Part shown: in pieces, positions 1 to 64,000 of the stretch
Layout: each line of letters starts with the position of its first letter
How positions within the stretch are numbered: the stretch's first letter is position 1
DNA from: an uncultured Ruminiclostridium sp.
Lineage (GTDB): Bacteria; Bacillota; Clostridia; Oscillospirales; Ruminococcaceae
Assembly (NCBI GenBank): GCA_947594425.1
Contig: CANQED010000003.1
Location: 143,793-207,792 of the forward strand
Direction: 5' to 3'
Length of the DNA stretch: 64,000 bases
Notes under the pieces: model-generated
Told to the model about the DNA's origin: nothing
Databases searched by the model: none
Seen by the model: the letters and a program-made list of their open reading frames with translations, nothing else
Position numbers and translations under genes: made by a program

Positions 1-2141
1 AGACCCGAGCAACACAAAAATGCGCCGCCGCCGATACTTGTTATACTGTCGGGTATGGTGACTGAAGCAAGTTCTGCGCAGCCCGAAAAAGTGCCTAATC
101 CGATACTTGTCACACCGTCGGGTATTTTTATCGAGGTAAGGCCCGAGCAGTCATAAAAGGCGCCGTCGCCGATACTCGTCACACTTTCGGGGATTGTTAT
201 CGAAGTAAGGCCCGAGCAGCCAAAGAATGCGTCGTATCCTATGCTCGTCACGCTGTCGGGTATTATATATTCGCCCTGCTTGCCCTCGGGACAAGCTATG
301 ACAGCGGTCTTTTCTTTATTAAATAAGACCCCGTCTTTAGATGAGTAATTCGGATTATTCTCATCTACGTTTATTGCGATAAGATTTGGGTTGCCGGTAA
401 ATGCGTTATTTCCTATACTCGTCACACTGTCGGGTATTGTTATCGACGTAAGCCCCGTGCAATAGCTAAACGCCCCGACCCCTATATCCGTCACGGTGTC
501 GGGTATATGTATCGAGGTAAGCCCCGAGCAATGACCGAAAGCGCTGTCTCCTATGCTCGTCACACCGTCGGGTATGGTTATCTGCTCAAGGCTTGTGCAA
601 TCATAAAAGGCATGTGACCCTATGCTCGTCACACTGTCGGGTATTGTTATAGAAGCAAGGTCAGTACATTCATAAAAGGCATACGACCCTATATTCGTCA
701 CGCTGTCGGGCAGAGTAACGGAAGCTAACTTAGTGCACCCTGAAAAAGTGCCTGATTTTATACTTGTCACACTATCGGGAATAGTGATAGAGGTAAGGCT
801 TGTGCAATCACAAAATGCCTCAACTCCTATACTCGTCACACCGTCGGGTATGGTTATCGACGCTAACTTAGAACAGCCCATAAAAGCGCCCCCGCCGATA
901 CTTGTTATACTGTCGGGAATAGCTATAGAGGTAAGGCTTGTGCAATTGCGAAAAGCGTTGTCACCTATACTCGTCACACCGTCGGATATCTTTATAGAGG
1001 TAAGGCTCGTGCAGTCACGAAAAGCCTGATCTCCTATGCTTGTGACACTATCGGGTATAGCTATAGAGGTAAGGCTTGTACAGCCGCGAAAAGCTTTTTC
1101 TCCTATGCTCGTTACACCGTCGGGTATTGTGACAGAGGTAAGGCTCGTGCAATCAGCAAAAGCCAGGTTTCCTATGCTTGTGACACTATCGGGTATAGTG
1201 ACAGAAGTAAGGCTTGTGCAGTCAGAAAAAGCCTCGTTTCCTATGTTTGTCACACTTTCGGGCAGAGTAACAGAAGTAAGACTCGTGCAGCCCGAAAAAG
1301 TGCGCTCTTCAATACTTGTCACACCGTCGGGGATCATAGCAGAAGTAAGCTCGGGGCAAGCGTAAAAGGCGTACCCTCCTATGCTCGTCACGCTGTCGGG
1401 TATTGTGACAAAAGCTAACTTAGCACAGCCCGAAAAAGTTCCTTCTTCTATACTTGTCACACCATTGGGTATCACGACAGAAGTAAGCTCAGAGCAGCGC
1501 GAAAAAGCACCTATTCCTATACTTGTCACGCTGTCGGGTATAGTGATGGAAGATAGCTTAGAGCAGTCCGAAAAAGCGGTTGTCCCGATACTTGTCACAC
1601 CGTCGGGTATGTTGATAGATGTAAGGCTTGTACAGCCCTCAAAAGTACTTTCTTCTATACTTGTCACACCGTCGGGTATAGTGACAGAGACAAGGCTTGT
1701 GCAGTCAAGAAAAGCATCTTTCCCGATACTTGTCACACTGTCGGGTATAGTGACAGAAGTAAGACCCGAGCAATACGCAAAAGCACTTTCTTCTATACTT
1801 GTCACGCCGTCGGGTATAGTGATAGAGACAAGGCTCGTGCAATCAGCAAAAGCCTGGTTTCCTATGCTTGTGACACTATCGGGTATTGTGACAGAAGTAA
1901 GGCTCGTACACCCGGCAAAGGCGCGCGAGTCTATATACGTCACCGTCTTGCCTCCGAGCGTCGACGGTATCTCCAGCTCGGCCGCGCTGCCGGTATAGCC
2001 GGTTATCCACACCGTCCCGTCGCTCATTTCACGGTACTCAAAGTCATCGATTACTTCCGCGCCCGCGCACACTGTTATCGCGCACACCGCGAATAACGCC
2101 GCCGCGATAGAGACAGCTCCTGCGAAAAGCTTCTTCAGCAT
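1..2141 (-). CDS. BspA-like leucine-rich repeat (LRR_5) surface protein, N-terminus complete, C-terminus off the left edge
   Basis: Reverse strand from ATG at 2141 reads MLKKLFAGAVSIAAALFAVCAITVCAGAEVIDDFEYREMSDGTVWITGYTG..., then many 23-aa repeats like LTSVTIPDSVTSIGNQAFADCTS. The IPDSVTSIG codon phase is the same at 2141, 437 and 56. Signal peptide. Absent from the ORF track, presumably because it runs off the edge. Confidence 0.9.
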   Translation of the reverse strand, partial: MLKKLFAGAVSIAAALFAVCAITVCAGAEVIDDFEYREMSDGTVWITGYTGSAAELEIPSTLGGKTVTYIDSRAFAGCTSLTSVTIPDSVTSIGNQAFADCTSLVSITIPDGVTSIEESAFAYCSGLTSVTIPDSVTSIGKDAFLDCTSLVSVTIPDGVTSIEESTFEGCTSLTSINIPDGVTSIGTTAFSDCSKLSSITIPDSVTSIGIGAFSRCSELTSVVIPNGVTSIEEGTFSGCAKLAFVTIPDSVTSIGGYAFYACPELTSAMIPDGVTSIEERTFSGCTSLTSVTLPESVTNIGNEAFSDCTSLTSVTIPDSVTSIGNLAFADCTSLTSVTIPDGVTSIGEKAFRGCTSLTSIAIPDSVTSIGDQAFRDCTSLTSIKISDGVTSIGDNAFRNCTSLTSIAIPDSITSIGGGAFMGCSKLASITIPDGVTSIGVEAFCDCTSLTSITIPDSVTSIKSGTFSGCTKLASVTLPDSVTNIGSYAFYECTDLASITIPDSVTSIGSHAFYDCTSLEQITIPDGVTSIGDSAFGHCSGLTSIHIPDTVTDIGVGAFSYCTGLTSITIPDSVTSIGNNAFTGNPNLIAINVDENNPNYSSKDGVLFNKEKTAVIACPEGKQGEYIIPDSVTSIGYDAFFGCSGLTSITIPESVTSIGDGAFYDCSGLTSIKIPDGVTSIGLGTFSGCAELASVTIPDSITSIGGGAFLCCSG
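2..1950. repeat. 69-bp tandem repeats (23-aa LRR units) within the BspA-like gene
   Basis: Recurring 'cctatactcgtcacaccgtcgggtat...gaggtaaggct(c/t)gtgcag' about every 69 bp, with one non-repeat insertion at about 255-400. Confidence 0.9.
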
Positions 2142-2187
2142 AATAATAACTCCTCCGTTCTGCCGCTATGCGGCAAGTATTGTATTT

Positions 2188-2216
2188 AGTATAGCATAAC
2201 TTACTAAAGTTGTCAA
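2188..2216 (-). promoter_or_regulatory. sigma-A-type promoter of the BspA-like gene
   Basis: Reverse strand TTGACA-17 bp-TATACT upstream of the ATG at 2141. Confidence 0.75.
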
Positions 2217-2237
2217 TAGATATACAAGACAAATTAT

Positions 2238-2283
2238 AATTTAATAATAAAAACAAACCGTGGATCGAATTCGACCCACGGTT
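2238..2283 (-). terminator. Rho-independent terminator of the downstream-located LRR/FnIII gene
   Basis: Reverse strand AACCGTGGGTCGAATTCGATCCACGGTT hairpin followed by TGTTTTTATTATT, just after the stop at 2304. Confidence 0.85.
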
Positions 2284-2303
2284 GAGCTGTATTTAAGGCT
2301 TCC

Positions 2304-4313
2304 TTATTTCGTCTTTACGGTTATCGTCTTATATCCGCTGTACAATGCGGTCTTGCCGCTCATTTTGTACGCCTTAACGCGGAAAGTATACAAGGTGCCC
2401 GCCTTAAGCTTAGACTTCTTAAACTCGACAGTCGAGTTCTTGGTTATCTTGCCGACACGCACCCACTTGCCGCCGCTCTTCATTTCGATTATATACCCGT
2501 CGGCACTGGTATTCTTCGCCCACGCTATACGGAGCGCGTCAGCCGCACGACCTTTAAGCTTTAAACCGCTCACTGCGGAGGGATTGGTGCGCGCGGATAT
2601 TGTCGTATACCCGCTGTATAGGGCGGTCTTTCCGCTCATCTTGTATGCCTTAATGCGGAAGCTGTACACCGTACCGATCTTTAGCCCCGATTTTCTGAAC
2701 TCGACGGTGGTATTCTTAGTTATCTTGCCGACACGCGTCCAAGAATTGCCGCTTTTCATCTCGATTATGTAGCCGTCGGCGGAAGTATTCTTATTCCACG
2801 CGAGGCGAACTGCCGTAGTATTGGCGGCTTTGAGCTTAAGCCCCGATACTGCGGAGGGATAAGTGCGCGCAGATATCGTCTTGGCCGCGCCATATAGGGC
2901 GGTCTTGCCATACATCTTGTATGCCTTTATTCTAAAGGTATATGCTGTGCCCGCCTTTAGCCCCGTCTTTTTAAACGAGGTAAATGAATTGCTGCTTACG
3001 ACCTTGCCGACGCGCGTCCAGGTGTTGCCGTCTTTCATCTCGATAATGTACCCGTCGGGTTTGCGGTCTTTTCTGTTCCACCAAGAAAAGCTGAGCGAGC
3101 TGCTTGTACGCTCGTCGAGCTTAAGCTCCGTCACGGCTAAGGGGTTTGTATTGACGGTTATGGTCTTTCTTACGGTAGTGCTTAAGCCGTCGGCATTTTT
3201 CTTATAGGCGGTTATGCCGAACGTGTACTCCACCGACCACCAAAGGTCGCCTATGCGGTACTCGGTAGCAGAGCCGTCTGTTATATCGGCTGTAGTGTAC
3301 CAGCGGTCGCCGACCTTGTTCTCTATAATATACCCGTCGGCGTCGGCGTATTTATCCCAAGCAAGCCGCACGGCCGAGTCAGAACGCGCCTTGACCTTAA
3401 GCCCCGTAAGCGTCGGCATTGCTGTCCTCTCCGAGATATACAGATTGCCGCTGTAACGTAATACGTTGTCTATTGTCGCATAAGAGAAGATACGGAAATT
3501 ATAAGCGGTATCGACCTTAAGTCCCGACACGCGATATTCTCCCACAGACGGGTCGGTTATCTTTTTAATGCGGACCCACTTGCCGTCTATCTCCTGCTCG
3601 ATTATATAGCCGTCGGCGTTGGGATTTACTCCCCACACTAAGCGCAGAGCGTTAGTCGCGCGAACGGTGGGCTCGGTCCTCCATACCGTGAATGTAAGAT
3701 AGTTAAAATTTTTGGGATTGTCAAGCTCGGTGTTGCTCAGATGATCTATGCTGATATCCATATACTCCGAATAAGTGCCCGCAAAATAGACATAATCTAT
3801 CTCGCTTTGGTAAAAAGCATAGCACCCGATATATTCTAACGAGCTTGTCAGCCATACCTTTTTGATATTGCCGCTGAAAAACGCGCCCTCGCCGATATAG
3901 GTAACGCAGCGCGGTATATTTATTTCGGTCAAATTGCCGCAATATGCAAAGGTATAGTTTCCTATGGTCTCGGCGCTTATCGGAAGCTTGACCTCGCTAA
4001 GCTGTGAACACCTAGCAAAAGCCTCGTTTCCTATGCTTATCACGCCCTCGGGTATTGTGACCGAGGTTATCGAAGACTTATTCTGAAAAGCCCTGTCGCC
4101 TATGCTCGTTACATTTTTGCCGTCAATAACCGAGGGGATAACAAGCTTTGTATCGTACCCGTTATACCCGGTTATCTTGACCGTGCCGTCGGCTAAAACG
4201 TCATATCTGTAATCCCCGCTCGTTGCTGCGCCCGCCGATACGCTTACGGCAATACACGCGAGCAGCGCCGCCGCGAGAGCCGTAAGAGCCGTGAATATCT
4301 TCTTAATGCTCAT
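2304..4313 (-). CDS. Secreted protein with N-terminal BspA-type LRRs and about five fibronectin type III repeats
   Basis: MSIKKIFTALTALAAALLACIAVSVSAGAA signal peptide; SIGDRAFQNKSSITSVTIPEGVISIGNEAF LRRs; repeated NxSADGYIIEMKSGNSWTRVGKI...AGTxYTFRIKAYK FnIII units. Start moved to ATG 4313, preceded by GGAGGT. Confidence 0.88.
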   Translation of the reverse strand: MSIKKIFTALTALAAALLACIAVSVSAGAATSGDYRYDVLADGTVKITGYNGYDTKLVIPSVIDGKNVTSIGDRAFQNKSSITSVTIPEGVISIGNEAFARCSQLSEVKLPISAETIGNYTFAYCGNLTEINIPRCVTYIGEGAFFSGNIKKVWLTSSLEYIGCYAFYQSEIDYVYFAGTYSEYMDISIDHLSNTELDNPKNFNYLTFTVWRTEPTVRATNALRLVWGVNPNADGYIIEQEIDGKWVRIKKITDPSVGEYRVSGLKVDTAYNFRIFSYATIDNVLRYSGNLYISERTAMPTLTGLKVKARSDSAVRLAWDKYADADGYIIENKVGDRWYTTADITDGSATEYRIGDLWWSVEYTFGITAYKKNADGLSTTVRKTITVNTNPLAVTELKLDERTSSSLSFSWWNRKDRKPDGYIIEMKDGNTWTRVGKVVSSNSFTSFKKTGLKAGTAYTFRIKAYKMYGKTALYGAAKTISARTYPSAVSGLKLKAANTTAVRLAWNKNTSADGYIIEMKSGNSWTRVGKITKNTTVEFRKSGLKIGTVYSFRIKAYKMSGKTALYSGYTTISARTNPSAVSGLKLKGRAADALRIAWAKNTSADGYIIEMKSGGKWVRVGKITKNSTVEFKKSKLKAGTLYTFRVKAYKMSGKTALYSGYKTITVKTK

Positions 4314-4341
4314 AGCACACCTCCGCATTATTCTTAAATAA

Positions 4342-4371
4342 ATAATATCACACCTTGCCGCGCATTGTCAA
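4342..4371 (-). promoter_or_regulatory. Promoter for the LRR/FnIII gene
   Basis: Reverse strand TTGACA-18 bp-TATTAT about 30 bp upstream of the ATG at 4313. Confidence 0.65.
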
Positions 4372-4503
4372 TAGAAAACGCGGAGTATTTGCAAATGTAA
4401 AAAGGCAAAGAAAAATCGTATTTTTGGGTCATGGTACTGGAAAAAGTACAGAGAATGTGATAGAATATATACAGAATTATTAATCGGCAGAAAGGGGCAG
4501 GCT

Positions 4504-7500
4504 ATGATAACCTTGCTTTTGGGACAATCGGGCGGAGGAAAGAGCCGCGAGATATATAAGCGGCTGTCCGCGGCAAGCGGCGACGCGCTGTTTTTCGTGC
4601 CCGATCAATTTATGTTTGAAGCGGAAAAGAAGATATGCGAGATGTCGGGCGGCAGGGCGACTAATATCAAGGTCGCGGGCTTTTCTTCTTTATCCGAGGA
4701 GATACTTAAAAAATACGCGCCGCGCAAGACCTACGCGGACAACTCCGCAAAGCTGATAATCATGATGCGGGTACTGCGCGCGCTCAGCGGCACGCTTAAA
4801 TATTACACCATTGATACTGTCGGTAAAAAGGGCTTTGCCGAGCTTATGCTTGACACATTAGGCAGGTTGAAGAGCGCGGGGGTCACCCCCGAGCGGCTGG
4901 ATGATTTTGCCCCTAAGACAGATGAAGCAGATCTGACCGAGCTCGGCGACAAGCTGAACGACCTGTCGACGATATATCGGCTGTACAATAAGCAGCTTAC
5001 GCAAATATACGACGACAGGCAGGACAATCTGCTGCTCGCCGCTAAAGAGGCTATGGCGCACGGCTGGTTTACGGGGTATGAGATATTTATTGACGGCTTT
5101 GATGATTTTACGGGGTCGCAGCTCGAATTTTTACGGGTCGCGGTGACTGCCTCGCGCGGCTGTACGGCGGCGTTTACTACCTGTAAGGACGACAAGCAGG
5201 ACTGCTTTTATAAGGTAAACGCGGCGCGCCGCGAATTTGAGCGTATGGCGGCGAATAACGCAGAAGAACTGCGCGAAGAGTGGTACGACGAGCCTACGCG
5301 ATATGTATCTAAAGAGATAAAGTACCTGCGGGAAAGGCTCTTTTCAGAAAAGCCCGCAGCGAGAAAGCCGAGCGCTAACGGCGATATAAAGCTATTTACC
5401 GCGCCCGACACAGACAGCGAGGCGGATTTTATCGCGGCGAGCATCAAAAAGCTTATGCGCGAGGGGTATCGCTGCTCCGAGATCGCTGTACTGTGCACCG
5501 TCCCCGAGAAGTACCTCGAAACGATAAAAAGCGCGTTTTTGCGCTATGACATACCGCTCTTTGCGGATATCCCCGAGAGGATGAGCGACAAGCCGCTTAT
5601 TCGCGCGATATGCGCGTTGCTTGCGGCGGCGGACGACCCCGTGGGAGAAAAGGTCGTGCGCTTCTTAAAAAGCGGGTTCGTGCGCTTTCTTGACGAAAGC
5701 GGCAAGAGCCGACCGGTTTCTTTAGCCGAGATAAACGACATAGACAGGATAATGAAGTCCCGCGCCATGGAAAAGTACCTGTGGACGCGCCCCTTTTCGC
5801 GGTGCAAAATGCCGTATGAACAGCGCGCCGAAGAATTGAGAGAAAAGACCGTGACCCTGCTGTTAAAGCTTAAAGCGGCGCTCGACGGCTGTGCAGACGG
5901 CAGGCAAATGACCGAGCGGCTGACCGACTTTTTATTTGACGATATGGACATCTCAGCGGCAATACAGGGAAAATGTCAGGACCGCGGCACCGAGGCGCTC
6001 TTATACGACAAGGCGCTGACCGACGAATACAACGCGCTATGGGAAATGACCTCAAAGCTGCTCTCCTGCCTGTGGGAGACCACCGAGGGCGTAAGTATGA
6101 GCATAGCCGAGTACGCCTCGACGTTCGCGCTGTGCGCAAAGCAGCTGACGCTTTCGCTCCCTCCGCAGGTGCTCGACAGCGTGATATTCGGCGACCCGTC
6201 GAGGACGCGCACCGCAGGCGCGCGGGCGGTATTCGTTATCGGCGCGCAGGACGGCGCTTTCCCAAAATACGAGCAAGACGACGCGGGGCTCTTTACCGAT
6301 AAAGAAAACGCGCTGCTGTTAAGCGGGGATATAAAGCTCACCCGCGACAGCGAGACCGCCTATTCATCCGCCCTGCTTGCGGCATATAAGGCGCTGACCT
6401 TGCCAAAAGAGCGGCTCACCGTCACCCGCACCGGCACGGTCGGCGAGAGCTGTGAGGTGTTTGAGCTGATATGCGGCATGTTTGACAATATGACGGTAAA
6501 TCAGACCGCGACGCTTAGCGCGGAATACTTTTGCGAGAGTATAGGCTCTGCGAGGACGGCGGCGGCGCGCGCTAAGATAAACGACCCCGCCTTTAGCGAG
6601 ACGGTGAGCCTTGCGCTGAAAAAAGCGGGCGACGATATTTTCCCGCCGCTTATCGAGCGGGCGTACGACGGTATGTCCGAGAGCTCTTACATACACGACG
6701 CGGGCAAGGCCGCCCCGCTTATCTTTAACAGAAATATGCTCTCCCCGACGGGGATAAAGCTGCTCAACTCCTGCCGATTTGCCTACTTTATAAAATACGG
6801 GCTTAAGATAAGCGAGGACAAGCGCGCTAAGATGACCCCAGCGGGCTTTGGCGATATAGTGCATTTTGTACTCAGCGGGTGCTTTGACAGGCTGTATTCG
6901 GGCGGCAAGCCCGATAAGCTCGACGAGAGCGATATATCCGCACTAGTAGACGATATGCTTAACAAATTTATCGAGCAAAAGCTGCCTCCCGAAATATCCG
7001 CGCGATATGCGGCGCTATGCCGAGGGGTAAAGCCGCTTTGCGTTATGATGATAGGGTATATGACGAGCGAGCTTAAAAAGAGCGAGTTTCGCCCGACGTA
7101 TTTTGAGCTTTCGCTGAAAAATAAAAGGACGCTGTCGGACGGGCTTAAGGTAGAGCCGTTTATAATGAAAGTGCCGCTAACCGACGGGACGGTGCAAGAG
7201 GTCGGGATATACGGCACGGTGGACAGGATAGACCTAGCCGACGCAGATGACGGCAAAAAGTGGATACGCGTGATAGATTATAAGACGGGCGAGCAGGATA
7301 TGTCACTTAAAAAAGTATACTACGGGCTGGATCTGCAGCTGCTGCTGTATCTGTTTACCCTGTGCGCAAACAATACCGAGCTAATGCCCTCGGCGGCTAA
7401 TTACTACCCCGCTGGCGCGTCGCCCTTTAAAGAGGCGGAGAGCGAGCCGAGCGAGGACGATATGCGAGATCTGTGGCTGGACGAGCACAGCGAAAAGGGC

Positions 7501-7854
7501 ATAACGGTGGCAAATTCCCTCAGTGACCGCGAAAAGCCGCTTTATGACGCAATAAAAGAGCCCTATAAGGGGAAAGCCCGCGCCAACTATTACCGCTCGA
7601 CCGTCGTCGACAATGAGGCGCTAAGCCTGATAAAAGAGCGGGTCTGCGACGTGATACGCGACAATGTCAAGCTGATAAACGGCGGCGACGTAAGCGCGGT
7701 TTTGATAAAAGAAAAAGACAAGGCGCTGTCCTGCAAATATTGCGAATACTCGCACATCTGCGGCAGACAGCCCGATATAAGCGCGGCGATAAAGGATATA
7801 TACAGTGATGACGCGTATGATTTTGAACAAAAGATAAAGGGGGAGAGCGAATGA
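4504..7854 (+). CDS. addB: ATP-dependent helicase/deoxyribonuclease subunit B
   Basis: MITLLLGQSGGGKSREIYKRL Walker A, C-terminal nuclease motif (VIDYKTG) and Fe-S cysteines CKYCEYSHICG; adjacent to addA. Confidence 0.92.
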   Translation: MITLLLGQSGGGKSREIYKRLSAASGDALFFVPDQFMFEAEKKICEMSGGRATNIKVAGFSSLSEEILKKYAPRKTYADNSAKLIIMMRVLRALSGTLKYYTIDTVGKKGFAELMLDTLGRLKSAGVTPERLDDFAPKTDEADLTELGDKLNDLSTIYRLYNKQLTQIYDDRQDNLLLAAKEAMAHGWFTGYEIFIDGFDDFTGSQLEFLRVAVTASRGCTAAFTTCKDDKQDCFYKVNAARREFERMAANNAEELREEWYDEPTRYVSKEIKYLRERLFSEKPAARKPSANGDIKLFTAPDTDSEADFIAASIKKLMREGYRCSEIAVLCTVPEKYLETIKSAFLRYDIPLFADIPERMSDKPLIRAICALLAAADDPVGEKVVRFLKSGFVRFLDESGKSRPVSLAEINDIDRIMKSRAMEKYLWTRPFSRCKMPYEQRAEELREKTVTLLLKLKAALDGCADGRQMTERLTDFLFDDMDISAAIQGKCQDRGTEALLYDKALTDEYNALWEMTSKLLSCLWETTEGVSMSIAEYASTFALCAKQLTLSLPPQVLDSVIFGDPSRTRTAGARAVFVIGAQDGAFPKYEQDDAGLFTDKENALLLSGDIKLTRDSETAYSSALLAAYKALTLPKERLTVTRTGTVGESCEVFELICGMFDNMTVNQTATLSAEYFCESIGSARTAAARAKINDPAFSETVSLALKKAGDDIFPPLIERAYDGMSESSYIHDAGKAAPLIFNRNMLSPTGIKLLNSCRFAYFIKYGLKISEDKRAKMTPAGFGDIVHFVLSGCFDRLYSGGKPDKLDESDISALVDDMLNKFIEQKLPPEISARYAALCRGVKPLCVMMIGYMTSELKKSEFRPTYFELSLKNKRTLSDGLKVEPFIMKVPLTDGTVQEVGIYGTVDRIDLADADDGKKWIRVIDYKTGEQDMSLKKVYYGLDLQLLLYLFTLCANNTELMPSAANYYPAGASPFKEAESEPSEDDMRDLWLDEHSEKGITVANSLSDREKPLYDAIKEPYKGKARANYYRSTVVDNEALSLIKERVCDVIRDNVKLINGGDVSAVLIKEKDKALSCKYCEYSHICGRQPDISAAIKDIYSDDAYDFEQKIKGESE

Positions 7855-10800
7855 GCAATGTAAAGTGGACGGACGAACAGGCGGCGGCTCTCGACCATAA
7901 GGACGGCGGCGCGATAGTTTCCGCCTCGGCGGGCAGCGGAAAGACCGCCGTGCTCGTCGAGCGGGTGCTTAGGCTGCTTATAAGCGGACAGGCTCAGCCG
8001 TCGGGGCTTGCGGTGGTGACCTTTACCGAAAAGGCGGCGCAAGAGCTAAAGTACAGGCTGATATTAAAGCTTAAGGAGCAGATAAACCTGCGCCCGCAGG
8101 ATGCGCAGCTGCTGCGCAGGAGAGCCGCCGAGCTGCACAACGCGAGAATATCCACCATAAGCTCGTTTTGCATACGGCTGCTTAGAGAATACTCCGACCT
8201 TACCGAGCTCTCTCCCGGGTTTACGATAATGGACGAGAACCGCGCGGATATTATGAAGGGCGCGGTGCTCGACGGGCTGCTTGAAGAATTTTACTCCACA
8301 GCAGACCAAAATACCTTAGACCTTGTCGGCGAGTATTTTATAAGAAAGGACGACAGGACGCTGTATGAGCTGATATCTAAAGCTTATTCTTTTTGCGTCA
8401 ATATGCCCGACTATGAAAAATGGCTCGATATTTGCGAATACGGTTTTTCGGACACGGTCAAAAAGAATATCGCCGAGGCCGCCGCAAATAAAGCGGACGA
8501 GGCGTTGTCCCACTATGAGATAATGAAAGCGCTTTTGCCCGAGCAGTCGGATAAGCAGCAGAAATATTTTGATAAGCTCGAAAGCAGCAAGGCGCTCGCC
8601 GTAACGCGGCTTAAAGAGAGCGGCGGCGTCATTTCCGAGGAAATAAGCGCGCTTTTCTCGACAAGAATAAACCGCGTAAACGACTGCGGCGGAGAATACG
8701 CGGCGGCGCGGGACAGATTTTTAGAGCTAGGCGAATTAGCCTTAAGCCTTGCGAAAACGGCAAAGAACGCGGACGTTGACACCGAGCGCTATCAACCCGT
8801 TCAGACGCTTACGGTGGGGCTTGTGAGAGAATTTATCTCCCGCTATAACGCCGAAAAGCGCGCGCAGAATGTCGCGGACTTTGCCGACGCGGAGCAGCAG
8901 CTTTATCACCTGCTGGTAAACCACCCCGAGGTAAAAGAAAAGATAGGGCTGCAATACATAATAGTGGACGAGTTTCAGGACAGCAACGAGATACAGTACG
9001 AGATATTCAAGCGCCTGTCCGACAACGAGAATAACCTGTACTTCGTCGGGGATATAAAGCAGTCCATATACGCCTTTAGAGGGGCGCAGCCCGAGGTGTT
9101 CGCAAGGATATGCCGTGATAAGCGCTATACGCTCTATCCGCTCAACGCTAACTTTCGCAGCAGGCAAAACGTGATAGACGGCGTAAACGCGATATTCGAC
9201 CGCATAATGACCGTAAAAAACGGCGGTGCGGACTATCGCAATACCTCTCGGCTGGTATGCTCGCGCTCGGACGGATGCGGCGGGGACGATATGACCGAGA
9301 TAATAAGCGTACTAACGACCGACGACTGCGACACTCACACAGCCGAGGCCGACTATGTCGCAATGCGCATACGCGATATGATAGACAGCGGGTATAAGGT
9401 AAAGGGCAGACCCTGCCGCGAGGGCGACTTTGCGGTGCTTATGCGCGCAAAGGACAGAGCGGATATATTCGCCGACGCTATGAAAAGGCACGGGCTGAGC
9501 TGTGAGATGAGCACGGGCGGCGGCTTTTTTGACAGCCCCGAGATAAGGTTTATGACCGCGTTTTTGACGATACTCGACGACCCGTACAGCGACAGTGAGC
9601 TTGTCACGCTGATGATGTCGCCGATATACGGCTTTAACGCCGAGGATATGGCGAGGATAAGGACGGGCACCTGCGGGGTGACGGATATATCCGCGCTTAG
9701 AGCCGACTGTGGCGAAGAGCTCTCCCGCTATTCGGCCGCATACGGCGAAAAGCCGCTGTACTCCTGCCTTATAGACGCGGCAAAGCGCGGCTTTAGTCCC
9801 GACCCGGACAGCTATCCCGCCCTATATGCGGCAAAAATGTCGGGCAAGTACGGCATAACGGACGGCGGCGATAAAAAGTGCGCGGCGCTGCTCGCCGAGC
9901 TAAAGCGGCTGAGAGGCTTTATGGAGGGGAGCACGACCTCGGCGCTGATACAAAAGATATACGACTCGACCAACGCCAAGGAGCTATTGCTTATATGCCC
10001 CGACCCCGCCGCCCGCGCCGCTAATCTCAGGACGTTTTTATCCTTAGCTAAGAGCAGCGACGAATACGGCGGACTGCCCTCGGACTTTTTAAAGACGCTG
10101 TCCGACACCGCGGAGCACGGGGCTAAGATAAAAAGCGAGCTCTCCCCCGCCGAGAGCGGAATAAAGCTTATGACCGTGCACGGCTCAAAGGGTCTGCAAT
10201 TTCCTATCTGCTTTATATCCTGCTGCGAAAAGCAATTTAATATCAGCGACGAGAAAAATCAATTTATATTAAGCGCGCGGTACGGCATATCCGGAAAGCT
10301 TGTCGACCGCAAGCATATGCTCAGCCGCCCCACCCCCGCCTATACTCTCGCAAAGCAGGAGAGCTTTGACAAGCTGTTCAGTGAAGAAATACGGCTGCTG
10401 TACGTCGCGGCGACCCGCGCGGAGGAAAAGCTTATCTTCACCGCCTCGGCGGGCAGAGTATACAATAATTCTTACCTCGGAAGGCTTAAGGCGGCGGCAG
10501 AGCTCGACCGAGCCGAATTACCCAAGGGCTACACTGCGGGCGACGTGCTGTGCTTTGATAAAAAAGTGAAATACTCACAAATTATCCATTCGTATTCGCT
10601 GACGGCGGCATATGATACCGCCGGCGCTCCCGCTATAGACCGAGATACCGCAGACCGCATAGCCGCGCAGATGACCACCCCCTACCCCGCCGCGCCATTA
10701 AGCCGTATGGCGGCGAAATTTTCCGCCACCGAGCTTGTCCGCAACCGCAGGATAACCCGCGGCAGCACCGAGCACTGCGACCTGTATATCTCGCGCCCTA

Positions 10801-11384
10801 AATTTGCCGAGAAAAGCGGCCGCCTTACCGGAAAGCGGCGGGGCGACGCGTACCACAAGGCCATGCAGTATATCCCGCTAAACAGAGTGCCGACCATAGA
10901 CGAGCTTACAGCGCAGCTTGACGCGCTTGTCGAGGTCCTCACCGAGCAGGAGAGAGAATGTATCGAGCCTAAGGATATAATGCGCTTTTTCGATACCGAG
11001 CAGGCGCGGCGTATGATAAGCAGCGAGAATATTTACCGCGAGCAGCCTATATTCTTTAAGGCGGACGTGTCTAAGCTATCGGCTAAAGAGCTCGGCATAA
11101 GCGAGCGCGACCGAGAGGAGTATCTTGCGCTCGGCAGCGCGGACGCGCCTTATATTCAGGGCATAGCGGACGCGTTCTTTATAGAGGACGGAGAAATTGT
11201 GCTGATAGATTATAAGTCCGACAGCTTTTCCGACGAAGAAAAGCTGAGCGAGGATTATTCTTTCCAGCTTAGGCTGTACGCCGCCGCGCTTAAGCGCATG
11301 TACGGTATGAACGTAAAGGAGAGCTATATCTACTCGTTCAGGCTCGGAAAGATGATAAGCGTCGATATGGAGGAAAGCGAATGA
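7851..11384 (+). CDS. addA: ATP-dependent helicase/nuclease subunit A
   Basis: UvrD-like helicase: WTDEQAAALDHKDGGAIVSASAGSGKTAVLVERVLRLL, VDEFQDSN, LLYVAATRAEEKL, C-terminal nuclease motif IDYKSD; 4-bp ATGA overlap with addB. Confidence 0.95.
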   Translation: MSNVKWTDEQAAALDHKDGGAIVSASAGSGKTAVLVERVLRLLISGQAQPSGLAVVTFTEKAAQELKYRLILKLKEQINLRPQDAQLLRRRAAELHNARISTISSFCIRLLREYSDLTELSPGFTIMDENRADIMKGAVLDGLLEEFYSTADQNTLDLVGEYFIRKDDRTLYELISKAYSFCVNMPDYEKWLDICEYGFSDTVKKNIAEAAANKADEALSHYEIMKALLPEQSDKQQKYFDKLESSKALAVTRLKESGGVISEEISALFSTRINRVNDCGGEYAAARDRFLELGELALSLAKTAKNADVDTERYQPVQTLTVGLVREFISRYNAEKRAQNVADFADAEQQLYHLLVNHPEVKEKIGLQYIIVDEFQDSNEIQYEIFKRLSDNENNLYFVGDIKQSIYAFRGAQPEVFARICRDKRYTLYPLNANFRSRQNVIDGVNAIFDRIMTVKNGGADYRNTSRLVCSRSDGCGGDDMTEIISVLTTDDCDTHTAEADYVAMRIRDMIDSGYKVKGRPCREGDFAVLMRAKDRADIFADAMKRHGLSCEMSTGGGFFDSPEIRFMTAFLTILDDPYSDSELVTLMMSPIYGFNAEDMARIRTGTCGVTDISALRADCGEELSRYSAAYGEKPLYSCLIDAAKRGFSPDPDSYPALYAAKMSGKYGITDGGDKKCAALLAELKRLRGFMEGSTTSALIQKIYDSTNAKELLLICPDPAARAANLRTFLSLAKSSDEYGGLPSDFLKTLSDTAEHGAKIKSELSPAESGIKLMTVHGSKGLQFPICFISCCEKQFNISDEKNQFILSARYGISGKLVDRKHMLSRPTPAYTLAKQESFDKLFSEEIRLLYVAATRAEEKLIFTASAGRVYNNSYLGRLKAAAELDRAELPKGYTAGDVLCFDKKVKYSQIIHSYSLTAAYDTAGAPAIDRDTADRIAAQMTTPYPAAPLSRMAAKFSATELVRNRRITRGSTEHCDLYISRPKFAEKSGRLTGKRRGDAYHKAMQYIPLNRVPTIDELTAQLDALVEVLTEQERECIEPKDIMRFFDTEQARRMISSENIYREQPIFFKADVSKLSAKELGISERDREEYLALGSADAPYIQGIADAFFIEDGEIVLIDYKSDSFSDEEKLSEDYSFQLRLYAAALKRMYGMNVKESYIYSFRLGKMISVDMEESE

Positions 11385-12232
11385 AAGAGCACGAAGCATT
11401 AAAGTACACAAAATCCCCCGCGAGCATAAAACAGCAGCTTGAAACACTCGAAAGCAGGGGGTGTATAATAAACGACCGCGAATACGCCAAAAAGTGCCTT
11501 ACCAATATAAACTACTACCGCTTAGCGCACTATTTCGCGCCCTTTCGCGCGCAGAAAGGAAAGTACATAGAGGGCACGACCTTTGAGTCTATGATGAGGG
11601 TGTACGACTTTGACCGCGAGCTGCGCCGCCTTATTATGGGGTACCTCGAGGAGATAGAGATATCCTTTCGCGCGGTCGTGTCTAACTATCACGCGCTTAA
11701 ATACGGCGCGCTCGGCTATCTTAACGCCGCGTCCTTTGACCCGCACCACAATCACCCCGCCTTTATGGGCAAAATAGAGCGGCTGATAGAGACAAACGAA
11801 AAGGAAGAATTTGTAATACACCACAAGAACAAATACGGCGGAGTTATGCCGCTGTGGGCGCTGACGGAATTATTCAGCTTTGGCACGCTCGCGTACTTTT
11901 ACGCGGATATGAAGCAAAGCGACAAAAAGGAGATAGCCGACAATTATTTTGGGCTCAATTTTCGCTGTATAGAGGACAGGCTTATGTGTATGTCGGATCT
12001 TCGCAACGCCTGCGCGCATTATAACAGATTGTACGACAAGCCTTTTCTCGACGTGCCGAAATATGCGGAGGATTTTGACTTTACCCCCGACGGTACGCTG
12101 AAAAGCTATCTTACCGCGGCGCGCAGCCTTTACCCCGATAAGGAAAAATGGGACGGCGGCTTTGTCGGAGAATTTGACGAGCTGGTGCAAAAGTACGGCA
12201 TGTCCGACAAGCTCAAGGGCTATGGATTTTAA
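11381..12232 (+). CDS. Abi_2 / AbiD-AbiF family abortive-infection protein (HEPN RNxxxH motif)
   Basis: KSPASIKQQLETLESRGCIINDREYAKKCLTNINYYRLAHYFAPFR N-terminal Abi_2 signature and DLRNACAHYNRLYD (RNxxxH). ATG overlaps the addA stop by 4 bp. Confidence 0.88.
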   Translation: MKEHEALKYTKSPASIKQQLETLESRGCIINDREYAKKCLTNINYYRLAHYFAPFRAQKGKYIEGTTFESMMRVYDFDRELRRLIMGYLEEIEISFRAVVSNYHALKYGALGYLNAASFDPHHNHPAFMGKIERLIETNEKEEFVIHHKNKYGGVMPLWALTELFSFGTLAYFYADMKQSDKKEIADNYFGLNFRCIEDRLMCMSDLRNACAHYNRLYDKPFLDVPKYAEDFDFTPDGTLKSYLTAARSLYPDKEKWDGGFVGEFDELVQKYGMSDKLKGYGF

Positions 12233-12251
12233 TAACGATATATAAGCAAAT

Positions 12252-12290
12252 ATCCCGTGCAAGGTTTAATTCTTGCACGGGATAGTTTTA
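12252..12290. terminator. Terminator hairpin between abi and the convergent radical SAM gene
   Basis: Perfect 12-bp stem ATCCCGTGCAAG / CTTGCACGGGAT with 8-nt loop, followed by AGTTTTATT on the + strand. Confidence 0.8.
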
Positions 12291-12893
12291 TTCTTCAAAC
12301 GGTCTTACTCTTAAGGTCACGCCGAGGCTGTCACATAACGCTCGGCACCTGTCCTGCTCCGCCTTGTCGGTGACCTTATCGACCACCGTCATAACGACCT
12401 TAGGCACGTATTTTACACAGTCGCGGGCAAAGTCGAGCATAGCGCCGTAGGATTTTTCCCCGAATTTAGGTCGGACGGTATCGAGGTACTTTTTGGGGTC
12501 GTCGGTGTTTAGGCTGACGGACACCACGTCGATAAGCCCGCTCAGCTTTTCGGCGGTAGGCTCGCCGTTGATAAGGTCGGACAGCCCGTTGGTATTTATC
12601 CGTATCGGGATATCGCTCTTAGACTTAATGTACCGCGCGACCTGTAATAAATCGTTTAGGCGCTCTGTCGGCTCGCCGTACCCGCAGAACACGACCTCGT
12701 CAAAATTATCGAGCCCCTGTCGGTCGATATCGGCGCAGACCTCCTCGACGGTCGGCTCGCGCTCAAGCCAGAGCGAGTCGGAGCCGTACACCCCGTCGCC
12801 GTTATGCCTTAAACAAAACACGCACGCGCAGGGACAGCGATTTGTCATATTGATATACAGCCCGCTTTTGACGGGGTAGGTGATCGTCATCAT
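12288..12893 (-). CDS. Radical SAM protein, TatD-associated type
   Basis: NMTNRCPCACVFCLR (CxxxCxxC cluster) and VVFCGYGEPTER; size and pattern resemble TatD-linked radical SAM proteins. Confidence 0.75.
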   Translation of the reverse strand: MMTITYPVKSGLYINMTNRCPCACVFCLRHNGDGVYGSDSLWLEREPTVEEVCADIDRQGLDNFDEVVFCGYGEPTERLNDLLQVARYIKSKSDIPIRINTNGLSDLINGEPTAEKLSGLIDVVSVSLNTDDPKKYLDTVRPKFGEKSYGAMLDFARDCVKYVPKVVMTVVDKVTDKAEQDRCRALCDSLGVTLRVRPFEE

Positions 12894-13453
12894 AGCTCTT
12901 TTCCTCCCACAAGCGCAGTCCTCTTAAAGTGCGCCCTGTCCAGCCCGAACCCGAGCATTACAAACAGCAATGCGCTTAGCACCGACTGAGTAAGGTATCC
13001 CGGTATCCCCGCGAGCGGCGCGATAAAGTTGCCGGTGATAAGCGCCTCGTACAGATAATACCCTCCCGCGCATATCGCGGTGGTGGGCAAGAGCGACAGC
13101 ATATTGCGCACGCATATTATATTCTTCGCCTTATAGGTGAAGAAGAATACCGATACCGCCTTAATTATGACCGTCGCGGGCGCCCACAGCGCATACCCCG
13201 TCAAACAGTCGGCGAGCATTGCCCCGCACGCCCCCGCAAAGGCCGCATAGGGCGTGGGCAGCATAGCGGCGGCAAGCCATATAAACCCGTCTCCGATATG
13301 TGTATACCCCGTATGCGAGGGGATATGCACATACCCAGTAAAAATAAATATCACAGCCGCAAACAGTGCGGTAACGCACATCAGCCGTAAATTAAGCTTT
13401 AATTCCTTTTTCATAAATACGCTCCTTTCATATCTCGGTAAGCAATTCTTCAA
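12890..13453 (-). CDS. ECF transporter S component, possibly for a vitamin B6 form
   Basis: Hydrophobic multi-TM protein LRLMCVTALFAAVIFIFTGYVHIPSHTGYTHIGDGFIWLAAAMLPTPYAAFAGACGAMLADCLTGY; adjacent to pyridoxamine kinase. ATG at 13417 (MKKELKLN) also plausible. Confidence 0.75.
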   Translation of the reverse strand: MKNCLPRYERSVFMKKELKLNLRLMCVTALFAAVIFIFTGYVHIPSHTGYTHIGDGFIWLAAAMLPTPYAAFAGACGAMLADCLTGYALWAPATVIIKAVSVFFFTYKAKNIICVRNMLSLLPTTAICAGGYYLYEALITGNFIAPLAGIPGYLTQSVLSALLFVMLGFGLDRAHFKRTALVGGKEL

Positions 13454-14261
13454 AGCAAATGCCGTCGGTCTTAGGTATATCGAGCTCTACCGTGCGGCGC
13501 AGCGCCCTTGCGATAAAGCCCGAGGCGTGCCTTACCGCGTCGCCGAGCTCTCTGCCGTTTACTATATCGGCGCAGAGTATGGAGGAGAATACGTCCCCCG
13601 TGCCCGAGCGGCAGATACCGACCTTATGCTCGCGCACCGTTATCGGCGGCTTGCTTTCTTCATAAATAAAATTCTCGAGGTCTCCCCCGCGCTCTATGCC
13701 CGATATCACTATCTTTTTAGGTCCGGTAAGACTTAGCTTGCGGCACAGCTCATACAGCCCGTCCTCGTCTATATCGGCGTTATAGGGCACGTCGGCGAGT
13801 ATACTCGCCTCGGTGAGATTGGGGGTGAGAATATCCGCGTACGGCAATAGCGTGTGCATCTGCGCCGCAAGCTTAGGCGAATAGGTCGGGTACAGCCTGC
13901 CGTAATCCCCCATAACGGGGTCAATTACCGCCGTCGTGCCGTCTTTTTTGAACAGCTCCATAAACCGCCGTACTATCCCTATTTGCTCGGGCGAGCCGAG
14001 AAAGCCGCTCAGTATACCGTCAAAATGCAGCTTAAGCTTGCTCCACTCGTCCATGTATACGTCCATATGCGGGGTAAAATCCGTATAATAAAAGCTGTCA
14101 AAGCCCGTGTGATTGGAAAATATCGATGTCGGCAGCGGACAACACTGTACTTTCAGCGCGGAGATTATCGGCAAAGACACCGATATCGAGCACCTGCCAA
14201 AGCCGCACAGGTCGTTTATAACGGCTATCTTTTTCTGGTGATTATGCTGTGTTTCGGACAT
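13428..14261 (-). CDS. Pyridoxamine/pyridoxal kinase (PfkB-like)
   Basis: KIAVINDLCGFGRCSISVSLPIISALKVQCCPLPTSIFSNHTG and GICRSGTGDVFSSILCADIV. Confidence 0.88.
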   Translation of the reverse strand: MSETQHNHQKKIAVINDLCGFGRCSISVSLPIISALKVQCCPLPTSIFSNHTGFDSFYYTDFTPHMDVYMDEWSKLKLHFDGILSGFLGSPEQIGIVRRFMELFKKDGTTAVIDPVMGDYGRLYPTYSPKLAAQMHTLLPYADILTPNLTEASILADVPYNADIDEDGLYELCRKLSLTGPKKIVISGIERGGDLENFIYEESKPPITVREHKVGICRSGTGDVFSSILCADIVNGRELGDAVRHASGFIARALRRTVELDIPKTDGICFEELLTEI

Positions 14262-14273
14262 TTGCGCACCCCC

Positions 14274-14302
14274 TTGACTTTTTTACAAAAACAGTATATA
14301 AT
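14274..14302 (+). promoter_or_regulatory. Promoter for the MocR-like regulator
   Basis: TTGACT-17 bp-TATAAT; followed by a TATCTG(n)CAGATA inverted repeat at 14304-14331. Confidence 0.75.
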
Positions 14303-14352
14303 ATATCTGAATATATTGAAATATCCAGATAAGGAGAATTTTATATAACCAG

Positions 14353-15435
14353 ATGAAGTACAAAATATCAGAGCAGGACAAAGCCCCCGCCTATCTTCAG
14401 CTGTACAGGCAGCTAAAAGACGACATAATCGGCGGGGCGTACCCCTATAACGCAAAGCTGCCGTCAAAGCGGCTGATATCCTCAGAGACGGGGGTCAGCG
14501 TCGTGACGGCGGAGCATGCCTATGCGCTATTATGCGACGAGGGGTATATCGAGCCGCGCGAGCGCAGCGGGTATTATGTTATCTTCCGCGAGGCGGACGG
14601 CTTTGCGGCGGGGGCAAAGGGCGGCTTTGTCCCGCCAAAAGCATTAGAGCATAAGAGCAGCGGCGAGGGGTTATCTTACCCGCTGCTTGCTAAAACTATG
14701 CGCCGCGTTATCTCTGAGTGCGCCGAGGCGATAACAGAAAAATCTCCCAACTCGGGACTGTCCGAGCTGAGAGAGGCGATAAGCCGATATTTAATAGCCT
14801 CGCGCGGTATATCCGCCGACGCCGAGCAGATAATAATCGGCTCGGGGTCGGAATACCTGTACGGGCTGGTCACCGAGCTGTTGGGGCAGGATAAGCTGTA
14901 CGCGATAGAGTACCCGTCCTATAAAAAGATAGAACAGCTGTACAACGCAAAGCACATACGCTATGAAATGCTGCCGCTCGGTGCGGACGGCATAGAGAGC
15001 GAGGCGCTGTGGAGATCAAATGCCGACGTGCTGCATATCTCCCCCTATCGCAGCTATCCTAGCGGGGTGACGGCCTTTGCGTCTAAGCGGCACGAGTATC
15101 TGCGCTGGGCAAAGCAAAAGGGGCGCTTTATCATCGAGGACGATTTTGAGTCGGAGTTCTCGGTCTCGGCAAAGCCCGAGGACACGGTGTTCTCCCTGAC
15201 CGAGCAGGACAACGTGATATATATGAACACGTTCTCAAAGACCATCTCCCCCGCGCTTAGGGTCGGGTATATGATACTGCCAAAACGCCTTTTGACCGAA
15301 TTTGAGAAAAAGCTCGGCTTTTATTCCTGCACCGTGCCGACCTTTGAACAGCTGGTGCTTGCCGAGCTTATTGCTAACGGGGATTTTGAGCGCCATATAA
15401 ACAGGGTAAGAAGAAAACGGCGCACGGAGGTTTAA
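14353..15435 (+). CDS. MocR/PdxR-like regulator: GntR winged helix fused to an aminotransferase-like domain, apparently C-terminally short
   Basis: APAYLQLYRQLKDDIIGGAYPYNAKLPSKRLISSETGVSVVTAEHAYALLCDEGYIEPRERSGYYV, then aminotransferase fold with TFSKTISPALRVGYMILP (PLP-Lys region). Ends at HINRVRRKRRTEV. Confidence 0.85.
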   Translation: MKYKISEQDKAPAYLQLYRQLKDDIIGGAYPYNAKLPSKRLISSETGVSVVTAEHAYALLCDEGYIEPRERSGYYVIFREADGFAAGAKGGFVPPKALEHKSSGEGLSYPLLAKTMRRVISECAEAITEKSPNSGLSELREAISRYLIASRGISADAEQIIIGSGSEYLYGLVTELLGQDKLYAIEYPSYKKIEQLYNAKHIRYEMLPLGADGIESEALWRSNADVLHISPYRSYPSGVTAFASKRHEYLRWAKQKGRFIIEDDFESEFSVSAKPEDTVFSLTEQDNVIYMNTFSKTISPALRVGYMILPKRLLTEFEKKLGFYSCTVPTFEQLVLAELIANGDFERHINRVRRKRRTEV

Positions 15436-15447
15436 GCCCCGTGCGCC
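15407..15447 (-). terminator. Terminator of the iorAB-aguAB transcription unit, overlapping the 3' end of the mocR-like gene
   Basis: Reverse strand GGCGCACGGggcttaaacctCCGTGCGCC followed by GTTTTCTTCTT. Confidence 0.8.
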
Positions 15448-15458
15448 CGATATTATAC

Positions 15459-16337
15459 TTAATACTCTGTTATCCTCTTATACAGCTCGGGTCGTCTGTC
15501 GCGAAATACTCCCCAGCTCTGCCTTAATTCGAGGTCCGCGTCAAAGTCGAGCTCGGACAGTATGATATCCTCGCTCGTTCTGTCGGCAAAGGCGACAATT
15601 TCTCCCAAAGCGTCGGTGATAAACGACGAGCCGTAAAACTTAAGCGACGAGGACTGATGTTGATTTTCCGCCGAGGGGTAGACGTACTCAACGCCGACGC
15701 GGTTAGCCGCCGCGACGGGGATAAGATTAGCGCCCGCGTGTCCCTGCATTACGCGCTGCCAATGCGCCATAGAGTCCATATTGAGTATAGGCTCACTGCC
15801 TATCGCGGTGGGATAGAGCAGCAGCTCAGCGCCCATAAGCGCCATACACCGCGCCGCCTCGGGAAACCACTGATCCCAGCATATCCCCACGCCTATCCTG
15901 CCGAATTTGGTATCCCACACCTTAAAGCCGGTATCGCCCGGGGAAAAATAGAATTTTTCCTGATAAAAGTGATCGTCGGGGATATGGCTCTTGCGGTATA
16001 CGCCGAGTATATTGCCGTCGGCATTTATCACGGCGACGGAATTGAACATGGTGTTGCCGCTCTTTTCGTAAAAGCTTACGGGTATGACCGTACCCGTAGC
16101 GCGCGCGATATCGCGAAAGCGCTTTATCGCAGGGTTGTCCTCGACATTCTCCGCCATATAATAAAAATCATAATTGCGCTGCTGACAAAAATACGGCGTT
16201 TCAAAAAGCTCGGGCAGAAGTATTATATTCGCGCCGAGCGCTGCGGCCTCGTTCGCCATTTTGACCGCCTTTTCGATATTCTCCTCCCGCTCTTCACAGC
16301 AGGACATCTGTATCACGGCAAGCGTGGGTCTTTTCAT
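15459..16337 (-). CDS. aguB: N-carbamoylputrescine amidase
   Basis: Nitrilase-family MKRPTLAVIQMSCCEEREENIEKAVKMANEAAALGANIILLPELFETPYFCQ; GVGICWDQWFPEAAR; adjacent to aguA. Confidence 0.93.
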   Translation of the reverse strand: MKRPTLAVIQMSCCEEREENIEKAVKMANEAAALGANIILLPELFETPYFCQQRNYDFYYMAENVEDNPAIKRFRDIARATGTVIPVSFYEKSGNTMFNSVAVINADGNILGVYRKSHIPDDHFYQEKFYFSPGDTGFKVWDTKFGRIGVGICWDQWFPEAARCMALMGAELLLYPTAIGSEPILNMDSMAHWQRVMQGHAGANLIPVAAANRVGVEYVYPSAENQHQSSSLKFYGSSFITDALGEIVAFADRTSEDIILSELDFDADLELRQSWGVFRDRRPELYKRITEY

Positions 16338-16345
16338 ATTTCCCC

Positions 16346-17470
16346 CTATCCGCCGATGTACGGCATATTATGCGCGGGTATCTGGTGTGTAATACAGTGG
16401 ATATTTCCCCCGCCTATGAGTATATCCCTCGCGTATATCCCCACCACCTTGCGGTCGGGGAATATTTTTTGCAAAATATCACGGGCGCGCATGTCGTTTT
16501 CGGCGTTCTCCCCGCCGAAAAACGGCATAATCACCCTGTCGTTAGCTATAAAAAGGTTGACGTAGCTCGCGCTTAATGGCTCGGTCGGGGTGCGGGTAGG
16601 TTGTCCGTTATACAATTCGAGCCCGCCGCACTCTTCTTCTGTCATATATATCGGGCGGGGCTGGGGTATCTTGTGCACCGTCAGCTTGTGCCCGTCGGCG
16701 GTGAGAGCATTCTCGAGTATCTCGAGATTTTCCCTGCATATCGCGTGCTGGGGGCTGTTCTCGTCCTCCTCCCACGCAAGCAATACCTCATACGGCGAGC
16801 AAAATACGCAGATATTGTCGGTATGCCCGTTTGTTTCGTCGCCGATAATGCCGTCCTTGAGCCATATGACCTTTTGTATCCCGAGGCTGTCGCACAGCCG
16901 CGCCTCTATCTGCGCCTTAGTGAGCTTAGGATTGCGCCCGGGGCTTAGCAAACAGCTCTCGGTGGTGATAAGCGTGCCCCTGCCGTCAGCGCTTATGCTT
17001 CCGCCCTCTAAGATAAAGTCCTCGCAGTCGTACATATCCGCGTCGTACAAATCGCACAGCTTAGAAGATACGGCGTTATCCTTATCCCACGGGAAATAGC
17101 ACCCGTCGTACAGTCCGCCCCACGCGTTAAAGCCAAAGCTGACCCCGCGCATAACGCCGTCGGCATTTATCACCCACTCGGGAGATACGTCCCTCGCCCA
17201 CGCGTCATCTGAAGACATCTCGACCACTCTTATATCGGGAGGAAGAATAAGCCGCGCGTTTTGATACTCGCGGTGAGATACGAGCATGGTGACCCGCTCG
17301 CACTTTGCTATTTCGCCCGCGACATTAGCGAACGCCCTGCGGGCGTTTATCGCGCCGTACTGCCACGAGTCCGCCCTCTCGGGGAATATCATAACGCACC
17401 CGTAATGCCTGTCAAACTCGGCGGGCAGGTAAAATCCGTCCCTTTTCGCCGACGAATGAAGTATTTTCAT
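16346..17470 (-). CDS. aguA: Agmatine deiminase
   Basis: FYLPAEFDRHYGCVMIFPERADSW, DGIIGDETNGHTDNICVF, GGGNIHCITHQIP. Confidence 0.95.
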   Translation of the reverse strand: MKILHSSAKRDGFYLPAEFDRHYGCVMIFPERADSWQYGAINARRAFANVAGEIAKCERVTMLVSHREYQNARLILPPDIRVVEMSSDDAWARDVSPEWVINADGVMRGVSFGFNAWGGLYDGCYFPWDKDNAVSSKLCDLYDADMYDCEDFILEGGSISADGRGTLITTESCLLSPGRNPKLTKAQIEARLCDSLGIQKVIWLKDGIIGDETNGHTDNICVFCSPYEVLLAWEEDENSPQHAICRENLEILENALTADGHKLTVHKIPQPRPIYMTEEECGGLELYNGQPTRTPTEPLSASYVNLFIANDRVIMPFFGGENAENDMRARDILQKIFPDRKVVGIYARDILIGGGNIHCITHQIPAHNMPYIGG

Positions 17471-17472
17471 AA

Positions 17473-18045
17473 TTAAACCATTTCTCTGCCGAGCTCAAAG
17501 GCTCTGCGATTGATATCCAACACCTTAGCGGGGACGCATGCCTCTACCGCCTTTTCCCACAATTCTTTGTCAAAGCCGTCGTGCAGCTTGGACATAACGC
17601 CCATAAGCACTACGTTTACCGCCTTTGCGCTGCCCGCCTTTTCGGCGGCACTAAGCGCGTCGACCGCGGTAAGCTTTATCCCTGCGGCGCGTATCTTGTC
17701 CTCTATGCCGTCGGGGTACTTTGCCGCCCCCGTGATAACGGGCATGGGCGATATGCGCTGTGTGTTGGTGATAAGCTCGCCGCCCGCCTTAAGATACGAC
17801 ATCCACCTCGCCGCCTCGAGCAGCTCAAAGCTGATTATCATATCCGCCTGCCCTTTTTCGATAACGGGGCTAAATACCTTATCGCCGTATCTTATATAGG
17901 TGACGACCGAGCCGCCGCGCTGGCTCATACCGTGCACCTCGCTTATCTTGACATCAAATCTGCTTTGCAGAACGTTTCCGAGTATGCGGCTTGCAAGCAG
18001 TGTCCCCTGCCCGCCTACGCCGACTAACATAATAGATCTAACCAT
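17473..18045 (-). CDS. iorB: Indolepyruvate ferredoxin oxidoreductase, beta subunit
   Basis: MVRSIMLVGVGGQGTLLASRILGNVLQSRFDVKISEVHGMSQRGGSVVTYIRYG. Confidence 0.92.
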   Translation of the reverse strand: MVRSIMLVGVGGQGTLLASRILGNVLQSRFDVKISEVHGMSQRGGSVVTYIRYGDKVFSPVIEKGQADMIISFELLEAARWMSYLKAGGELITNTQRISPMPVITGAAKYPDGIEDKIRAAGIKLTAVDALSAAEKAGSAKAVNVVLMGVMSKLHDGFDKELWEKAVEACVPAKVLDINRRAFELGREMV

Positions 18046-18049
18046 AGCA

Positions 18050-19783
18050 TTATTCCTCTATCGCGTCAAATTTGCACATCTGGCTGCAAAGTCCGCAGCC
18101 GACGCACAGCGTGCTGTCTATCGTAACGTGACTCTCTCCCCAGCACAGCGCGGGGCAGCCTATCCTCATACACGAGCGGCAATTTTTGCACTTAGCGGGG
18201 TCTATCTTAAAGGCGGGCTTGTGCTTTACGCTCTTTAGCAGGGCGCAGGGTCGGCGTGCGATTATTACCGACGGCTCGGGCTTATTAAGCTCCTCCTTTA
18301 TCGCCTGCTCGACAGCGGACAGGTCGTTGGGGTCTATCACCCTGACGCTGTCTATCCCGACCGCGTGCGCGAGCGCCTCAAGGTCTACCGCCGCCGCAGG
18401 GTCGCCGTATATATTCTTGCCGTTGGCGGGATTGTTCTGATGCCCCGTCATACCCGTTATGCTGTTGTCGAGGATAATAACGGTAGAATTGCTGCGGTTG
18501 TAGGCTATGTTTATCAGCCCCGTAACGCCGCTGTGTATAAAGGTGCTGTCGCCTATCACCGCTACAGACTTGCCCTCGTATTCTCCGCGCCTGCCTTTAT
18601 TAAAGCCGTGCAGACCGCTAATCGACGCGCCCATACATACAGTTGTATCTATCGCCGAGAGCGGAGCTGCCGAGCCGAGAGTATAGCAGCCTATATCTCC
18701 GCTGACGGTCACGCCGAGCTTGTTCAATATGTAGAATACCCCTCTGTGCGGACAGCCCGCGCAGAGCACGGGAGGACGCACGGGGACAGGCTCGGGAAAG
18801 TCGGTATATTCGTCCTCTTCTGAGAGTATCACGCGCTTAATGCTGCTCTGAAAGTACTCGCCGAGGTAGGTGAACTTTTCTTTACCGACTACGTCTACGC
18901 CTATCTTGCGGCAGTGCGTCTCTATTATATCGTCGAGCTCTTCTATTACATACACCGTCTTATGCTTAGCGGCAAAGTCCTTTATCAGCTTTATCGGCAG
19001 CGGGTTTATCAGCCCGAGCTTAAGATAATCCGCACTATCGCCGAGCGCCTCTTTAGCGTACTGATAGCATATCCCCGAGGTTATCACGCCGATATCCGCG
19101 CCGTTTTCTTCAGTGCGGTTGAGCGGACAGTCCTCGGCGTACTCGGTAAGCAGGCGGGTGCGCTCTTCTACGATAACGTGCTTTTTTATCGCGTTAGCGG
19201 GGACCATTACATTCTTGGCTATATCTTTTTTATATTCTTTTAATTTAATGTCGGCGCGGTCGCTCTCGCTGACCGCCGACTGCGAATGGCTGACGCGGGT
19301 GGTGAGCCTTAATATAACGGGGGTGTCATATTTTTCCGAGAGCTCGTACGCCGCAATGGTATAATCCTTGCACTCCTGCGAGTCCGAGGGCTCGAGCATG
19401 GGTACCTTAGCCGCTATGGCATAGTGGCGCGAGTCCTGCTCGTTCTGCGAGCTGTGCATACCCGGGTCGTCGGCGACCGCGATAAGCATACCGCCGTTTA
19501 CCCCGGTATAAGACGCGGTGAATAGCGGGTCGGCGGCGACGTTCAGCCCGACGTGCTTCATCGCGCAAAAGCTGCGCGCGCCCGCTATGCTCGCGCCTAC
19601 CGCCGTTTCGCAGGCGACCTTTTCATTGGGTGCCCACTCGCAGTAGAGCTCGTCGGGCGAGTACTTAGACGCCTCCTCGGTTATCTCGGTGCTCGGCGTA
19701 CCGGGATAAGCCGAAACGACCGACACGCCCGCCTCGTACAGCCCGCGCGCGACCGCCTGATTTCCTAACATCAACTTTGACAT
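18050..19783 (-). CDS. iorA: Indolepyruvate ferredoxin oxidoreductase, alpha subunit
   Basis: MSKLMLGNQAVARGLYEAGVSVVSAYPGTPSTEITEEASKY; GDIGCYTLGSAAPLSAIDTTVCMGASI TPP domain; C-terminal 4Fe-4S CKNCRSCMRIGCPA and CVGCGLCSQMC. Start corrected to ATG 19783 (RBS, promoter). Confidence 0.94.
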   Translation of the reverse strand: MSKLMLGNQAVARGLYEAGVSVVSAYPGTPSTEITEEASKYSPDELYCEWAPNEKVACETAVGASIAGARSFCAMKHVGLNVAADPLFTASYTGVNGGMLIAVADDPGMHSSQNEQDSRHYAIAAKVPMLEPSDSQECKDYTIAAYELSEKYDTPVILRLTTRVSHSQSAVSESDRADIKLKEYKKDIAKNVMVPANAIKKHVIVEERTRLLTEYAEDCPLNRTEENGADIGVITSGICYQYAKEALGDSADYLKLGLINPLPIKLIKDFAAKHKTVYVIEELDDIIETHCRKIGVDVVGKEKFTYLGEYFQSSIKRVILSEEDEYTDFPEPVPVRPPVLCAGCPHRGVFYILNKLGVTVSGDIGCYTLGSAAPLSAIDTTVCMGASISGLHGFNKGRRGEYEGKSVAVIGDSTFIHSGVTGLINIAYNRSNSTVIILDNSITGMTGHQNNPANGKNIYGDPAAAVDLEALAHAVGIDSVRVIDPNDLSAVEQAIKEELNKPEPSVIIARRPCALLKSVKHKPAFKIDPAKCKNCRSCMRIGCPALCWGESHVTIDSTLCVGCGLCSQMCKFDAIEE

Positions 19784-19852
19784 AAAGCTATCCTTTCCGT
19801 GCGGCGGCGCTTGCCGCCGACAGTATTTTTTAAAGCGATATTCCTTATAAAA

Positions 19853-19881
19853 ATTATACAATAACCCGTCGAAAATGTCAA
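19853..19881 (-). promoter_or_regulatory. Consensus promoter for the iorAB(-aguAB) unit
   Basis: Reverse strand TTGACA-17 bp-TATAAT. Confidence 0.85.
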
Positions 19882-19906
19882 TAAAAATGCCGATATTCCG
19901 CAGCTG

Positions 19907-19935
19907 TTGATTTTTGCCGATTAATATGCTAAAAT
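19907..19935 (+). promoter_or_regulatory. Promoter for the secA2-like gene
   Basis: TTGATT-17 bp-TAAAAT, divergent from the iorA promoter. Confidence 0.65.
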
Positions 19936-19970
19936 ATCTATATATTAAATTTTTGCAAAGGATAAGGGAA

Positions 19971-22307
19971 ATGGTAAATTCACGGTTTTTATCGCTCTGT
20001 GCCGATGTAAGAGCGAACGAGGGCGGCGAGATAAGCGCCCTTATGGAAAGCGGCGATATGGCAAAGGTGTTCGCCGCGTGCGGCACAGCCGCAAAGCAAA
20101 CGCTTGATATAGTCCCCTACGACGAGCAGATAGCCGCCGCTGCGGAGCTTGTAGACGGCAAAATAGTCGAGATGGCTACCGGCGAGGGCAAAACTCTCTC
20201 GGCGGTGCTCGCGGCGTGCTATATGGCGAGCAAGGGGCACAGGGTGCATATCCTCACCTTTAATGACTATCTCGCGCGGCGCGACTATGGCTGGATGAAG
20301 CCGATATACGATATGTGCGGGATCTGTGCCGCCTGCGTAAGACAAGGTATGAGCGCCGACGAGAAGAGGGCGGCGTACTCGGCTAAGGTCGTGTACGTCA
20401 CGGCGAGGGAGTGCGGCTTTGACTTTCTGCGGGATTTTGTCGCGGAAAAAGAGGAGGACTGCGTACACTGCGGCTTTGACACCGCCATAGTCGACGAGGC
20501 GGACAGCATACTTATAGACGAGGGGCGGGTGCCGCTGGTCATCGCGGGAGAGACCTCGGTCGTCCCCGACGCGGACCTTAAGGAGATATACCAGAAAGTA
20601 AGCGCGTTTGACGATACTTTATACGAGATAAACGACGAGCTCGAAACAATATACCTAACGCCAAAGGGCGAGGACGAGTGCGAGCGGATATTCTTAAACG
20701 GCGGGGGGCTGTACGACGAGGAAAATAACGCCCTGCTCACTAAGATAACCGACTGCCTGCGCGCGGCGTTTTTGCTTAAAATAGACGAGGACTATATCGT
20801 AAAGGACGGCGGGATAAAGATAATCGACGAGTTTACCGGGCGCGCCGCGCCCAATCGCCGCTATCCCGGGTCATTGCAGGCGGCCGTGGAGATAAAAGAG
20901 GGCATACAGAGCACCAGCAGGGGCGTAATTATGGGGGTAGTGCCGATACAATTTTTCGTGCGGCAGTATTCTCACCTTTCCGGTATGACGGGCACCGCAA
21001 AGTCCTCCGAGGACGAGTTTTACCAGCTGTACGACCTTAAGATAAGCGTGATAGATACCCATTTTCCGTGTAAAAGGACAGACCACCCCGCCGAGGTGTA
21101 TCTCACTAAGGCGGCGAAAAAGGACGCGGTCATCAGGTGCATAAAGTCCGCTCACGAAAAGGGACAGCCGATACTTATCGGTGTGTCTGGCATAGACGCG
21201 GGAGAAGAGCTATACGAGCGGCTAAAGGCCGAGGGCATAGACGCGGCTTTGCTTACGGCAAAAAACGACGAGCTCGAGGCGGATATCATCAAGGACGCGG
21301 GCAAGCCGTACGCCGTGACCGTCTCGGCCAATATGTCGGGCAGAGGCGTTGATATAAAGCTCGGCGGCGCGGACGAGTCCGAGCGCGATAAGGTGCAGGA
21401 CGCGGGCGGCCTGCTAATAATAGGCACGTATCTAAGTGAGAACCTGCGCGGCGATAAGCAGCTCTCGGGGCGGTCGGGTCGTCAGGGCGACCCCGGCGAG
21501 AGCAGGTTTTTCGTGTCGCTCGAGGACGATATTATGCAAAAATACGGCATTAAAAAGCTGATACCGAGGCGGCACTATCCCAACACCGAGACGGGCGAGG
21601 CTATAACCGACCGCGTGGTGATAAGAGAGGCAGAGCGCATACAGCGCATAGCGCAGGGCGATACCCTCGAATTAAGGCGCAGACTGCTGAAATTTACCAT
21701 GATAGGCGAAAAGCACCGCGACGCGGTATTCTCACGCAGAAAGGCGTTTTTGACAGGTCAGACCGAGGTAAGGATATGGCAGGAAAATTTCTCCGAGCAA
21801 TATAATGAGGCTGTCGGCAAATTCGGCGAGACCGCCGTATGCGAACTGCAGCGCCGCCTTATCCTATCGGTGATAAACGAGTACTGGAGCGACTACCTCG
21901 ACTATACCTCATACCTGCGCGACGGGATACACCTTACGAGAATAGGCGGTAAAAATCCCGCCGACGAGTACAATATCGTCTGCGAGGAATTTTTCTCGGG
22001 TATGGAGGAGCAAATAATAGATAATATGGGCGAACAGCTCGAGAGGCTTAACGCCTTAGACGATATAGCCGAGTTTAAGATAAACTCCCCGTCGGCGCTG
22101 TGGACGTATGTGCTGAACGAGAGCGGCGAGGAGCTGCTCAAAAAGAGCTTTATCGAGACAGCGCTCAGCTCATCGGAGGAAGAAGAGTACTACGAGGACG
22201 AGGAGTATGAGGACAGCGAGAACGAAGAAGATCAGCCGCCAAGCGAAGAAGAAAAGGACGAGCCTAAAAAAGGCGGCTTTTTCGGCAAATTTTTCAAGAA
22301 GAAATAG
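19971..22307 (+). CDS. secA2: SecA2-like accessory preprotein translocase ATPase with acidic tail and lysine-rich C-terminus
   Basis: KIVEMATGEGKTLSAVLAACYMASKGHRVHILTFNDYLARRD, DTAIVDEADSILIDEGRVPLVIAG, ANMSGRGVDIKLGG, SGRQGDPGESRFFVSLEDD. No C-terminal zinc motif; ends EEEEYYEDEEYEDSENEEDQ...FFGKFFKKK. Confidence 0.85.
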   Translation: MVNSRFLSLCADVRANEGGEISALMESGDMAKVFAACGTAAKQTLDIVPYDEQIAAAAELVDGKIVEMATGEGKTLSAVLAACYMASKGHRVHILTFNDYLARRDYGWMKPIYDMCGICAACVRQGMSADEKRAAYSAKVVYVTARECGFDFLRDFVAEKEEDCVHCGFDTAIVDEADSILIDEGRVPLVIAGETSVVPDADLKEIYQKVSAFDDTLYEINDELETIYLTPKGEDECERIFLNGGGLYDEENNALLTKITDCLRAAFLLKIDEDYIVKDGGIKIIDEFTGRAAPNRRYPGSLQAAVEIKEGIQSTSRGVIMGVVPIQFFVRQYSHLSGMTGTAKSSEDEFYQLYDLKISVIDTHFPCKRTDHPAEVYLTKAAKKDAVIRCIKSAHEKGQPILIGVSGIDAGEELYERLKAEGIDAALLTAKNDELEADIIKDAGKPYAVTVSANMSGRGVDIKLGGADESERDKVQDAGGLLIIGTYLSENLRGDKQLSGRSGRQGDPGESRFFVSLEDDIMQKYGIKKLIPRRHYPNTETGEAITDRVVIREAERIQRIAQGDTLELRRRLLKFTMIGEKHRDAVFSRRKAFLTGQTEVRIWQENFSEQYNEAVGKFGETAVCELQRRLILSVINEYWSDYLDYTSYLRDGIHLTRIGGKNPADEYNIVCEEFFSGMEEQIIDNMGEQLERLNALDDIAEFKINSPSALWTYVLNESGEELLKKSFIETALSSSEEEEYYEDEEYEDSENEEDQPPSEEEKDEPKKGGFFGKFFKKK

Positions 22308-22319
22308 AAAGGGCGTAAA

Positions 22320-23690
22320 ATGGACTGTATAGCCGCGATCTCCACCCCCACAGCGCAGGGCGGTGTGTCGATGATACGAATATCGGGCGAGGACGCGATA
22401 AATGTCGCAAAGGCGGTATTTAAGCCTATATACCCCGTCACGGACATAGACGAAATGGCGGGCTATACCGCCGCATACGGGCAGGTGTACCGTAAAGGGG
22501 AAAAGCTCGACGACGGGATACTGACGGTTTTTCTCGCGCCGCACAGCTACACGGGAGAAAACGTCGCGGAGATAACCTGCCACGGCGGAATATTGGTCAC
22601 GCGGCGGGTACTGCTCGCGTGCATAGAGGCGGGGGCGCGGTATGCCGCCGCAGGAGAATTTACTAAGCGCGCTTTACTTAACGGGAAAATGTCTCTCACC
22701 GAGGCGGAGGCCGTCATAGATATGATAAACGCCGAGAGCGACGGCTATATCGCTGCGGCAAAGGCTCAGCACGACGGGGCGCTCTCCCGCCGCATAGAGG
22801 CACTGTGCTCGCGCATACGCTCCGCCGCCGAAGAAATAACCGCGTGGATAGACTATCCCGACGAGGCGGAGCAGGAGGACGAGATAGTGCTCTCTGACCG
22901 CGAAAAGGAGCTAAGCGATATAAAGGGCGAGATAGACGCGCTGCTTATAAGCTTTGAGGGCGGAAAGGCGCTAAGGGACGGCATATCCGCCGCGATAGTC
23001 GGCAGGACCAACGCGGGAAAGTCCACGCTGATGAACCTATTATCGGGCGAGGACGTAAGCATAGTCACCGATTTAGAGGGTACCACCCGCGATATAGTCG
23101 AGCAGACGGTAAACGTCGGGGACATACGCCTTAACCTTGCCGACTGCGCGGGGCTGAGAGACGCGGGGGACAAGGCGGAGCAAATTGGCATAGAGCGTAT
23201 GCTGAGGCGGCTCGACAATTCGAGGATAATACTCGCGGTCTTTGACGGCTCGCGCGAATTGTCCGACGACGACAACAGCCTTATAGAGCGCCTGTGCGGC
23301 AAGAACGTCCTGCCGATAATAAACAAATCCGACCTTGCTACAAGAGAAGACGTGATAAGCGCGGTAAAGACGCTCGGCGAGCCCGTAATTATATCCGCGA
23401 AAAGCGGCGAGGGCGAGCAGCGGCTTTTATCCGAGATAGTACGCCTGTGCGGGTTAAAACGGCTAAACCCTGGCGAGGGCTTTATCGCCAACGACCGTCA
23501 GCGCGACTGCGCCCTAAGGGCAAAAAAGCACATAGACGCGGCGTATGACGCGATATGCGGCGGGTTTACCGTGGACGCGGTGGGCGTAGAGCTAGAGGAG
23601 GCGCTCTCCTGTCTGTATGAGCTTGACGGTAAAGAGGCGGGAGAGGAGATAATCGACGGAGTGTTCAAGCGCTTTTGCGTGGGGAAATAA
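22320..23690 (+). CDS. mnmE: tRNA uridine-5-carboxymethylaminomethyl(34) synthesis GTPase MnmE
   Basis: MDCIAAISTPTAQGGVSMIRISG; GRTNAGKSTLMNLLSGEDVSIVTDLEGTTRD; C-terminal FCVGK. Confidence 0.96.
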   Translation: MDCIAAISTPTAQGGVSMIRISGEDAINVAKAVFKPIYPVTDIDEMAGYTAAYGQVYRKGEKLDDGILTVFLAPHSYTGENVAEITCHGGILVTRRVLLACIEAGARYAAAGEFTKRALLNGKMSLTEAEAVIDMINAESDGYIAAAKAQHDGALSRRIEALCSRIRSAAEEITAWIDYPDEAEQEDEIVLSDREKELSDIKGEIDALLISFEGGKALRDGISAAIVGRTNAGKSTLMNLLSGEDVSIVTDLEGTTRDIVEQTVNVGDIRLNLADCAGLRDAGDKAEQIGIERMLRRLDNSRIILAVFDGSRELSDDDNSLIERLCGKNVLPIINKSDLATREDVISAVKTLGEPVIISAKSGEGEQRLLSEIVRLCGLKRLNPGEGFIANDRQRDCALRAKKHIDAAYDAICGGFTVDAVGVELEEALSCLYELDGKEAGEEIIDGVFKRFCVGK

Positions 23691-23795
23691 TTGCACATTA
23701 TCAAGTCCCTTTCTAAACGGGGACTTGATTTTTATTTCATTTTATGCGATAATATATAATAGGGAAAAATTTATATAATGCAGGAAAGAGAAAAT

Positions 23796-26246
23796 ATGGC
23801 GGAATTTTTAAATTTTAAAGGGGATTATAAGGGGCTCACCGCCGAGAGCGCGGAGAAAAAGCTGTCGATGTACGGCGAGAACCTTTTCTCCGATACGCGT
23901 ACAAAACGCTTAGGCGTAAAGCAGACCCTGCTCGACCCCGCGTTTTTATTGCTCATAATAGCGTCGGGGCTGTATTGGGGCACGCCGTCGGGGATAGCCT
24001 GCCTAGTGCTGGCGGTACTGCTCGCGGCGGTAAGGATACCTATCTGCCGATACTGCAACCGCAGGCTTTACGGGAGAATGCTCGCGTCGGAGATGAAGTA
24101 CCGCGTTATCAGAGAAGAAAAGCTTGAGCTGGTCGCGGCGCGGGGGCTCGTCCCCGACGATATAATTATTTTGCAGGCGGGGGAAATCGTGCCCGCCGAC
24201 GCGCATATACTTGAATGTGACGGGCTTGTCATAGACGAGAGCAAGGTGTCGGGCGAGAGCATGGTATCGGATAAGCACCCCGGGGCCGACCCCAACGGCA
24301 AGGCACTTAAAGCGAGCTGTCTGTACGCGGACAGCAGGCTGATATCGGGCGGGGCCGTCTGCCGCATATTTGCGACGGGCGAGGACACCGCGCGGGTGCG
24401 CATAGAGGGCATAGCAAAGCACCGCGACCCTAATCTCACCGAGTACGAGAGGGCGGCCGACCGCTTTATCCTGCCTATGCTATTGGCGGGAGTGCTTGCC
24501 GCCGCGGCGGAGCTGTTTATCAGCATATTCGGCGGGGCGGGTACTATAGAGATGCTGCTATCGGCGGTAGGGCATATTATGTGCTTTGTCCCCGCGTCGG
24601 CGGCGCTTTATATCAGGCTGTACTGCGTATACGGGCTAAAGCGCATAGACGCTAAGGGCGCGGCCGTAAAGAGCCTAAAGGATATGGAGAAGCTCAACGG
24701 CCTCACCGCGCTGGTGATAGACAAATCCGCCGTGGTCTCCCCGAATTTGCTCGAGGTCGCGGGGATATACAGCAAGAACGACAAGCTTATGACCACCGTC
24801 ACGGCGCTCGCCTGTGCTAAGCCTGGGGCGCTTCCGACCGAGCAGGCGTTTTTGCTCAGCGCCGAGCTTACCGGTACGGATATAAAGGCTCTGCGTGAGA
24901 ACGGACCCGTCGCGGAATTTCCATATAACGAAAATGACAAAATAGGCGGCAATATATACCGCATAGATGATAAATATCTGCTGTGCGTGCAGGGCTCGGT
25001 GGAGAAGATAACGGGGCTGTGCCGTATGCCGTCCGACGAATTTTATAAGGTGCAGCAGCGCGCCGCCGTACTGTCAAAGCGCGGGCTTGAGGTCTGGGCA
25101 AGCGCGTACGCGATATATCACGAGGGCGACGACCTGCCCAAAAGCCTATACGCCGTAAATTATACCTTTATGGGACTTACCGCATATATGAGCGCTACCC
25201 GCGATATAATACCGCTCGCGGTGCAGGGCTGCCGACGCGCGGGGGTAAAGCCCGTGCTGGTGTCCTCCGACAGTTCCGAGACGGCTGTCGCCATGGGCAA
25301 AAAGCTCGGCCTCTCGACCGAGGGTATGATAACGGGAGATATGCTGAGAATAGCGGAGCTTAAAGGCGAGACCCTCGACTTTTCGCGCGCGGAGATATTC
25401 GGAAATATCACTTTAACGCAAAAGCCCGCCATAATAGAGGGGCTCAAAAAGGCGGGAGAGATCACCGCCTGCATTGGCTTTGACGACTCGCAATACGATA
25501 CCGTGATACGCAGCGACTTAGGCATAACGTCGCTCGACAGCACGACGGGCAGCCTGTACGAGGCATGCGGGCTTATTATGAGCAACGACAGCTTTGGCGG
25601 GATAGTAGAGGTGTTTAAAGAGGCGCGTCAGCTTCACCGCAATATCAAAAAGCTGCTAAAGCTGCTGCTTGCTTCGGCGGCGGCGCTTATGACCCTCGCT
25701 TTAGCGGATATAATACTCGGCGCGGGCATTATAACGCCTATGTTTATAGGGCTTATCGGGGCGGCGGTGCTGCCCGTGCTCTCGATATGCTACATAGACG
25801 ACACCGCCGATATGAAATATGTGATGAAACCGTCTAACTTTCTCAGCCGCAACACCGTCGGAAAGTCGTTTTATATGTCGGGGGCGCTGAGCGGCTTTGT
25901 GATAGGCGCGGCGGCGGCGGTGTTTATGTTTATCTGCTCGGGTATAATGACCGCGGGGCAGACCTCGGCGGCGGTGCTGATACTTATAAGCAGCGCGCTG
26001 AGCTTTTTCACCCTGTTCAACGCGGCTAAGCACACCGGTATCTTCGCCCTGATAAATTCGGGGGCGCTAAGCGGGACTAAGGCTCTCGCATGCGTTATGG
26101 CGACCGTGCTTATGATAATCCTCCCCTGCATACCCGTATGCGGCGCGGCGCTCGGCTTTGACCCTCCGGGGGCGGGGGCGATAATCGCGGCGCTGGTGAT
26201 AGGCCTTGCGTGCAGCGGCTGGTACGAGCTGAGAAAATATTTTTGA
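23796..26246 (+). CDS. P-type ATPase homologue with degenerate catalytic motifs
   Basis: P-type architecture (GxxVPADAHILECDGLVIDESKVSGES) but DKTGT is DKSAV, KGAPE is QGSVE, TGD is SSD, GDGxND is GFDDSQYD. Start moved to ATG 23796 downstream of AGGAAAG. Confidence 0.85.
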   Translation: MAEFLNFKGDYKGLTAESAEKKLSMYGENLFSDTRTKRLGVKQTLLDPAFLLLIIASGLYWGTPSGIACLVLAVLLAAVRIPICRYCNRRLYGRMLASEMKYRVIREEKLELVAARGLVPDDIIILQAGEIVPADAHILECDGLVIDESKVSGESMVSDKHPGADPNGKALKASCLYADSRLISGGAVCRIFATGEDTARVRIEGIAKHRDPNLTEYERAADRFILPMLLAGVLAAAAELFISIFGGAGTIEMLLSAVGHIMCFVPASAALYIRLYCVYGLKRIDAKGAAVKSLKDMEKLNGLTALVIDKSAVVSPNLLEVAGIYSKNDKLMTTVTALACAKPGALPTEQAFLLSAELTGTDIKALRENGPVAEFPYNENDKIGGNIYRIDDKYLLCVQGSVEKITGLCRMPSDEFYKVQQRAAVLSKRGLEVWASAYAIYHEGDDLPKSLYAVNYTFMGLTAYMSATRDIIPLAVQGCRRAGVKPVLVSSDSSETAVAMGKKLGLSTEGMITGDMLRIAELKGETLDFSRAEIFGNITLTQKPAIIEGLKKAGEITACIGFDDSQYDTVIRSDLGITSLDSTTGSLYEACGLIMSNDSFGGIVEVFKEARQLHRNIKKLLKLLLASAAALMTLALADIILGAGIITPMFIGLIGAAVLPVLSICYIDDTADMKYVMKPSNFLSRNTVGKSFYMSGALSGFVIGAAAAVFMFICSGIMTAGQTSAAVLILISSALSFFTLFNAAKHTGIFALINSGALSGTKALACVMATVLMIILPCIPVCGAALGFDPPGAGAIIAALVIGLACSGWYELRKYF

Positions 26247-26261
26247 TAAAGGGGCGTAAAT

Positions 26262-27347
26262 GTGGAACATCTGCTCAATTTAATTTACGGCGCCGTTTTC
26301 GGGATAGCGAACGTGATCCCCGGCGTCAGCGGCGGCACTATGATGGTGGTGTTCGGGATATACGACAAGCTTATCGAGGTGCTGTCCTTTAAGCTGTCGG
26401 CGATAAAGAAAAATATAGTGTTTTTGCTGTTTTTCGGTATCGGCGCGGCGGCGGGCATACTCGGCTTCTCGTTTGTGATAAGCTGGCTGTTTGAAAATTT
26501 CAGCGTCGGCGTAAATATGTTCTTTATGGGGCTTATCGCGGGGAGCATCCCCCTTATAATAAAGACCGCAACTAAGGAAGAAAAATTCCGCCCGATGTGC
26601 CTTATCGCGTTTATCCCCGCGCTTGCTCTCGTGATAGGTATGGCGGTGCTCGACAAGACCTCGGGAGATAATTATGCGGTAGAGCTTTCTAATACGAACG
26701 GCGGGTACACCGTCACTATAGAAAATAACGGCAATTACGCGATAAAGCCCGACTGGAGGCTTACCGTCCCCGCCGACCTTTCCGAGCAAAACGCCGTAAA
26801 CTGCACGGTAAAGAGCTCCTCTAACGGCGTAAGCGTTCTCACCGGCATAGAGGGCGAGAGCATAGCCCCGGGAGAGAAAAAGACCGTCGGTATAATCACC
26901 GACGCTACGATAAACGCCGACGCGCTGAAATTGTCCTTTACCTATCAGATGAATGTTATGCTGTTTTTGACATTGCTCGGCGGGGTGACGCTCGCGGCGG
27001 TGGCTATGATAATCCCCGGGGTGTCGGGCTCGTTCGTTATGGTGCTGCTCGGCATATATTCTACCGTGATAGGCGCGATAAAGAGCCTTGATATCATGAT
27101 ACTGATACCCACCGCGATAGGCGTTATAATAGGTATCATATTCGGCGCGAAAATAATATCCCTGCTGCTGAAAAAATACTCGCTTATGGTCTACAGCGGG
27201 ATACTCGGGCTTGTCGCGGGGTCGTTCTTCGCGATATTCCCCGACGGAGTCGGCTTTAATATCCAAACGCTTATCGGTGCGGGGGCGTTTATTGTCGGGG
27301 GAATAATCTCGTATATCAGCGGGAAGTATTCGACAAAGGCCGACTGA
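26262..27347 (+). CDS. DUF368 family membrane protein (putative polyprenyl-phosphate transporter) with inserted extracytoplasmic beta domain
   Basis: Duplicated NVIPGVSGGTMMVVFGIYDKLIE and MIIPGVSGSFVMVLLGIYSTVIG halves; GTG start; insert about 26652-26945 (YTVTIENNGNYAIKPDWRLTVPADLSEQNAVNCTVKSSSNGVSVL...IAPGEKKTVG). Confidence 0.88.
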   Translation: MEHLLNLIYGAVFGIANVIPGVSGGTMMVVFGIYDKLIEVLSFKLSAIKKNIVFLLFFGIGAAAGILGFSFVISWLFENFSVGVNMFFMGLIAGSIPLIIKTATKEEKFRPMCLIAFIPALALVIGMAVLDKTSGDNYAVELSNTNGGYTVTIENNGNYAIKPDWRLTVPADLSEQNAVNCTVKSSSNGVSVLTGIEGESIAPGEKKTVGIITDATINADALKLSFTYQMNVMLFLTLLGGVTLAAVAMIIPGVSGSFVMVLLGIYSTVIGAIKSLDIMILIPTAIGVIIGIIFGAKIISLLLKKYSLMVYSGILGLVAGSFFAIFPDGVGFNIQTLIGAGAFIVGGIISYISGKYSTKAD

Positions 27348-27546
27348 GTTTTACACTGTTTGTCGTAACTTTTTCTACAATTTTCATATCAACCGCCGAA
27401 AAATCAAACGTATTTTTGTGTAGAAAAGCGAATTATCGCTTTACACTATTGTTTTTTCAAAAGAAATGTGATATTATATTAGAGTACAGATACGGGAGCT
27501 ACCCGTAAATTTTCCGAATGTGACCTAAGAGAAAGGAAATATTACA

Positions 27547-28095
27547 ATGGCTGCAAAGAAAACTACTCCTACCGAAGAGGTAAAGACCGCTAAAAAACCT
27601 GCGGCTGAAACTAAGCCCGTTGAAGCTAAGCCCGCTGAGGCTAAGGCTGTAGAGGCTAAGCCCGCCGAGAAAAAGACCGCAGAGAAGAAGCCTGCTGCCG
27701 CTAAAAAGCCCGCCGCTGCCAAGAAGACTGCCGCTAAGAAGCCCGCAGCTAAGAAAGCAGAGCCTAAGGCCGCTCCCGACATCAACGAGATAACCGAGCT
27801 TATCAGAAAGAAGATAGCTAAGAAGGACGTTTCCAAGATAAACGAGAAGATAGCAGTTTCCGTTAAGGTATACGGCGAATATGAGGATTATCTCTACATA
27901 CTTGTAGAGGACGGCACCGTTGACGTACAGCCCTACGGCTATATCGGACCCGATGTACATATCGACCTGCCGATAGACGACGCTCTGGCTATAATCAACG
28001 GCAAGTACGACTATAAGGCAAAGATACTGTCCGGCGACTTTTACGCCGTGGGAGCTTTGACCAAGTTGCTCAAGATAAAAGAGGCACTGTTCTAA
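27547..28095 (+). CDS. Histone H1-like Lys/Ala/Pro-rich tail fused to a small SCP2/DUF6465-like domain
   Basis: MAAKKTTPTEEVKTAKKPAAETKPVEAKPAEAK...AAKKTAAKKPAAKKAEPKAA, then INEKIAVSVKVYGEYEDYLYILVEDGTVDVQPYGYIGPDVHIDLPIDDALAIINGKYDYKAKILSGDFYAVGALTKLLKIKEALF. Confidence 0.7.
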   Translation: MAAKKTTPTEEVKTAKKPAAETKPVEAKPAEAKAVEAKPAEKKTAEKKPAAAKKPAAAKKTAAKKPAAKKAEPKAAPDINEITELIRKKIAKKDVSKINEKIAVSVKVYGEYEDYLYILVEDGTVDVQPYGYIGPDVHIDLPIDDALAIINGKYDYKAKILSGDFYAVGALTKLLKIKEALF

Positions 28096-28119
28096 TAAAA
28101 ACAAAGGCAGGTTTTTGTC

Positions 28120-28989
28120 ATGCAAAAGGTTAAAAAGGCGGTCATTCTCGCCGCAGGCTACGGCACGAGAGTACTGCCCGCCAGCAAGGCTATCCCTAAG
28201 GAAATGCTGAACATAGTGGACAAGCCCGCTATACAATACATTGTTGAAGAAGTGGTTAATTCGGGCATAACCGACATACTCATAGTAGTATCAAGAGGAA
28301 AGCACGAAATAGAAGATCACTTTGACCGCAAGCCCGACCTTGAGGCGCAATTGCTTAAGAGCAACAAGACCGAATTTTACAAGGTCGTGACGGATATTGC
28401 CGATATGGGCAAGGGCATACAGTATGTGCGCCAGCAGGAGCAAAACGGCACAGGCGGCGCCGTGATGTACGCTAAGAGCTTTGTCGGAGACGATCCGTTT
28501 GTAGTCGTGTACGGCGACGATGTAATTATCGGCGACGACCCCTGCACCGCTCAGTGCTGCCGCGCTTATGAAAAGTACGGCAAGGCTGTAGTCTCTATGA
28601 AAGAGGTGCCGTTTGAGCTTGTGCTCAAATACTGCACCCTTGACGTAAAGCCCGCCGAGAGCAATATCTACTATATCTCCGATATGATAGAAAAGCCCAA
28701 GCCCGAGCAGGTGATTTCTAATTTTGCCATTCTCGGACGCTGCGTGCTTCCCGCTAAGGTATTTGATATACTCGAGACCCTGCCTACCGGCGCGGGCGGA
28801 GAATATCAGCTCACCGACGCTATGAAGCAGCTCGCCGTCACCGAGGGCATGATAGGCGTAGACTTTACCGGCACGCGTTATGATATGGGCAACAAGCTCG
28901 GCATAATGAAAGCCTGCGTAGAGACCGCGCTAAAGCACCCGGAGATAGGCGACGACTTTAGGGAATATCTAAAGTCACTTGATATTTGA
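28120..28989 (+). CDS. galU: UTP--glucose-1-phosphate uridylyltransferase
   Basis: KAVILAAGYGTRVLPASKAIPKEMLNIVDKPAIQYIVEE and GGAVMYAKSFVGDDPFVVVYGDDVI. Confidence 0.95.
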   Translation: MQKVKKAVILAAGYGTRVLPASKAIPKEMLNIVDKPAIQYIVEEVVNSGITDILIVVSRGKHEIEDHFDRKPDLEAQLLKSNKTEFYKVVTDIADMGKGIQYVRQQEQNGTGGAVMYAKSFVGDDPFVVVYGDDVIIGDDPCTAQCCRAYEKYGKAVVSMKEVPFELVLKYCTLDVKPAESNIYYISDMIEKPKPEQVISNFAILGRCVLPAKVFDILETLPTGAGGEYQLTDAMKQLAVTEGMIGVDFTGTRYDMGNKLGIMKACVETALKHPEIGDDFREYLKSLDI

Positions 28990-29014
28990 GTTCATCTAAA
29001 TTAACTATTTTGCA

Positions 29015-29055
29015 AATACCACCACCCCCGCGTATACCGCGGGGGTGGTGGTATT
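29015..29055 (+). terminator. Strong hairpin terminator after galU, left boundary of the R-M island
   Basis: Perfect 18-bp stem AATACCACCACCCCCGCG / CGCGGGGGTGGTGGTATT with 5-nt loop. Confidence 0.75.
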
Positions 29056-29088
29056 ATTGATACAAGTCAAAAATTTTGCCTTTTGGTA

Positions 29089-29117
29089 TTGCATTTATTC
29101 GCGATTTGGAATATAAT
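29089..29117 (+). promoter_or_regulatory. Promoter of the R-M operon
   Basis: TTGCAT-17 bp-TATAAT upstream of ATG 29148. Confidence 0.6.
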
Positions 29118-29147
29118 AATTACAAGAGATTTTTTGGGGGTTATGCC

Positions 29148-30215
29148 ATGAACATAATTTCTGCTCGCGAGGCTGCAAAAAAATGGGGCATTTCACAGCG
29201 GAGAGTTGCGGTTTTGTGCGCGGAAAACCGCATTCCGGGTGCAGCCATTGTCGGGAACAGCTGGGTTATACCCGCCGACGCCGCAAAGCCTATTGACGAA
29301 CGTTCAAACCGTATTGAAAAAGCGGAAAAAAACGCAGGCCCATTTGTAAAATGGGCGGGCGGCAAAGGTCAGTTGATAAGAGAAATAGAGCAGTATTATC
29401 CGTTTGGAGACGGCAAGATTAAAAAATACGCTGAACCGTTTGTTGGCGGAGGGGCGGTTTTATTTGATATTTTGGACAAGTATGATTTGGATGAAGTATA
29501 TATAAGTGATATTAACGCTGAACTTATCAATGCTTATATTAAGATTCGTGACAATGCAGATGAAATTATAAATCTGCTGTATAGGTATCAAAACGAATAT
29601 ATTCCGCTTGAAACAGATGAGAGAAAAATCTATTATATGTCAAAAAGAGATCGGTTTAATGAGTTGAAAATAAACGGTGATACGGCGGAAAATGCAGAAA
29701 AAGCCGCGCTTATGATTTTCCTAAATAAAACCTGTTTTAACGGGCTTTACCGAGTGAATAGAAAAGGTCTTTTCAACGTGCCTATGGGAGCATATAAAAA
29801 TCCTCTCATATGCGATGAAAACAATCTTCGCGCCGTATCGGACAGACTAAAAAACGTGGAAATAGTCTGCGGAGATTACAGTAAATCGGAAAGCTTTATT
29901 GATAAGAATACTTTTGTGTATTTCGATCCGCCGTATCGCCCACTTACAGGAACGGCAAGTTTTACCGCTTATACAGAAAATCTGTTTGATGATGAAAGGC
30001 AAATTGAGCTTGCAAGATTTGTGGAAGCGATGAATAAAAAAGGCGCGAAAATTGTTGTAAGCAATTCCGACCCGAAAAATTCATCTACTGATGATAATTT
30101 TTTTGATGAACTTTATAAGGATCATCATATCAAAAGAGTGCAGGCAACAAGAATGATTAACTGTAACAGTGAATTAAGAGGGAAACTAAGCGAATTACTG
30201 ATTAGCAATTTTTAA
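29148..30215 (+). CDS. D12-class DNA adenine methyltransferase (DpnM/Dam-like) with N-terminal helix-turn-helix
   Basis: NIISAREAAKKWGISQRRVAVLCAENRIPGAAIVGNSWVIPADAAKP HTH; GPFVKWAGGKGQLIREIEQYYP, EPFVGGGAVLFDIL, FVYFDPPYRPL. Start moved to ATG 29148 after GGGGG. Confidence 0.9.
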   Translation: MNIISAREAAKKWGISQRRVAVLCAENRIPGAAIVGNSWVIPADAAKPIDERSNRIEKAEKNAGPFVKWAGGKGQLIREIEQYYPFGDGKIKKYAEPFVGGGAVLFDILDKYDLDEVYISDINAELINAYIKIRDNADEIINLLYRYQNEYIPLETDERKIYYMSKRDRFNELKINGDTAENAEKAALMIFLNKTCFNGLYRVNRKGLFNVPMGAYKNPLICDENNLRAVSDRLKNVEIVCGDYSKSESFIDKNTFVYFDPPYRPLTGTASFTAYTENLFDDERQIELARFVEAMNKKGAKIVVSNSDPKNSSTDDNFFDELYKDHHIKRVQATRMINCNSELRGKLSELLISNF

Positions 30216-30224
30216 GGAGGAAAA

Positions 30225-30827
30225 ATGATTTTCGAGTATGATGTTGCGCTATCGTTTGCAGGAGAAGACCGAGCGTTTGTTGAAGATTGTGCGGAGATTT
30301 TACGCTCATTAAGCATTAATGTGTTTTATGATAATTACGAAAAAGATGTTTTATTTGGGAAAAATTTGTATAAGTATTTAGCAGATATTTACCAAAATAG
30401 AGCTCGCTTTGCAGTTGTTTTTGTATCAAAATCATATAAGAAAAAACGTTGGACAAAACATGAACTTGAATATATTACTGCAAGGAAATTTAAGCAAGAT
30501 GAAGAATATCTTTTGCCAGTAAAGCTCGATGAAACGGAATTAGATGAAATAACTTTAACAACGGGTTATTTACAAGGTGACAGTCCGGTAAATGTTGCGA
30601 TTACAATAGCCAAGAAAATTAATCCTAAGTTGGATTTAGAATTGATGTTGTCTGAGTTGGAACATTATTTGCCTGATTATGAAATCAAAATTATCGGTAG
30701 CGAGGTGTCTTTCTATTGTGAAAAAGAAGATTTTTCTGCAAAATATCCAATTGGTTTTATGATGGAATTATACCGTCAAGATTTAATAGAGCAAGCCTTT
30801 ATATTGCCTTCTATTGTACCTAATTAA
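30225..30827 (+). CDS. TIR-domain protein
   Basis: EYDVALSFAGEDRAFVEDCAEILRSLSINVFYDNYEKDVLFGKNLYKYLADIYQNRARFAVVFVSKSYKKKRWTKHELEYITARKF; RBS AAGGAGG. Confidence 0.9.
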   Translation: MIFEYDVALSFAGEDRAFVEDCAEILRSLSINVFYDNYEKDVLFGKNLYKYLADIYQNRARFAVVFVSKSYKKKRWTKHELEYITARKFKQDEEYLLPVKLDETELDEITLTTGYLQGDSPVNVAITIAKKINPKLDLELMLSELEHYLPDYEIKIIGSEVSFYCEKEDFSAKYPIGFMMELYRQDLIEQAFILPSIVPN

Positions 30828-30842
30828 CAGAAGGAGTTATTC

Positions 30843-31703
30843 ATGACTAGAGATTTCAACTTATGGTTATCGGGATTTCGTGACAGTATAGCCGATTATG
30901 AATATTATGTTGATTTTGAGAAAGTTCATCGTAATATAGATAAAATAAAAATTGAGCTTAATATTTTAAATTCTCTTGTGGGTTCTAAAAGCATTGAGAG
31001 CGACTTTGAAAAGTTAATTAAAAAGTATCCGGAAGCACTGAAATGCATTCCGCTGTTATTGGCGGTAAGAGCAGCCGAGATATATGCTATTGACGGTGAC
31101 GGCGCATTTACTTATTCGTTTAACAAACCGAATATTTCTGTGGAACAGTATAAAACTTTTATGCACAAAACCGGACTGTTTGATTTAATGGCAAATCATA
31201 TAATCAACAATCTTGTTGACTACGCTACGGGAGTAGAAACCGGTCTTGATTCAAACGGGCGCAAAAATCGCGGCGGTCATCTGATGGAAAACTTGGTTGA
31301 AAGTTTTATAGAAAAATCCGGTTTTATTAAAGACGAAACCTATTTCAAAGAGATGTATATTCATCAAATTACAGACAAATGGGGTATTGATTTATCTGCT
31401 ATATCAAATCAAGGCAAGGCAGAAAAACGCTTTGATTTTGTTATAAAAACCGATGATATGATTTACGCCATCGAAACAAATTTCTACGGCAGCGGCGGCA
31501 GCAAACTAAACGAAACCGCCCGCAGCTACAAAACGTTAGCTTTAGAAGCCGACACTATAGACGGATTTACATTCGTATGGTTTACCGACGGTAAAGGCTG
31601 GGCAAGCGCACGTAATAATCTTGAAGAAACATTTGATGTTATGGAGCACATTTATAATATAAGGGATCTGGAAAATGGAATAATGAGCGAGGTTTTCAGA
31701 TAA
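30843..31703 (+). CDS. Type II restriction endonuclease, DpnII/MboI family (predicted GATC)
   Basis: GLDSNGRKNRGGHLMENLVESFI, KRFDFVIKTDDMIYAIETNFYGSGGSKLNETARSYKTL; resembles R.DpnII; flanked by methyltransferases. Confidence 0.88.
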   Translation: MTRDFNLWLSGFRDSIADYEYYVDFEKVHRNIDKIKIELNILNSLVGSKSIESDFEKLIKKYPEALKCIPLLLAVRAAEIYAIDGDGAFTYSFNKPNISVEQYKTFMHKTGLFDLMANHIINNLVDYATGVETGLDSNGRKNRGGHLMENLVESFIEKSGFIKDETYFKEMYIHQITDKWGIDLSAISNQGKAEKRFDFVIKTDDMIYAIETNFYGSGGSKLNETARSYKTLALEADTIDGFTFVWFTDGKGWASARNNLEETFDVMEHIYNIRDLENGIMSEVFR

Positions 31704-32452
31704 TGTCAAGCAAAAAAATAAAAAAATGGCAGCCCGAGGATTTTGAACTTGAAATGACTACCCACTGGTCGTTCCCGAAGCGCGGGGACTGGGCTACTCA
31801 TGACGCAAAATGGCGCGGGAACTGGTCACCATACATACCGAGAAACATAATTCTGCGCTATTCAAAAGAGGGCGACACCGTCCTCGACCAGTTTGCCGGT
31901 GGGGGCACCACCCTCGTAGAGGCAAAGCTTTTAAACCGTGACATTATCGGTGTGGACTGTAACGACGATGCGCTTGCGAGATGCCGTGAAAAGATTGATT
32001 TCGACTATCCTCTCGCGCATGGAAAGGTCTATCTTTATAAAGGCGACGCTCGCGATCTGTATTTTCAGAGTGACGAATCGATCGATTTAATCTGTACTCA
32101 CCCGCCCTATGCGGACATAATTCGATACAGTGACAATATTCCGGAGGATCTGTCACGGCTGAAATTAAAGGATTTTTTAGTACAGATGAAGCCGGTTGCC
32201 GAAGAGTGCTACCGCGTTTTAAAGAAGGACAAGTTCTGCGCAATTTTGATGGGCGACACACGGCAAAAGGGCTGTATGGTGCCACTAAGCTTTGAGGTAA
32301 TGAAAATTTTCGAGAGCGCGGGATTCAAGCTGAAAGAGATAATTATTAAGGAGCAGCATAATTGCAAGGCAACGGGGTACTGGAAAACAAACAGCGTAAA
32401 GTATAACTTTTTGCTGATTGCTCATGAGTATTTGTTTGTGTTTAGGAAGTAA
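31703..32452 (+). CDS. DNA methyltransferase (N6/N4 amino class), second modification subunit
   Basis: WSFPKRGDWATHDAKWRGNWSPYIPRNIILRYSKEGDTVLDQFAGGGTTLVEAKLLNRDIIGVDCN and LICTHPPYADIIRYS; TAATG overlap with the nuclease stop. Confidence 0.88.
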   Translation: MSSKKIKKWQPEDFELEMTTHWSFPKRGDWATHDAKWRGNWSPYIPRNIILRYSKEGDTVLDQFAGGGTTLVEAKLLNRDIIGVDCNDDALARCREKIDFDYPLAHGKVYLYKGDARDLYFQSDESIDLICTHPPYADIIRYSDNIPEDLSRLKLKDFLVQMKPVAEECYRVLKKDKFCAILMGDTRQKGCMVPLSFEVMKIFESAGFKLKEIIIKEQHNCKATGYWKTNSVKYNFLLIAHEYLFVFRK

Positions 32453-32477
32453 TTTAAATACCATAATTATAAAATAT

Positions 32478-32525
32478 CGACCGACTTACCGTAATCATAC
32501 TGCAAGCCGGTCGGTTTATCTTATA
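32478..32525. terminator. Hairpin between the R-M operon and the convergent sseB gene
   Basis: CGACCGACTT ... AAGCCGGTCG imperfect stem followed by T-rich sequence. Confidence 0.55.
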
Positions 32526-32533
32526 TATTCTTA

Positions 32534-33313
32534 CTACACCCTCACGTAAAACGGCACTTTTTCCCTCGTGGACTGCTTTCCTGTGGGGTCGGCGAAAGAC
32601 ATAACGACAAAGGGGGCTTTTTCGTCGTTCATATCGTTTAAAAATTTGTCGAAAAGCTCGGTCTTAAATTCCTCAAAATCCTTGCCCTCGTCGAGGTCGG
32701 CGACTATCAGGCGGTTTTGCTGCTCGCCCTTGCTCATAGCGAGGAGGTATGCCTTTTTGACGTCGCCGCGCTTGTCAAAATAGCTTTCGAGCGGCGCTCT
32801 CACCTCGTCGGGTATATCCGTCAGCTCGCGGATAACGGCTATCTCGCCGTTTTTGATGCGCTGGGCGGTGATGATATTCTTTATCGCCAAGGCCTGCTGA
32901 GGACCTACTATCACGTTATCCGAAAACGGATTTATAGCAAAGCCCTCCATCTGGCATTTAGGGTCGGAGAGCATTCTCGCAAAGTCGTTGTACCCGAGCC
33001 CCAAAAAGTCCATTTTATTGATATCGGAGCGGCTCTTTTTGAGCTCCTCTATATCGGTGAACGCCATAAAATACTTTTTGCCCTGCTTATTGGTAAGGTG
33101 GCTGAATTTTACCTGTAATTTGTTTTCTTCCTCGCCGTCGGAAAGAGCCACGGGTACTATCAGCCTTGCTCTTAACAGTGCGTTTATATAATCCGCCTGC
33201 GCCTGAGGCGGGGGCGTAGGAGAGCTTTTTATCCCGTTTATCGCCGCGACGAGCGCGGGGTTGGTTATCTCCATAGTCTTTTGTCTTAATAGCTTTTTTT
33301 GCTCGTCTGTCAT
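32534..33313 (-). CDS. SseB-family protein
   Basis: MTDEQKKLLRQKTMEITNPALVAAINGIKSSPT...FMAFTDIEELKKSRSDINKMDFLGLGYNDFARML...AINPFSDNVIVGPQQ. ATG at 33313. Confidence 0.7.
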   Translation of the reverse strand: MTDEQKKLLRQKTMEITNPALVAAINGIKSSPTPPPQAQADYINALLRARLIVPVALSDGEEENKLQVKFSHLTNKQGKKYFMAFTDIEELKKSRSDINKMDFLGLGYNDFARMLSDPKCQMEGFAINPFSDNVIVGPQQALAIKNIITAQRIKNGEIAVIRELTDIPDEVRAPLESYFDKRGDVKKAYLLAMSKGEQQNRLIVADLDEGKDFEEFKTELFDKFLNDMNDEKAPFVVMSFADPTGKQSTREKVPFYVRV

Positions 33314-33338
33314 ATCTATGTCCCTTTCGTAAGGAAGC

Positions 33339-33935
33339 TTACAGCTCGCTGCGGTTCTCGAGCGCACGCTGGAGCGTCACATCGTCGGCATATTCTATCG
33401 CCGCGCCCGCGGGCAGCCCGTAGGCGAGCCGCGTGACCTTTATGCCCATAGGCTTTATCATACGGCTGAGATACACCGCCGTAGCCTCGCCCTCGACCGT
33501 CGGGTCGGTCGCCATAATGACCTCGTCGCAGTCGGTGAGCCTGCCCATAAGCTCTTTTATCTTAAGCTGCTGAGGGCCTATCCCGTTTATCGGGGAAAGC
33601 AGTCCGTGCAGCACATGGTACACCCCGTTAAAGCCGCCCGACCGCTCAAAGGCGGTGACGTCCTTAGGAGCCTCGACCACGCATATCGTCCTTTTGTCGC
33701 GGCTGTCGTCGTCGCAGATAGGGCATACCTCTCCCCCGCAGAAGTTTTGGCAGACGCTGCATGTCTTTACCGAGCGGCGCGCGTTAAGTATCCCCTCGGC
33801 AAAAGCCTCCACCTGCTCCTCGGGCTGATTTAGTATATGGTACGCAAGCCTCTGCGCGGTCTTTAAGCCTATTCCGGGCAGCCGCGCGAACTGCTCTGCC
33901 GCAAGAATGAGCGGCTCGGGATCAAATTCGCTCAT
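33339..33935 (-). CDS. recR: Recombination mediator RecR
   Basis: LILAAEQFARLPGIGLKTAQRLAYHIL; zinc finger CSVCQNFCGGEVCPICDD; TOPRIM. Confidence 0.97.
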   Translation of the reverse strand: MSEFDPEPLILAAEQFARLPGIGLKTAQRLAYHILNQPEEQVEAFAEGILNARRSVKTCSVCQNFCGGEVCPICDDDSRDKRTICVVEAPKDVTAFERSGGFNGVYHVLHGLLSPINGIGPQQLKIKELMGRLTDCDEVIMATDPTVEGEATAVYLSRMIKPMGIKVTRLAYGLPAGAAIEYADDVTLQRALENRSEL

Positions 33936-34285
33936 CAGATAAGTCCGGGTATGTTGACCGAACCCGTTACCTTTTCCATCTCGCTGGCGCTTACTTCTTC
34001 TATCTGCCCGATAACGGCGTTTACGCCCGCGATGATTATATCCTGAAGATCCTCGATATTATCCTTATCCACGCAGTCGGGATTGAGCTTTACGGATTGC
34101 AGCTTTTTGTCGCCGGTCATAACGACCTCGATCATTCCGCCTGCCGCCGACGCGGTAAACTCGCGCTGGTCAAGCTCCGCCTGAACGCGCTCGATATCCT
34201 CCTGCATCTTCTGCGCCTGCTTTATCATATTGTTCATATTGCCTGCGCCTTTGTTCTGATATTCCTTGGGTAATCTTGCTTTCAT
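33935..34285 (-). CDS. YbaB/EbfC family nucleoid-associated protein
   Basis: NMNNMIKQAQKMQEDIERVQAELDQREFTASAAGGMIEVVMTGDKKLQSVKLNPD; dnaX-ybaB-recR order. Confidence 0.95.
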   Translation of the reverse strand: MKARLPKEYQNKGAGNMNNMIKQAQKMQEDIERVQAELDQREFTASAAGGMIEVVMTGDKKLQSVKLNPDCVDKDNIEDLQDIIIAGVNAVIGQIEEVSASEMEKVTGSVNIPGLI

Positions 34286-34305
34286 AGCTTTTTCCTTTCG
34301 TATCG

Positions 34306-36150
34306 TCAATTCTTTTTGGTTTTTATTATAACGCCCATGCTCTCGGCTTTTTTAAGAAAAGCTCCCGCACGGTCGCGTATCTCGTCGTCGTCTTTATCAT
34401 CCTCGGCAAATTTAAGCGTCAGCTGCCGCGAGGTTATCTGCTTTGCCGCCGAAATAAGCCGCATTGCCGAATCGCCCTTTGAGAGAAACTCCCGTAAAAA
34501 CGGCGAATATCCGCTGAATATTATTTCCCGCTCGGTAAGCTGCACCTTTACATCCTTTAACAGCGCCTTTAAAAAGTCGGGCAAAAGCTCGTATATCTGC
34601 GCCCATTGCCCGCTAGGGTCAAGGTCGTTGAGCTGCATTATCGGGTCGTCGGGCTCGGGTATCGGGTATTCTTCTCCGCCTGTCGGGAGTTCTTCCCCGC
34701 CCGCAGGCACATTAGGCTCAAACGGTAAGGGTTCTTCCCCACCTGTGGGCACATTAGGCTCGAACGGTAAGGGTTCTTCCCCGCCCATGGGCACATTAGG
34801 CTCAAATGGCAGGGGCTCTTCCTCCTCGACATTAAATAACCAGTCGGGCTTGCCGTCAGAGCGCGGCGCGGGGTCCTCGGGTACAGGCTCCGGCTTTGGT
34901 GCGGGAGCGGTACTCTGCGCGGGCTTTTCGGGAGCAGGCGCGGGTTTTGGCGTCGGTGTAACGGTCGGCGCGGGGGCAATACTCGGCTTGTCCGCATAAG
35001 AACGAGATAAGCCGTCTAGCTTTTTCTCTAAGCGCTCGAGCCGTATCGACAGGGAGGTCGTGTCGCTGTCCATATCCGGCGTACACAGCCTTATTAGGCA
35101 CATCTGCGCCGCCGTTTCGCGCCGAGGCATTTTCGCCCCGCGAGAGGTAAAGTCCTGCAATATATCTATACAGCGTATGCATTCGGATACGGAAAATTCC
35201 GCCGCCTGCCGCTTTAGCTCGGCCGTATCCCCGCTCGCGGGCGGTATCAGCGTAAAGTCCATATTCATACTGCCGAGCAGCATAAGATTTCTAAAGTGTC
35301 CGCTGAGCTCATCGAGCAGCAGTATCGGGTCCTTTGACTCGTTGTGCAGGTCGCTCAGCAGCTTTAGCGCGGTGGGCGCGTCCTGCCTTTTAATACAGTC
35401 GGCGAGGGTAAAAAGGTGCTCGCCGGACGCTAAGCCGACTGCGTCTCTTACCGTCTGCTCGGATATATCGTCGGTCGCTGAGGCGCAGCGGTCGAGCAAT
35501 GACAGCGCGTCTCTCATTCCGCCGTCCGACAGCCTTGATATAAGCTCGGCGGCGGCAAAGGATAATTTTACATTCTCTTTCTCGGCGACCTCGCAGAGCC
35601 GCTTAGCGCTGTCCTTTACCGCGATCCTGCCGAAGGTGAACTGCTGACAGCGTGATAGTATCGTCGCGGGCACCTTGTGCAGCTCGGTGGTAGCAAGTAT
35701 AAATATAACGTGGGGCGGCGGCTCTTCTATCGTCTTAAGCAGTGCGTTAAATGCCGATACCGACATCATATGCACCTCGTCTATAATATACACGCGGTAT
35801 TTGCAGGTGACGGGGGCGTATATGACCTCGTCGCGCAACGCGCGGACATTCTCCACGCCGTTATTAGACGCGGCGTCCATTTCGACGATATCGGGGCAGC
35901 CCTCGGCTATCGCGCGGCACGCCTCGCACTGCCCGCAGGGGTTGCCGTCTACGGGGGATAGGCAGTTTACCGCCTTAGCCATAAGCTTAGCGCAGGTGGT
36001 CTTGCCGGTTCCGCGCGAGCCGGTAAAAAGATAAGCGTGTGCCGTCTTGCCGCTCTTTATCTGATTTTTCAGTGTGGTGGTAATATGCTCCTGCGATATT
36101 ACGTCGTCAAATGTCGCAGGGCGATATTTACGATATAAGGCTAAATACAC
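34306..36150 (-). CDS. dnaX: DNA polymerase III gamma/tau subunit
   Basis: VYLALYRKYRPATFDDVISQEHITTTLKNQIKSGKTAHAYLFTGSRGTGKTTCAKLMAKA; zinc motif. GTG start at 36150 after GGGAGG; the upstream extension in the ORF track is SRP RNA. Confidence 0.95.
   Translation of the reverse strand: MYLALYRKYRPATFDDVISQEHITTTLKNQIKSGKTAHAYLFTGSRGTGKTTCAKLMAKAVNCLSPVDGNPCGQCEACRAIAEGCPDIVEMDAASNNGVENVRALRDEVIYAPVTCKYRVYIIDEVHMMSVSAFNALLKTIEEPPPHVIFILATTELHKVPATILSRCQQFTFGRIAVKDSAKRLCEVAEKENVKLSFAAAELISRLSDGGMRDALSLLDRCASATDDISEQTVRDAVGLASGEHLFTLADCIKRQDAPTALKLLSDLHNESKDPILLLDELSGHFRNLMLLGSMNMDFTLIPPASGDTAELKRQAAEFSVSECIRCIDILQDFTSRGAKMPRRETAAQMCLIRLCTPDMDSDTTSLSIRLERLEKKLDGLSRSYADKPSIAPAPTVTPTPKPAPAPEKPAQSTAPAPKPEPVPEDPAPRSDGKPDWLFNVEEEEPLPFEPNVPMGGEEPLPFEPNVPTGGEEPLPFEPNVPAGGEELPTGGEEYPIPEPDDPIMQLNDLDPSGQWAQIYELLPDFLKALLKDVKVQLTEREIIFSGYSPFLREFLSKGDSAMRLISAAKQITSRQLTLKFAEDDKDDDEIRDRAGAFLKKAESMGVIIKTKKN
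34690..34815. repeat. Three 42-bp tandem repeats in the dnaX linker
   Basis: GGCACATTAGGCTC... recurs at 34706, 34748 and 34790, encoding EEPLPFEPNVP(M/T/A)GG. Confidence 0.85.
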
Positions 36151-36175
36151 GCTATCCTCCCTCTCTTTAATGACA

Positions 36176-36300
36176 GACCCGTCATTATGAGTGTAAGCTT
36201 GCTGCGGCACAGGTCGTAACTGCTTAATGCTGCTCGGTTCCCCGCCTGACATGGTTCACAGAATTTCCTTGCACAGGGCTTACACCCATAATCACGGGTC
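36176..36300 (-). ncRNA. ffs: Signal recognition particle RNA, small bacterial type
   Basis: Reverse strand CCATGTCAGGCGGGGAACCGAGCAGCATTAAG domain IV signature with GGAA tetraloop, closed by GACCCGTGATTATGGGTGTAAGC / GCTTACACTCATAATGACGGGTC; immediately upstream of dnaX. Confidence 0.92.
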
Positions 36301-36414
36301 TGCTTTAAACCAAATGGTAATATAGATATTGTACCATATCTTGCGGAAAAAATCAAGTATTTTTTTGTTGGCGCGAATTCCGCCTAAATCGGCGCGAATT
36401 GTCACCCGTCGGGA

Positions 36415-36443
36415 TTGACATTAAAACCGCTTTGTGCTAAAAT
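36415..36443 (+). promoter_or_regulatory. Promoter of the 5'-nucleotidase gene
   Basis: TTGACA-17 bp-TAAAAT. Confidence 0.75.
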
Positions 36444-36494
36444 AAAACCGTAATATCCATAATAGGATACAGATATAAGAAAGGATGGACTAAA

Positions 36495-38795
36495 ATGATT
36501 TTTAAAAAATGTCTTGTCGGCATTTTAGCGGCGGCTGTAGCCGTATCGTCACTGCCGACTATGGTATTCGCGCAGGACGATGCCGACACCGTGACGCTGT
36601 TTACCACCAACGACGTACACGGCGTGGTGCAGTCGGGCGACGGCGTTATCGGTATGGCGCTCGCGTCCGCTATCGCCGAGTCTACGCCTAATTCGCTGCT
36701 TATCGACGCGGGCGACGCAACGCAGGGCGCTGCATTTGCCACACCGTCGCTCGGCGAGGACGTTATCAAGGTCATGAACGCCGCGGGCTATGACGTTATG
36801 GCGGCGGGCAACCACGAATTTGACTACGGTCTCGATCAGCTGCTTGCTAACGCTGAGACGGCGGATTTTCCCATTATCTCCGCTAATGTGCTTAAGGACG
36901 GCGAGCCGCTCCTCGACAGCAGCACGATAATAGAAGAGGGCGGTCACAAGATAGGCTTTATCGGCGTTACCACCGTAAGCACCGCGACCTCCACCAACCC
37001 CTCAAAGCTTGAGGGCGTGACCTTTGCCGACGAGATAGCCTCTGTTAAAGAAGAAATTGCCGATATATCCGCGGATGTGGACACTATCGTAATTGTAGGA
37101 CACCTCGGCAACAATGCCTCTGCGGTAAAATGCACCTCAGAGCAGCTGCTCGCGGGGCTTAGCGATGAAGAGCTCGCTAAGGTCTCGGCGTTTATCGACG
37201 GACACAGCCACACCGAAGAGCAGACCTCATATGAGCGTGACGGCAATTCGGTAGCTATCGTCCAGACGGGCACGAGATTTACTAAGCTCGGAAAGGTAGA
37301 GCTTACCTTTAACGACGACGGCGTTACCGCCACGGCGGAGCTTCTCGACGCTGATGCAGCGGGTGCATATCAGCTCACCGAGGACGGCAAGTCGAGGCTC
37401 GACAGCGTAGAAGCATATATCGCCGAGATAGCCGGCGCGCAGGCTGAGATAAACTCTCAGGTGCTGTGCGAGAACATTATCCCGCTCTGGGGCGGATATG
37501 TGTACTTTGACTATGCAGAGCCGCGCGCGTTTGAGACAAACTTCGGCGACTTTGTCTGCGACGCTTTTGTAAGATACGGTGAAGAATTTGCCGAAAATGC
37601 GGGTCTTGACCTGCCCGTTATAGGATTTGAAAACGGCGGCGGCATCTCCGCCACCCTCCCCAACGGAAAGATAACAAGAGGCGACGTGCTCAGCGCGTTC
37701 AACCACGGCAATACCGTCGTAGTGCTTAAGGTCTCCCCTGCGGAGATATATGCCGCTCTTGAAGTGGGTCTTACCATGACGGGTCAGGACGACAGCGGCT
37801 TGCTGATAAGAGAAAGAGTAAGCGGCAGCTTTATGCAGGTAGGCGGTATGGATTATGCTTTTGATCCCTCCGCAGAGAGCGGCAACAAGGTGACAGCGCT
37901 GTCTGTTTGGGATGATAGTGTCGAGGGTTATACAGAGCTCGACTGCAACGATACCGAGCATAAGATACTGCTCGTCACTAACGATTATGTAGCGTCCGGC
38001 TTTGACGCAAATGACAAGATAGGCGAGCTCGGCGGCGAGGATTATCTGATAGAAAGCTATATCCTCGAGCAGACCGAAAACGGCACTAAGCCGCTTTGCG
38101 TCCCTTCAGACGACGTGCGTATCTGGATACCCGAAAACATAGATAAGGCTATGGAATACAGCGTCACCATACCCGTATATGACGCGGCTACTCTCGGCAC
38201 TACCCCCGGAGCCACTATAACCGAAAATTCCGTGACGCTGTCTAACCGCGTAGTACACATACGTATAGACAACGGCGAGGCAGAGGAGTACGTCACCGAC
38301 GAAAACGGCTGCGTTACCGTCGAATTAGAACACTCGGGTATGTTCACCCTCTTCCTTGAAGAGTCTACAGACGGTATGCCCGTATATATCAACAATTATT
38401 CGGGCGCGGGCACATATTATACCAGAGAGGGATATTACCGCTTTGGCTTTGCGGCTCCCGCCGATCTGCCCGAATATGTAGAGCCCGAGGAGACCACTGC
38501 TCCCGAGGAGACCACCGCCCCCGAGGAGACTACCGCCCCCGAGGAGACTACCGCTCCCGAACAGACCACGGCGGGCGAGCTTATCGAGCCCCCGACTACC
38601 GAGGCTCCCGCAGCTACCACCACCGAGAGCACCGATAACGTTATCGGCGACTCCGACGGCGGAAATGACAGCGGCGACACCGACACTGACGACGGCGCGG
38701 GCAACCCCGACACGGGCGTCGGCTTCGCTTCGTCAGCGGTGTGCATTGCGGCAGGCGCAATTTGCGCGTTGGCACTGATAAAGAGAAGAAAATAA
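36495..38795 (+). CDS. Cell-surface 5'-nucleotidase / metallophosphoesterase (UshA-like), Thr/Glu-rich stalk and NPDTG-type C-terminal anchor
   Basis: Signal peptide; VTLFTTNDVHGVV, GNHEFDYGL, GHSHTEEQ; TTAPEETTAPEE repeats; NPDTGVGFASSAVCIAAGAICALALIKRRK. Confidence 0.92.
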   Translation: MIFKKCLVGILAAAVAVSSLPTMVFAQDDADTVTLFTTNDVHGVVQSGDGVIGMALASAIAESTPNSLLIDAGDATQGAAFATPSLGEDVIKVMNAAGYDVMAAGNHEFDYGLDQLLANAETADFPIISANVLKDGEPLLDSSTIIEEGGHKIGFIGVTTVSTATSTNPSKLEGVTFADEIASVKEEIADISADVDTIVIVGHLGNNASAVKCTSEQLLAGLSDEELAKVSAFIDGHSHTEEQTSYERDGNSVAIVQTGTRFTKLGKVELTFNDDGVTATAELLDADAAGAYQLTEDGKSRLDSVEAYIAEIAGAQAEINSQVLCENIIPLWGGYVYFDYAEPRAFETNFGDFVCDAFVRYGEEFAENAGLDLPVIGFENGGGISATLPNGKITRGDVLSAFNHGNTVVVLKVSPAEIYAALEVGLTMTGQDDSGLLIRERVSGSFMQVGGMDYAFDPSAESGNKVTALSVWDDSVEGYTELDCNDTEHKILLVTNDYVASGFDANDKIGELGGEDYLIESYILEQTENGTKPLCVPSDDVRIWIPENIDKAMEYSVTIPVYDAATLGTTPGATITENSVTLSNRVVHIRIDNGEAEEYVTDENGCVTVELEHSGMFTLFLEESTDGMPVYINNYSGAGTYYTREGYYRFGFAAPADLPEYVEPEETTAPEETTAPEETTAPEETTAPEQTTAGELIEPPTTEAPAATTTESTDNVIGDSDGGNDSGDTDTDDGAGNPDTGVGFASSAVCIAAGAICALALIKRRK

Positions 38796-38803
38796 GATAA
38801 AGG

Positions 38804-38845
38804 TAAAAAAATGGCTGCCGAGCGTTTTGCTCGGCAGCCATTTTT
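38804..38845. terminator. Bidirectional terminator
   Basis: AAAAATGGCTGCCGAGC gtttt GCTCGGCAGCCATTTTT. Confidence 0.9.
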
Positions 38846-39843
38846 CATTTTCTTTTAAGCATTCTTGTTATACCGACTATAAGCAATACCATACCGACCG
38901 CCAGCCCCGAAATCAGGATAAGCCACTGTATATTCTGATTAACGGTGGCCTCGTTCCACGTCAGCGGATAAAACGGCTGTATGCTCTCATATTCGGGTCG
39001 GCTTTCAAAGCCGAATTTAACTATCAGCCGATTTATTAAAAAGTTGGAGAAAAATGACGCCGCCGACAGCCCCACGGTCAGAATGCCGCCTTTGATTAAG
39101 CCGTTTAGTCGGCAATAGCGCAGCAGCAAAAATATCACCCAAGCGACGGGTATATATATCGCCGAGAGCGGCAGTACAATCCCCCAAAATCTGTTATCGG
39201 CGTTGATATACAGCCCGACAAACAGTATCAGCACGCCGTACAGCAGGGTATCCGCCGCAAAGCAGATAAGCGCCTTATGCCTTTTGAGCGCGCCTATCTG
39301 CGGCATATCCGCAAGCACTATCGGCAGGCATACCGCCGTCAGCCCGAAAAGGCTCCCCGCCGCCGCGACAAAAAACCAGTCCCCGCCGACATATATGCAT
39401 ACAGTCATTAGCAGCAGCATAAGCGTCAGCGTAAAAGCGCACACCGTCACCGTAAAGCGGTGCTTGTACACAAACAGCGGCAATGCCGTGACAGACGCGG
39501 TAAGAGCTAACGACGCGAGCACGATAAAAAACCAGTCAAGTGCCTGTGCCACCGCAAGATTTACTATCAGGCAGACTAATACGGGTATCAACAGTATCCC
39601 CGATATCACCGCCCCGACGGTAAACGCGCGGCGATTTTGCTTTTTCCTCTGATCCATAATGACGCTGTCGGTTTCGCGCGCAAGGGCGGTTTCTTCGCTC
39701 TCGTTTTTGAGCAGCTTCAGCATATCGCGGCACTTTGTACAGTATGAAAGGTGCGCCTCCACTGCCTCGCGGCTGTCCGAGCTGCAAACCCCGTCGGCAT
39801 ACAGCGGCAAAAGATCCTGCGTTATATCACACGTTATCTTCAT
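38845..39843 (-). CDS. Anti-sigma factor-like membrane protein with N-terminal zf-HC2
   Basis: ITCDITQDLLPLYADGVCSSDSREAVEAHLSYCTKCRDML followed by many TM helices; next to an ECF sigma gene. Confidence 0.82.
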   Translation of the reverse strand: MKITCDITQDLLPLYADGVCSSDSREAVEAHLSYCTKCRDMLKLLKNESEETALARETDSVIMDQRKKQNRRAFTVGAVISGILLIPVLVCLIVNLAVAQALDWFFIVLASLALTASVTALPLFVYKHRFTVTVCAFTLTLMLLLMTVCIYVGGDWFFVAAAGSLFGLTAVCLPIVLADMPQIGALKRHKALICFAADTLLYGVLILFVGLYINADNRFWGIVLPLSAIYIPVAWVIFLLLRYCRLNGLIKGGILTVGLSAASFFSNFLINRLIVKFGFESRPEYESIQPFYPLTWNEATVNQNIQWLILISGLAVGMVLLIVGITRMLKRK

Positions 39844-40336
39844 ATCGTATCCTTTCTTTGATCTTCAGTCTTGCGCGATGATAAGTGACCCTCGCCCACG
39901 ATTCTGTCTTACCGAAAATCTTCGCTATCTGCGAAAATGACAGCTCGCCGAAAACCCTCAGCGAAAATACCTCCTTATACGGCTCGCTCAGCGCGTGGAC
40001 GGCAAGATGTATTTGCAGCACCGCGTCCTTTTCCTCGGCGGCGGTCTGCGGATCGGAAACTTTATCGGGGATATCCGCCGAGTGCTCCTCGCTTTTTGCC
40101 GTAAAGCGCTTGTTTCGGCGCATTTCGTCATAGAATAAGTTTTTGGCTATGGCGCATAAATAGGTCAGCTCGTCCGCCTCTCCCCTATAGCCGCCGCTCA
40201 TTGCCTTAAAAAATGTCTGCTGAGTGAGCTCCTCGGCAATATCGGCGTCTTTAGCAAGCGTCATCATATAAGAGAATACCCGCATAAAATACACTCGGTA
40301 CAGCTTTTCAAGATCCGTAGCATCGCCCCCTTTCAT
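39827..40336 (-). CDS. ECF-type RNA polymerase sigma factor
   Basis: LEKLYRVYFMRVFSYMMTLAKDADIAEELTQQTFFKAMSG and region 4 EVFSLRVFGELSFSQIAKIFGKTESWARVTYHRARLKIKE. Confidence 0.93.
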   Translation of the reverse strand: MKGGDATDLEKLYRVYFMRVFSYMMTLAKDADIAEELTQQTFFKAMSGGYRGEADELTYLCAIAKNLFYDEMRRNKRFTAKSEEHSADIPDKVSDPQTAAEEKDAVLQIHLAVHALSEPYKEVFSLRVFGELSFSQIAKIFGKTESWARVTYHRARLKIKERIRYEDNV

Positions 40337-40399
40337 ATATTAGACTGCAACAGTGCGTAAACGTTACAGCTTTTTTACAAAAAATTTCGGCGAGAGACC

Positions 40400-41620
40400 T
40401 TATCTGTCCTCCCGCCAAACCGCCGTCCCCGCGCTGTGCGCTGTGGAAAACGCTATTTGCAGATTGTACCCGCCGGTATAAGCCGCCACGTCTATGATTT
40501 CTCCCGCAAAATAAAGCCCGCGTATTAGCCTTGACTGCATAGTCTTGGGGTCTATCTCCTTTACGCTTATACCGCCGTCGGTGATTATCCCCTCCTCGAC
40601 GGGGCGCAGCCCCTTAATACTCAGCTTATACGCCTTAAGCACGCCGACTAATGCCGCCCGCTGTGTACGCGTCAGCGAGTTTGCAGGGAGTGTGGGCTCT
40701 ATCTCGGCGCGGCGTAATACCTCGGGTATCATTACCTGCGGCAAAAGCTTTTTTAACAAATTCGACATTTGCCGGTTCTTTTCCTCGCCTATGTCCCTTA
40801 ATATCCTCGCGTCGAGCGTTTTGTCGGAAAGCGCGGGCTTTAGATCTATCTCGACGGTACAGCCCTGCTCGCGCATATATCCCGATGCCGACAGCACGAG
40901 CGGGCCGCTTATCCCAAAATGGGTGAAAAGCATTTCCCCCTGCTCCTTATACAGCGTCTTGCCGCTCTTAGCCTTAAGCGTCAGCGATACGTTTTTCAGC
41001 GTCAAGCCCGACAGCGGCGCGCAGTCCTCTATCGTTTCCATAGGCACAAGCATAGCTTTCGGCGGCACTATCGTATGACCGAGCGCGCCCGCGATTTTGT
41101 ACCCGTCGCCCGTAGAGCCTGTCGCGGGGTAAGATACCCCGCCTGTCGCGAGTATCACCGCGTCCGCGTCGAATTTTTGCCCGCCGCCGCTTACCGCGCA
41201 GACCGCGCCGCCGCTTAGGTGTATCTTATCCGCGCGGCACTTAATAAATTTTACGCCGAGCCTTTCGCATTCGGCCTTAAGCGCACTCACGATATCCCCC
41301 GCCCTGTCCGATACGGGAAATACCCTCCTGCCGCGCTCGGTCTTTAGCGGCACTCCGAGCCTGCTTTGGAAAAGCTCCATAGTGTCGTATGCCGAAAACC
41401 CCGCCAGCGCGCTATATAAAAAGCGTCCGTTGACGGGGATATTACGCAGTATGTTCTCGTTGTCGCTGTTGTTGGTTAGGTTGCAGCGCCCCTTGCCGGT
41501 TATCCCGAGCTTTACCCCGGGGCGGTCGTTGCGCTCGAGGCAAATTACCTCGCTGCCCTCGGCGGCGAATATCGCCGCGGTCATCCCTGCCGCACCGCCG
41601 CCTATAACTACCGTCGTCAT
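40400..41620 (-). CDS. HI0933-like FAD-dependent oxidoreductase (BaiN family)
   Basis: MTTVVIGGGAAGMTAAIFAAEGSEVICLERNDRPGVKLGITGKGRCNLTN and GEIIDVAAYTGGYNLQIAFSTA. Confidence 0.88.
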   Translation of the reverse strand: MTTVVIGGGAAGMTAAIFAAEGSEVICLERNDRPGVKLGITGKGRCNLTNNSDNENILRNIPVNGRFLYSALAGFSAYDTMELFQSRLGVPLKTERGRRVFPVSDRAGDIVSALKAECERLGVKFIKCRADKIHLSGGAVCAVSGGGQKFDADAVILATGGVSYPATGSTGDGYKIAGALGHTIVPPKAMLVPMETIEDCAPLSGLTLKNVSLTLKAKSGKTLYKEQGEMLFTHFGISGPLVLSASGYMREQGCTVEIDLKPALSDKTLDARILRDIGEEKNRQMSNLLKKLLPQVMIPEVLRRAEIEPTLPANSLTRTQRAALVGVLKAYKLSIKGLRPVEEGIITDGGISVKEIDPKTMQSRLIRGLYFAGEIIDVAAYTGGYNLQIAFSTAHSAGTAVWREDR

Positions 41621-42477
41621 ATATCTTTCTTGTATACCTCGTGCTCGTCCCACAGCTTTTCAAGCTTGGCAAAGGTGTTTTCTATATTGTCCTTTTTCTT
41701 TGCGCCTACGGCCACTATCATAGCGTTAAGCAGGCTAAGCGGCGCTACGAGCGAATCCGCGAACCCCGCCATATCGCTGCGGGCTATAAGCAATTGATCT
41801 GCGTACCCCGCGAGAGGCGAAGCCGCGCTGTCGGTTATCGCCACTATATCCGCGCCGCAGGACTTAGCGTATGCGGTCGCGTTAATGGTGCTCTGTGAAT
41901 AGCGCGGAAAAGACAGCGCGATAAACACGTCCTTTTCGGTCATATTGATTATCTGCTGATAAATACCGCTGGTATTTATCGCCTGTACAAAATGTATATT
42001 GTCAAAGATAAGCTGAAAGTTATAGTCAAGGAACCTTGCAAGAATATTCGCGCTCATAACGCCGAGTATATATATCCTGCGCGCCGAGCATATCTTCTCT
42101 ATCGCCGTGTCAAACTGCTCGGTGTCTATCTCCTCTAGCGTATGCTTTATACGGTCTATGTCTTGCGTCAGCGTATTTTTAAGCACGCTGCCGCCGCCTA
42201 TCCTGTCGTTGGTTATATTTATGCGCTGGACCGCGGTAAGGCGGTTCTTTATCAGCGCCTGCAAATTTTTCTGTAGTCCCGGATAGCCGTCATAGCCTAA
42301 TTCGTCGGCAAAGCGCACCACCGTCGACTCGCTTACCCCGACGGCGTTGCCGAGCTTTAGCGCGGTCATATACGCCGCCTTTTCGTAGCTCTGGAGAATA
42401 AAATTAGCGATAAGCTTTTGACTTTTGGAAAAGGTGCTCATTCGGCTCTCTATGGTCTGTAGAAGATCCTCCTGCAT
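41617..42477 (-). CDS. MurR/RpiR family transcriptional regulator (HTH plus SIS domain)
   Basis: MQEDLLQTIESRMSTFSKSQKLIANFILQSYEKAAYMTALKLGNAVGVSESTVVRFADELGYDGYPGLQ. Confidence 0.92.
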   Translation of the reverse strand: MQEDLLQTIESRMSTFSKSQKLIANFILQSYEKAAYMTALKLGNAVGVSESTVVRFADELGYDGYPGLQKNLQALIKNRLTAVQRINITNDRIGGGSVLKNTLTQDIDRIKHTLEEIDTEQFDTAIEKICSARRIYILGVMSANILARFLDYNFQLIFDNIHFVQAINTSGIYQQIINMTEKDVFIALSFPRYSQSTINATAYAKSCGADIVAITDSAASPLAGYADQLLIARSDMAGFADSLVAPLSLLNAMIVAVGAKKKDNIENTFAKLEKLWDEHEVYKKDI

Positions 42478-42561
42478 TTGTGTCACTTCCCTAAAAAAGA
42501 ATTTCACTGCTATATATTTTACTACAAACCGAAAGAATTTGCAAGATATTTTTTAAAACTT

Positions 42562-43443
42562 TCAAAAATTAGTCATCAGTCGGGCGACCGCCTCGGCGAC
42601 CCCGATATTGCCCCCGCCGCTTATCCCGCAGTCTTGCGCCGCCTCGCCCACGGCATAGCGATTAAGGTCTATCTCGCCGCCGACGCACTCGGACACCGCG
42701 ATAAGCCGCACCCCGCGCCTTGCCGCGCGCCTTATGCTCGGGAGCAATATCTCGGGTACGCCGCCGCAGCCGTAGCACTCTAGCACCGCCGCGCTTATGC
42801 CGCCGCACAGCATATCCATCATCTCGGGGATGAGCGCGGGGGTAACCTTGATAACGGCTACGTCCTTTCTCAGCGTAAGACAGGGGCGATACTCGCCCGA
42901 TATCGGCGGCGCATTTTCGTCAAGCTCGCCCCTGCGCGAGCGAAACGCGTCATATGACACGCTGTCCGCCTTATATATATCGCAGCCGTAAAATTTTCTC
43001 CCGCCGAACGCCGCCATAACGCCGTTTATGCCGCTCTTTGCTAAATTTACGGCAGCTTTAAGGTTTTGCGGCGCGTCGGAATTTTCCGCAAAAAAGGGCA
43101 TTTGCGACCCCGTCAGCACTATAGGTATCGGCGGGTATCTCAGCATATAGTAAAGCGCGGCGGCGGTATAGCCGAGCGTATCGGTGCCGTGGGTTATTAT
43201 AACGCCGTCGTATCCGCGTATATTTGCGTCGATTTTCGCGGCGATGAGCTCCCAGTCGTCGGGGCAGATGTCGCTGCTGTCCTTATTCATAGTCACTTCA
43301 ACGTCTATATCGTCGCTTATCCCGCAGTGCGACAGCATTCGCCGCGCCTGTGTAACGCTTGCGAGCGGGGACAGACCCCTGTCTGCGGGCGGGCAGGAAA
43401 ATGTCCCTCCCGTCATTAGCCATAGCAGCCTTTTAGTACTCAT
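42562..43443 (-). CDS. Asparaginase
   Basis: RLLWLMTGGTFSCPP, YDGVIITHGTDTLGYTAAALYYML, PIVLTGSQMP. Confidence 0.92.
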   Translation of the reverse strand: MSTKRLLWLMTGGTFSCPPADRGLSPLASVTQARRMLSHCGISDDIDVEVTMNKDSSDICPDDWELIAAKIDANIRGYDGVIITHGTDTLGYTAAALYYMLRYPPIPIVLTGSQMPFFAENSDAPQNLKAAVNLAKSGINGVMAAFGGRKFYGCDIYKADSVSYDAFRSRRGELDENAPPISGEYRPCLTLRKDVAVIKVTPALIPEMMDMLCGGISAAVLECYGCGGVPEILLPSIRRAARRGVRLIAVSECVGGEIDLNRYAVGEAAQDCGISGGGNIGVAEAVARLMTNF

Positions 43444-43460
43444 ATTATCTCCTAATTATA

Positions 43461-43736
43461 AAGGCGGTCAAATATTTAGACCGCCTTGTTGTCTGTCGAA
43501 AAAGGTTTTAATAAAAAATATCAAGCTAAAATATTCGGAAGAAAAAGACGGGGTTGCACTGCCGCCGTTCGGCGGACAGTTTACGCTCATTTCTCTTATT
43601 GCTGTCGCAATCCGAGAAATAAGCTACGGGGTAAAAACATCAGGTTTTTGCCCCCATTTGAGATAAGTTTCAGCTTCGGAAAACACCGTAAGGTGTTTTC
43701 CGAAGCTGAAAGGCGGTCAAGCATTAAGACCGCCTT
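43461..43736. repeat. Hairpin array: six consecutive stem-loops bounded by near-identical AAGGCGGTC/GACCGCCTT hairpins
   Basis: Stems at 43461-43487, 43558-43580, 43589-43620, 43628-43654, 43668-43711 (20-bp perfect stem, GTAA loop) and 43710-43736. Confidence 0.8.
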
Positions 43737-43741
43737 GTATG

Positions 43742-45391
43742 TTATTTTGCCTTATTCAGCCTGTTTATAGTCTCGTCACAGCCGATAAGCCGCATTATAG
43801 TATAAAGGTCGGGAGAGTTTCTCTTTCCCGTCACCGCCACGCGCAAAATTCCGCACGCGTCCGCTACCGAGCCGACATATTTGTCGGGGTCAGCCTTGTA
43901 TTCTTTTATATTGGGGCAAAAGCCGAGCGGCTCGCCCACCCTCTTTACTCTGTCGAACCACTGCGACGAGTCGTCTAAGGGATCGTATTCTGCGATATAA
44001 GCCGAGATAAACTCGCTGCGCTTGTCGGCGGGTATCTTGGTATCAAAGTCGTATTCTTTAGGCGCGCCGACGTACAGATAATCATACATAGCGGTAAGGT
44101 CGCTCCACTTAGCTACGTCCTTTCTTACCTTAGTGCCGTTATACTTCCACAGCTTAATGCTCTCATTAAACTTATCCGCGCTATTGCTTATATATGAGCT
44201 TAACGCGGGGTCGTATTCCGCCGCCCATTCGGTGATAAGCCGTGACAGCTTTTCCTCGCTCATCCTTGAGATAACGTCGCGACTGACGGACAGCAGCTTA
44301 TCCATATCGAATAACGCGCCGCTGATAGACATCTTGTCGAGCTTAAACTTATACTCCGAGATATCCGCGTCGGGATTCTTCATACGCCAGCCCTCAAAGC
44401 CCGAGCTTGCTATCGTCATAAGGTACTCGTTTACCGACTCATAAGGAAAGCCCTGTTCGCTATAATATCTCACGCTCGCCTCTGGGTCCTTGCGCTTGCT
44501 GAGCTTGCGCTTGCGGTTCTCGCCGCCGTCGAGCTTCATTATCGGCGCGATATGAGCATAGCGCGGCATTTTGAGCCCGCTTACTTCAAATAGCTGATGA
44601 TGTATCGGGTACGAGCTTATCCACTCGTCGCCGCGTATCACGGTGGTAGTTCCCATAAGATAGTCGTCTATGACGTGCGCATAATGATAGGTCGGTATGC
44701 CGTCGCTCTTTAACAATACCACGTCGGTGATATTCTCGGGCATCTCGATATTGCCGCGTATTATGTCACGGCACACTATCTTAGCGTCTTCCTTTCCGGG
44801 AGAACGAAGCCTTATAACGTACTCGCAGCCGTCCTTTATCTTCTGCTCTATCTGCTCATAAGTAAGGCCGCGGCACTTTGCGTACTCGCCGTAATAGCCG
44901 GGCAGCAGCTTTTGGCTCTCCTGCGCCTTTCGCGTCTGCTCTAATTCTTCCGCGGTGCAAAAGCACGGATAAGCCAGACCTCTTGCCACCAATTCTTTAG
45001 CAAAGGCGCGGTATATCTCCCCGCGGGCGCTCTGACGGTAGGGTCCATAATCGCCGTACTCCTGCTCGCCGTCCGCCGACGCACCCTCGTCAAATTTTAT
45101 CCCGAATTCAGCCAGTGAGCTTATTATCTCGTCCGTGCCGTGCTCGACCTCGCGCTTTTTATCGGTGTCCTCTATGCGAAGATAGAACACGCCGCCGCTT
45201 TGCCGCGCTATCTTAGAGGATATAAGCGCGGCGTACAGTCCGCCTATGTGCATATATCCCGTCGGGCTGGGGGAGAAACGCGTCACCTCCGCCTTTTCGC
45301 CGAGCTCCCGCTTAGGGTAGCGCTCCATTATACTGTCGCGATCGGTCATTATATCGCCGAAAAGCAATTCGGCAAGAAGTCTGTTATCCAT
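43742..45391 (-). CDS. gltX: Glutamyl-tRNA synthetase
   Basis: VTRFSPSPTGYMHIGGLYAALISSKIARQSGGVFYLRIEDTDKKRE; KLSKRK. Confidence 0.95.
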   Translation of the reverse strand: MDNRLLAELLFGDIMTDRDSIMERYPKRELGEKAEVTRFSPSPTGYMHIGGLYAALISSKIARQSGGVFYLRIEDTDKKREVEHGTDEIISSLAEFGIKFDEGASADGEQEYGDYGPYRQSARGEIYRAFAKELVARGLAYPCFCTAEELEQTRKAQESQKLLPGYYGEYAKCRGLTYEQIEQKIKDGCEYVIRLRSPGKEDAKIVCRDIIRGNIEMPENITDVVLLKSDGIPTYHYAHVIDDYLMGTTTVIRGDEWISSYPIHHQLFEVSGLKMPRYAHIAPIMKLDGGENRKRKLSKRKDPEASVRYYSEQGFPYESVNEYLMTIASSGFEGWRMKNPDADISEYKFKLDKMSISGALFDMDKLLSVSRDVISRMSEEKLSRLITEWAAEYDPALSSYISNSADKFNESIKLWKYNGTKVRKDVAKWSDLTAMYDYLYVGAPKEYDFDTKIPADKRSEFISAYIAEYDPLDDSSQWFDRVKRVGEPLGFCPNIKEYKADPDKYVGSVADACGILRVAVTGKRNSPDLYTIMRLIGCDETINRLNKAK

Positions 45392-45414
45392 ATTTACCCT
45401 TTCTTAAGGTCGAT

Positions 45415-46023
45415 TTATGCTGTCGCGCGGTTTTGCTTAACGGTATTTACCACAAATACTATTACGGATGCAAGTACAAGGTTTATCGCGAGCTCTACAA
45501 GGAAATTGAGCCCCACCATACCGAATATCATATAAGCAAAGGCGTTGTCGTATCCCGCGCCCGCGCCCCATTCCGCCAATGTAGGCAGGAAAAAGATAAG
45601 GCAGCCTATCAAAAATATCCCCGTATTCACTACGGGCGCGGCGATACCCGATACGACCGCCGCCACATACTGATTTTTCTTGCTTAAAAGTCCGTAGATA
45701 AGCCCCGCGACAAGCCCCGCAGCTGTACCCTTAAGTATAACGGTCACGACCGTACCTACGGGATTGACTGCCAAGAATGCCGCCGCGTCGCCTGTTATCA
45801 GCACCATTATGCTGAATACAAAGCCTAACCACGCGCCCGCTTTCCAGCCGTACAATGCCGCTCCGACTATTATCGGCGCTAAAACGAGCGTAATGCTGAA
45901 CGGTCCGAACTTAATGCTCGCGGCGAGCCACTGTAATACTACAATTAGCGCCGTAAGCAGTCCGAGACCTACTACAGTAAAGGTTTTGTCGAAGCTCCAG
46001 CCCGACTTTTTGTTTTCTGACAT
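45415..46023 (-). CDS. ECF transporter S component, likely pantothenate-related
   Basis: Six-TM protein LLTALIVVLQWLAASIKFGPFSITLVLAPIIVGAALYGWKAGAWLGFVFSIMVLITGDAAAFLAVNPVGTVVTVILKGTAAGL; downstream of coaX. ATG 46023. Confidence 0.75.
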   Translation of the reverse strand: MSENKKSGWSFDKTFTVVGLGLLTALIVVLQWLAASIKFGPFSITLVLAPIIVGAALYGWKAGAWLGFVFSIMVLITGDAAAFLAVNPVGTVVTVILKGTAAGLVAGLIYGLLSKKNQYVAAVVSGIAAPVVNTGIFLIGCLIFFLPTLAEWGAGAGYDNAFAYMIFGMVGLNFLVELAINLVLASVIVFVVNTVKQNRATA

Positions 46024-46092
46024 AAAAATTCCTCCTTTGATGAAGCCTCCTGTCAAAGAGTGCCTCTCATAGCCCTTATGGGCGCACCGGTA

Positions 46093-46863
46093 TCATTTTT
46101 TCTGATTTTTGTTGTAGATTATAAGCAGTCCCTCGAGTACAAGGTCGGGAGCGAGCAGTATCTCCCGCCTGCAAAGGGGTATCACATAGGGCGAAGTGCC
46201 GCCGGTAGCGACCACAAAGGCCTTTTCGCCGAGCACCTCTTCAAATCTCTCTATCATACCGTCTATCATGCACGCCATACCGGTGATAACTCCCGCGCGC
46301 ATGCTGTCGGGACTGTTCTTTCCTATAACGACGTCCACCGGGTGTGAGTCTACCAGCGGCAATGCCGCCGTACCCGACGCGAGCGCCTTAAAGGACATAG
46401 TAATGCCGGGGGCGATTATGCCGCCGAGCATAGCGCCCTGCTTGTCTATCGCGCCTATCTTAAGGCAGGTACCTATATCCACAAATACGCAGGGCGTGCT
46501 GTATTTGTTCTTCGCCGCCACCGCGGCGCATACAAGGTCGCTTCCGAGCATAGAGGGGTCGTCTATCTTGATATTGAGCCCCGTCTTAAGTCCCGGGCAT
46601 ACTACAAGCGGCTTTACCCCGCAGAGTACCTCAATGCCCTGCTCGAGCTGAGCAGTCACGGGCGGCACGACCGACGAGATTATCCCGCCGCTTATCTGCT
46701 CGGGCGAGAACCCGTACAGCGCGAGGATATCCTTAAGCACTATCGCGTATTGATCCTTCATATATGAAACATTAGTATCTATACGGGAGAAAAATTTCAG
46801 CTCCTCGCCCTCAAATCCTCCGAAAACAATATTAGTATTTCCGACATCAACCGTCAGTATCAT
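46093..46863 (-). CDS. coaX: Type III pantothenate kinase
   Basis: MILTVDVGNTNIVFGGFEGEEL and VFVDIGTCLKIGAIDKQGAMLGGIIAPGITMS. Confidence 0.95.
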   Translation of the reverse strand: MILTVDVGNTNIVFGGFEGEELKFFSRIDTNVSYMKDQYAIVLKDILALYGFSPEQISGGIISSVVPPVTAQLEQGIEVLCGVKPLVVCPGLKTGLNIKIDDPSMLGSDLVCAAVAAKNKYSTPCVFVDIGTCLKIGAIDKQGAMLGGIIAPGITMSFKALASGTAALPLVDSHPVDVVIGKNSPDSMRAGVITGMACMIDGMIERFEEVLGEKAFVVATGGTSPYVIPLCRREILLAPDLVLEGLLIIYNKNQKK

Positions 46864-49666
46864 CTTTCTTCTCCTTCTTTTCCCTCTTTGACAGCAATTG
46901 CTCTATATCCGCAAAGCGCTGGGCTCTGTCCTCCTCGCTGTCGGTGCCGAAAGGCTCTTCATCACCGTCGGCGTTGAGCAGTGACAGGTCTGCTTTTACG
47001 GGCAGATTTAGCCGTCTTGGCAGCAGTATCATAAGTACAAACAATACTATCCCCGCAAAGGTGAGTATCAGCGCGCCGGGGTAGCCCGCGGGGGTGAATT
47101 TAAGCTCCACGGTGTGGCTGCCCGCCGATACGTCGAGCGCTATCAGCGAATTAGCAAGCACCGTGTAATAGTTGGCTTTCTCGCCGTCTACAAATACCTC
47201 CCAGCCCTTTTCTGCGGGGATGGTGGTAAACAGTGTGCGCTCGGTATCGGCGTTTACGGTTATCTTTACGTCGGTGCCCGAGAGCCTCTCGACCACGGTA
47301 TCCTTATTCAGCGCATTGAGATTATTTATCGCTTCCTGCTCGGCGGCGGGGTCGTATACCACAAACTGCGGCTGCTGGAAGTAAAGGTCATTGCGCTTTA
47401 GATCAAGGCGCACCTCTATCTCCTCGCCCTTTTTAAATGTGCCGAGCTTCTTTATATTCTGATTATCCGACTCAAAGAGCACGTCCTTATAGCTGCCGTT
47501 TACGTATACGTATACCTCGCGCTGATAGTCGGTAGGGATAAACATATACACGTCGCCGTCCTTAGGCGAGGTGATATTGTATGTCACCGACGCGTCATTT
47601 CCGGGGTTGGTAAAGCCTAAATGCTCATCGGCGTACCCGCCCTGCGTGCAGTTTTTGGGTATAGGCTCGCCCGCGCTTATCTCGGTATATATGCCCGACG
47701 CGTCATCGCCCGTCATAGCGGTTAGCAGGGTCTCCTGATTGATAAACGGCTTGCCCTTTTCGGGCTCGTTTTTCTTTACGGCGGTATCGGTGAGATACGC
47801 TATCGGGAGCGCGTCGGGGTTCTCGGTGACGGTAATTTTGCTCTTGTCGCCCTTTATGTTATCCTTGCCGCCCTCGGCGTCAAGTATGTATTTTACTCCG
47901 AAGATATCGCAGGTCGGCGGTGTATTTCCCGAAAAGCGGGTATAATGTCCGTTTGAGGTAAACCCGTAGTACCCGAGCATATCTATCGCGCGGGCGTTTA
48001 ATGTGCTGCTCGAGTGCGACAGCCCGTACATCCCCGTGGCAATAGGGTCGTTTACCGTGCGGAAAAAGTTCTTCTCTATACGATAAAAGCCGGGGTCGCT
48101 CTCCTTTATCTCGGCGACCTTTTCTCTTAAGGGCACGATAATATCTATATAGCTCGGCTTAGTGGAATAGGTGATATCCTCGTCCATTTTAGTAAACGAA
48201 TTAGACGCGTTAAAGCTCATCTCTCCCGCCGTCAGCGCCACTATCATAATAACCGCCGACATAGAGAGCAGCCGCCCGTTCTTATACGTTCTGCGCACGC
48301 ACATTATCGCCGCCGCCGCTATTATAATAAATATCAGCGCGGGGAAAACTACCGACGCGGGGTCGAATACCTCTCTGCCGCCGTCCCCGAGGCTCTCGAT
48401 AAAATTATCTCTCCCCTCGGCGAATATCAGCAGCATAATTATCGCGAGCGTAGACACCCCTACCGACCTACCGCTTACGTCCTTTAGCCGCTCGAACATA
48501 TGCGCCGCCATAACAACAAGCAGCAGCGATATTATAAACGAATATCTGTACGGCAGCCAGTTAGGCACCTGTCCGCCGTGCCACATCATATCGGCGGGCT
48601 TTATGTACATACACAGCAGCAGCGCCGCAGTCAGTCCGCCGCCCGCTAACCTCTGCGAGAGCGGTATCTTCTTGCAGAAGAAGAACAATGCCGCGAGTAT
48701 CAGCGTTATCGACCCGCAGAATAAGAACGGCAGTCCGTCCATACGCACCGTGTCGTAAGAATTTAAGAACAGCTTTCTGAATACGTCCGCTATCTCAAAA
48801 TTGTTGGTGAGCGAATAGTCGGGGTCGGTAAACTCGAGCTTTCCGTTTTGTAAAGAATAATATACGGGTATCAGCATAAACGCGCTTATCATAGCCGAGG
48901 TGATACCAGAAAGAGCGGCAAGCGCGCCCTTTCCGACAAATTTGACGCATACGCTCTTTGCCCCCGCCGAATAATCGGCGTTAGCAAAATATGCCGCGAT
49001 ATAATACAGCACCGTAAATATCGCTATCATAAAGCCGATATAGAAGTTGGTGACAAACGCGTATACCAGCGACAGTACCAGCATGCGAAAACGATTATGC
49101 TTTACCAGCGCCTCTACTCCCCACATAACTATAGGAAGTATCAATACCCCGTCGAGCCACATCGGGTTCATGGTCTGCACTATCGCAAAGGCGCACAGCG
49201 CGTACAGCGGGGAGAATATCACCGCGGTGGTCTTTTGCAGCCCGCGCGCGCGGTGAAGATAAAGGGACAGCAGACACCCGCAGGTGCCTATCTTAGCGAT
49301 TATCATCCACATCAGCCCGTCGGTTATCATATCGCGCGGGAACAGCCAAACTATAATATTAAACGGGCTTGCAAGATAATAGCCGATTATGCCGAAAAAT
49401 TCGCCCGACAGGTTGCGGCTCCAGCAGTAAAACAGGCTCTCTCCGTTGCCGAAAACGTCGTGCATATAGTCATAATAGTATACGTACTGCGCGTTTAAGT
49501 CGAGCGCGAGCACCGATTTTTCGGACGGTACTCCGAATAATAAATAGCAGCTGAATATAAGCCCCGCGCATAAAAAGAACGCGGCGAACAAATAGCCGCT
49601 TTTATACAGCGCCGACCGTATGTGTAAAAGCTTTTGCTTTATATCAGTGTTAGCCAAATCAGACAT
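46847..49666 (-). CDS. YfhO family membrane protein
   Basis: About 940 aa multi-TM protein: LNAQYVYYYDYMHDVFGNGESLFYCWSRNLSGEFFGIIGYYLASPFN; C-terminal VFVDGEKANYYTVLANSLIALDVSAGSHTVELKFTPAGY. Confidence 0.88.
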   Translation of the reverse strand: MSDLANTDIKQKLLHIRSALYKSGYLFAAFFLCAGLIFSCYLLFGVPSEKSVLALDLNAQYVYYYDYMHDVFGNGESLFYCWSRNLSGEFFGIIGYYLASPFNIIVWLFPRDMITDGLMWMIIAKIGTCGCLLSLYLHRARGLQKTTAVIFSPLYALCAFAIVQTMNPMWLDGVLILPIVMWGVEALVKHNRFRMLVLSLVYAFVTNFYIGFMIAIFTVLYYIAAYFANADYSAGAKSVCVKFVGKGALAALSGITSAMISAFMLIPVYYSLQNGKLEFTDPDYSLTNNFEIADVFRKLFLNSYDTVRMDGLPFLFCGSITLILAALFFFCKKIPLSQRLAGGGLTAALLLCMYIKPADMMWHGGQVPNWLPYRYSFIISLLLVVMAAHMFERLKDVSGRSVGVSTLAIIMLLIFAEGRDNFIESLGDGGREVFDPASVVFPALIFIIIAAAAIMCVRRTYKNGRLLSMSAVIMIVALTAGEMSFNASNSFTKMDEDITYSTKPSYIDIIVPLREKVAEIKESDPGFYRIEKNFFRTVNDPIATGMYGLSHSSSTLNARAIDMLGYYGFTSNGHYTRFSGNTPPTCDIFGVKYILDAEGGKDNIKGDKSKITVTENPDALPIAYLTDTAVKKNEPEKGKPFINQETLLTAMTGDDASGIYTEISAGEPIPKNCTQGGYADEHLGFTNPGNDASVTYNITSPKDGDVYMFIPTDYQREVYVYVNGSYKDVLFESDNQNIKKLGTFKKGEEIEVRLDLKRNDLYFQQPQFVVYDPAAEQEAINNLNALNKDTVVERLSGTDVKITVNADTERTLFTTIPAEKGWEVFVDGEKANYYTVLANSLIALDVSAGSHTVELKFTPAGYPGALILTFAGIVLFVLMILLPRRLNLPVKADLSLLNADGDEEPFGTDSEEDRAQRFADIEQLLSKREKKEKKDDTDG

Positions 49667-50594
49667 CCTTTCGGTGAGTGTCGGTACCCGTTTTTTGCGA
49701 GATAATGTACCTCGGGCGGCACTTTATCTCCTCGTATATCTTGCTCAGATAATAGCCGATGATCCCCACGCCGAGCATAAGTATACTGCCCGTAAGCAAT
49801 ACAAGTATTATCACGGTGGAAAATCCGTCGGCGGCGTTTCCCATACAAAAGTTGACAAGCGTCTGCACGCCGAGTATCAACGAAAAGATAAAAAACAGCA
49901 CGCCCGACCACGTGATAATGTGCATAGGAAAATCCGTAAAGCCGGTTATCGAGCTTATCGCGTACTTAAACAGCTTTGAGAAAGACCATTTGCTCTGCCC
50001 CGCGTGCCGCTCGGCTACGTCAAACTCCACCCGCTCGGACTTAAAGCCGACCCAGCCCGACAGCGCTCTGAAAAACGTCAGCCGCTCGGGCAAGTCGTTA
50101 AGCGCGTCTACCACCTTACGGTCGAGCAGCTTATAATCGCTCGTGCGGTCGAGGTCTATCCCCGAGCTCTTTCTCATAATGCGGTAAAAGGTCTTAGCAA
50201 ACAGCTTATATATCAGGCTCTCCTTGCCGCGCGAAGCTTTGACCGCCTCGACGACCTCCGCGCCGCCCTGCCACAGCTCGTACATTTGCTTAAGAAGCGC
50301 GGGCGGGTGCTGTAGATCGCAGTCCATTACCGCGACGCAGTCGCCTGCGGCATTTTTCAGCCCCGCAAAAATCGCGCTCTCCTTGCCGAAATTGCGGGAA
50401 AAACGAAGCCCGCGAATATGCGGGTCGTCCTGTGAGAGCTGGGTTATCGTCTGCCACGACCCGTCGCGCGAGCCGTCGTCGACGAATATAAGCTCATACT
50501 CCGCCGTCAGAGCGGACACCACCGCCGCTATCTCGTTTGCGGCGGCGGGTATGTTTTCCTGCTCGTTGTAGGCGGGAATAACTATCGAAAGCAT
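49659..50594 (-). CDS. Glycosyltransferase family 2, GtrB/CsbB-like
   Basis: LSIVIPAYNEQENIPAAANEIAAVVSAL, FVDDGSRDGSW, two C-terminal TM helices. Confidence 0.93.
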   Translation of the reverse strand: MLSIVIPAYNEQENIPAAANEIAAVVSALTAEYELIFVDDGSRDGSWQTITQLSQDDPHIRGLRFSRNFGKESAIFAGLKNAAGDCVAVMDCDLQHPPALLKQMYELWQGGAEVVEAVKASRGKESLIYKLFAKTFYRIMRKSSGIDLDRTSDYKLLDRKVVDALNDLPERLTFFRALSGWVGFKSERVEFDVAERHAGQSKWSFSKLFKYAISSITGFTDFPMHIITWSGVLFFIFSLILGVQTLVNFCMGNAADGFSTVIILVLLTGSILMLGVGIIGYYLSKIYEEIKCRPRYIISQKTGTDTHRKDV

Positions 50595-50598
50595 CAGC

Positions 50599-50985
50599 TT
50601 ATTCTCCGAGTATGCTTATAGAGACCGTCTTATCCCTCTCGCCGTCAAAATCGAGATAGATTATGTACTGCGACAGCCCGAGCGAAAGCTCGCCGTTTTC
50701 TATCATGACCGATACGGAATTTCCCGCGAGCTGATGGCACAGCGCGGGGCGCAGCTCTTCTTTAGCGAGCGAGGACAGCTTTTCGTAAAATTTGAGATAG
50801 CCGTCCAGCGTCTCGGGGTCGTTCGTCGCGGTAACGACCGACGCGGTGGTGTGCATAGTGCTTATCGTGCATATGCCTGTGCGTATATCGGTACAGCGCA
50901 GGGCGGACATAACGTCGTCGGTGATGTCCATATACCCCTGCTTTTCGCCCATATTGACGGTAAGGTTTTGTTTGTAGCTTTTCAT
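50599..50985 (-). CDS. YjbQ family protein (UPF0047)
   Basis: RTGICTISTMHTTASVVTATNDPETLDGYLKFYEKLS...LCHQLAGNSVSVMIENGELSLGLSQYIIYLDFDGER. Confidence 0.88.
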   Translation of the reverse strand: MKSYKQNLTVNMGEKQGYMDITDDVMSALRCTDIRTGICTISTMHTTASVVTATNDPETLDGYLKFYEKLSSLAKEELRPALCHQLAGNSVSVMIENGELSLGLSQYIIYLDFDGERDKTVSISILGE

Positions 50986-51070
50986 CGGATCTTTTCCTTT
51001 CAATATGTAAGGTCGGTGTATCAAGTGTGCTTACAGTATACCATAAAACACACGGCTTGTCAAACTCGGC

Positions 51071-52153
51071 TCACACCGCCGAGGCGATAATATCTCCCAT
51101 CTCAGAGCAGGACACTTTCTTCATGTCCTCGCTCATAATGTCGCCGGTACGATAGCCGTCGGACAGCGCCTTGCTGACAGCCGCCTCTACAGCGTCCGCC
51201 TCGTCAGCCATATCAAAGCTATAGCGCAGCATCATAGCGGCGGAGAGTATAGTCGCTATAGGGTTAGCCTTATTCTGTCCCGCGATATCGGGGGCGGAGC
51301 CGCCGCTCGGCTCGTAAAGACCGAATTTGCTCTCGTTCATGCTTGCCGAGGCGAGCATACCGATAGATCCCGTTATCATACTTGCCTCGTCGGACAGTAT
51401 ATCGCCGAACATATTCTCTGTGACAAGCACGTCAAACTGCGCGGGGTCTTTTACAAGCTGCATTGCGGAATTGTCGACGAGCATATGCTCTAGCGTTACC
51501 TCGGGGTAGTCCTCAGCTACCTCGGTTATCACCTTTCTCCATAGGCGCGAGGACTCCAGCACGTTAGCCTTGTCTACGCTCGTCACCTTTTTGCGGCGCT
51601 TCATTGCCACGTCAAACGCCTTTATCGCTATGCGGCGTATCTCGCTCTCGCTGTATACGAGCGTGTCTGTTGCGACCTGCATGCCGTCAATAGTCTCGGT
51701 CTTCTTCTCGCCGAAATACAGTCCGCCGGTGAGCTCTCTCATGATGAGCATATCAAACCCGCGGTCGCTTATTTCCTTTTTGAGCGGGCAGGCTCCCGAC
51801 AGCTCGGGATATAGCACGCAGGGACGGAGATTGGCGAATAATCCTAAAGCCTTTCTTATGCCGAGCAGGCCCGCCTCGGGGCGCAGGTTAGGCGGCAGCT
51901 TATACCACGGAGACGTTGTCGTGTCCCCGCCGATAGAGCCCATAAGCACCGCGTCGGAGCGCTTGCACTCGTCTATAGTCTCCTGCGTCAGCGGCTCGCC
52001 GTTTACATCTATCGAGCAGCCGCCCATAAGCAGCTGGGTATACTCAAACTCGTGGCCGAATTTTGCCGCTACGGCGTCGAGCACCTTCATCGCCTCGGTG
52101 ATTATCTCGGGGCCGATACCGTCGCCCTTTATCACCGCTATTTTCTTTTTCAT
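51071..52153 (-). CDS. leuB: 3-isopropylmalate dehydrogenase
   Basis: KKKIAVIKGDGIGPEIITEAMKVLDAVAAKFGHEFEY...EPSGGSAPDIAGQNKANPIATILSAAMMLRYSF. Confidence 0.96.
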   Translation of the reverse strand: MKKKIAVIKGDGIGPEIITEAMKVLDAVAAKFGHEFEYTQLLMGGCSIDVNGEPLTQETIDECKRSDAVLMGSIGGDTTTSPWYKLPPNLRPEAGLLGIRKALGLFANLRPCVLYPELSGACPLKKEISDRGFDMLIMRELTGGLYFGEKKTETIDGMQVATDTLVYSESEIRRIAIKAFDVAMKRRKKVTSVDKANVLESSRLWRKVITEVAEDYPEVTLEHMLVDNSAMQLVKDPAQFDVLVTENMFGDILSDEASMITGSIGMLASASMNESKFGLYEPSGGSAPDIAGQNKANPIATILSAAMMLRYSFDMADEADAVEAAVSKALSDGYRTGDIMSEDMKKVSCSEMGDIIASAV

Positions 52154-52166
52154 ATCAAATGCCTCC

Positions 52167-52649
52167 TTATGCTTTAAGCGAATTGAGCAATCCGCCCTTG
52201 CTGATTATATCCTTTATAAATTCGGGGAAAGGCTCGGCGTGATAGCTCTTGCCCGTGGTGATATCGGTTATCTCCCCCGTGTCAAAGTCCACCGCGACCT
52301 CGTCGCCGTTTTGTATCTCACGCGCCGCCTCCTCGCACTCGAGGATAGCGAGCCCTATATTTATCGCGTTGCGGTAGAATATGCGGGCAAAAGTCCCCGC
52401 TATGACGCAGGATATGCCGCTCGCCTTAATCGCTATCGGGGCGTGCTCTCTCGAGCTGCCGCAGCCGAAATTCATTCCCGCTACTATTATATCGCCCTGC
52501 TTTACATTCTTGACAAAGTCCTTGTCTATGTCCTCCATACAGTGGCTCGCAAGCTCCTTATGGTCGGAGGTATTTAGGTATCTTGCGGGTATGATAACGT
52601 CGGTATCGACGTTGTCGTTATACTTATGTACTGTGCCCTGTGCTTTCAT
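52167..52649 (-). CDS. leuD: 3-isopropylmalate dehydratase small subunit
   Basis: [47 protein letters not shown]. Confidence 0.96.
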
Positions 52650-52665
52650 ATCTATCTTCCTTTCG

Positions 52666-52971
52666 TTATTTTTCTTCAAAATCGGCGCATTTACGCATTT
52701 TGACGTAGGGGCGGACTATATTGTCCGCTATCTTTAGATGCTCGGGATGGACAGAATACGCCCTCAGCGCCGCCTCATTGTCAAAGGCGCTGTCGAGCAT
52801 AAGGCTGCCGTTTGACGAGCTGAGCAGGTCGGTTATCACCTTTATCTCAACTATGCCGTCTATCTTGCCCTTAAGCCCCTCGAGCCCCTGCTTAATCAGC
52901 GCCTTGCGCTCTTGCTTTTCGTCGTCGGAGAGCTCGTCCTTAAGATCCCATATTATTATATGCCGTACCAT
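52666..52971 (-). CDS. Dabb-type (stress-responsive alpha/beta barrel) protein
   Basis: [48 protein letters not shown]...[28 protein letters not shown]. Confidence 0.88.
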
Positions 52972-54227
52972 CAGTCAGTCCCCGTTATTTTGCCCGCTAT
53001 CGCGCTTGCCGCTGCGACTACGGGGCTTGCGAGGTATACCTCGCTGTCGACGTGTCCCATTCTTCCGACAAAGTTGCGGTTGGTGGTGGAAATTGCGCGC
53101 TCGCCCGCCGCGAGTATGCCCATATGCCCGCCGAGGCAGGGTCCGCAGGTCGGGGTGGAGAATACGCAGCCCGCGTTTATAAATATCTCTGCAAGCCCCT
53201 CCTTTATGCACTGCATATATACCTTTTGAGTGGCGGGGATAACTATACAGCGCACGCCCTTTGCTATATGCTTTCCATTAAGTATCTCGGCGGCGGCTCT
53301 CATATCGCTTATCCTGCCGTTGGTGCAGCTGCCGATAACCGCCTGATCTATCTTGATATCCTCTTTTATCTCGTCGACGGTCTTAGCGTTCTCGGGCAGG
53401 TGGGGGAAAGATACCGTCTGCTTTATCGTGCTAAGGTCGATATCGTATGTCTTTTGATATACCGCGTCGGGGTCGGGCTTAAATATCTGATACGGGCGGT
53501 CTGTTCTCTCTTTTACATATGCCTCGGTCAGCTCGTCCGCCTCGAATATCCCGTTTTTAGCTCCCGCCTCGATAGCCATATTGGCTATGCAGAGCCTGTC
53601 GTCGACCGAGAGCGATTTTAATCCCTCGCCGACAAATTCCATAGAGCGGTACAGCGCGCCGTCAACGCCTATCATACCTATGATATGTAAGATAACGTCC
53701 TTGCCGCTGACGTGCTTATTAAGCTTTCCGGTGAGGTTGAATTTTATTGCGCCGGGCACCTTGAACCACGCCTCGCCTGTCGCCATCCCGGCCGCCATAT
53801 CGGTCGAGCCCACGCCGGTAGAGAAAGCGCCGAGCGCTCCGTAGGTGCAGGTGTGGCTGTCCGCGCCTATGCACAGCTCGCCCGGGGCGATGAGCCCTTT
53901 CTCGGGGAGCAGGGCGTGCTCTATTCCCATATCGCCGACGTCATAATAATTCTTGATGTCGTATTTTCCCGCAAAGTCGCGGCACTGCTTGCACTGCGTC
54001 GCCGCCTTGATGTCCTTATTAGGGGTAAAGTGATCCATTACGAGGGATATTTTCTCCCTGTCAAACACCTTGTCAAAGCCCGCCTTATTAAACTCGTTGA
54101 TAGCGACGGGGCTTGTGATGTCGTTTCCGAGCACCATATCGAGCTTAGCTCTTATAAGCTGCCCCTCTCTCACACTGTCAAGTCCCGCGTGCTTTGCCAG
54201 TATCTTCTGGCTCATTGTCATTCCCAT
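52971..54227 (-). CDS. leuC: 3-isopropylmalate dehydratase large subunit
   Basis: [64 protein letters not shown]. Confidence 0.96.
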
Positions 54228-54242
54228 TTTATAATGCCTCCT

Positions 54243-55805
54243 TTATTTATTGCCTTTTAACAGCATATATTCCAAAGAATCGGTCAGTGCGCTGACGCTC
54301 GCGCTTATGATGTCCTCGCTCGCGCCGACGGTCGTCCATACGTCGCTGCCGTCGCTGCTCTCTATAAGCACCCTCGTCACCGCGGCGGTGTCCTTTCCGC
54401 CGATAACTCTTACCTTATAGTCTATAAGGTGCATTTTGCCGAGCACGGGATAGAATACCTCGAGCGCCTTTCTGAGCGCCTTATCTATCGCGTTTACGGG
54501 TCCCTCGCCCTCGTCGGCGGTTATCTCGTAACGGTCTCCCACTCTCACCTTTATCACGGCGTTTGCCTTTTCCGCGCCGTTTTTGCCCTGAGAGGAGATG
54601 ACGTTATAATGCTCTATCTCAAAGTGCGGGGCAAATCTCCCGAGCTCGCGCAGTACCATCATATCAAAGCTCGCCTGAGCCGCCTCAAATAACAGCCCCT
54701 GCTGCTCGAGCGTTTTGAGCCGCGCGGTGACAGCCTTTGTCTCGGGGCTGTTCTTGTCGAGAGTAGGGTCAAAGCGCTTTAGCTCGGACAGTATGGCGGC
54801 TCGCCCCGATACCTCCGACAGCGGCAGACTGCGCTCGTTGCCCACGCTCTCGGGTGGGATATGCTCATAGCTGACGGGGTTCTTTGTTACGCCGTCCGCA
54901 TGCATCCCCGCCTTATGTGAGAATGCCGACGAGCCCGTAAACGGCATCGTTCTCGGCAGCTTAATATTGGCTATCTCTGCTATATACCTTGCCGTGTCGG
55001 TAAGCTGCGTAAGCTGTGCGCGCCCGATACAGCGGTCGGAGTATTTCAGCACGAGGTCGGCTATTACCGTGGCGAGGTTTGCGTTTCCGCAGCGCTCGCC
55101 TATCCCGATAAAGGTGCCCTGTATATGGTCCGCGCCCGCTCTGTACGCCGCTAAGGTACCCGCGACCGCTAAGCCGCCGTCGTCGTGGCAGTGTATGCCG
55201 ATACGCACGTCGGCGCGCTTTTTCGCCGCCTTAACTATGCGGGATATCTCCTCGGGCAGACAGCCTCCGCGCGTATCACACAGGGCGAGTACCTCCGCGC
55301 CCGCGCGCTGTGCGGTCATTAGCACCTCTTCGGCATAATCGGGGTCGTCCTTATACCCGTCAAAATAATGCTCCGCGTCAAATATCACCTTTCGCCCTCG
55401 GCTCTTAAGATAGGCGATGCTGTCGCGTATCATATCGAGATTTTCTCCCGCGGATACGCCTAATATCTCCTCCGCCTGCATCTTCCACGCCTTTCCGAAT
55501 ACCGCGACATACTCGGTGTCCGCCTTTATCAGCGCGGCGAGATTGCCGTCCTTGTCGGCGGGTATGCCCTTTCGCGCGGTCGAGCCGAAAGCCACCGCCT
55601 TTGCCCCGTAGGTCGGGCGTATTTTTTTAAAAAAGTCCAGATCCCTCGGGTTAGAAAACGGGTTGCCCGCCTCGATAAAATCTATGCCGAACTTATCCAG
55701 CGCCGAAAATATCTTCAGCTTATCGTCGAGCGAGAAGCTTATGCCCTCGCCCTGCGCCCCGTCCCTTAACGTCGAGTCGAACAGCTGCGTTCCTGCCGCC
55801 GACAT
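54243..55805 (-). CDS. cimA: (R)-citramalate synthase
   Basis: LFDSTLRDGAQGEGISFSLDDKLKIFSALDKFGIDFIEAGNP...FSHKAGMHADGVTKNPVSYEHIPPESVGNERSLPLSEVSGRA; CimA-like pattern and length (520 aa). Confidence 0.9.
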   Translation of the reverse strand: MSAAGTQLFDSTLRDGAQGEGISFSLDDKLKIFSALDKFGIDFIEAGNPFSNPRDLDFFKKIRPTYGAKAVAFGSTARKGIPADKDGNLAALIKADTEYVAVFGKAWKMQAEEILGVSAGENLDMIRDSIAYLKSRGRKVIFDAEHYFDGYKDDPDYAEEVLMTAQRAGAEVLALCDTRGGCLPEEISRIVKAAKKRADVRIGIHCHDDGGLAVAGTLAAYRAGADHIQGTFIGIGERCGNANLATVIADLVLKYSDRCIGRAQLTQLTDTARYIAEIANIKLPRTMPFTGSSAFSHKAGMHADGVTKNPVSYEHIPPESVGNERSLPLSEVSGRAAILSELKRFDPTLDKNSPETKAVTARLKTLEQQGLLFEAAQASFDMMVLRELGRFAPHFEIEHYNVISSQGKNGAEKANAVIKVRVGDRYEITADEGEGPVNAIDKALRKALEVFYPVLGKMHLIDYKVRVIGGKDTAAVTRVLIESSDGSDVWTTVGASEDIISASVSALTDSLEYMLLKGNK

Positions 55806-55806
55806 A

Positions 55807-56280
55807 TCAGTCGCGCTCCAACGCGCATATGCCGGTGCGTACGAGCTTGTTTATCTTAAACGGCTTTAGCAGTCCGATAAACGAGTTTATCTTTTCGGGC
55901 TCGCCCGTAAGCTCGAGCATAAGCCCGTCCTCGCCGACGTTTACCACCTTAGCGCGGAAAAGATTTGCTATCTCGATTATCGGCTGGCGCGACGAGGGCG
56001 AATTGCCCGCGCGTATAAGTATATGCTCTCTGCACACCGCGTCGTGAAGTATCTTTACCTCGGACACGTCGTATAATTTGAGCAATTGCTTTTCTATCTG
56101 CTCTATAGTGCCGCTGTCGCCCTCGGTGACAATGGTCATGCGCGACAACGCGGGGTTCTCGGTCTCAGCCACGTTAAGGCTCTTTATATTATATCCTCTG
56201 CGGCTGAAAAGCCCCGTTACTCTGCCCAAAACGCCTATGCTGTTATCCACCAGCACGGACAGTACATATTGATCGGTCAT
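55807..56280 (-). CDS. ilvN: Acetolactate synthase small subunit
   Basis: YVLSVLVDNSIGVLGRVTGLFSRRGYNIKSLNVAETENPALSRMTIVTEGD. Confidence 0.95.
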   Translation of the reverse strand: MTDQYVLSVLVDNSIGVLGRVTGLFSRRGYNIKSLNVAETENPALSRMTIVTEGDSGTIEQIEKQLLKLYDVSEVKILHDAVCREHILIRAGNSPSSRQPIIEIANLFRAKVVNVGEDGLMLELTGEPEKINSFIGLLKPFKINKLVRTGICALERD

Positions 56281-56296
56281 TTCTTCTCCTTTCGCC

Positions 56297-57988
56297 TCAG
56301 TCGTCGATAACTATATCGAGTATCGGCTCGGTGACGGACTTGCCCGCGGGCACCATCGGCAGGACGTTTATATCCCTGTCTATCCTTGCCTCGATAAGCA
56401 CGGGGGCGGTCTTAGATATTTCTATCGCCTTAGACAGCACATCCTCGCAGTCCGCCGCCTTTGTGAGAGCAAATGACTTTATGCCGAAAGCCTCGCCGAG
56501 CTTTACATAATCTGTCGGGCGATCGAGCGTCGTCTGAGAAAAATGCTTTTCGTAGAACAGCCTTTGCCACTGGCGCACCATACCGAGCACGTTATTGTTT
56601 ATCACAAGCTCGATAACCGGTATATTGTGCTTTGACAGGGTGACAAGCTCGTTTAAATTCATATGAAAGCTGCCGTCGCCCGCGACGTTTATCACAGTAC
56701 GCGAGGGGCAGGCGCATTTTGCGCCTATCGACGCTCCGAGCCCAAAGCCCATAGTGCCGAGCCCTCCGCTGGTTATCAGCTGACGCGGAAAGCGATATTT
56801 ATAATACTGCGCCGCCCACATCTGCGCCTGTCCGACCTCGGTGCAGATAAGCGCGTCTCCGCCCGTCAGGCGGTCTAAGGTCTCTATAAGCTGCTGCGGG
56901 GTAAGGTCGAGCTCTTTTGTCCCAACCTGCTTTACATTCAGCTCGCGGTCGGAGCATATGTTCTTTACCCACTCGGCGTGATCTTGCTGCGGCAACAGCT
57001 TAAGCAGCTTTTCTACCACGTCGGCGCTGTCGCCTATCACCTTGTGATACGCGGTGATATTCTTATTTATCTCGGCGGGGTCTATGTCGATATGCAGTAC
57101 CTTAGCCTTTTGGGCAAAGGTCGCGGGGTCGCCTATCACCCTATCCGAAAAGCGCGTGCCGATAGCTATGAACAGATCGCACTCGCTAAGTGCCTTAGCC
57201 GCCGCGGCGGTGCCGTGCATTCCGAGCATACCTATATATCTGCCGTCGGTCTGGTCATAGCAGCCCTGTGCCATAAGCGACGCAGACACGGGCGCGTCAG
57301 CGACCTTAGCGAGCTGCTTTAACACCTGTGCCCCACGGGGGTTATTTATCCCGCCGCCGCAGTAGATGTACGGGCGCTTACTCTCCTTTATCATCTCGAC
57401 CGCCTTTTGTATGCAGTCGTCTTGGTGGAGGGTTTTTATGGGGGTGTAGGGCTTGATCGGCTTATTTACAAAATCGGCGACCTTAGCGGTGACGTCCTTA
57501 GGCACATCGACGAGCACGGGACCCTTTCTCCCCTCGCTTGCTATGTAGAATGCCTCGCGGATAGTGTCCGCAAGCTTTTCTACGTCCTTGACGATAAAAT
57601 TATGCTTAGTTATCGGCATAGTGATGCCGGTTATGTCGACCTCCTGAAAGCTGTCGAGCCCGAGGAGCGCGCATGCGACGTTTCCGGTTATCGCCACCAT
57701 GGGCACACTGTCCATATACGCGGTGGCTATGCCGGTGACAAGGTTTGTCGCCCCCGGTCCCGAGGTCGCGATAACTACCCCCGTCTTTCCCGAGGCGCGC
57801 GCGTATCCGTCCGCCGCGTGGCTCGCGCCCTGCTCGTGCGCGGTAAGCACGTGCTTTATTTTGTCGGAGTATTTATACAGACTGTCGTATATATTCAGCA
57901 CAGCCCCGCCCGGGTAGCCGAACACCGTATCAACGCCTTGCTCTATCAGACATTCGCAGATAATATCGGCACCTGTCATCTTGCTCAA
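56297..57988 (-). CDS. ilvB: Acetolactate synthase large subunit
   Basis: MTGADIICECLIEQGVDTVFGYPGGAVLNIYDSLY...GDGSFHMNLNELVTLSKHNIPV. TTG start at 57988 or ATG at 57979. Confidence 0.96.
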   Translation of the reverse strand: MSKMTGADIICECLIEQGVDTVFGYPGGAVLNIYDSLYKYSDKIKHVLTAHEQGASHAADGYARASGKTGVVIATSGPGATNLVTGIATAYMDSVPMVAITGNVACALLGLDSFQEVDITGITMPITKHNFIVKDVEKLADTIREAFYIASEGRKGPVLVDVPKDVTAKVADFVNKPIKPYTPIKTLHQDDCIQKAVEMIKESKRPYIYCGGGINNPRGAQVLKQLAKVADAPVSASLMAQGCYDQTDGRYIGMLGMHGTAAAAKALSECDLFIAIGTRFSDRVIGDPATFAQKAKVLHIDIDPAEINKNITAYHKVIGDSADVVEKLLKLLPQQDHAEWVKNICSDRELNVKQVGTKELDLTPQQLIETLDRLTGGDALICTEVGQAQMWAAQYYKYRFPRQLITSGGLGTMGFGLGASIGAKCACPSRTVINVAGDGSFHMNLNELVTLSKHNIPVIELVINNNVLGMVRQWQRLFYEKHFSQTTLDRPTDYVKLGEAFGIKSFALTKAADCEDVLSKAIEISKTAPVLIEARIDRDINVLPMVPAGKSVTEPILDIVIDD

Positions 57989-58046
57989 ATAGTATCAATC
58001 CTTTCGTTTTGTTTATCTCTTTTTGCTTTTTCGCATACCTATTATA

Positions 58047-58075
58047 ATAATACCACTATCGCGGCATTTTGTCAA
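58047..58075 (-). promoter_or_regulatory. Promoter of the ilvBN-cimA-leuC-dabb-leuD-leuB operon
   Basis: Reverse strand TTGACA-17 bp-TATTAT. Confidence 0.8.
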
Positions 58076-58245
58076 CACATTAAAACAGACCGCATTAGTG
58101 TGCTTTTTCCGCCGAAAAATCTGCCGCAAAGGCATATTTTGTGAAAAATCAAAGAAATTTTCGGATAACACAAAAATAAGTTGACAAACGGCGAAATTTA
58201 TGCGAAAATATTAAATAGAGTTTCTGTATTTCGGAGTGTGATAAT

Positions 58246-59670
58246 TTGGATATATATAAAAGGATAGCCGCCGTGCTGCTTACCGTAACGCTTGCGATAA
58301 GCATAGCGGCGCTCCCCGCGGCGGCCGCGAACACGGCGCTGTACTGGAACGGGCAGTCGGCGCTTTCGAGCGGCTGTACATATTACATAGACGGCAGCGT
58401 ATCGGTGAGCGGCAGCTTTACCCTCCCCGCAAGCTCAAAGATAATGCTCAGCCCCGGCTCGGTGCTTACCGTCCCGTCGGGCAGCTCGCTTACTCTTAAC
58501 GGCAATATGACCGCCGCGCGCGGCTCGCAGCTGTTGACCTCGGGTGAGCTTGTATTTGCGGCGGGATCGGACATAACGATAAGCGGCGAGCTGCTGTCCG
58601 CTAAGGGCGGCAGTATCGATATCAGCGGCGACCTTGTGCTTATGGGGTGCGGCTATGCGGAGCTTTACGGCGACACGGTGATAAACGAGGGCGGCAGGCT
58701 GTACTGTGACGGCGGGATAGCCTTTTCGGGCGGGCTCGAAAATTCGGGCAGCATTACGCTTAGCAACTATGCCGACATATTGTCGGATACGACCATAAGC
58801 GAGAACGGCAGCCTTTACTGCGCCGGCACGCTTAATATCAAAAAGGGCGGCAATGTCAAAAACTCGGGCACGGTGACGCTCGGCGAGGACGCGTTTTATT
58901 TGCTCGGCGGGACGTTTTTAAACGTGTCGGACGGGTATGTCGACGACGACCGCAATATGTACGAGCCGAGCGCCTTTGACGCGGCGAACATCGCGCTTTA
59001 TACCACTGACGCTATCAAGGGCATAGACGTTTCTATCTATCAGGACGATTATATCGACTGGAACAAGGTCAAGGCGTCTGGGGTAGAATTTGTTATGATA
59101 CGCAGCAGCATAGGCTATATCAGCGACGACGTACCTCAGCAGGCGGATCTTAATTTTGCCAAAAACGCCGCGGGTGCGATAAAGGCGGGGCTGAATGTCG
59201 GGGTATACCACTACCTCTACGCCGAGACGGTACAGGGCGCGCGCGACGAGGCTAAGTATATGCTTAATCTTATCAAGGATTATCCGATAAATTATCCTGT
59301 GGTATTAGATATAGAGGACAGCTGGTATCTGCGCAACAATTATTCGGCAAAGACGCTTACCGATATGACCGAGGCATTCTGCGACGAGATAAGGGACGCG
59401 GGCTATCTGCCCATGGTCTATTCTTACGCAAACTGGCTCAACACCAACCTAAATATGGACGATCTTAACGAGTACCCCGTATGGGTGGCTCACGTCGACA
59501 CCGACAAGCCCGCATACGACCGCCAGTACTTTATGTGGCAGTACAGCTGGGAGCAGAAGATCCCCGGCATAACCGACGAGAACGGCAAACAGCTCGACGT
59601 CGACGGGGATTATTCGTACGTGGATTTTGCTAAGTATATTAAGGATAATCATTTGAATGGGCTGCATTAA
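58246..59670 (+). CDS. Secreted GH25 lysozyme with N-terminal beta-solenoid-like repeat domain
   Basis: Signal peptide; repetitive GSxxxxG strands (SVSVSGSFTLPASSKIMLSPGSVLTVPSGSSLTLNGNMTA...); GH25 KGIDVSIYQDDYIDWNKVKASGVEFVMIRSSIGY, YPVVLDIEDSWY. TTG start. Confidence 0.88.
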   Translation: MDIYKRIAAVLLTVTLAISIAALPAAAANTALYWNGQSALSSGCTYYIDGSVSVSGSFTLPASSKIMLSPGSVLTVPSGSSLTLNGNMTAARGSQLLTSGELVFAAGSDITISGELLSAKGGSIDISGDLVLMGCGYAELYGDTVINEGGRLYCDGGIAFSGGLENSGSITLSNYADILSDTTISENGSLYCAGTLNIKKGGNVKNSGTVTLGEDAFYLLGGTFLNVSDGYVDDDRNMYEPSAFDAANIALYTTDAIKGIDVSIYQDDYIDWNKVKASGVEFVMIRSSIGYISDDVPQQADLNFAKNAAGAIKAGLNVGVYHYLYAETVQGARDEAKYMLNLIKDYPINYPVVLDIEDSWYLRNNYSAKTLTDMTEAFCDEIRDAGYLPMVYSYANWLNTNLNMDDLNEYPVWVAHVDTDKPAYDRQYFMWQYSWEQKIPGITDENGKQLDVDGDYSYVDFAKYIKDNHLNGLH

Positions 59671-59692
59671 AGGATGAGATAGAATATACAAG

Positions 59693-59724
59693 AAGAGCGC
59701 GGCAATTACACCGCGCTCTTTTTG
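59693..59724. terminator. Terminator after the GH25 gene
   Basis: AAGAGCGCGG caattaca CCGCGCTCTT followed by TTTTG. Confidence 0.85.
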
Positions 59725-59731
59725 TCTGTAC

Positions 59732-60473
59732 TCACTCCTTTTCCGTCTCGATGATCTCCTTACCTGTCAACGGCACGGGCTTAAACTTTTGTATCGTGCC
59801 GTCTGCGACGCCCTGCTTGACCGTGTCGATAAACTTCTCTAGCGGGGCGTCCGCCTCGATGTTAAAATCGGTAAAGCAGTAATCCCACCACTGCAGCTTG
59901 AGCATTTCCCAAATAATGTTATCGGGAAAGCGCATTTTGATCACTTTTGCGGGAACGCCGCCGACTATCGAATACGGCGGGACGTCCTTTGTCACGACCG
60001 CGCCGGTGGCGACGATCGCGCCGTCGTGGATCGTTATCCCCGGCTTTAATGCGCAGTGACTGCCTATCCACACGTCATTGCCGATCGTTATGCGGGGGGG
60101 GAGAAATAGGCTTAGCGAGCAATCCGTTCTTGCCCGTATCTTTTATACATTCCGAAAATATGACAAATTTTCTGTCACAAGTTACACTGGAATTAGCGAA
60201 ACGCCCATAAGGGTGCTGAGCTCCGAATATCCTGTTTCCGGCTGCGATACTGCTGTATCTTCCTATAACTGTATCTATTCTTAACGGTGACCAGGAGTAG
60301 GAAAAAGAGCCCATGGCGGACATGGCGTTTCCCGAAAAAACGCTATACGGCTCAATTACAGCCTTTGGATCGACAAATAGATTATCTCCGATCTTAAGTC
60401 TGTTTACCCCATTAAAGTCGGTAAAAGCCTTTCTTGATTTAAGCAATTCTAAAGTTTTTTCAGTAATTTTCAT
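59732..60473 (-). pseudogene. Left-handed beta-helix (CatB/XAT-like) acetyltransferase, frameshifted at a G8/C8 tract (possibly phase-variable)
   Basis: ORF 60473-60075 ends ...LLAKPISPPPHNDRQ*. Removing one C from the C8 tract at 60094-60101 gives ...[52 protein letters not shown], joining ORF 60073-59732. Confidence 0.85.
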
Positions 60474-60483
60474 AATTTCCCGC

Positions 60484-61221
60484 CTATATCTTTTCGCTTA
60501 TATCACTTTGTAAAAAAGCTTCTAAGTCCTCGGGTACGCCGAGGCCCCACATTCCGTTTTGCAATGAGCCGATATTGTAATAAGCAAATTTCTTTCCCTG
60601 CTCGATGAGTATATTATAGACAGGAGCAACGTAAAACTCGTTGTTTACACGGATATTTCTGTCTATCATCTCATGCGCTCCCGCAACAAAATCACTGCCT
60701 TTAGCAAAATTATATATGCCGACTGTAGCCTCGTCAGATATCACTTCTTTTTCTCTTACCTCGGTCACAAAGCCGTTTTCATCATACTTTATAAACGACC
60801 ATTTGTTGTCGTGCGCGGTCATTGTCATGATAAGACCGTCATAAGAACCTTGCTTTTTAAGATAATCGTTTATGTTTATATCGACGAACTGGTCTGAGTT
60901 TGCTATCATCATCGGTTGGTCGCTGTTTATGTATTTTTCTGCAAGGAGTACTGTGCAGGCCGCGCCCTCGGTCACCTGTGAAACAGGAACTATCGCACAG
61001 CCGGGAGCTATGCTGTTCAGCTTTTCGGTAAGACCGTACTTTTCTATATGCTCCGCAAGGCAAAGGTAAATAAATCTGTGTTCGCACTGAGGTCTGAGAT
61101 TATCGGTCACTACCTCTATCATATATTTCCCTTTTACGTCTATCAGGGGCTTAGGCATTATATATCCCGCGTTTGCAAAACGGCTTCCTCGCCCCGCCAT
61201 CGGTATAACGATATTAAGCAT
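60484..61221 (-). CDS. Sugar nucleotidyltransferase
   Basis: MLNIVIPMAGRGSRFANAGYIMPKPLIDVKGKYMIEVV; MMIANSDQFVDININDYL. Confidence 0.88.
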   Translation of the reverse strand: MLNIVIPMAGRGSRFANAGYIMPKPLIDVKGKYMIEVVTDNLRPQCEHRFIYLCLAEHIEKYGLTEKLNSIAPGCAIVPVSQVTEGAACTVLLAEKYINSDQPMMIANSDQFVDININDYLKKQGSYDGLIMTMTAHDNKWSFIKYDENGFVTEVREKEVISDEATVGIYNFAKGSDFVAGAHEMIDRNIRVNNEFYVAPVYNILIEQGKKFAYYNIGSLQNGMWGLGVPEDLEAFLQSDISEKI

Positions 61222-61225
61222 TTTA

Positions 61226-61552
61226 TTATTCCTCCGTAAGGTATTTGTCGTTGTTGGCGCCCGGTATCTTTATCACCGCGTTAACGCTGTCTGTGACTGC
61301 GAGAAAATCCGTCGCTTCTCCCGGTTCGATTATGATAATATCTCCCTCGTCATATTCGACGCCGTTCATTTTTACTTTTCCCGAGATTATAACGGTTATC
61401 TCGGTGGCGAGCTTATGATAATGAGAATGCTCATATGCTCCCGCCTTATAGCTTTTTACTGCCGCCTCAACGTCGTTTGTCCGATAGAGTGTAGGCTTAA
61501 AATTGCCTACGAACCAGCCGCCTTTCATATCAGACAGTTTACTTCTTTTCAT
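61226..61552 (-). CDS. Cupin-domain protein
   Basis: SYKAGAYEHSHYHKLATEITVIISGKVKMNGVEYDEGDIIIIEPGEATDFLAVTDS. Confidence 0.8.
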   Translation of the reverse strand: MKRSKLSDMKGGWFVGNFKPTLYRTNDVEAAVKSYKAGAYEHSHYHKLATEITVIISGKVKMNGVEYDEGDIIIIEPGEATDFLAVTDSVNAVIKIPGANNDKYLTEE

Positions 61553-62282
61553 CTTTTGCCTTTCTGCAATATTCTTCGAACAGCTCTATCCCTTTGATAT
61601 GGCTGAAATTAAAATACTGCTCCTTATTTATCTTGTATGTCCCTATCCTTTTCTGATTAAGTATCATCTCATTGAAAACAGGGCAAACAAAGAAATCGCC
61701 GTTTACTCCCGCGTCCTTTTTTATCATACTGAATGCGGATTCGATAAAATCGGACGTGCGTTTGAAGTAATAAAATCCCGTGGTGGCATTATTGCTAATA
61801 GGGTGCTTTTCGGCTGCCTCGGTGACCAAGCCCTCATTATTCAGCCTTACATACGACCAACGCGGATGTATATCCTCAAAGATTATTACTCCGCCGTCAT
61901 AATCGTTGGCAATAAAGCAGTTCAATGCGTCCTGCAAATTTGCCGTCACAAGCTGGTCACCGCCTACTATTATCAAAGGCTCGTCAGGCTCAAAATAGTC
62001 CATTCCGAGAAGGCAGCTGCAAGCGGAGCCTTTTGTCTGCCCCTGAGCGACAACGATAGCGGCGTTGGGCAAAAGCAGCCTTATCACACTGTCAAGATGA
62101 TACTTTTCAACATTGTTTTTGTTTAAAATAAATATAAATTCCGCATTATCTATTTTTGTCAGTGGCTCAATAATATGCTGAAGTATAGTCTTGCGGTCTA
62201 TTTCATACAGAGATGTGCAGTATGCGGTATCAGCCGCCTTGTTCTTAACTTCGTTTTCTACCATAGGAATAAGTATCTTCAT
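61539..62282 (-). CDS. Nucleotidyltransferase-fold paralogue with degenerate N-terminal NTP-binding loop
   Basis: MKILIPMVENEVKNKAADTAYCTSLYEIDRKTILQHIIEPL...GSACSCLLGMDYFEPDEPLIIVGGDQLV; parallels the 60484-61221 protein. Confidence 0.78.
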   Translation of the reverse strand: MKILIPMVENEVKNKAADTAYCTSLYEIDRKTILQHIIEPLTKIDNAEFIFILNKNNVEKYHLDSVIRLLLPNAAIVVAQGQTKGSACSCLLGMDYFEPDEPLIIVGGDQLVTANLQDALNCFIANDYDGGVIIFEDIHPRWSYVRLNNEGLVTEAAEKHPISNNATTGFYYFKRTSDFIESAFSMIKKDAGVNGDFFVCPVFNEMILNQKRIGTYKINKEQYFNFSHIKGIELFEEYCRKAKDEKK

Positions 62283-62912
62283 TTACTGCACCTCACATCT
62301 ATCAATATTTTTGCGGATATTGTCATAATTGACATCATATACCGTTTCTACTTTCATTACATTAGCTCCTGACGCGGCAGCCGCCGCTAAGCCGTTTTTA
62401 TTATCCTCCACAATAAGGCATTCCGACGGGTCAAGACCGAGCCTTGAAATAGCGACATTGTATATTTCGGGATCGGGCTTTGCCTTTTTAACGTCCTGAT
62501 TACTGAGAGAAAACTCAAGATACCGCTCAAGGCTTGCTTTTTGCATCATTATATCGACGGTGGCACGAATTGAATTTGACGCTACCGCAAGTCTGTATCC
62601 CTCGGATTTCAGCCGCGAAAGAGCATATTCATGCACAAACAAAGGACGGCAGTTTACAAATATTTTTTCCATTGTGTATTCCTGCTTTAAGGCGTTTATG
62701 TACTTGTGCAAGCCTTTTGGCAGCTGCTTTTCTAAGGTCATCATAGACAGCTTGTCCGCAGTGGGCAGTCCGTCGTAGGTCACAAGATGTTCATATCTGC
62801 TTATCTCATAACCGAACAGTCCGAGCGCTTTGTTAAGCGCCTCATAGTGCCACTCCTTAGCGTCAATAAGAACACCGTCCATATCAAATATTACCGCTTT
62901 GATCTTACTCAT
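62283..62912 (-). CDS. HAD-superfamily hydrolase (beta-phosphoglucomutase/phosphatase-like)
   Basis: KAVIFDMDGVLIDAKEWHYEALNKALGLFG; LAVASNSIR; KAKPDPEIYNVAISRLGLDPSECLIVEDNKNGLAAAAASGA. Confidence 0.92.
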   Translation of the reverse strand: MSKIKAVIFDMDGVLIDAKEWHYEALNKALGLFGYEISRYEHLVTYDGLPTADKLSMMTLEKQLPKGLHKYINALKQEYTMEKIFVNCRPLFVHEYALSRLKSEGYRLAVASNSIRATVDIMMQKASLERYLEFSLSNQDVKKAKPDPEIYNVAISRLGLDPSECLIVEDNKNGLAAAAASGANVMKVETVYDVNYDNIRKNIDRCEVQ

Positions 62913-63532
62913 TTGAAATATTCCTCCGCTTCTTTCGGGGTGTCAGTGCAAAGGATAAGGTTATCTTTATCCTTATACTTCTTCAAAAGCTCCCACACCG
63001 CTTTATTGTCCCTTTTGTGCAGCTCGGGCGATACAACCGATACAGTTTTTCCTGACGACAAAAGCTTTTCTGCCGTATCGGCTATATGGCTGCATTCTGT
63101 GAACTGGTCAAGCCAAACGCCCTTGCTTTGCTCCCAAAAGGATATTTTTTCTTCAAACTCGCTGCTGCGGGTAAAAATGTTATATCCTCGCTTTATATAG
63201 ATATACTGTTCGGGAACGGAAGAATCAAAGAGAAAATAATTCTTTTCGGTAAGACCGTATTCCTTAAAAATATCCTCCAGCAGCAGATACAAGCCGTCGG
63301 CTTTGATATTCAGAGCAAGGGTAGGCTTGTTGTATTTTATCCAAAGCTCCAAAATATCCGTCATAAGCGGGCAGTACTTGTCCGCAGGATTATGGGAGAT
63401 GACCGCTTGTCCGTCAAAGTCCCTGATGTCTGTTTCTATGCCGTAGCCGTTGGAAAATGCCCGCTCAAAGGCAGTGAGAGTGTTTTTTTCTTCCTCGGTT
63501 CTCCAAAAACCGCGGTGGGCTATGATGTGCAT
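62909..63532 (-). CDS. Glycerophosphodiester phosphodiesterase-like protein
   Basis: MHIIAHRGFWRTEEEKNTLTAFERAFSNGYGIETDIRDFDGQAVISHNP; 4-bp overlap with the HAD gene. Confidence 0.85.
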   Translation of the reverse strand: MHIIAHRGFWRTEEEKNTLTAFERAFSNGYGIETDIRDFDGQAVISHNPADKYCPLMTDILELWIKYNKPTLALNIKADGLYLLLEDIFKEYGLTEKNYFLFDSSVPEQYIYIKRGYNIFTRSSEFEEKISFWEQSKGVWLDQFTECSHIADTAEKLLSSGKTVSVVSPELHKRDNKAVWELLKKYKDKDNLILCTDTPKEAEEYFK

Positions 63533-63535
63533 TTT

Positions 63536-64000
63536 TTATTCCTTTCTGTATTTTTTATTTAAATATTCTAACGTACTCCCCGGCACCAGTTTTTCTATCT
63601 CCGCAAAATTTCTCTCCTCGAGCAGCTTTCTCACTCTGCTGGCGCTTATTACGCCGCCGTTTATCTCCTTTCGCGGGATAACTTCAAAGGCTACGCCGTA
63701 TTCGGGCAGTATCCTCTCCATTGTCTCGTTATACTGTCTTGTTACGTTGTCGAGCGGCTCTTCGCCTGCAAAGCGGACCGTTATCCCGAGCTGAGGCGCT
63801 ATTTCCTTTCCGAAAAGCTCCACGTCCATACTCGGGTCTACCGTGCTGTCCTGCAATTCCGCTTTATTAAAATAGCCCGAGAACGTAAGCGCCGAAATTA
63901 TGAATTTTCCGCTGGGGAGGACCGTGACATTTTTAAGGTCGGCGGTGCCTTTTCTCACAAGCTCTATCCTGTCCGCAAACGGGAATATGCTCTTGTCCTC
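63536..64000 (-). CDS. Citrate-lyase-ligase (CitC)-like nucleotidyltransferase, 5' end off the right edge
   Basis: Frame open to the edge: EDKSIFPFADRIELVRKGTADLKNVTVLPSGKFIISALTFSGYFNKAEL...ISASRVRKLLEERNFAEIEKLVP. Confidence 0.8.
   Translation of the reverse strand, partial: EDKSIFPFADRIELVRKGTADLKNVTVLPSGKFIISALTFSGYFNKAELQDSTVDPSMDVELFGKEIAPQLGITVRFAGEEPLDNVTRQYNETMERILPEYGVAFEVIPRKEINGGVISASRVRKLLEERNFAEIEKLVPGSTLEYLNKKYRKE

Follow-up and report, generated by a model that had tools for sequence, protein, structure and literature searches.

We propose that the window (the whole 64,000-nucleotide stretch analysed, G000:C3:143793-207792, from source genome G000, a Clostridia-type genome of 2.6 Mb in 43 contigs) carries a mobile GATC-type restriction-modification (R-M) operon in which accessory defence genes can be exchanged at the junction between methylase and nuclease genes, a slot occupied here by a TIR effector that would act as a second line of defence; in our judgement the case for and against this reading is evenly balanced. 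The proposal draws on features that can be read directly from the DNA: which genes are present, a single conserved promoter, coding with almost no gaps, recurrence of the arrangement in other genomes, swapping of genes in the slot, intact NADase residues in the TIR protein and purifying selection on its gene.

The operon (29148-32452, + strand) comprises four genes, encoding in order an HTH-D12 methylase, a TIR protein, a DpnII nuclease and a small methylase of the N6/N4 type; 9 nt separate the first two, 15 nt the second and third, and the last two overlap by 1 nt (Table 1). Gene calls and profile matches confirmed the gene order, common strand and tight spacing described in an earlier sequence-only reading, although the values given there (10, 16 and -1) were off by one. 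That reading had also assigned the operon its own promoter and terminators on both sides, and a promoter and two flanking hairpins were found, the upstream hairpin being without a classical T run. The match to HTH_17 at the methylase N-terminus (1.5e-4) falls under Pfam's cut-off. A sequence search with the DpnII nuclease gave no convincing solved relative, and GATC is the predicted target of both cleavage and methylation, as judged solely from the families to which the enzymes belong.

Table 1. Features of the operon in the window, and genes found in the slots of related loci
Feature	Position	Strand	Evidence or remark
Upstream operon border: terminator-like hairpin 3' of galU-type gene, perfect 18-bp stem	29015..29055	.	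-37.9 kcal/mol, z -7.1
Operon promoter: TTGCAT (29089-29094), 17-nt spacer, TATAAT (29112-29117)	29089..29117	+	conserved upstream of related HTH-MTase operons
Palindrome ATTC-N8-GAAT in promoter spacer, candidate operator for methylase HTH domain	29097..29112	.	tracks HTH-MTase loci
D12-class (Dam/DpnM-type) N6-adenine methyltransferase, putative N-terminal HTH domain (residues 1-58)	29148..30215	+	PF02086 8e-63; TIGR00571 dam 3e-83
TIR protein, 200 aa: TIR domain (~1-133) and private C-terminal domain	30225..30827	+	TIR_2 7e-15; PADLOC PDC-S66 4e-18; AbTIR relatives in PDB
E80 codon, putative catalytic glutamate (WxxxE)	30462..30464	+	aligned with AbTIR WTNYE glutamate; E208 in PMC11374754
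TIR protein C-terminal domain, residues 134-200	30624..30824	+	conserved among all R-M-linked relatives
DpnII-family restriction endonuclease	30843..31703	+	PF04556 1.4e-111 over 4-282; REase_II PDLC03548 6e-102
Second, small N6/N4-type DNA methyltransferase, 249 aa	31703..32452	+	PF01555 2e-25; PADLOC MTase_II PDLC03376 2.6e-143, full length
Terminator-like hairpin between operon and convergent SseB gene	about 32476..32515	.	z -2.7 on +, -5.7 on -
Further slot gene, 177 aa	L079:5983-6516		candidate effector
Further slot genes, 445-449 aa	L036:134-1471; L043:2361-3710		candidate effectors
Further slot genes, 178 aa	L082:3921-4457; L040:945-1481		candidate effectors

The neighbours of the operon are ordinary, with a galU-type gene (named from sequence) upstream and SseB and RecR downstream. 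GC content in operon order is 0.39, 0.32, 0.37 and 0.46 against mostly 0.48-0.60 outside, in agreement with the earlier description of the first three genes as AT-rich relative to their flanks. The last methylase (31703-32452) has a GC3 of 0.56 versus 0.26-0.36 in the other three genes, a value nearer that of the host, and it may therefore have a different history. Another contig of the same genome has a SIR2_2 gene some 6 kb from a second D12 methylase gene (G000:C11:38769-45732).

The sequence-only reading had suggested looking for TIR genes within DpnII/MboI operons elsewhere, and had allowed that the arrangement might be absent from other genomes. It is not absent: the order methylase-TIR-DpnII recurs in L014 (a goat rectum MAG) and in L016 (genome G198, from another family), with 61-86% TIR identity. 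At L015 a methylase gene is followed by a TIR gene, inside which the contig ends, and at L013 the TIR gene follows DpnII. More remote relatives (47%) were found in the GATC-type islands L017, L056 and L136 and at L018. The three islands carry a D12-DpnII fusion, a dpnA-like methylase, the small methylase and a MutH-domain protein, with the TIR gene lying outside the slot, while at L018 it follows a D12 methylase and an unrelated type II restriction endonuclease. Sau3AI, which cuts GATC, is of the MutH-domain kind. The presence of the TIR gene beside another endonuclease (L018), outside the slot (L017, L056, L136) or after DpnII (L013) implies no dedicated contact with DpnII.

TIR-led searches covered some 149, 392, 399, 51 and 234 genomes, in partly overlapping sets. 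The full-length family, consisting of the TIR domain and its own C-terminal domain of ~65 aa, was present in five whole genomes, and in 5/5 the gene lies within ~3 kb of a D12 methylase; two of them (G426 and G1080) share one island, so the five represent at most four independent contexts. Together with four further contig loci, these five genomes hold every occurrence of the family with its C-terminal domain that was found, all of them in R-M loci. Other TIR_2 matches had different C-terminal parts and mostly different contexts. Since each TIR genome carries only about one or two D12 methylase genes, this recurrence rejects chance adjacency of TIR and R-M genes. A phage-borne TIR gene was also considered and rejected, the sole matches being L013, a contig of 5 kb from faeces that bears a phage label but no annotation, and L056, an IMG/VR contig near-identical to a bacterial island. 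At L020:4791-7238 (G401), a DpnI gene (PF06044 4.5e-83) is followed by a partial small-methylase gene and a DUF1883-TIR gene, placing a second, different TIR type at a GATC-related locus. At L014, a further TIR gene of 378 aa, unrelated to the first, is found upstream of the TIR-DpnII operon in divergent orientation (L014:5306-6442).

The classical DpnII loci were correctly said in the earlier reading to be without TIR, but the larger pattern is one of cargo exchange, in which TIR is one of several alternative slot genes. In a sample of 392 genomes, 34 Clostridia genomes were DpnII-positive and three of these 34 carry the TIR gene. The backbone of HTH-methylase, DpnII and small methylase is ~70-85% conserved in nearer relatives. 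The gap between methylase and DpnII contains an Mrr_cat nuclease gene in L077 and L028, a 177-aa gene in L079, related 445-449-aa genes in L036 and L043 and an 80-aa gene in L047, and it is just 12 nt long in L078, L031 and L035. The gap between DpnII and the second methylase is variable too (L014, L077, L082, L040). L079 is the nearest methylase relative of the window: the two loci align over the methylase, at 89% nucleotide identity, up to position 30223, the alignment resumes at 30849, and between these points the window has the TIR gene where L079 has an unrelated 177-aa gene, an exact replacement that could have run in either direction. This exact swap, together with the presence of Mrr, other genes or nothing at all elsewhere, indicates that the junction of methylase and nuclease genes acts as a slot whose cargo can be exchanged. 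Phylogenetic analysis agrees with exchange. The TIR-bearing operons do not form one clade (AU test, p 1e-4 on the DpnII tree and 2e-72 on the methylase tree), so that a single vertically inherited TIR operon is rejected, and TIR presence calls for at least 5 changes, slot content for 12. The 177-aa and 445-aa slot genes gave no Pfam or PADLOC match; by their position, these and the 178-aa genes are candidate effectors.

Mobility of the operon is visible at a sister locus. The TIR operon at L016 lies between the two copies of a 612-bp direct repeat (97.7% identity; 5058-5669, 9447-10058) of a pseudouridine-synthase-like gene, and flanking direct repeats also surround the DpnII operons at L081 (613 bp, 89%) and L078 (119 bp, 91%). 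R-M insertion with long target duplication has precedent in work cited in PMC3874152 (Nobusato 2000), and the L016 repeat is, from its sequence, such a duplication. A search for a long flanking target duplication around the window operon found none. Synteny between the window and five compared congeners ends right after the galU-type gene (28989-29060), and no empty insertion site could be reconstructed. The idea that the operon was acquired, already put forward from composition, fits its low GC, its patchy distribution, the non-clade trees and the duplication at L016.

The same observations bear on a serious rival, somewhat improbable in our view, in which the TIR gene is an independent anti-phage gene without functional coupling and the mobile, self-stabilising R-M cassette merely supplies mobility and a promoter. 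The occupation of the slot by unrelated genes (TIR, Mrr, unknown) also fits passive carriage, as do the long flanking duplications that show mobility and the other complete systems that adjoin sister loci, for example GmrSD at L014 and the SIR2 and HerA genes directly 3' of the DpnII operon at L082 (G518). However, all finds of the TIR family with this C-terminal domain were in R-M loci, and in the window the gene is not just nearby but sits inside the operon, behind the methylase's promoter and with tight spacing. These latter points argue against this rival.

The TIR protein has the TIR fold (TIR_2 7e-15) and the WxxxE glutamate by which bacterial TIR NADases are recognised. In our reading of the alignments it keeps S10, D36, W76, E80 and R87, matched to S140, D167, W204, E208 and R215 of AbTIR, and four of these (D36, W76, E80 and R87) are invariant across the family. 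Mutations at the five AbTIR positions lower NADase activity (PMC11374754). The position of AbTIR R151 is E20 in the window TIR and is not conserved. The glutamate in KKRWTKHELEY that had been singled out as likely catalytic is E80, and its counterpart in the AbTIR alignment is the glutamate of the WxxxE motif. Given the match at these five residues, NADase activity of the window TIR is likely. Sequence searches of Pfam, PADLOC and PDB reported no match past the TIR domain. The C-terminal domain (134-200) is modelled as helices and three strands, with pLDDT about 82-89 over most of its length; Foldseek with its structure (three-row alignment, pLDDT 67) returned no match under E 0.001, and the TIR matches concerned the TIR part.

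The TIR gene is intact and, to judge from dN/dS values of 0.05 (window versus L014) and 0.21 (window versus L016), is under purifying selection, these values being rough because synonymous sites are near saturation. We therefore consider it very unlikely that the protein lacks activity or acts as a scaffold, or that it has been decaying since its transfer, given the intact window copy with its key NADase residues and low dN/dS. The copy at L018 is the observation that would favour such decay. This copy (L018:7982-8587, G328) has an in-frame TAA and a truncated frame, with transposase genes on both sides of the R-M locus, and is probably decaying.

The TIR domain is close to the PADLOC models PDC-S66 (1e-15 to 1e-19) and ThsB (1e-7 to 1e-11), as would be expected if the protein supplied a cyclic ADPR isomer to an effector whose gene lies elsewhere, in the manner of ThsB and ThsA in Thoeris. 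This seems unlikely to us: the operon has no SLOG-SIR2 (ThsA-type) gene, and STALD was detected in 0/5 TIR genomes, an absence that weighs little as the control was silent throughout. A Thoeris locus proper was rejected, as the operon contains no ThsA gene.

Control of the operon may lie with the methylase. A consensus promoter scan does not list the TTGCAT-17-TATAAT promoter at 29089-29117, and internal promoters in the operon showed no excess (10 versus 10.8 expected). The ATTC-N8-GAAT palindrome lies beside the -10 box in 10/14 loci with an HTH-methylase and occurs in 1/20 rows without the HTH, there elsewhere, a contrast that does not amount to a formal test because the loci are related and one was entered twice. 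Exact operator matches were lacking at L015, L035 and L040. In R-M systems, methylases can repress their own expression through an N-terminal HTH acting on an operator that overlaps the promoter (PMC3874152). The association of palindrome and methylase HTH suggests that the methylase probably represses the entire operon, including the TIR gene.

On the preferred reading, the methylase HTH would bind the promoter palindrome and repress the whole operon, and TIR output would then track the level of free methylase. The TIR protein might be triggered when the methylase is lost, by the DNA ends that DpnII produces, or by a phage protein that its C-terminal domain could sense. Once triggered, it would hydrolyse NAD+ or make a cADPR isomer and so arrest or kill the cell where restriction is insufficient, for example against phage that are modified or that inhibit the R-M enzymes. 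The sequence-only reading had likewise proposed a backup effector, which might come into play after failed restriction or DNA cutting. The probable role of the TIR protein is to halt infected cells by destroying their NAD+.

A wider version of this model is possible, though short of probable: the GATC R-M operons of Clostridia would be modular platforms, each a methylase-controlled cassette whose exchanged slot effectors (TIR, Mrr nuclease and several unknown families) all sense failure of the same R-M core, making TIR a guardian of type II R-M and the 177-, 445- and 178-aa genes new effectors. As the slot genes are mutually unrelated, passive cargo would fit them too. Most of what is known about effectors that guard restriction comes from type I loci (PrrC). 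With a TIR gene placed in a simple operon of type II, at a site of gene swapping, NAD+-based immunity would be tied to the modification status of DNA, and the slot would give a positional rule for finding more effectors. The literature searched, whose coverage is incomplete, contained no account of a TIR gene within a DpnII operon, and priority is not certain.

The classical DpnII/MboI layout is dpnM-dpnA-dpnB. Like it, the window operon combines a D12 adenine methylase with a nuclease of the DpnII family and a further methylase. It differs in that its second methylase belongs to a different small family and lies 3' of the nuclease, with no dpnA-type gene between, and in having a putative N-terminal HTH on the first methylase and an accessory slot with TIR between methylase and nuclease. 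Loci of the dpnA type exist in other sampled Clostridia (L033, L034, L037, L038, L042, L046). With the long target duplications of inserted R-M genes, the resemblance is at the sister TIR locus L016, and the window has no such repeat.

Where R-M operons have PrrC/EcoprrI or HEPN genes embedded within them, these genes are known as R-M guardians (PMC3710099, PMC12707154). The window operon shares with these a potentially self-harming effector within an R-M operon and a proposed second line when restriction is blocked, but its effector is a TIR (NAD+) and not a HEPN RNase, is without an ATPase sensor domain and is associated with type II rather than type I R-M. ThsB and PDC-S66 are its closest TIR-domain relatives among defence models, from which it differs in being short (200 aa), in its other C-terminal domain and in having no adjoining ThsA. 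With the NADases AbTIR and TcpB it shares the fold, the WxxxE glutamate and the S, D, W, E and R positions, whereas only ~100 residues align, the similarity is remote, and accessory domain and context are different. We class the locus not as Thoeris but as an R-M operon of the DpnII family, variant in its layout, with a bacterial TIR gene of putative activity.
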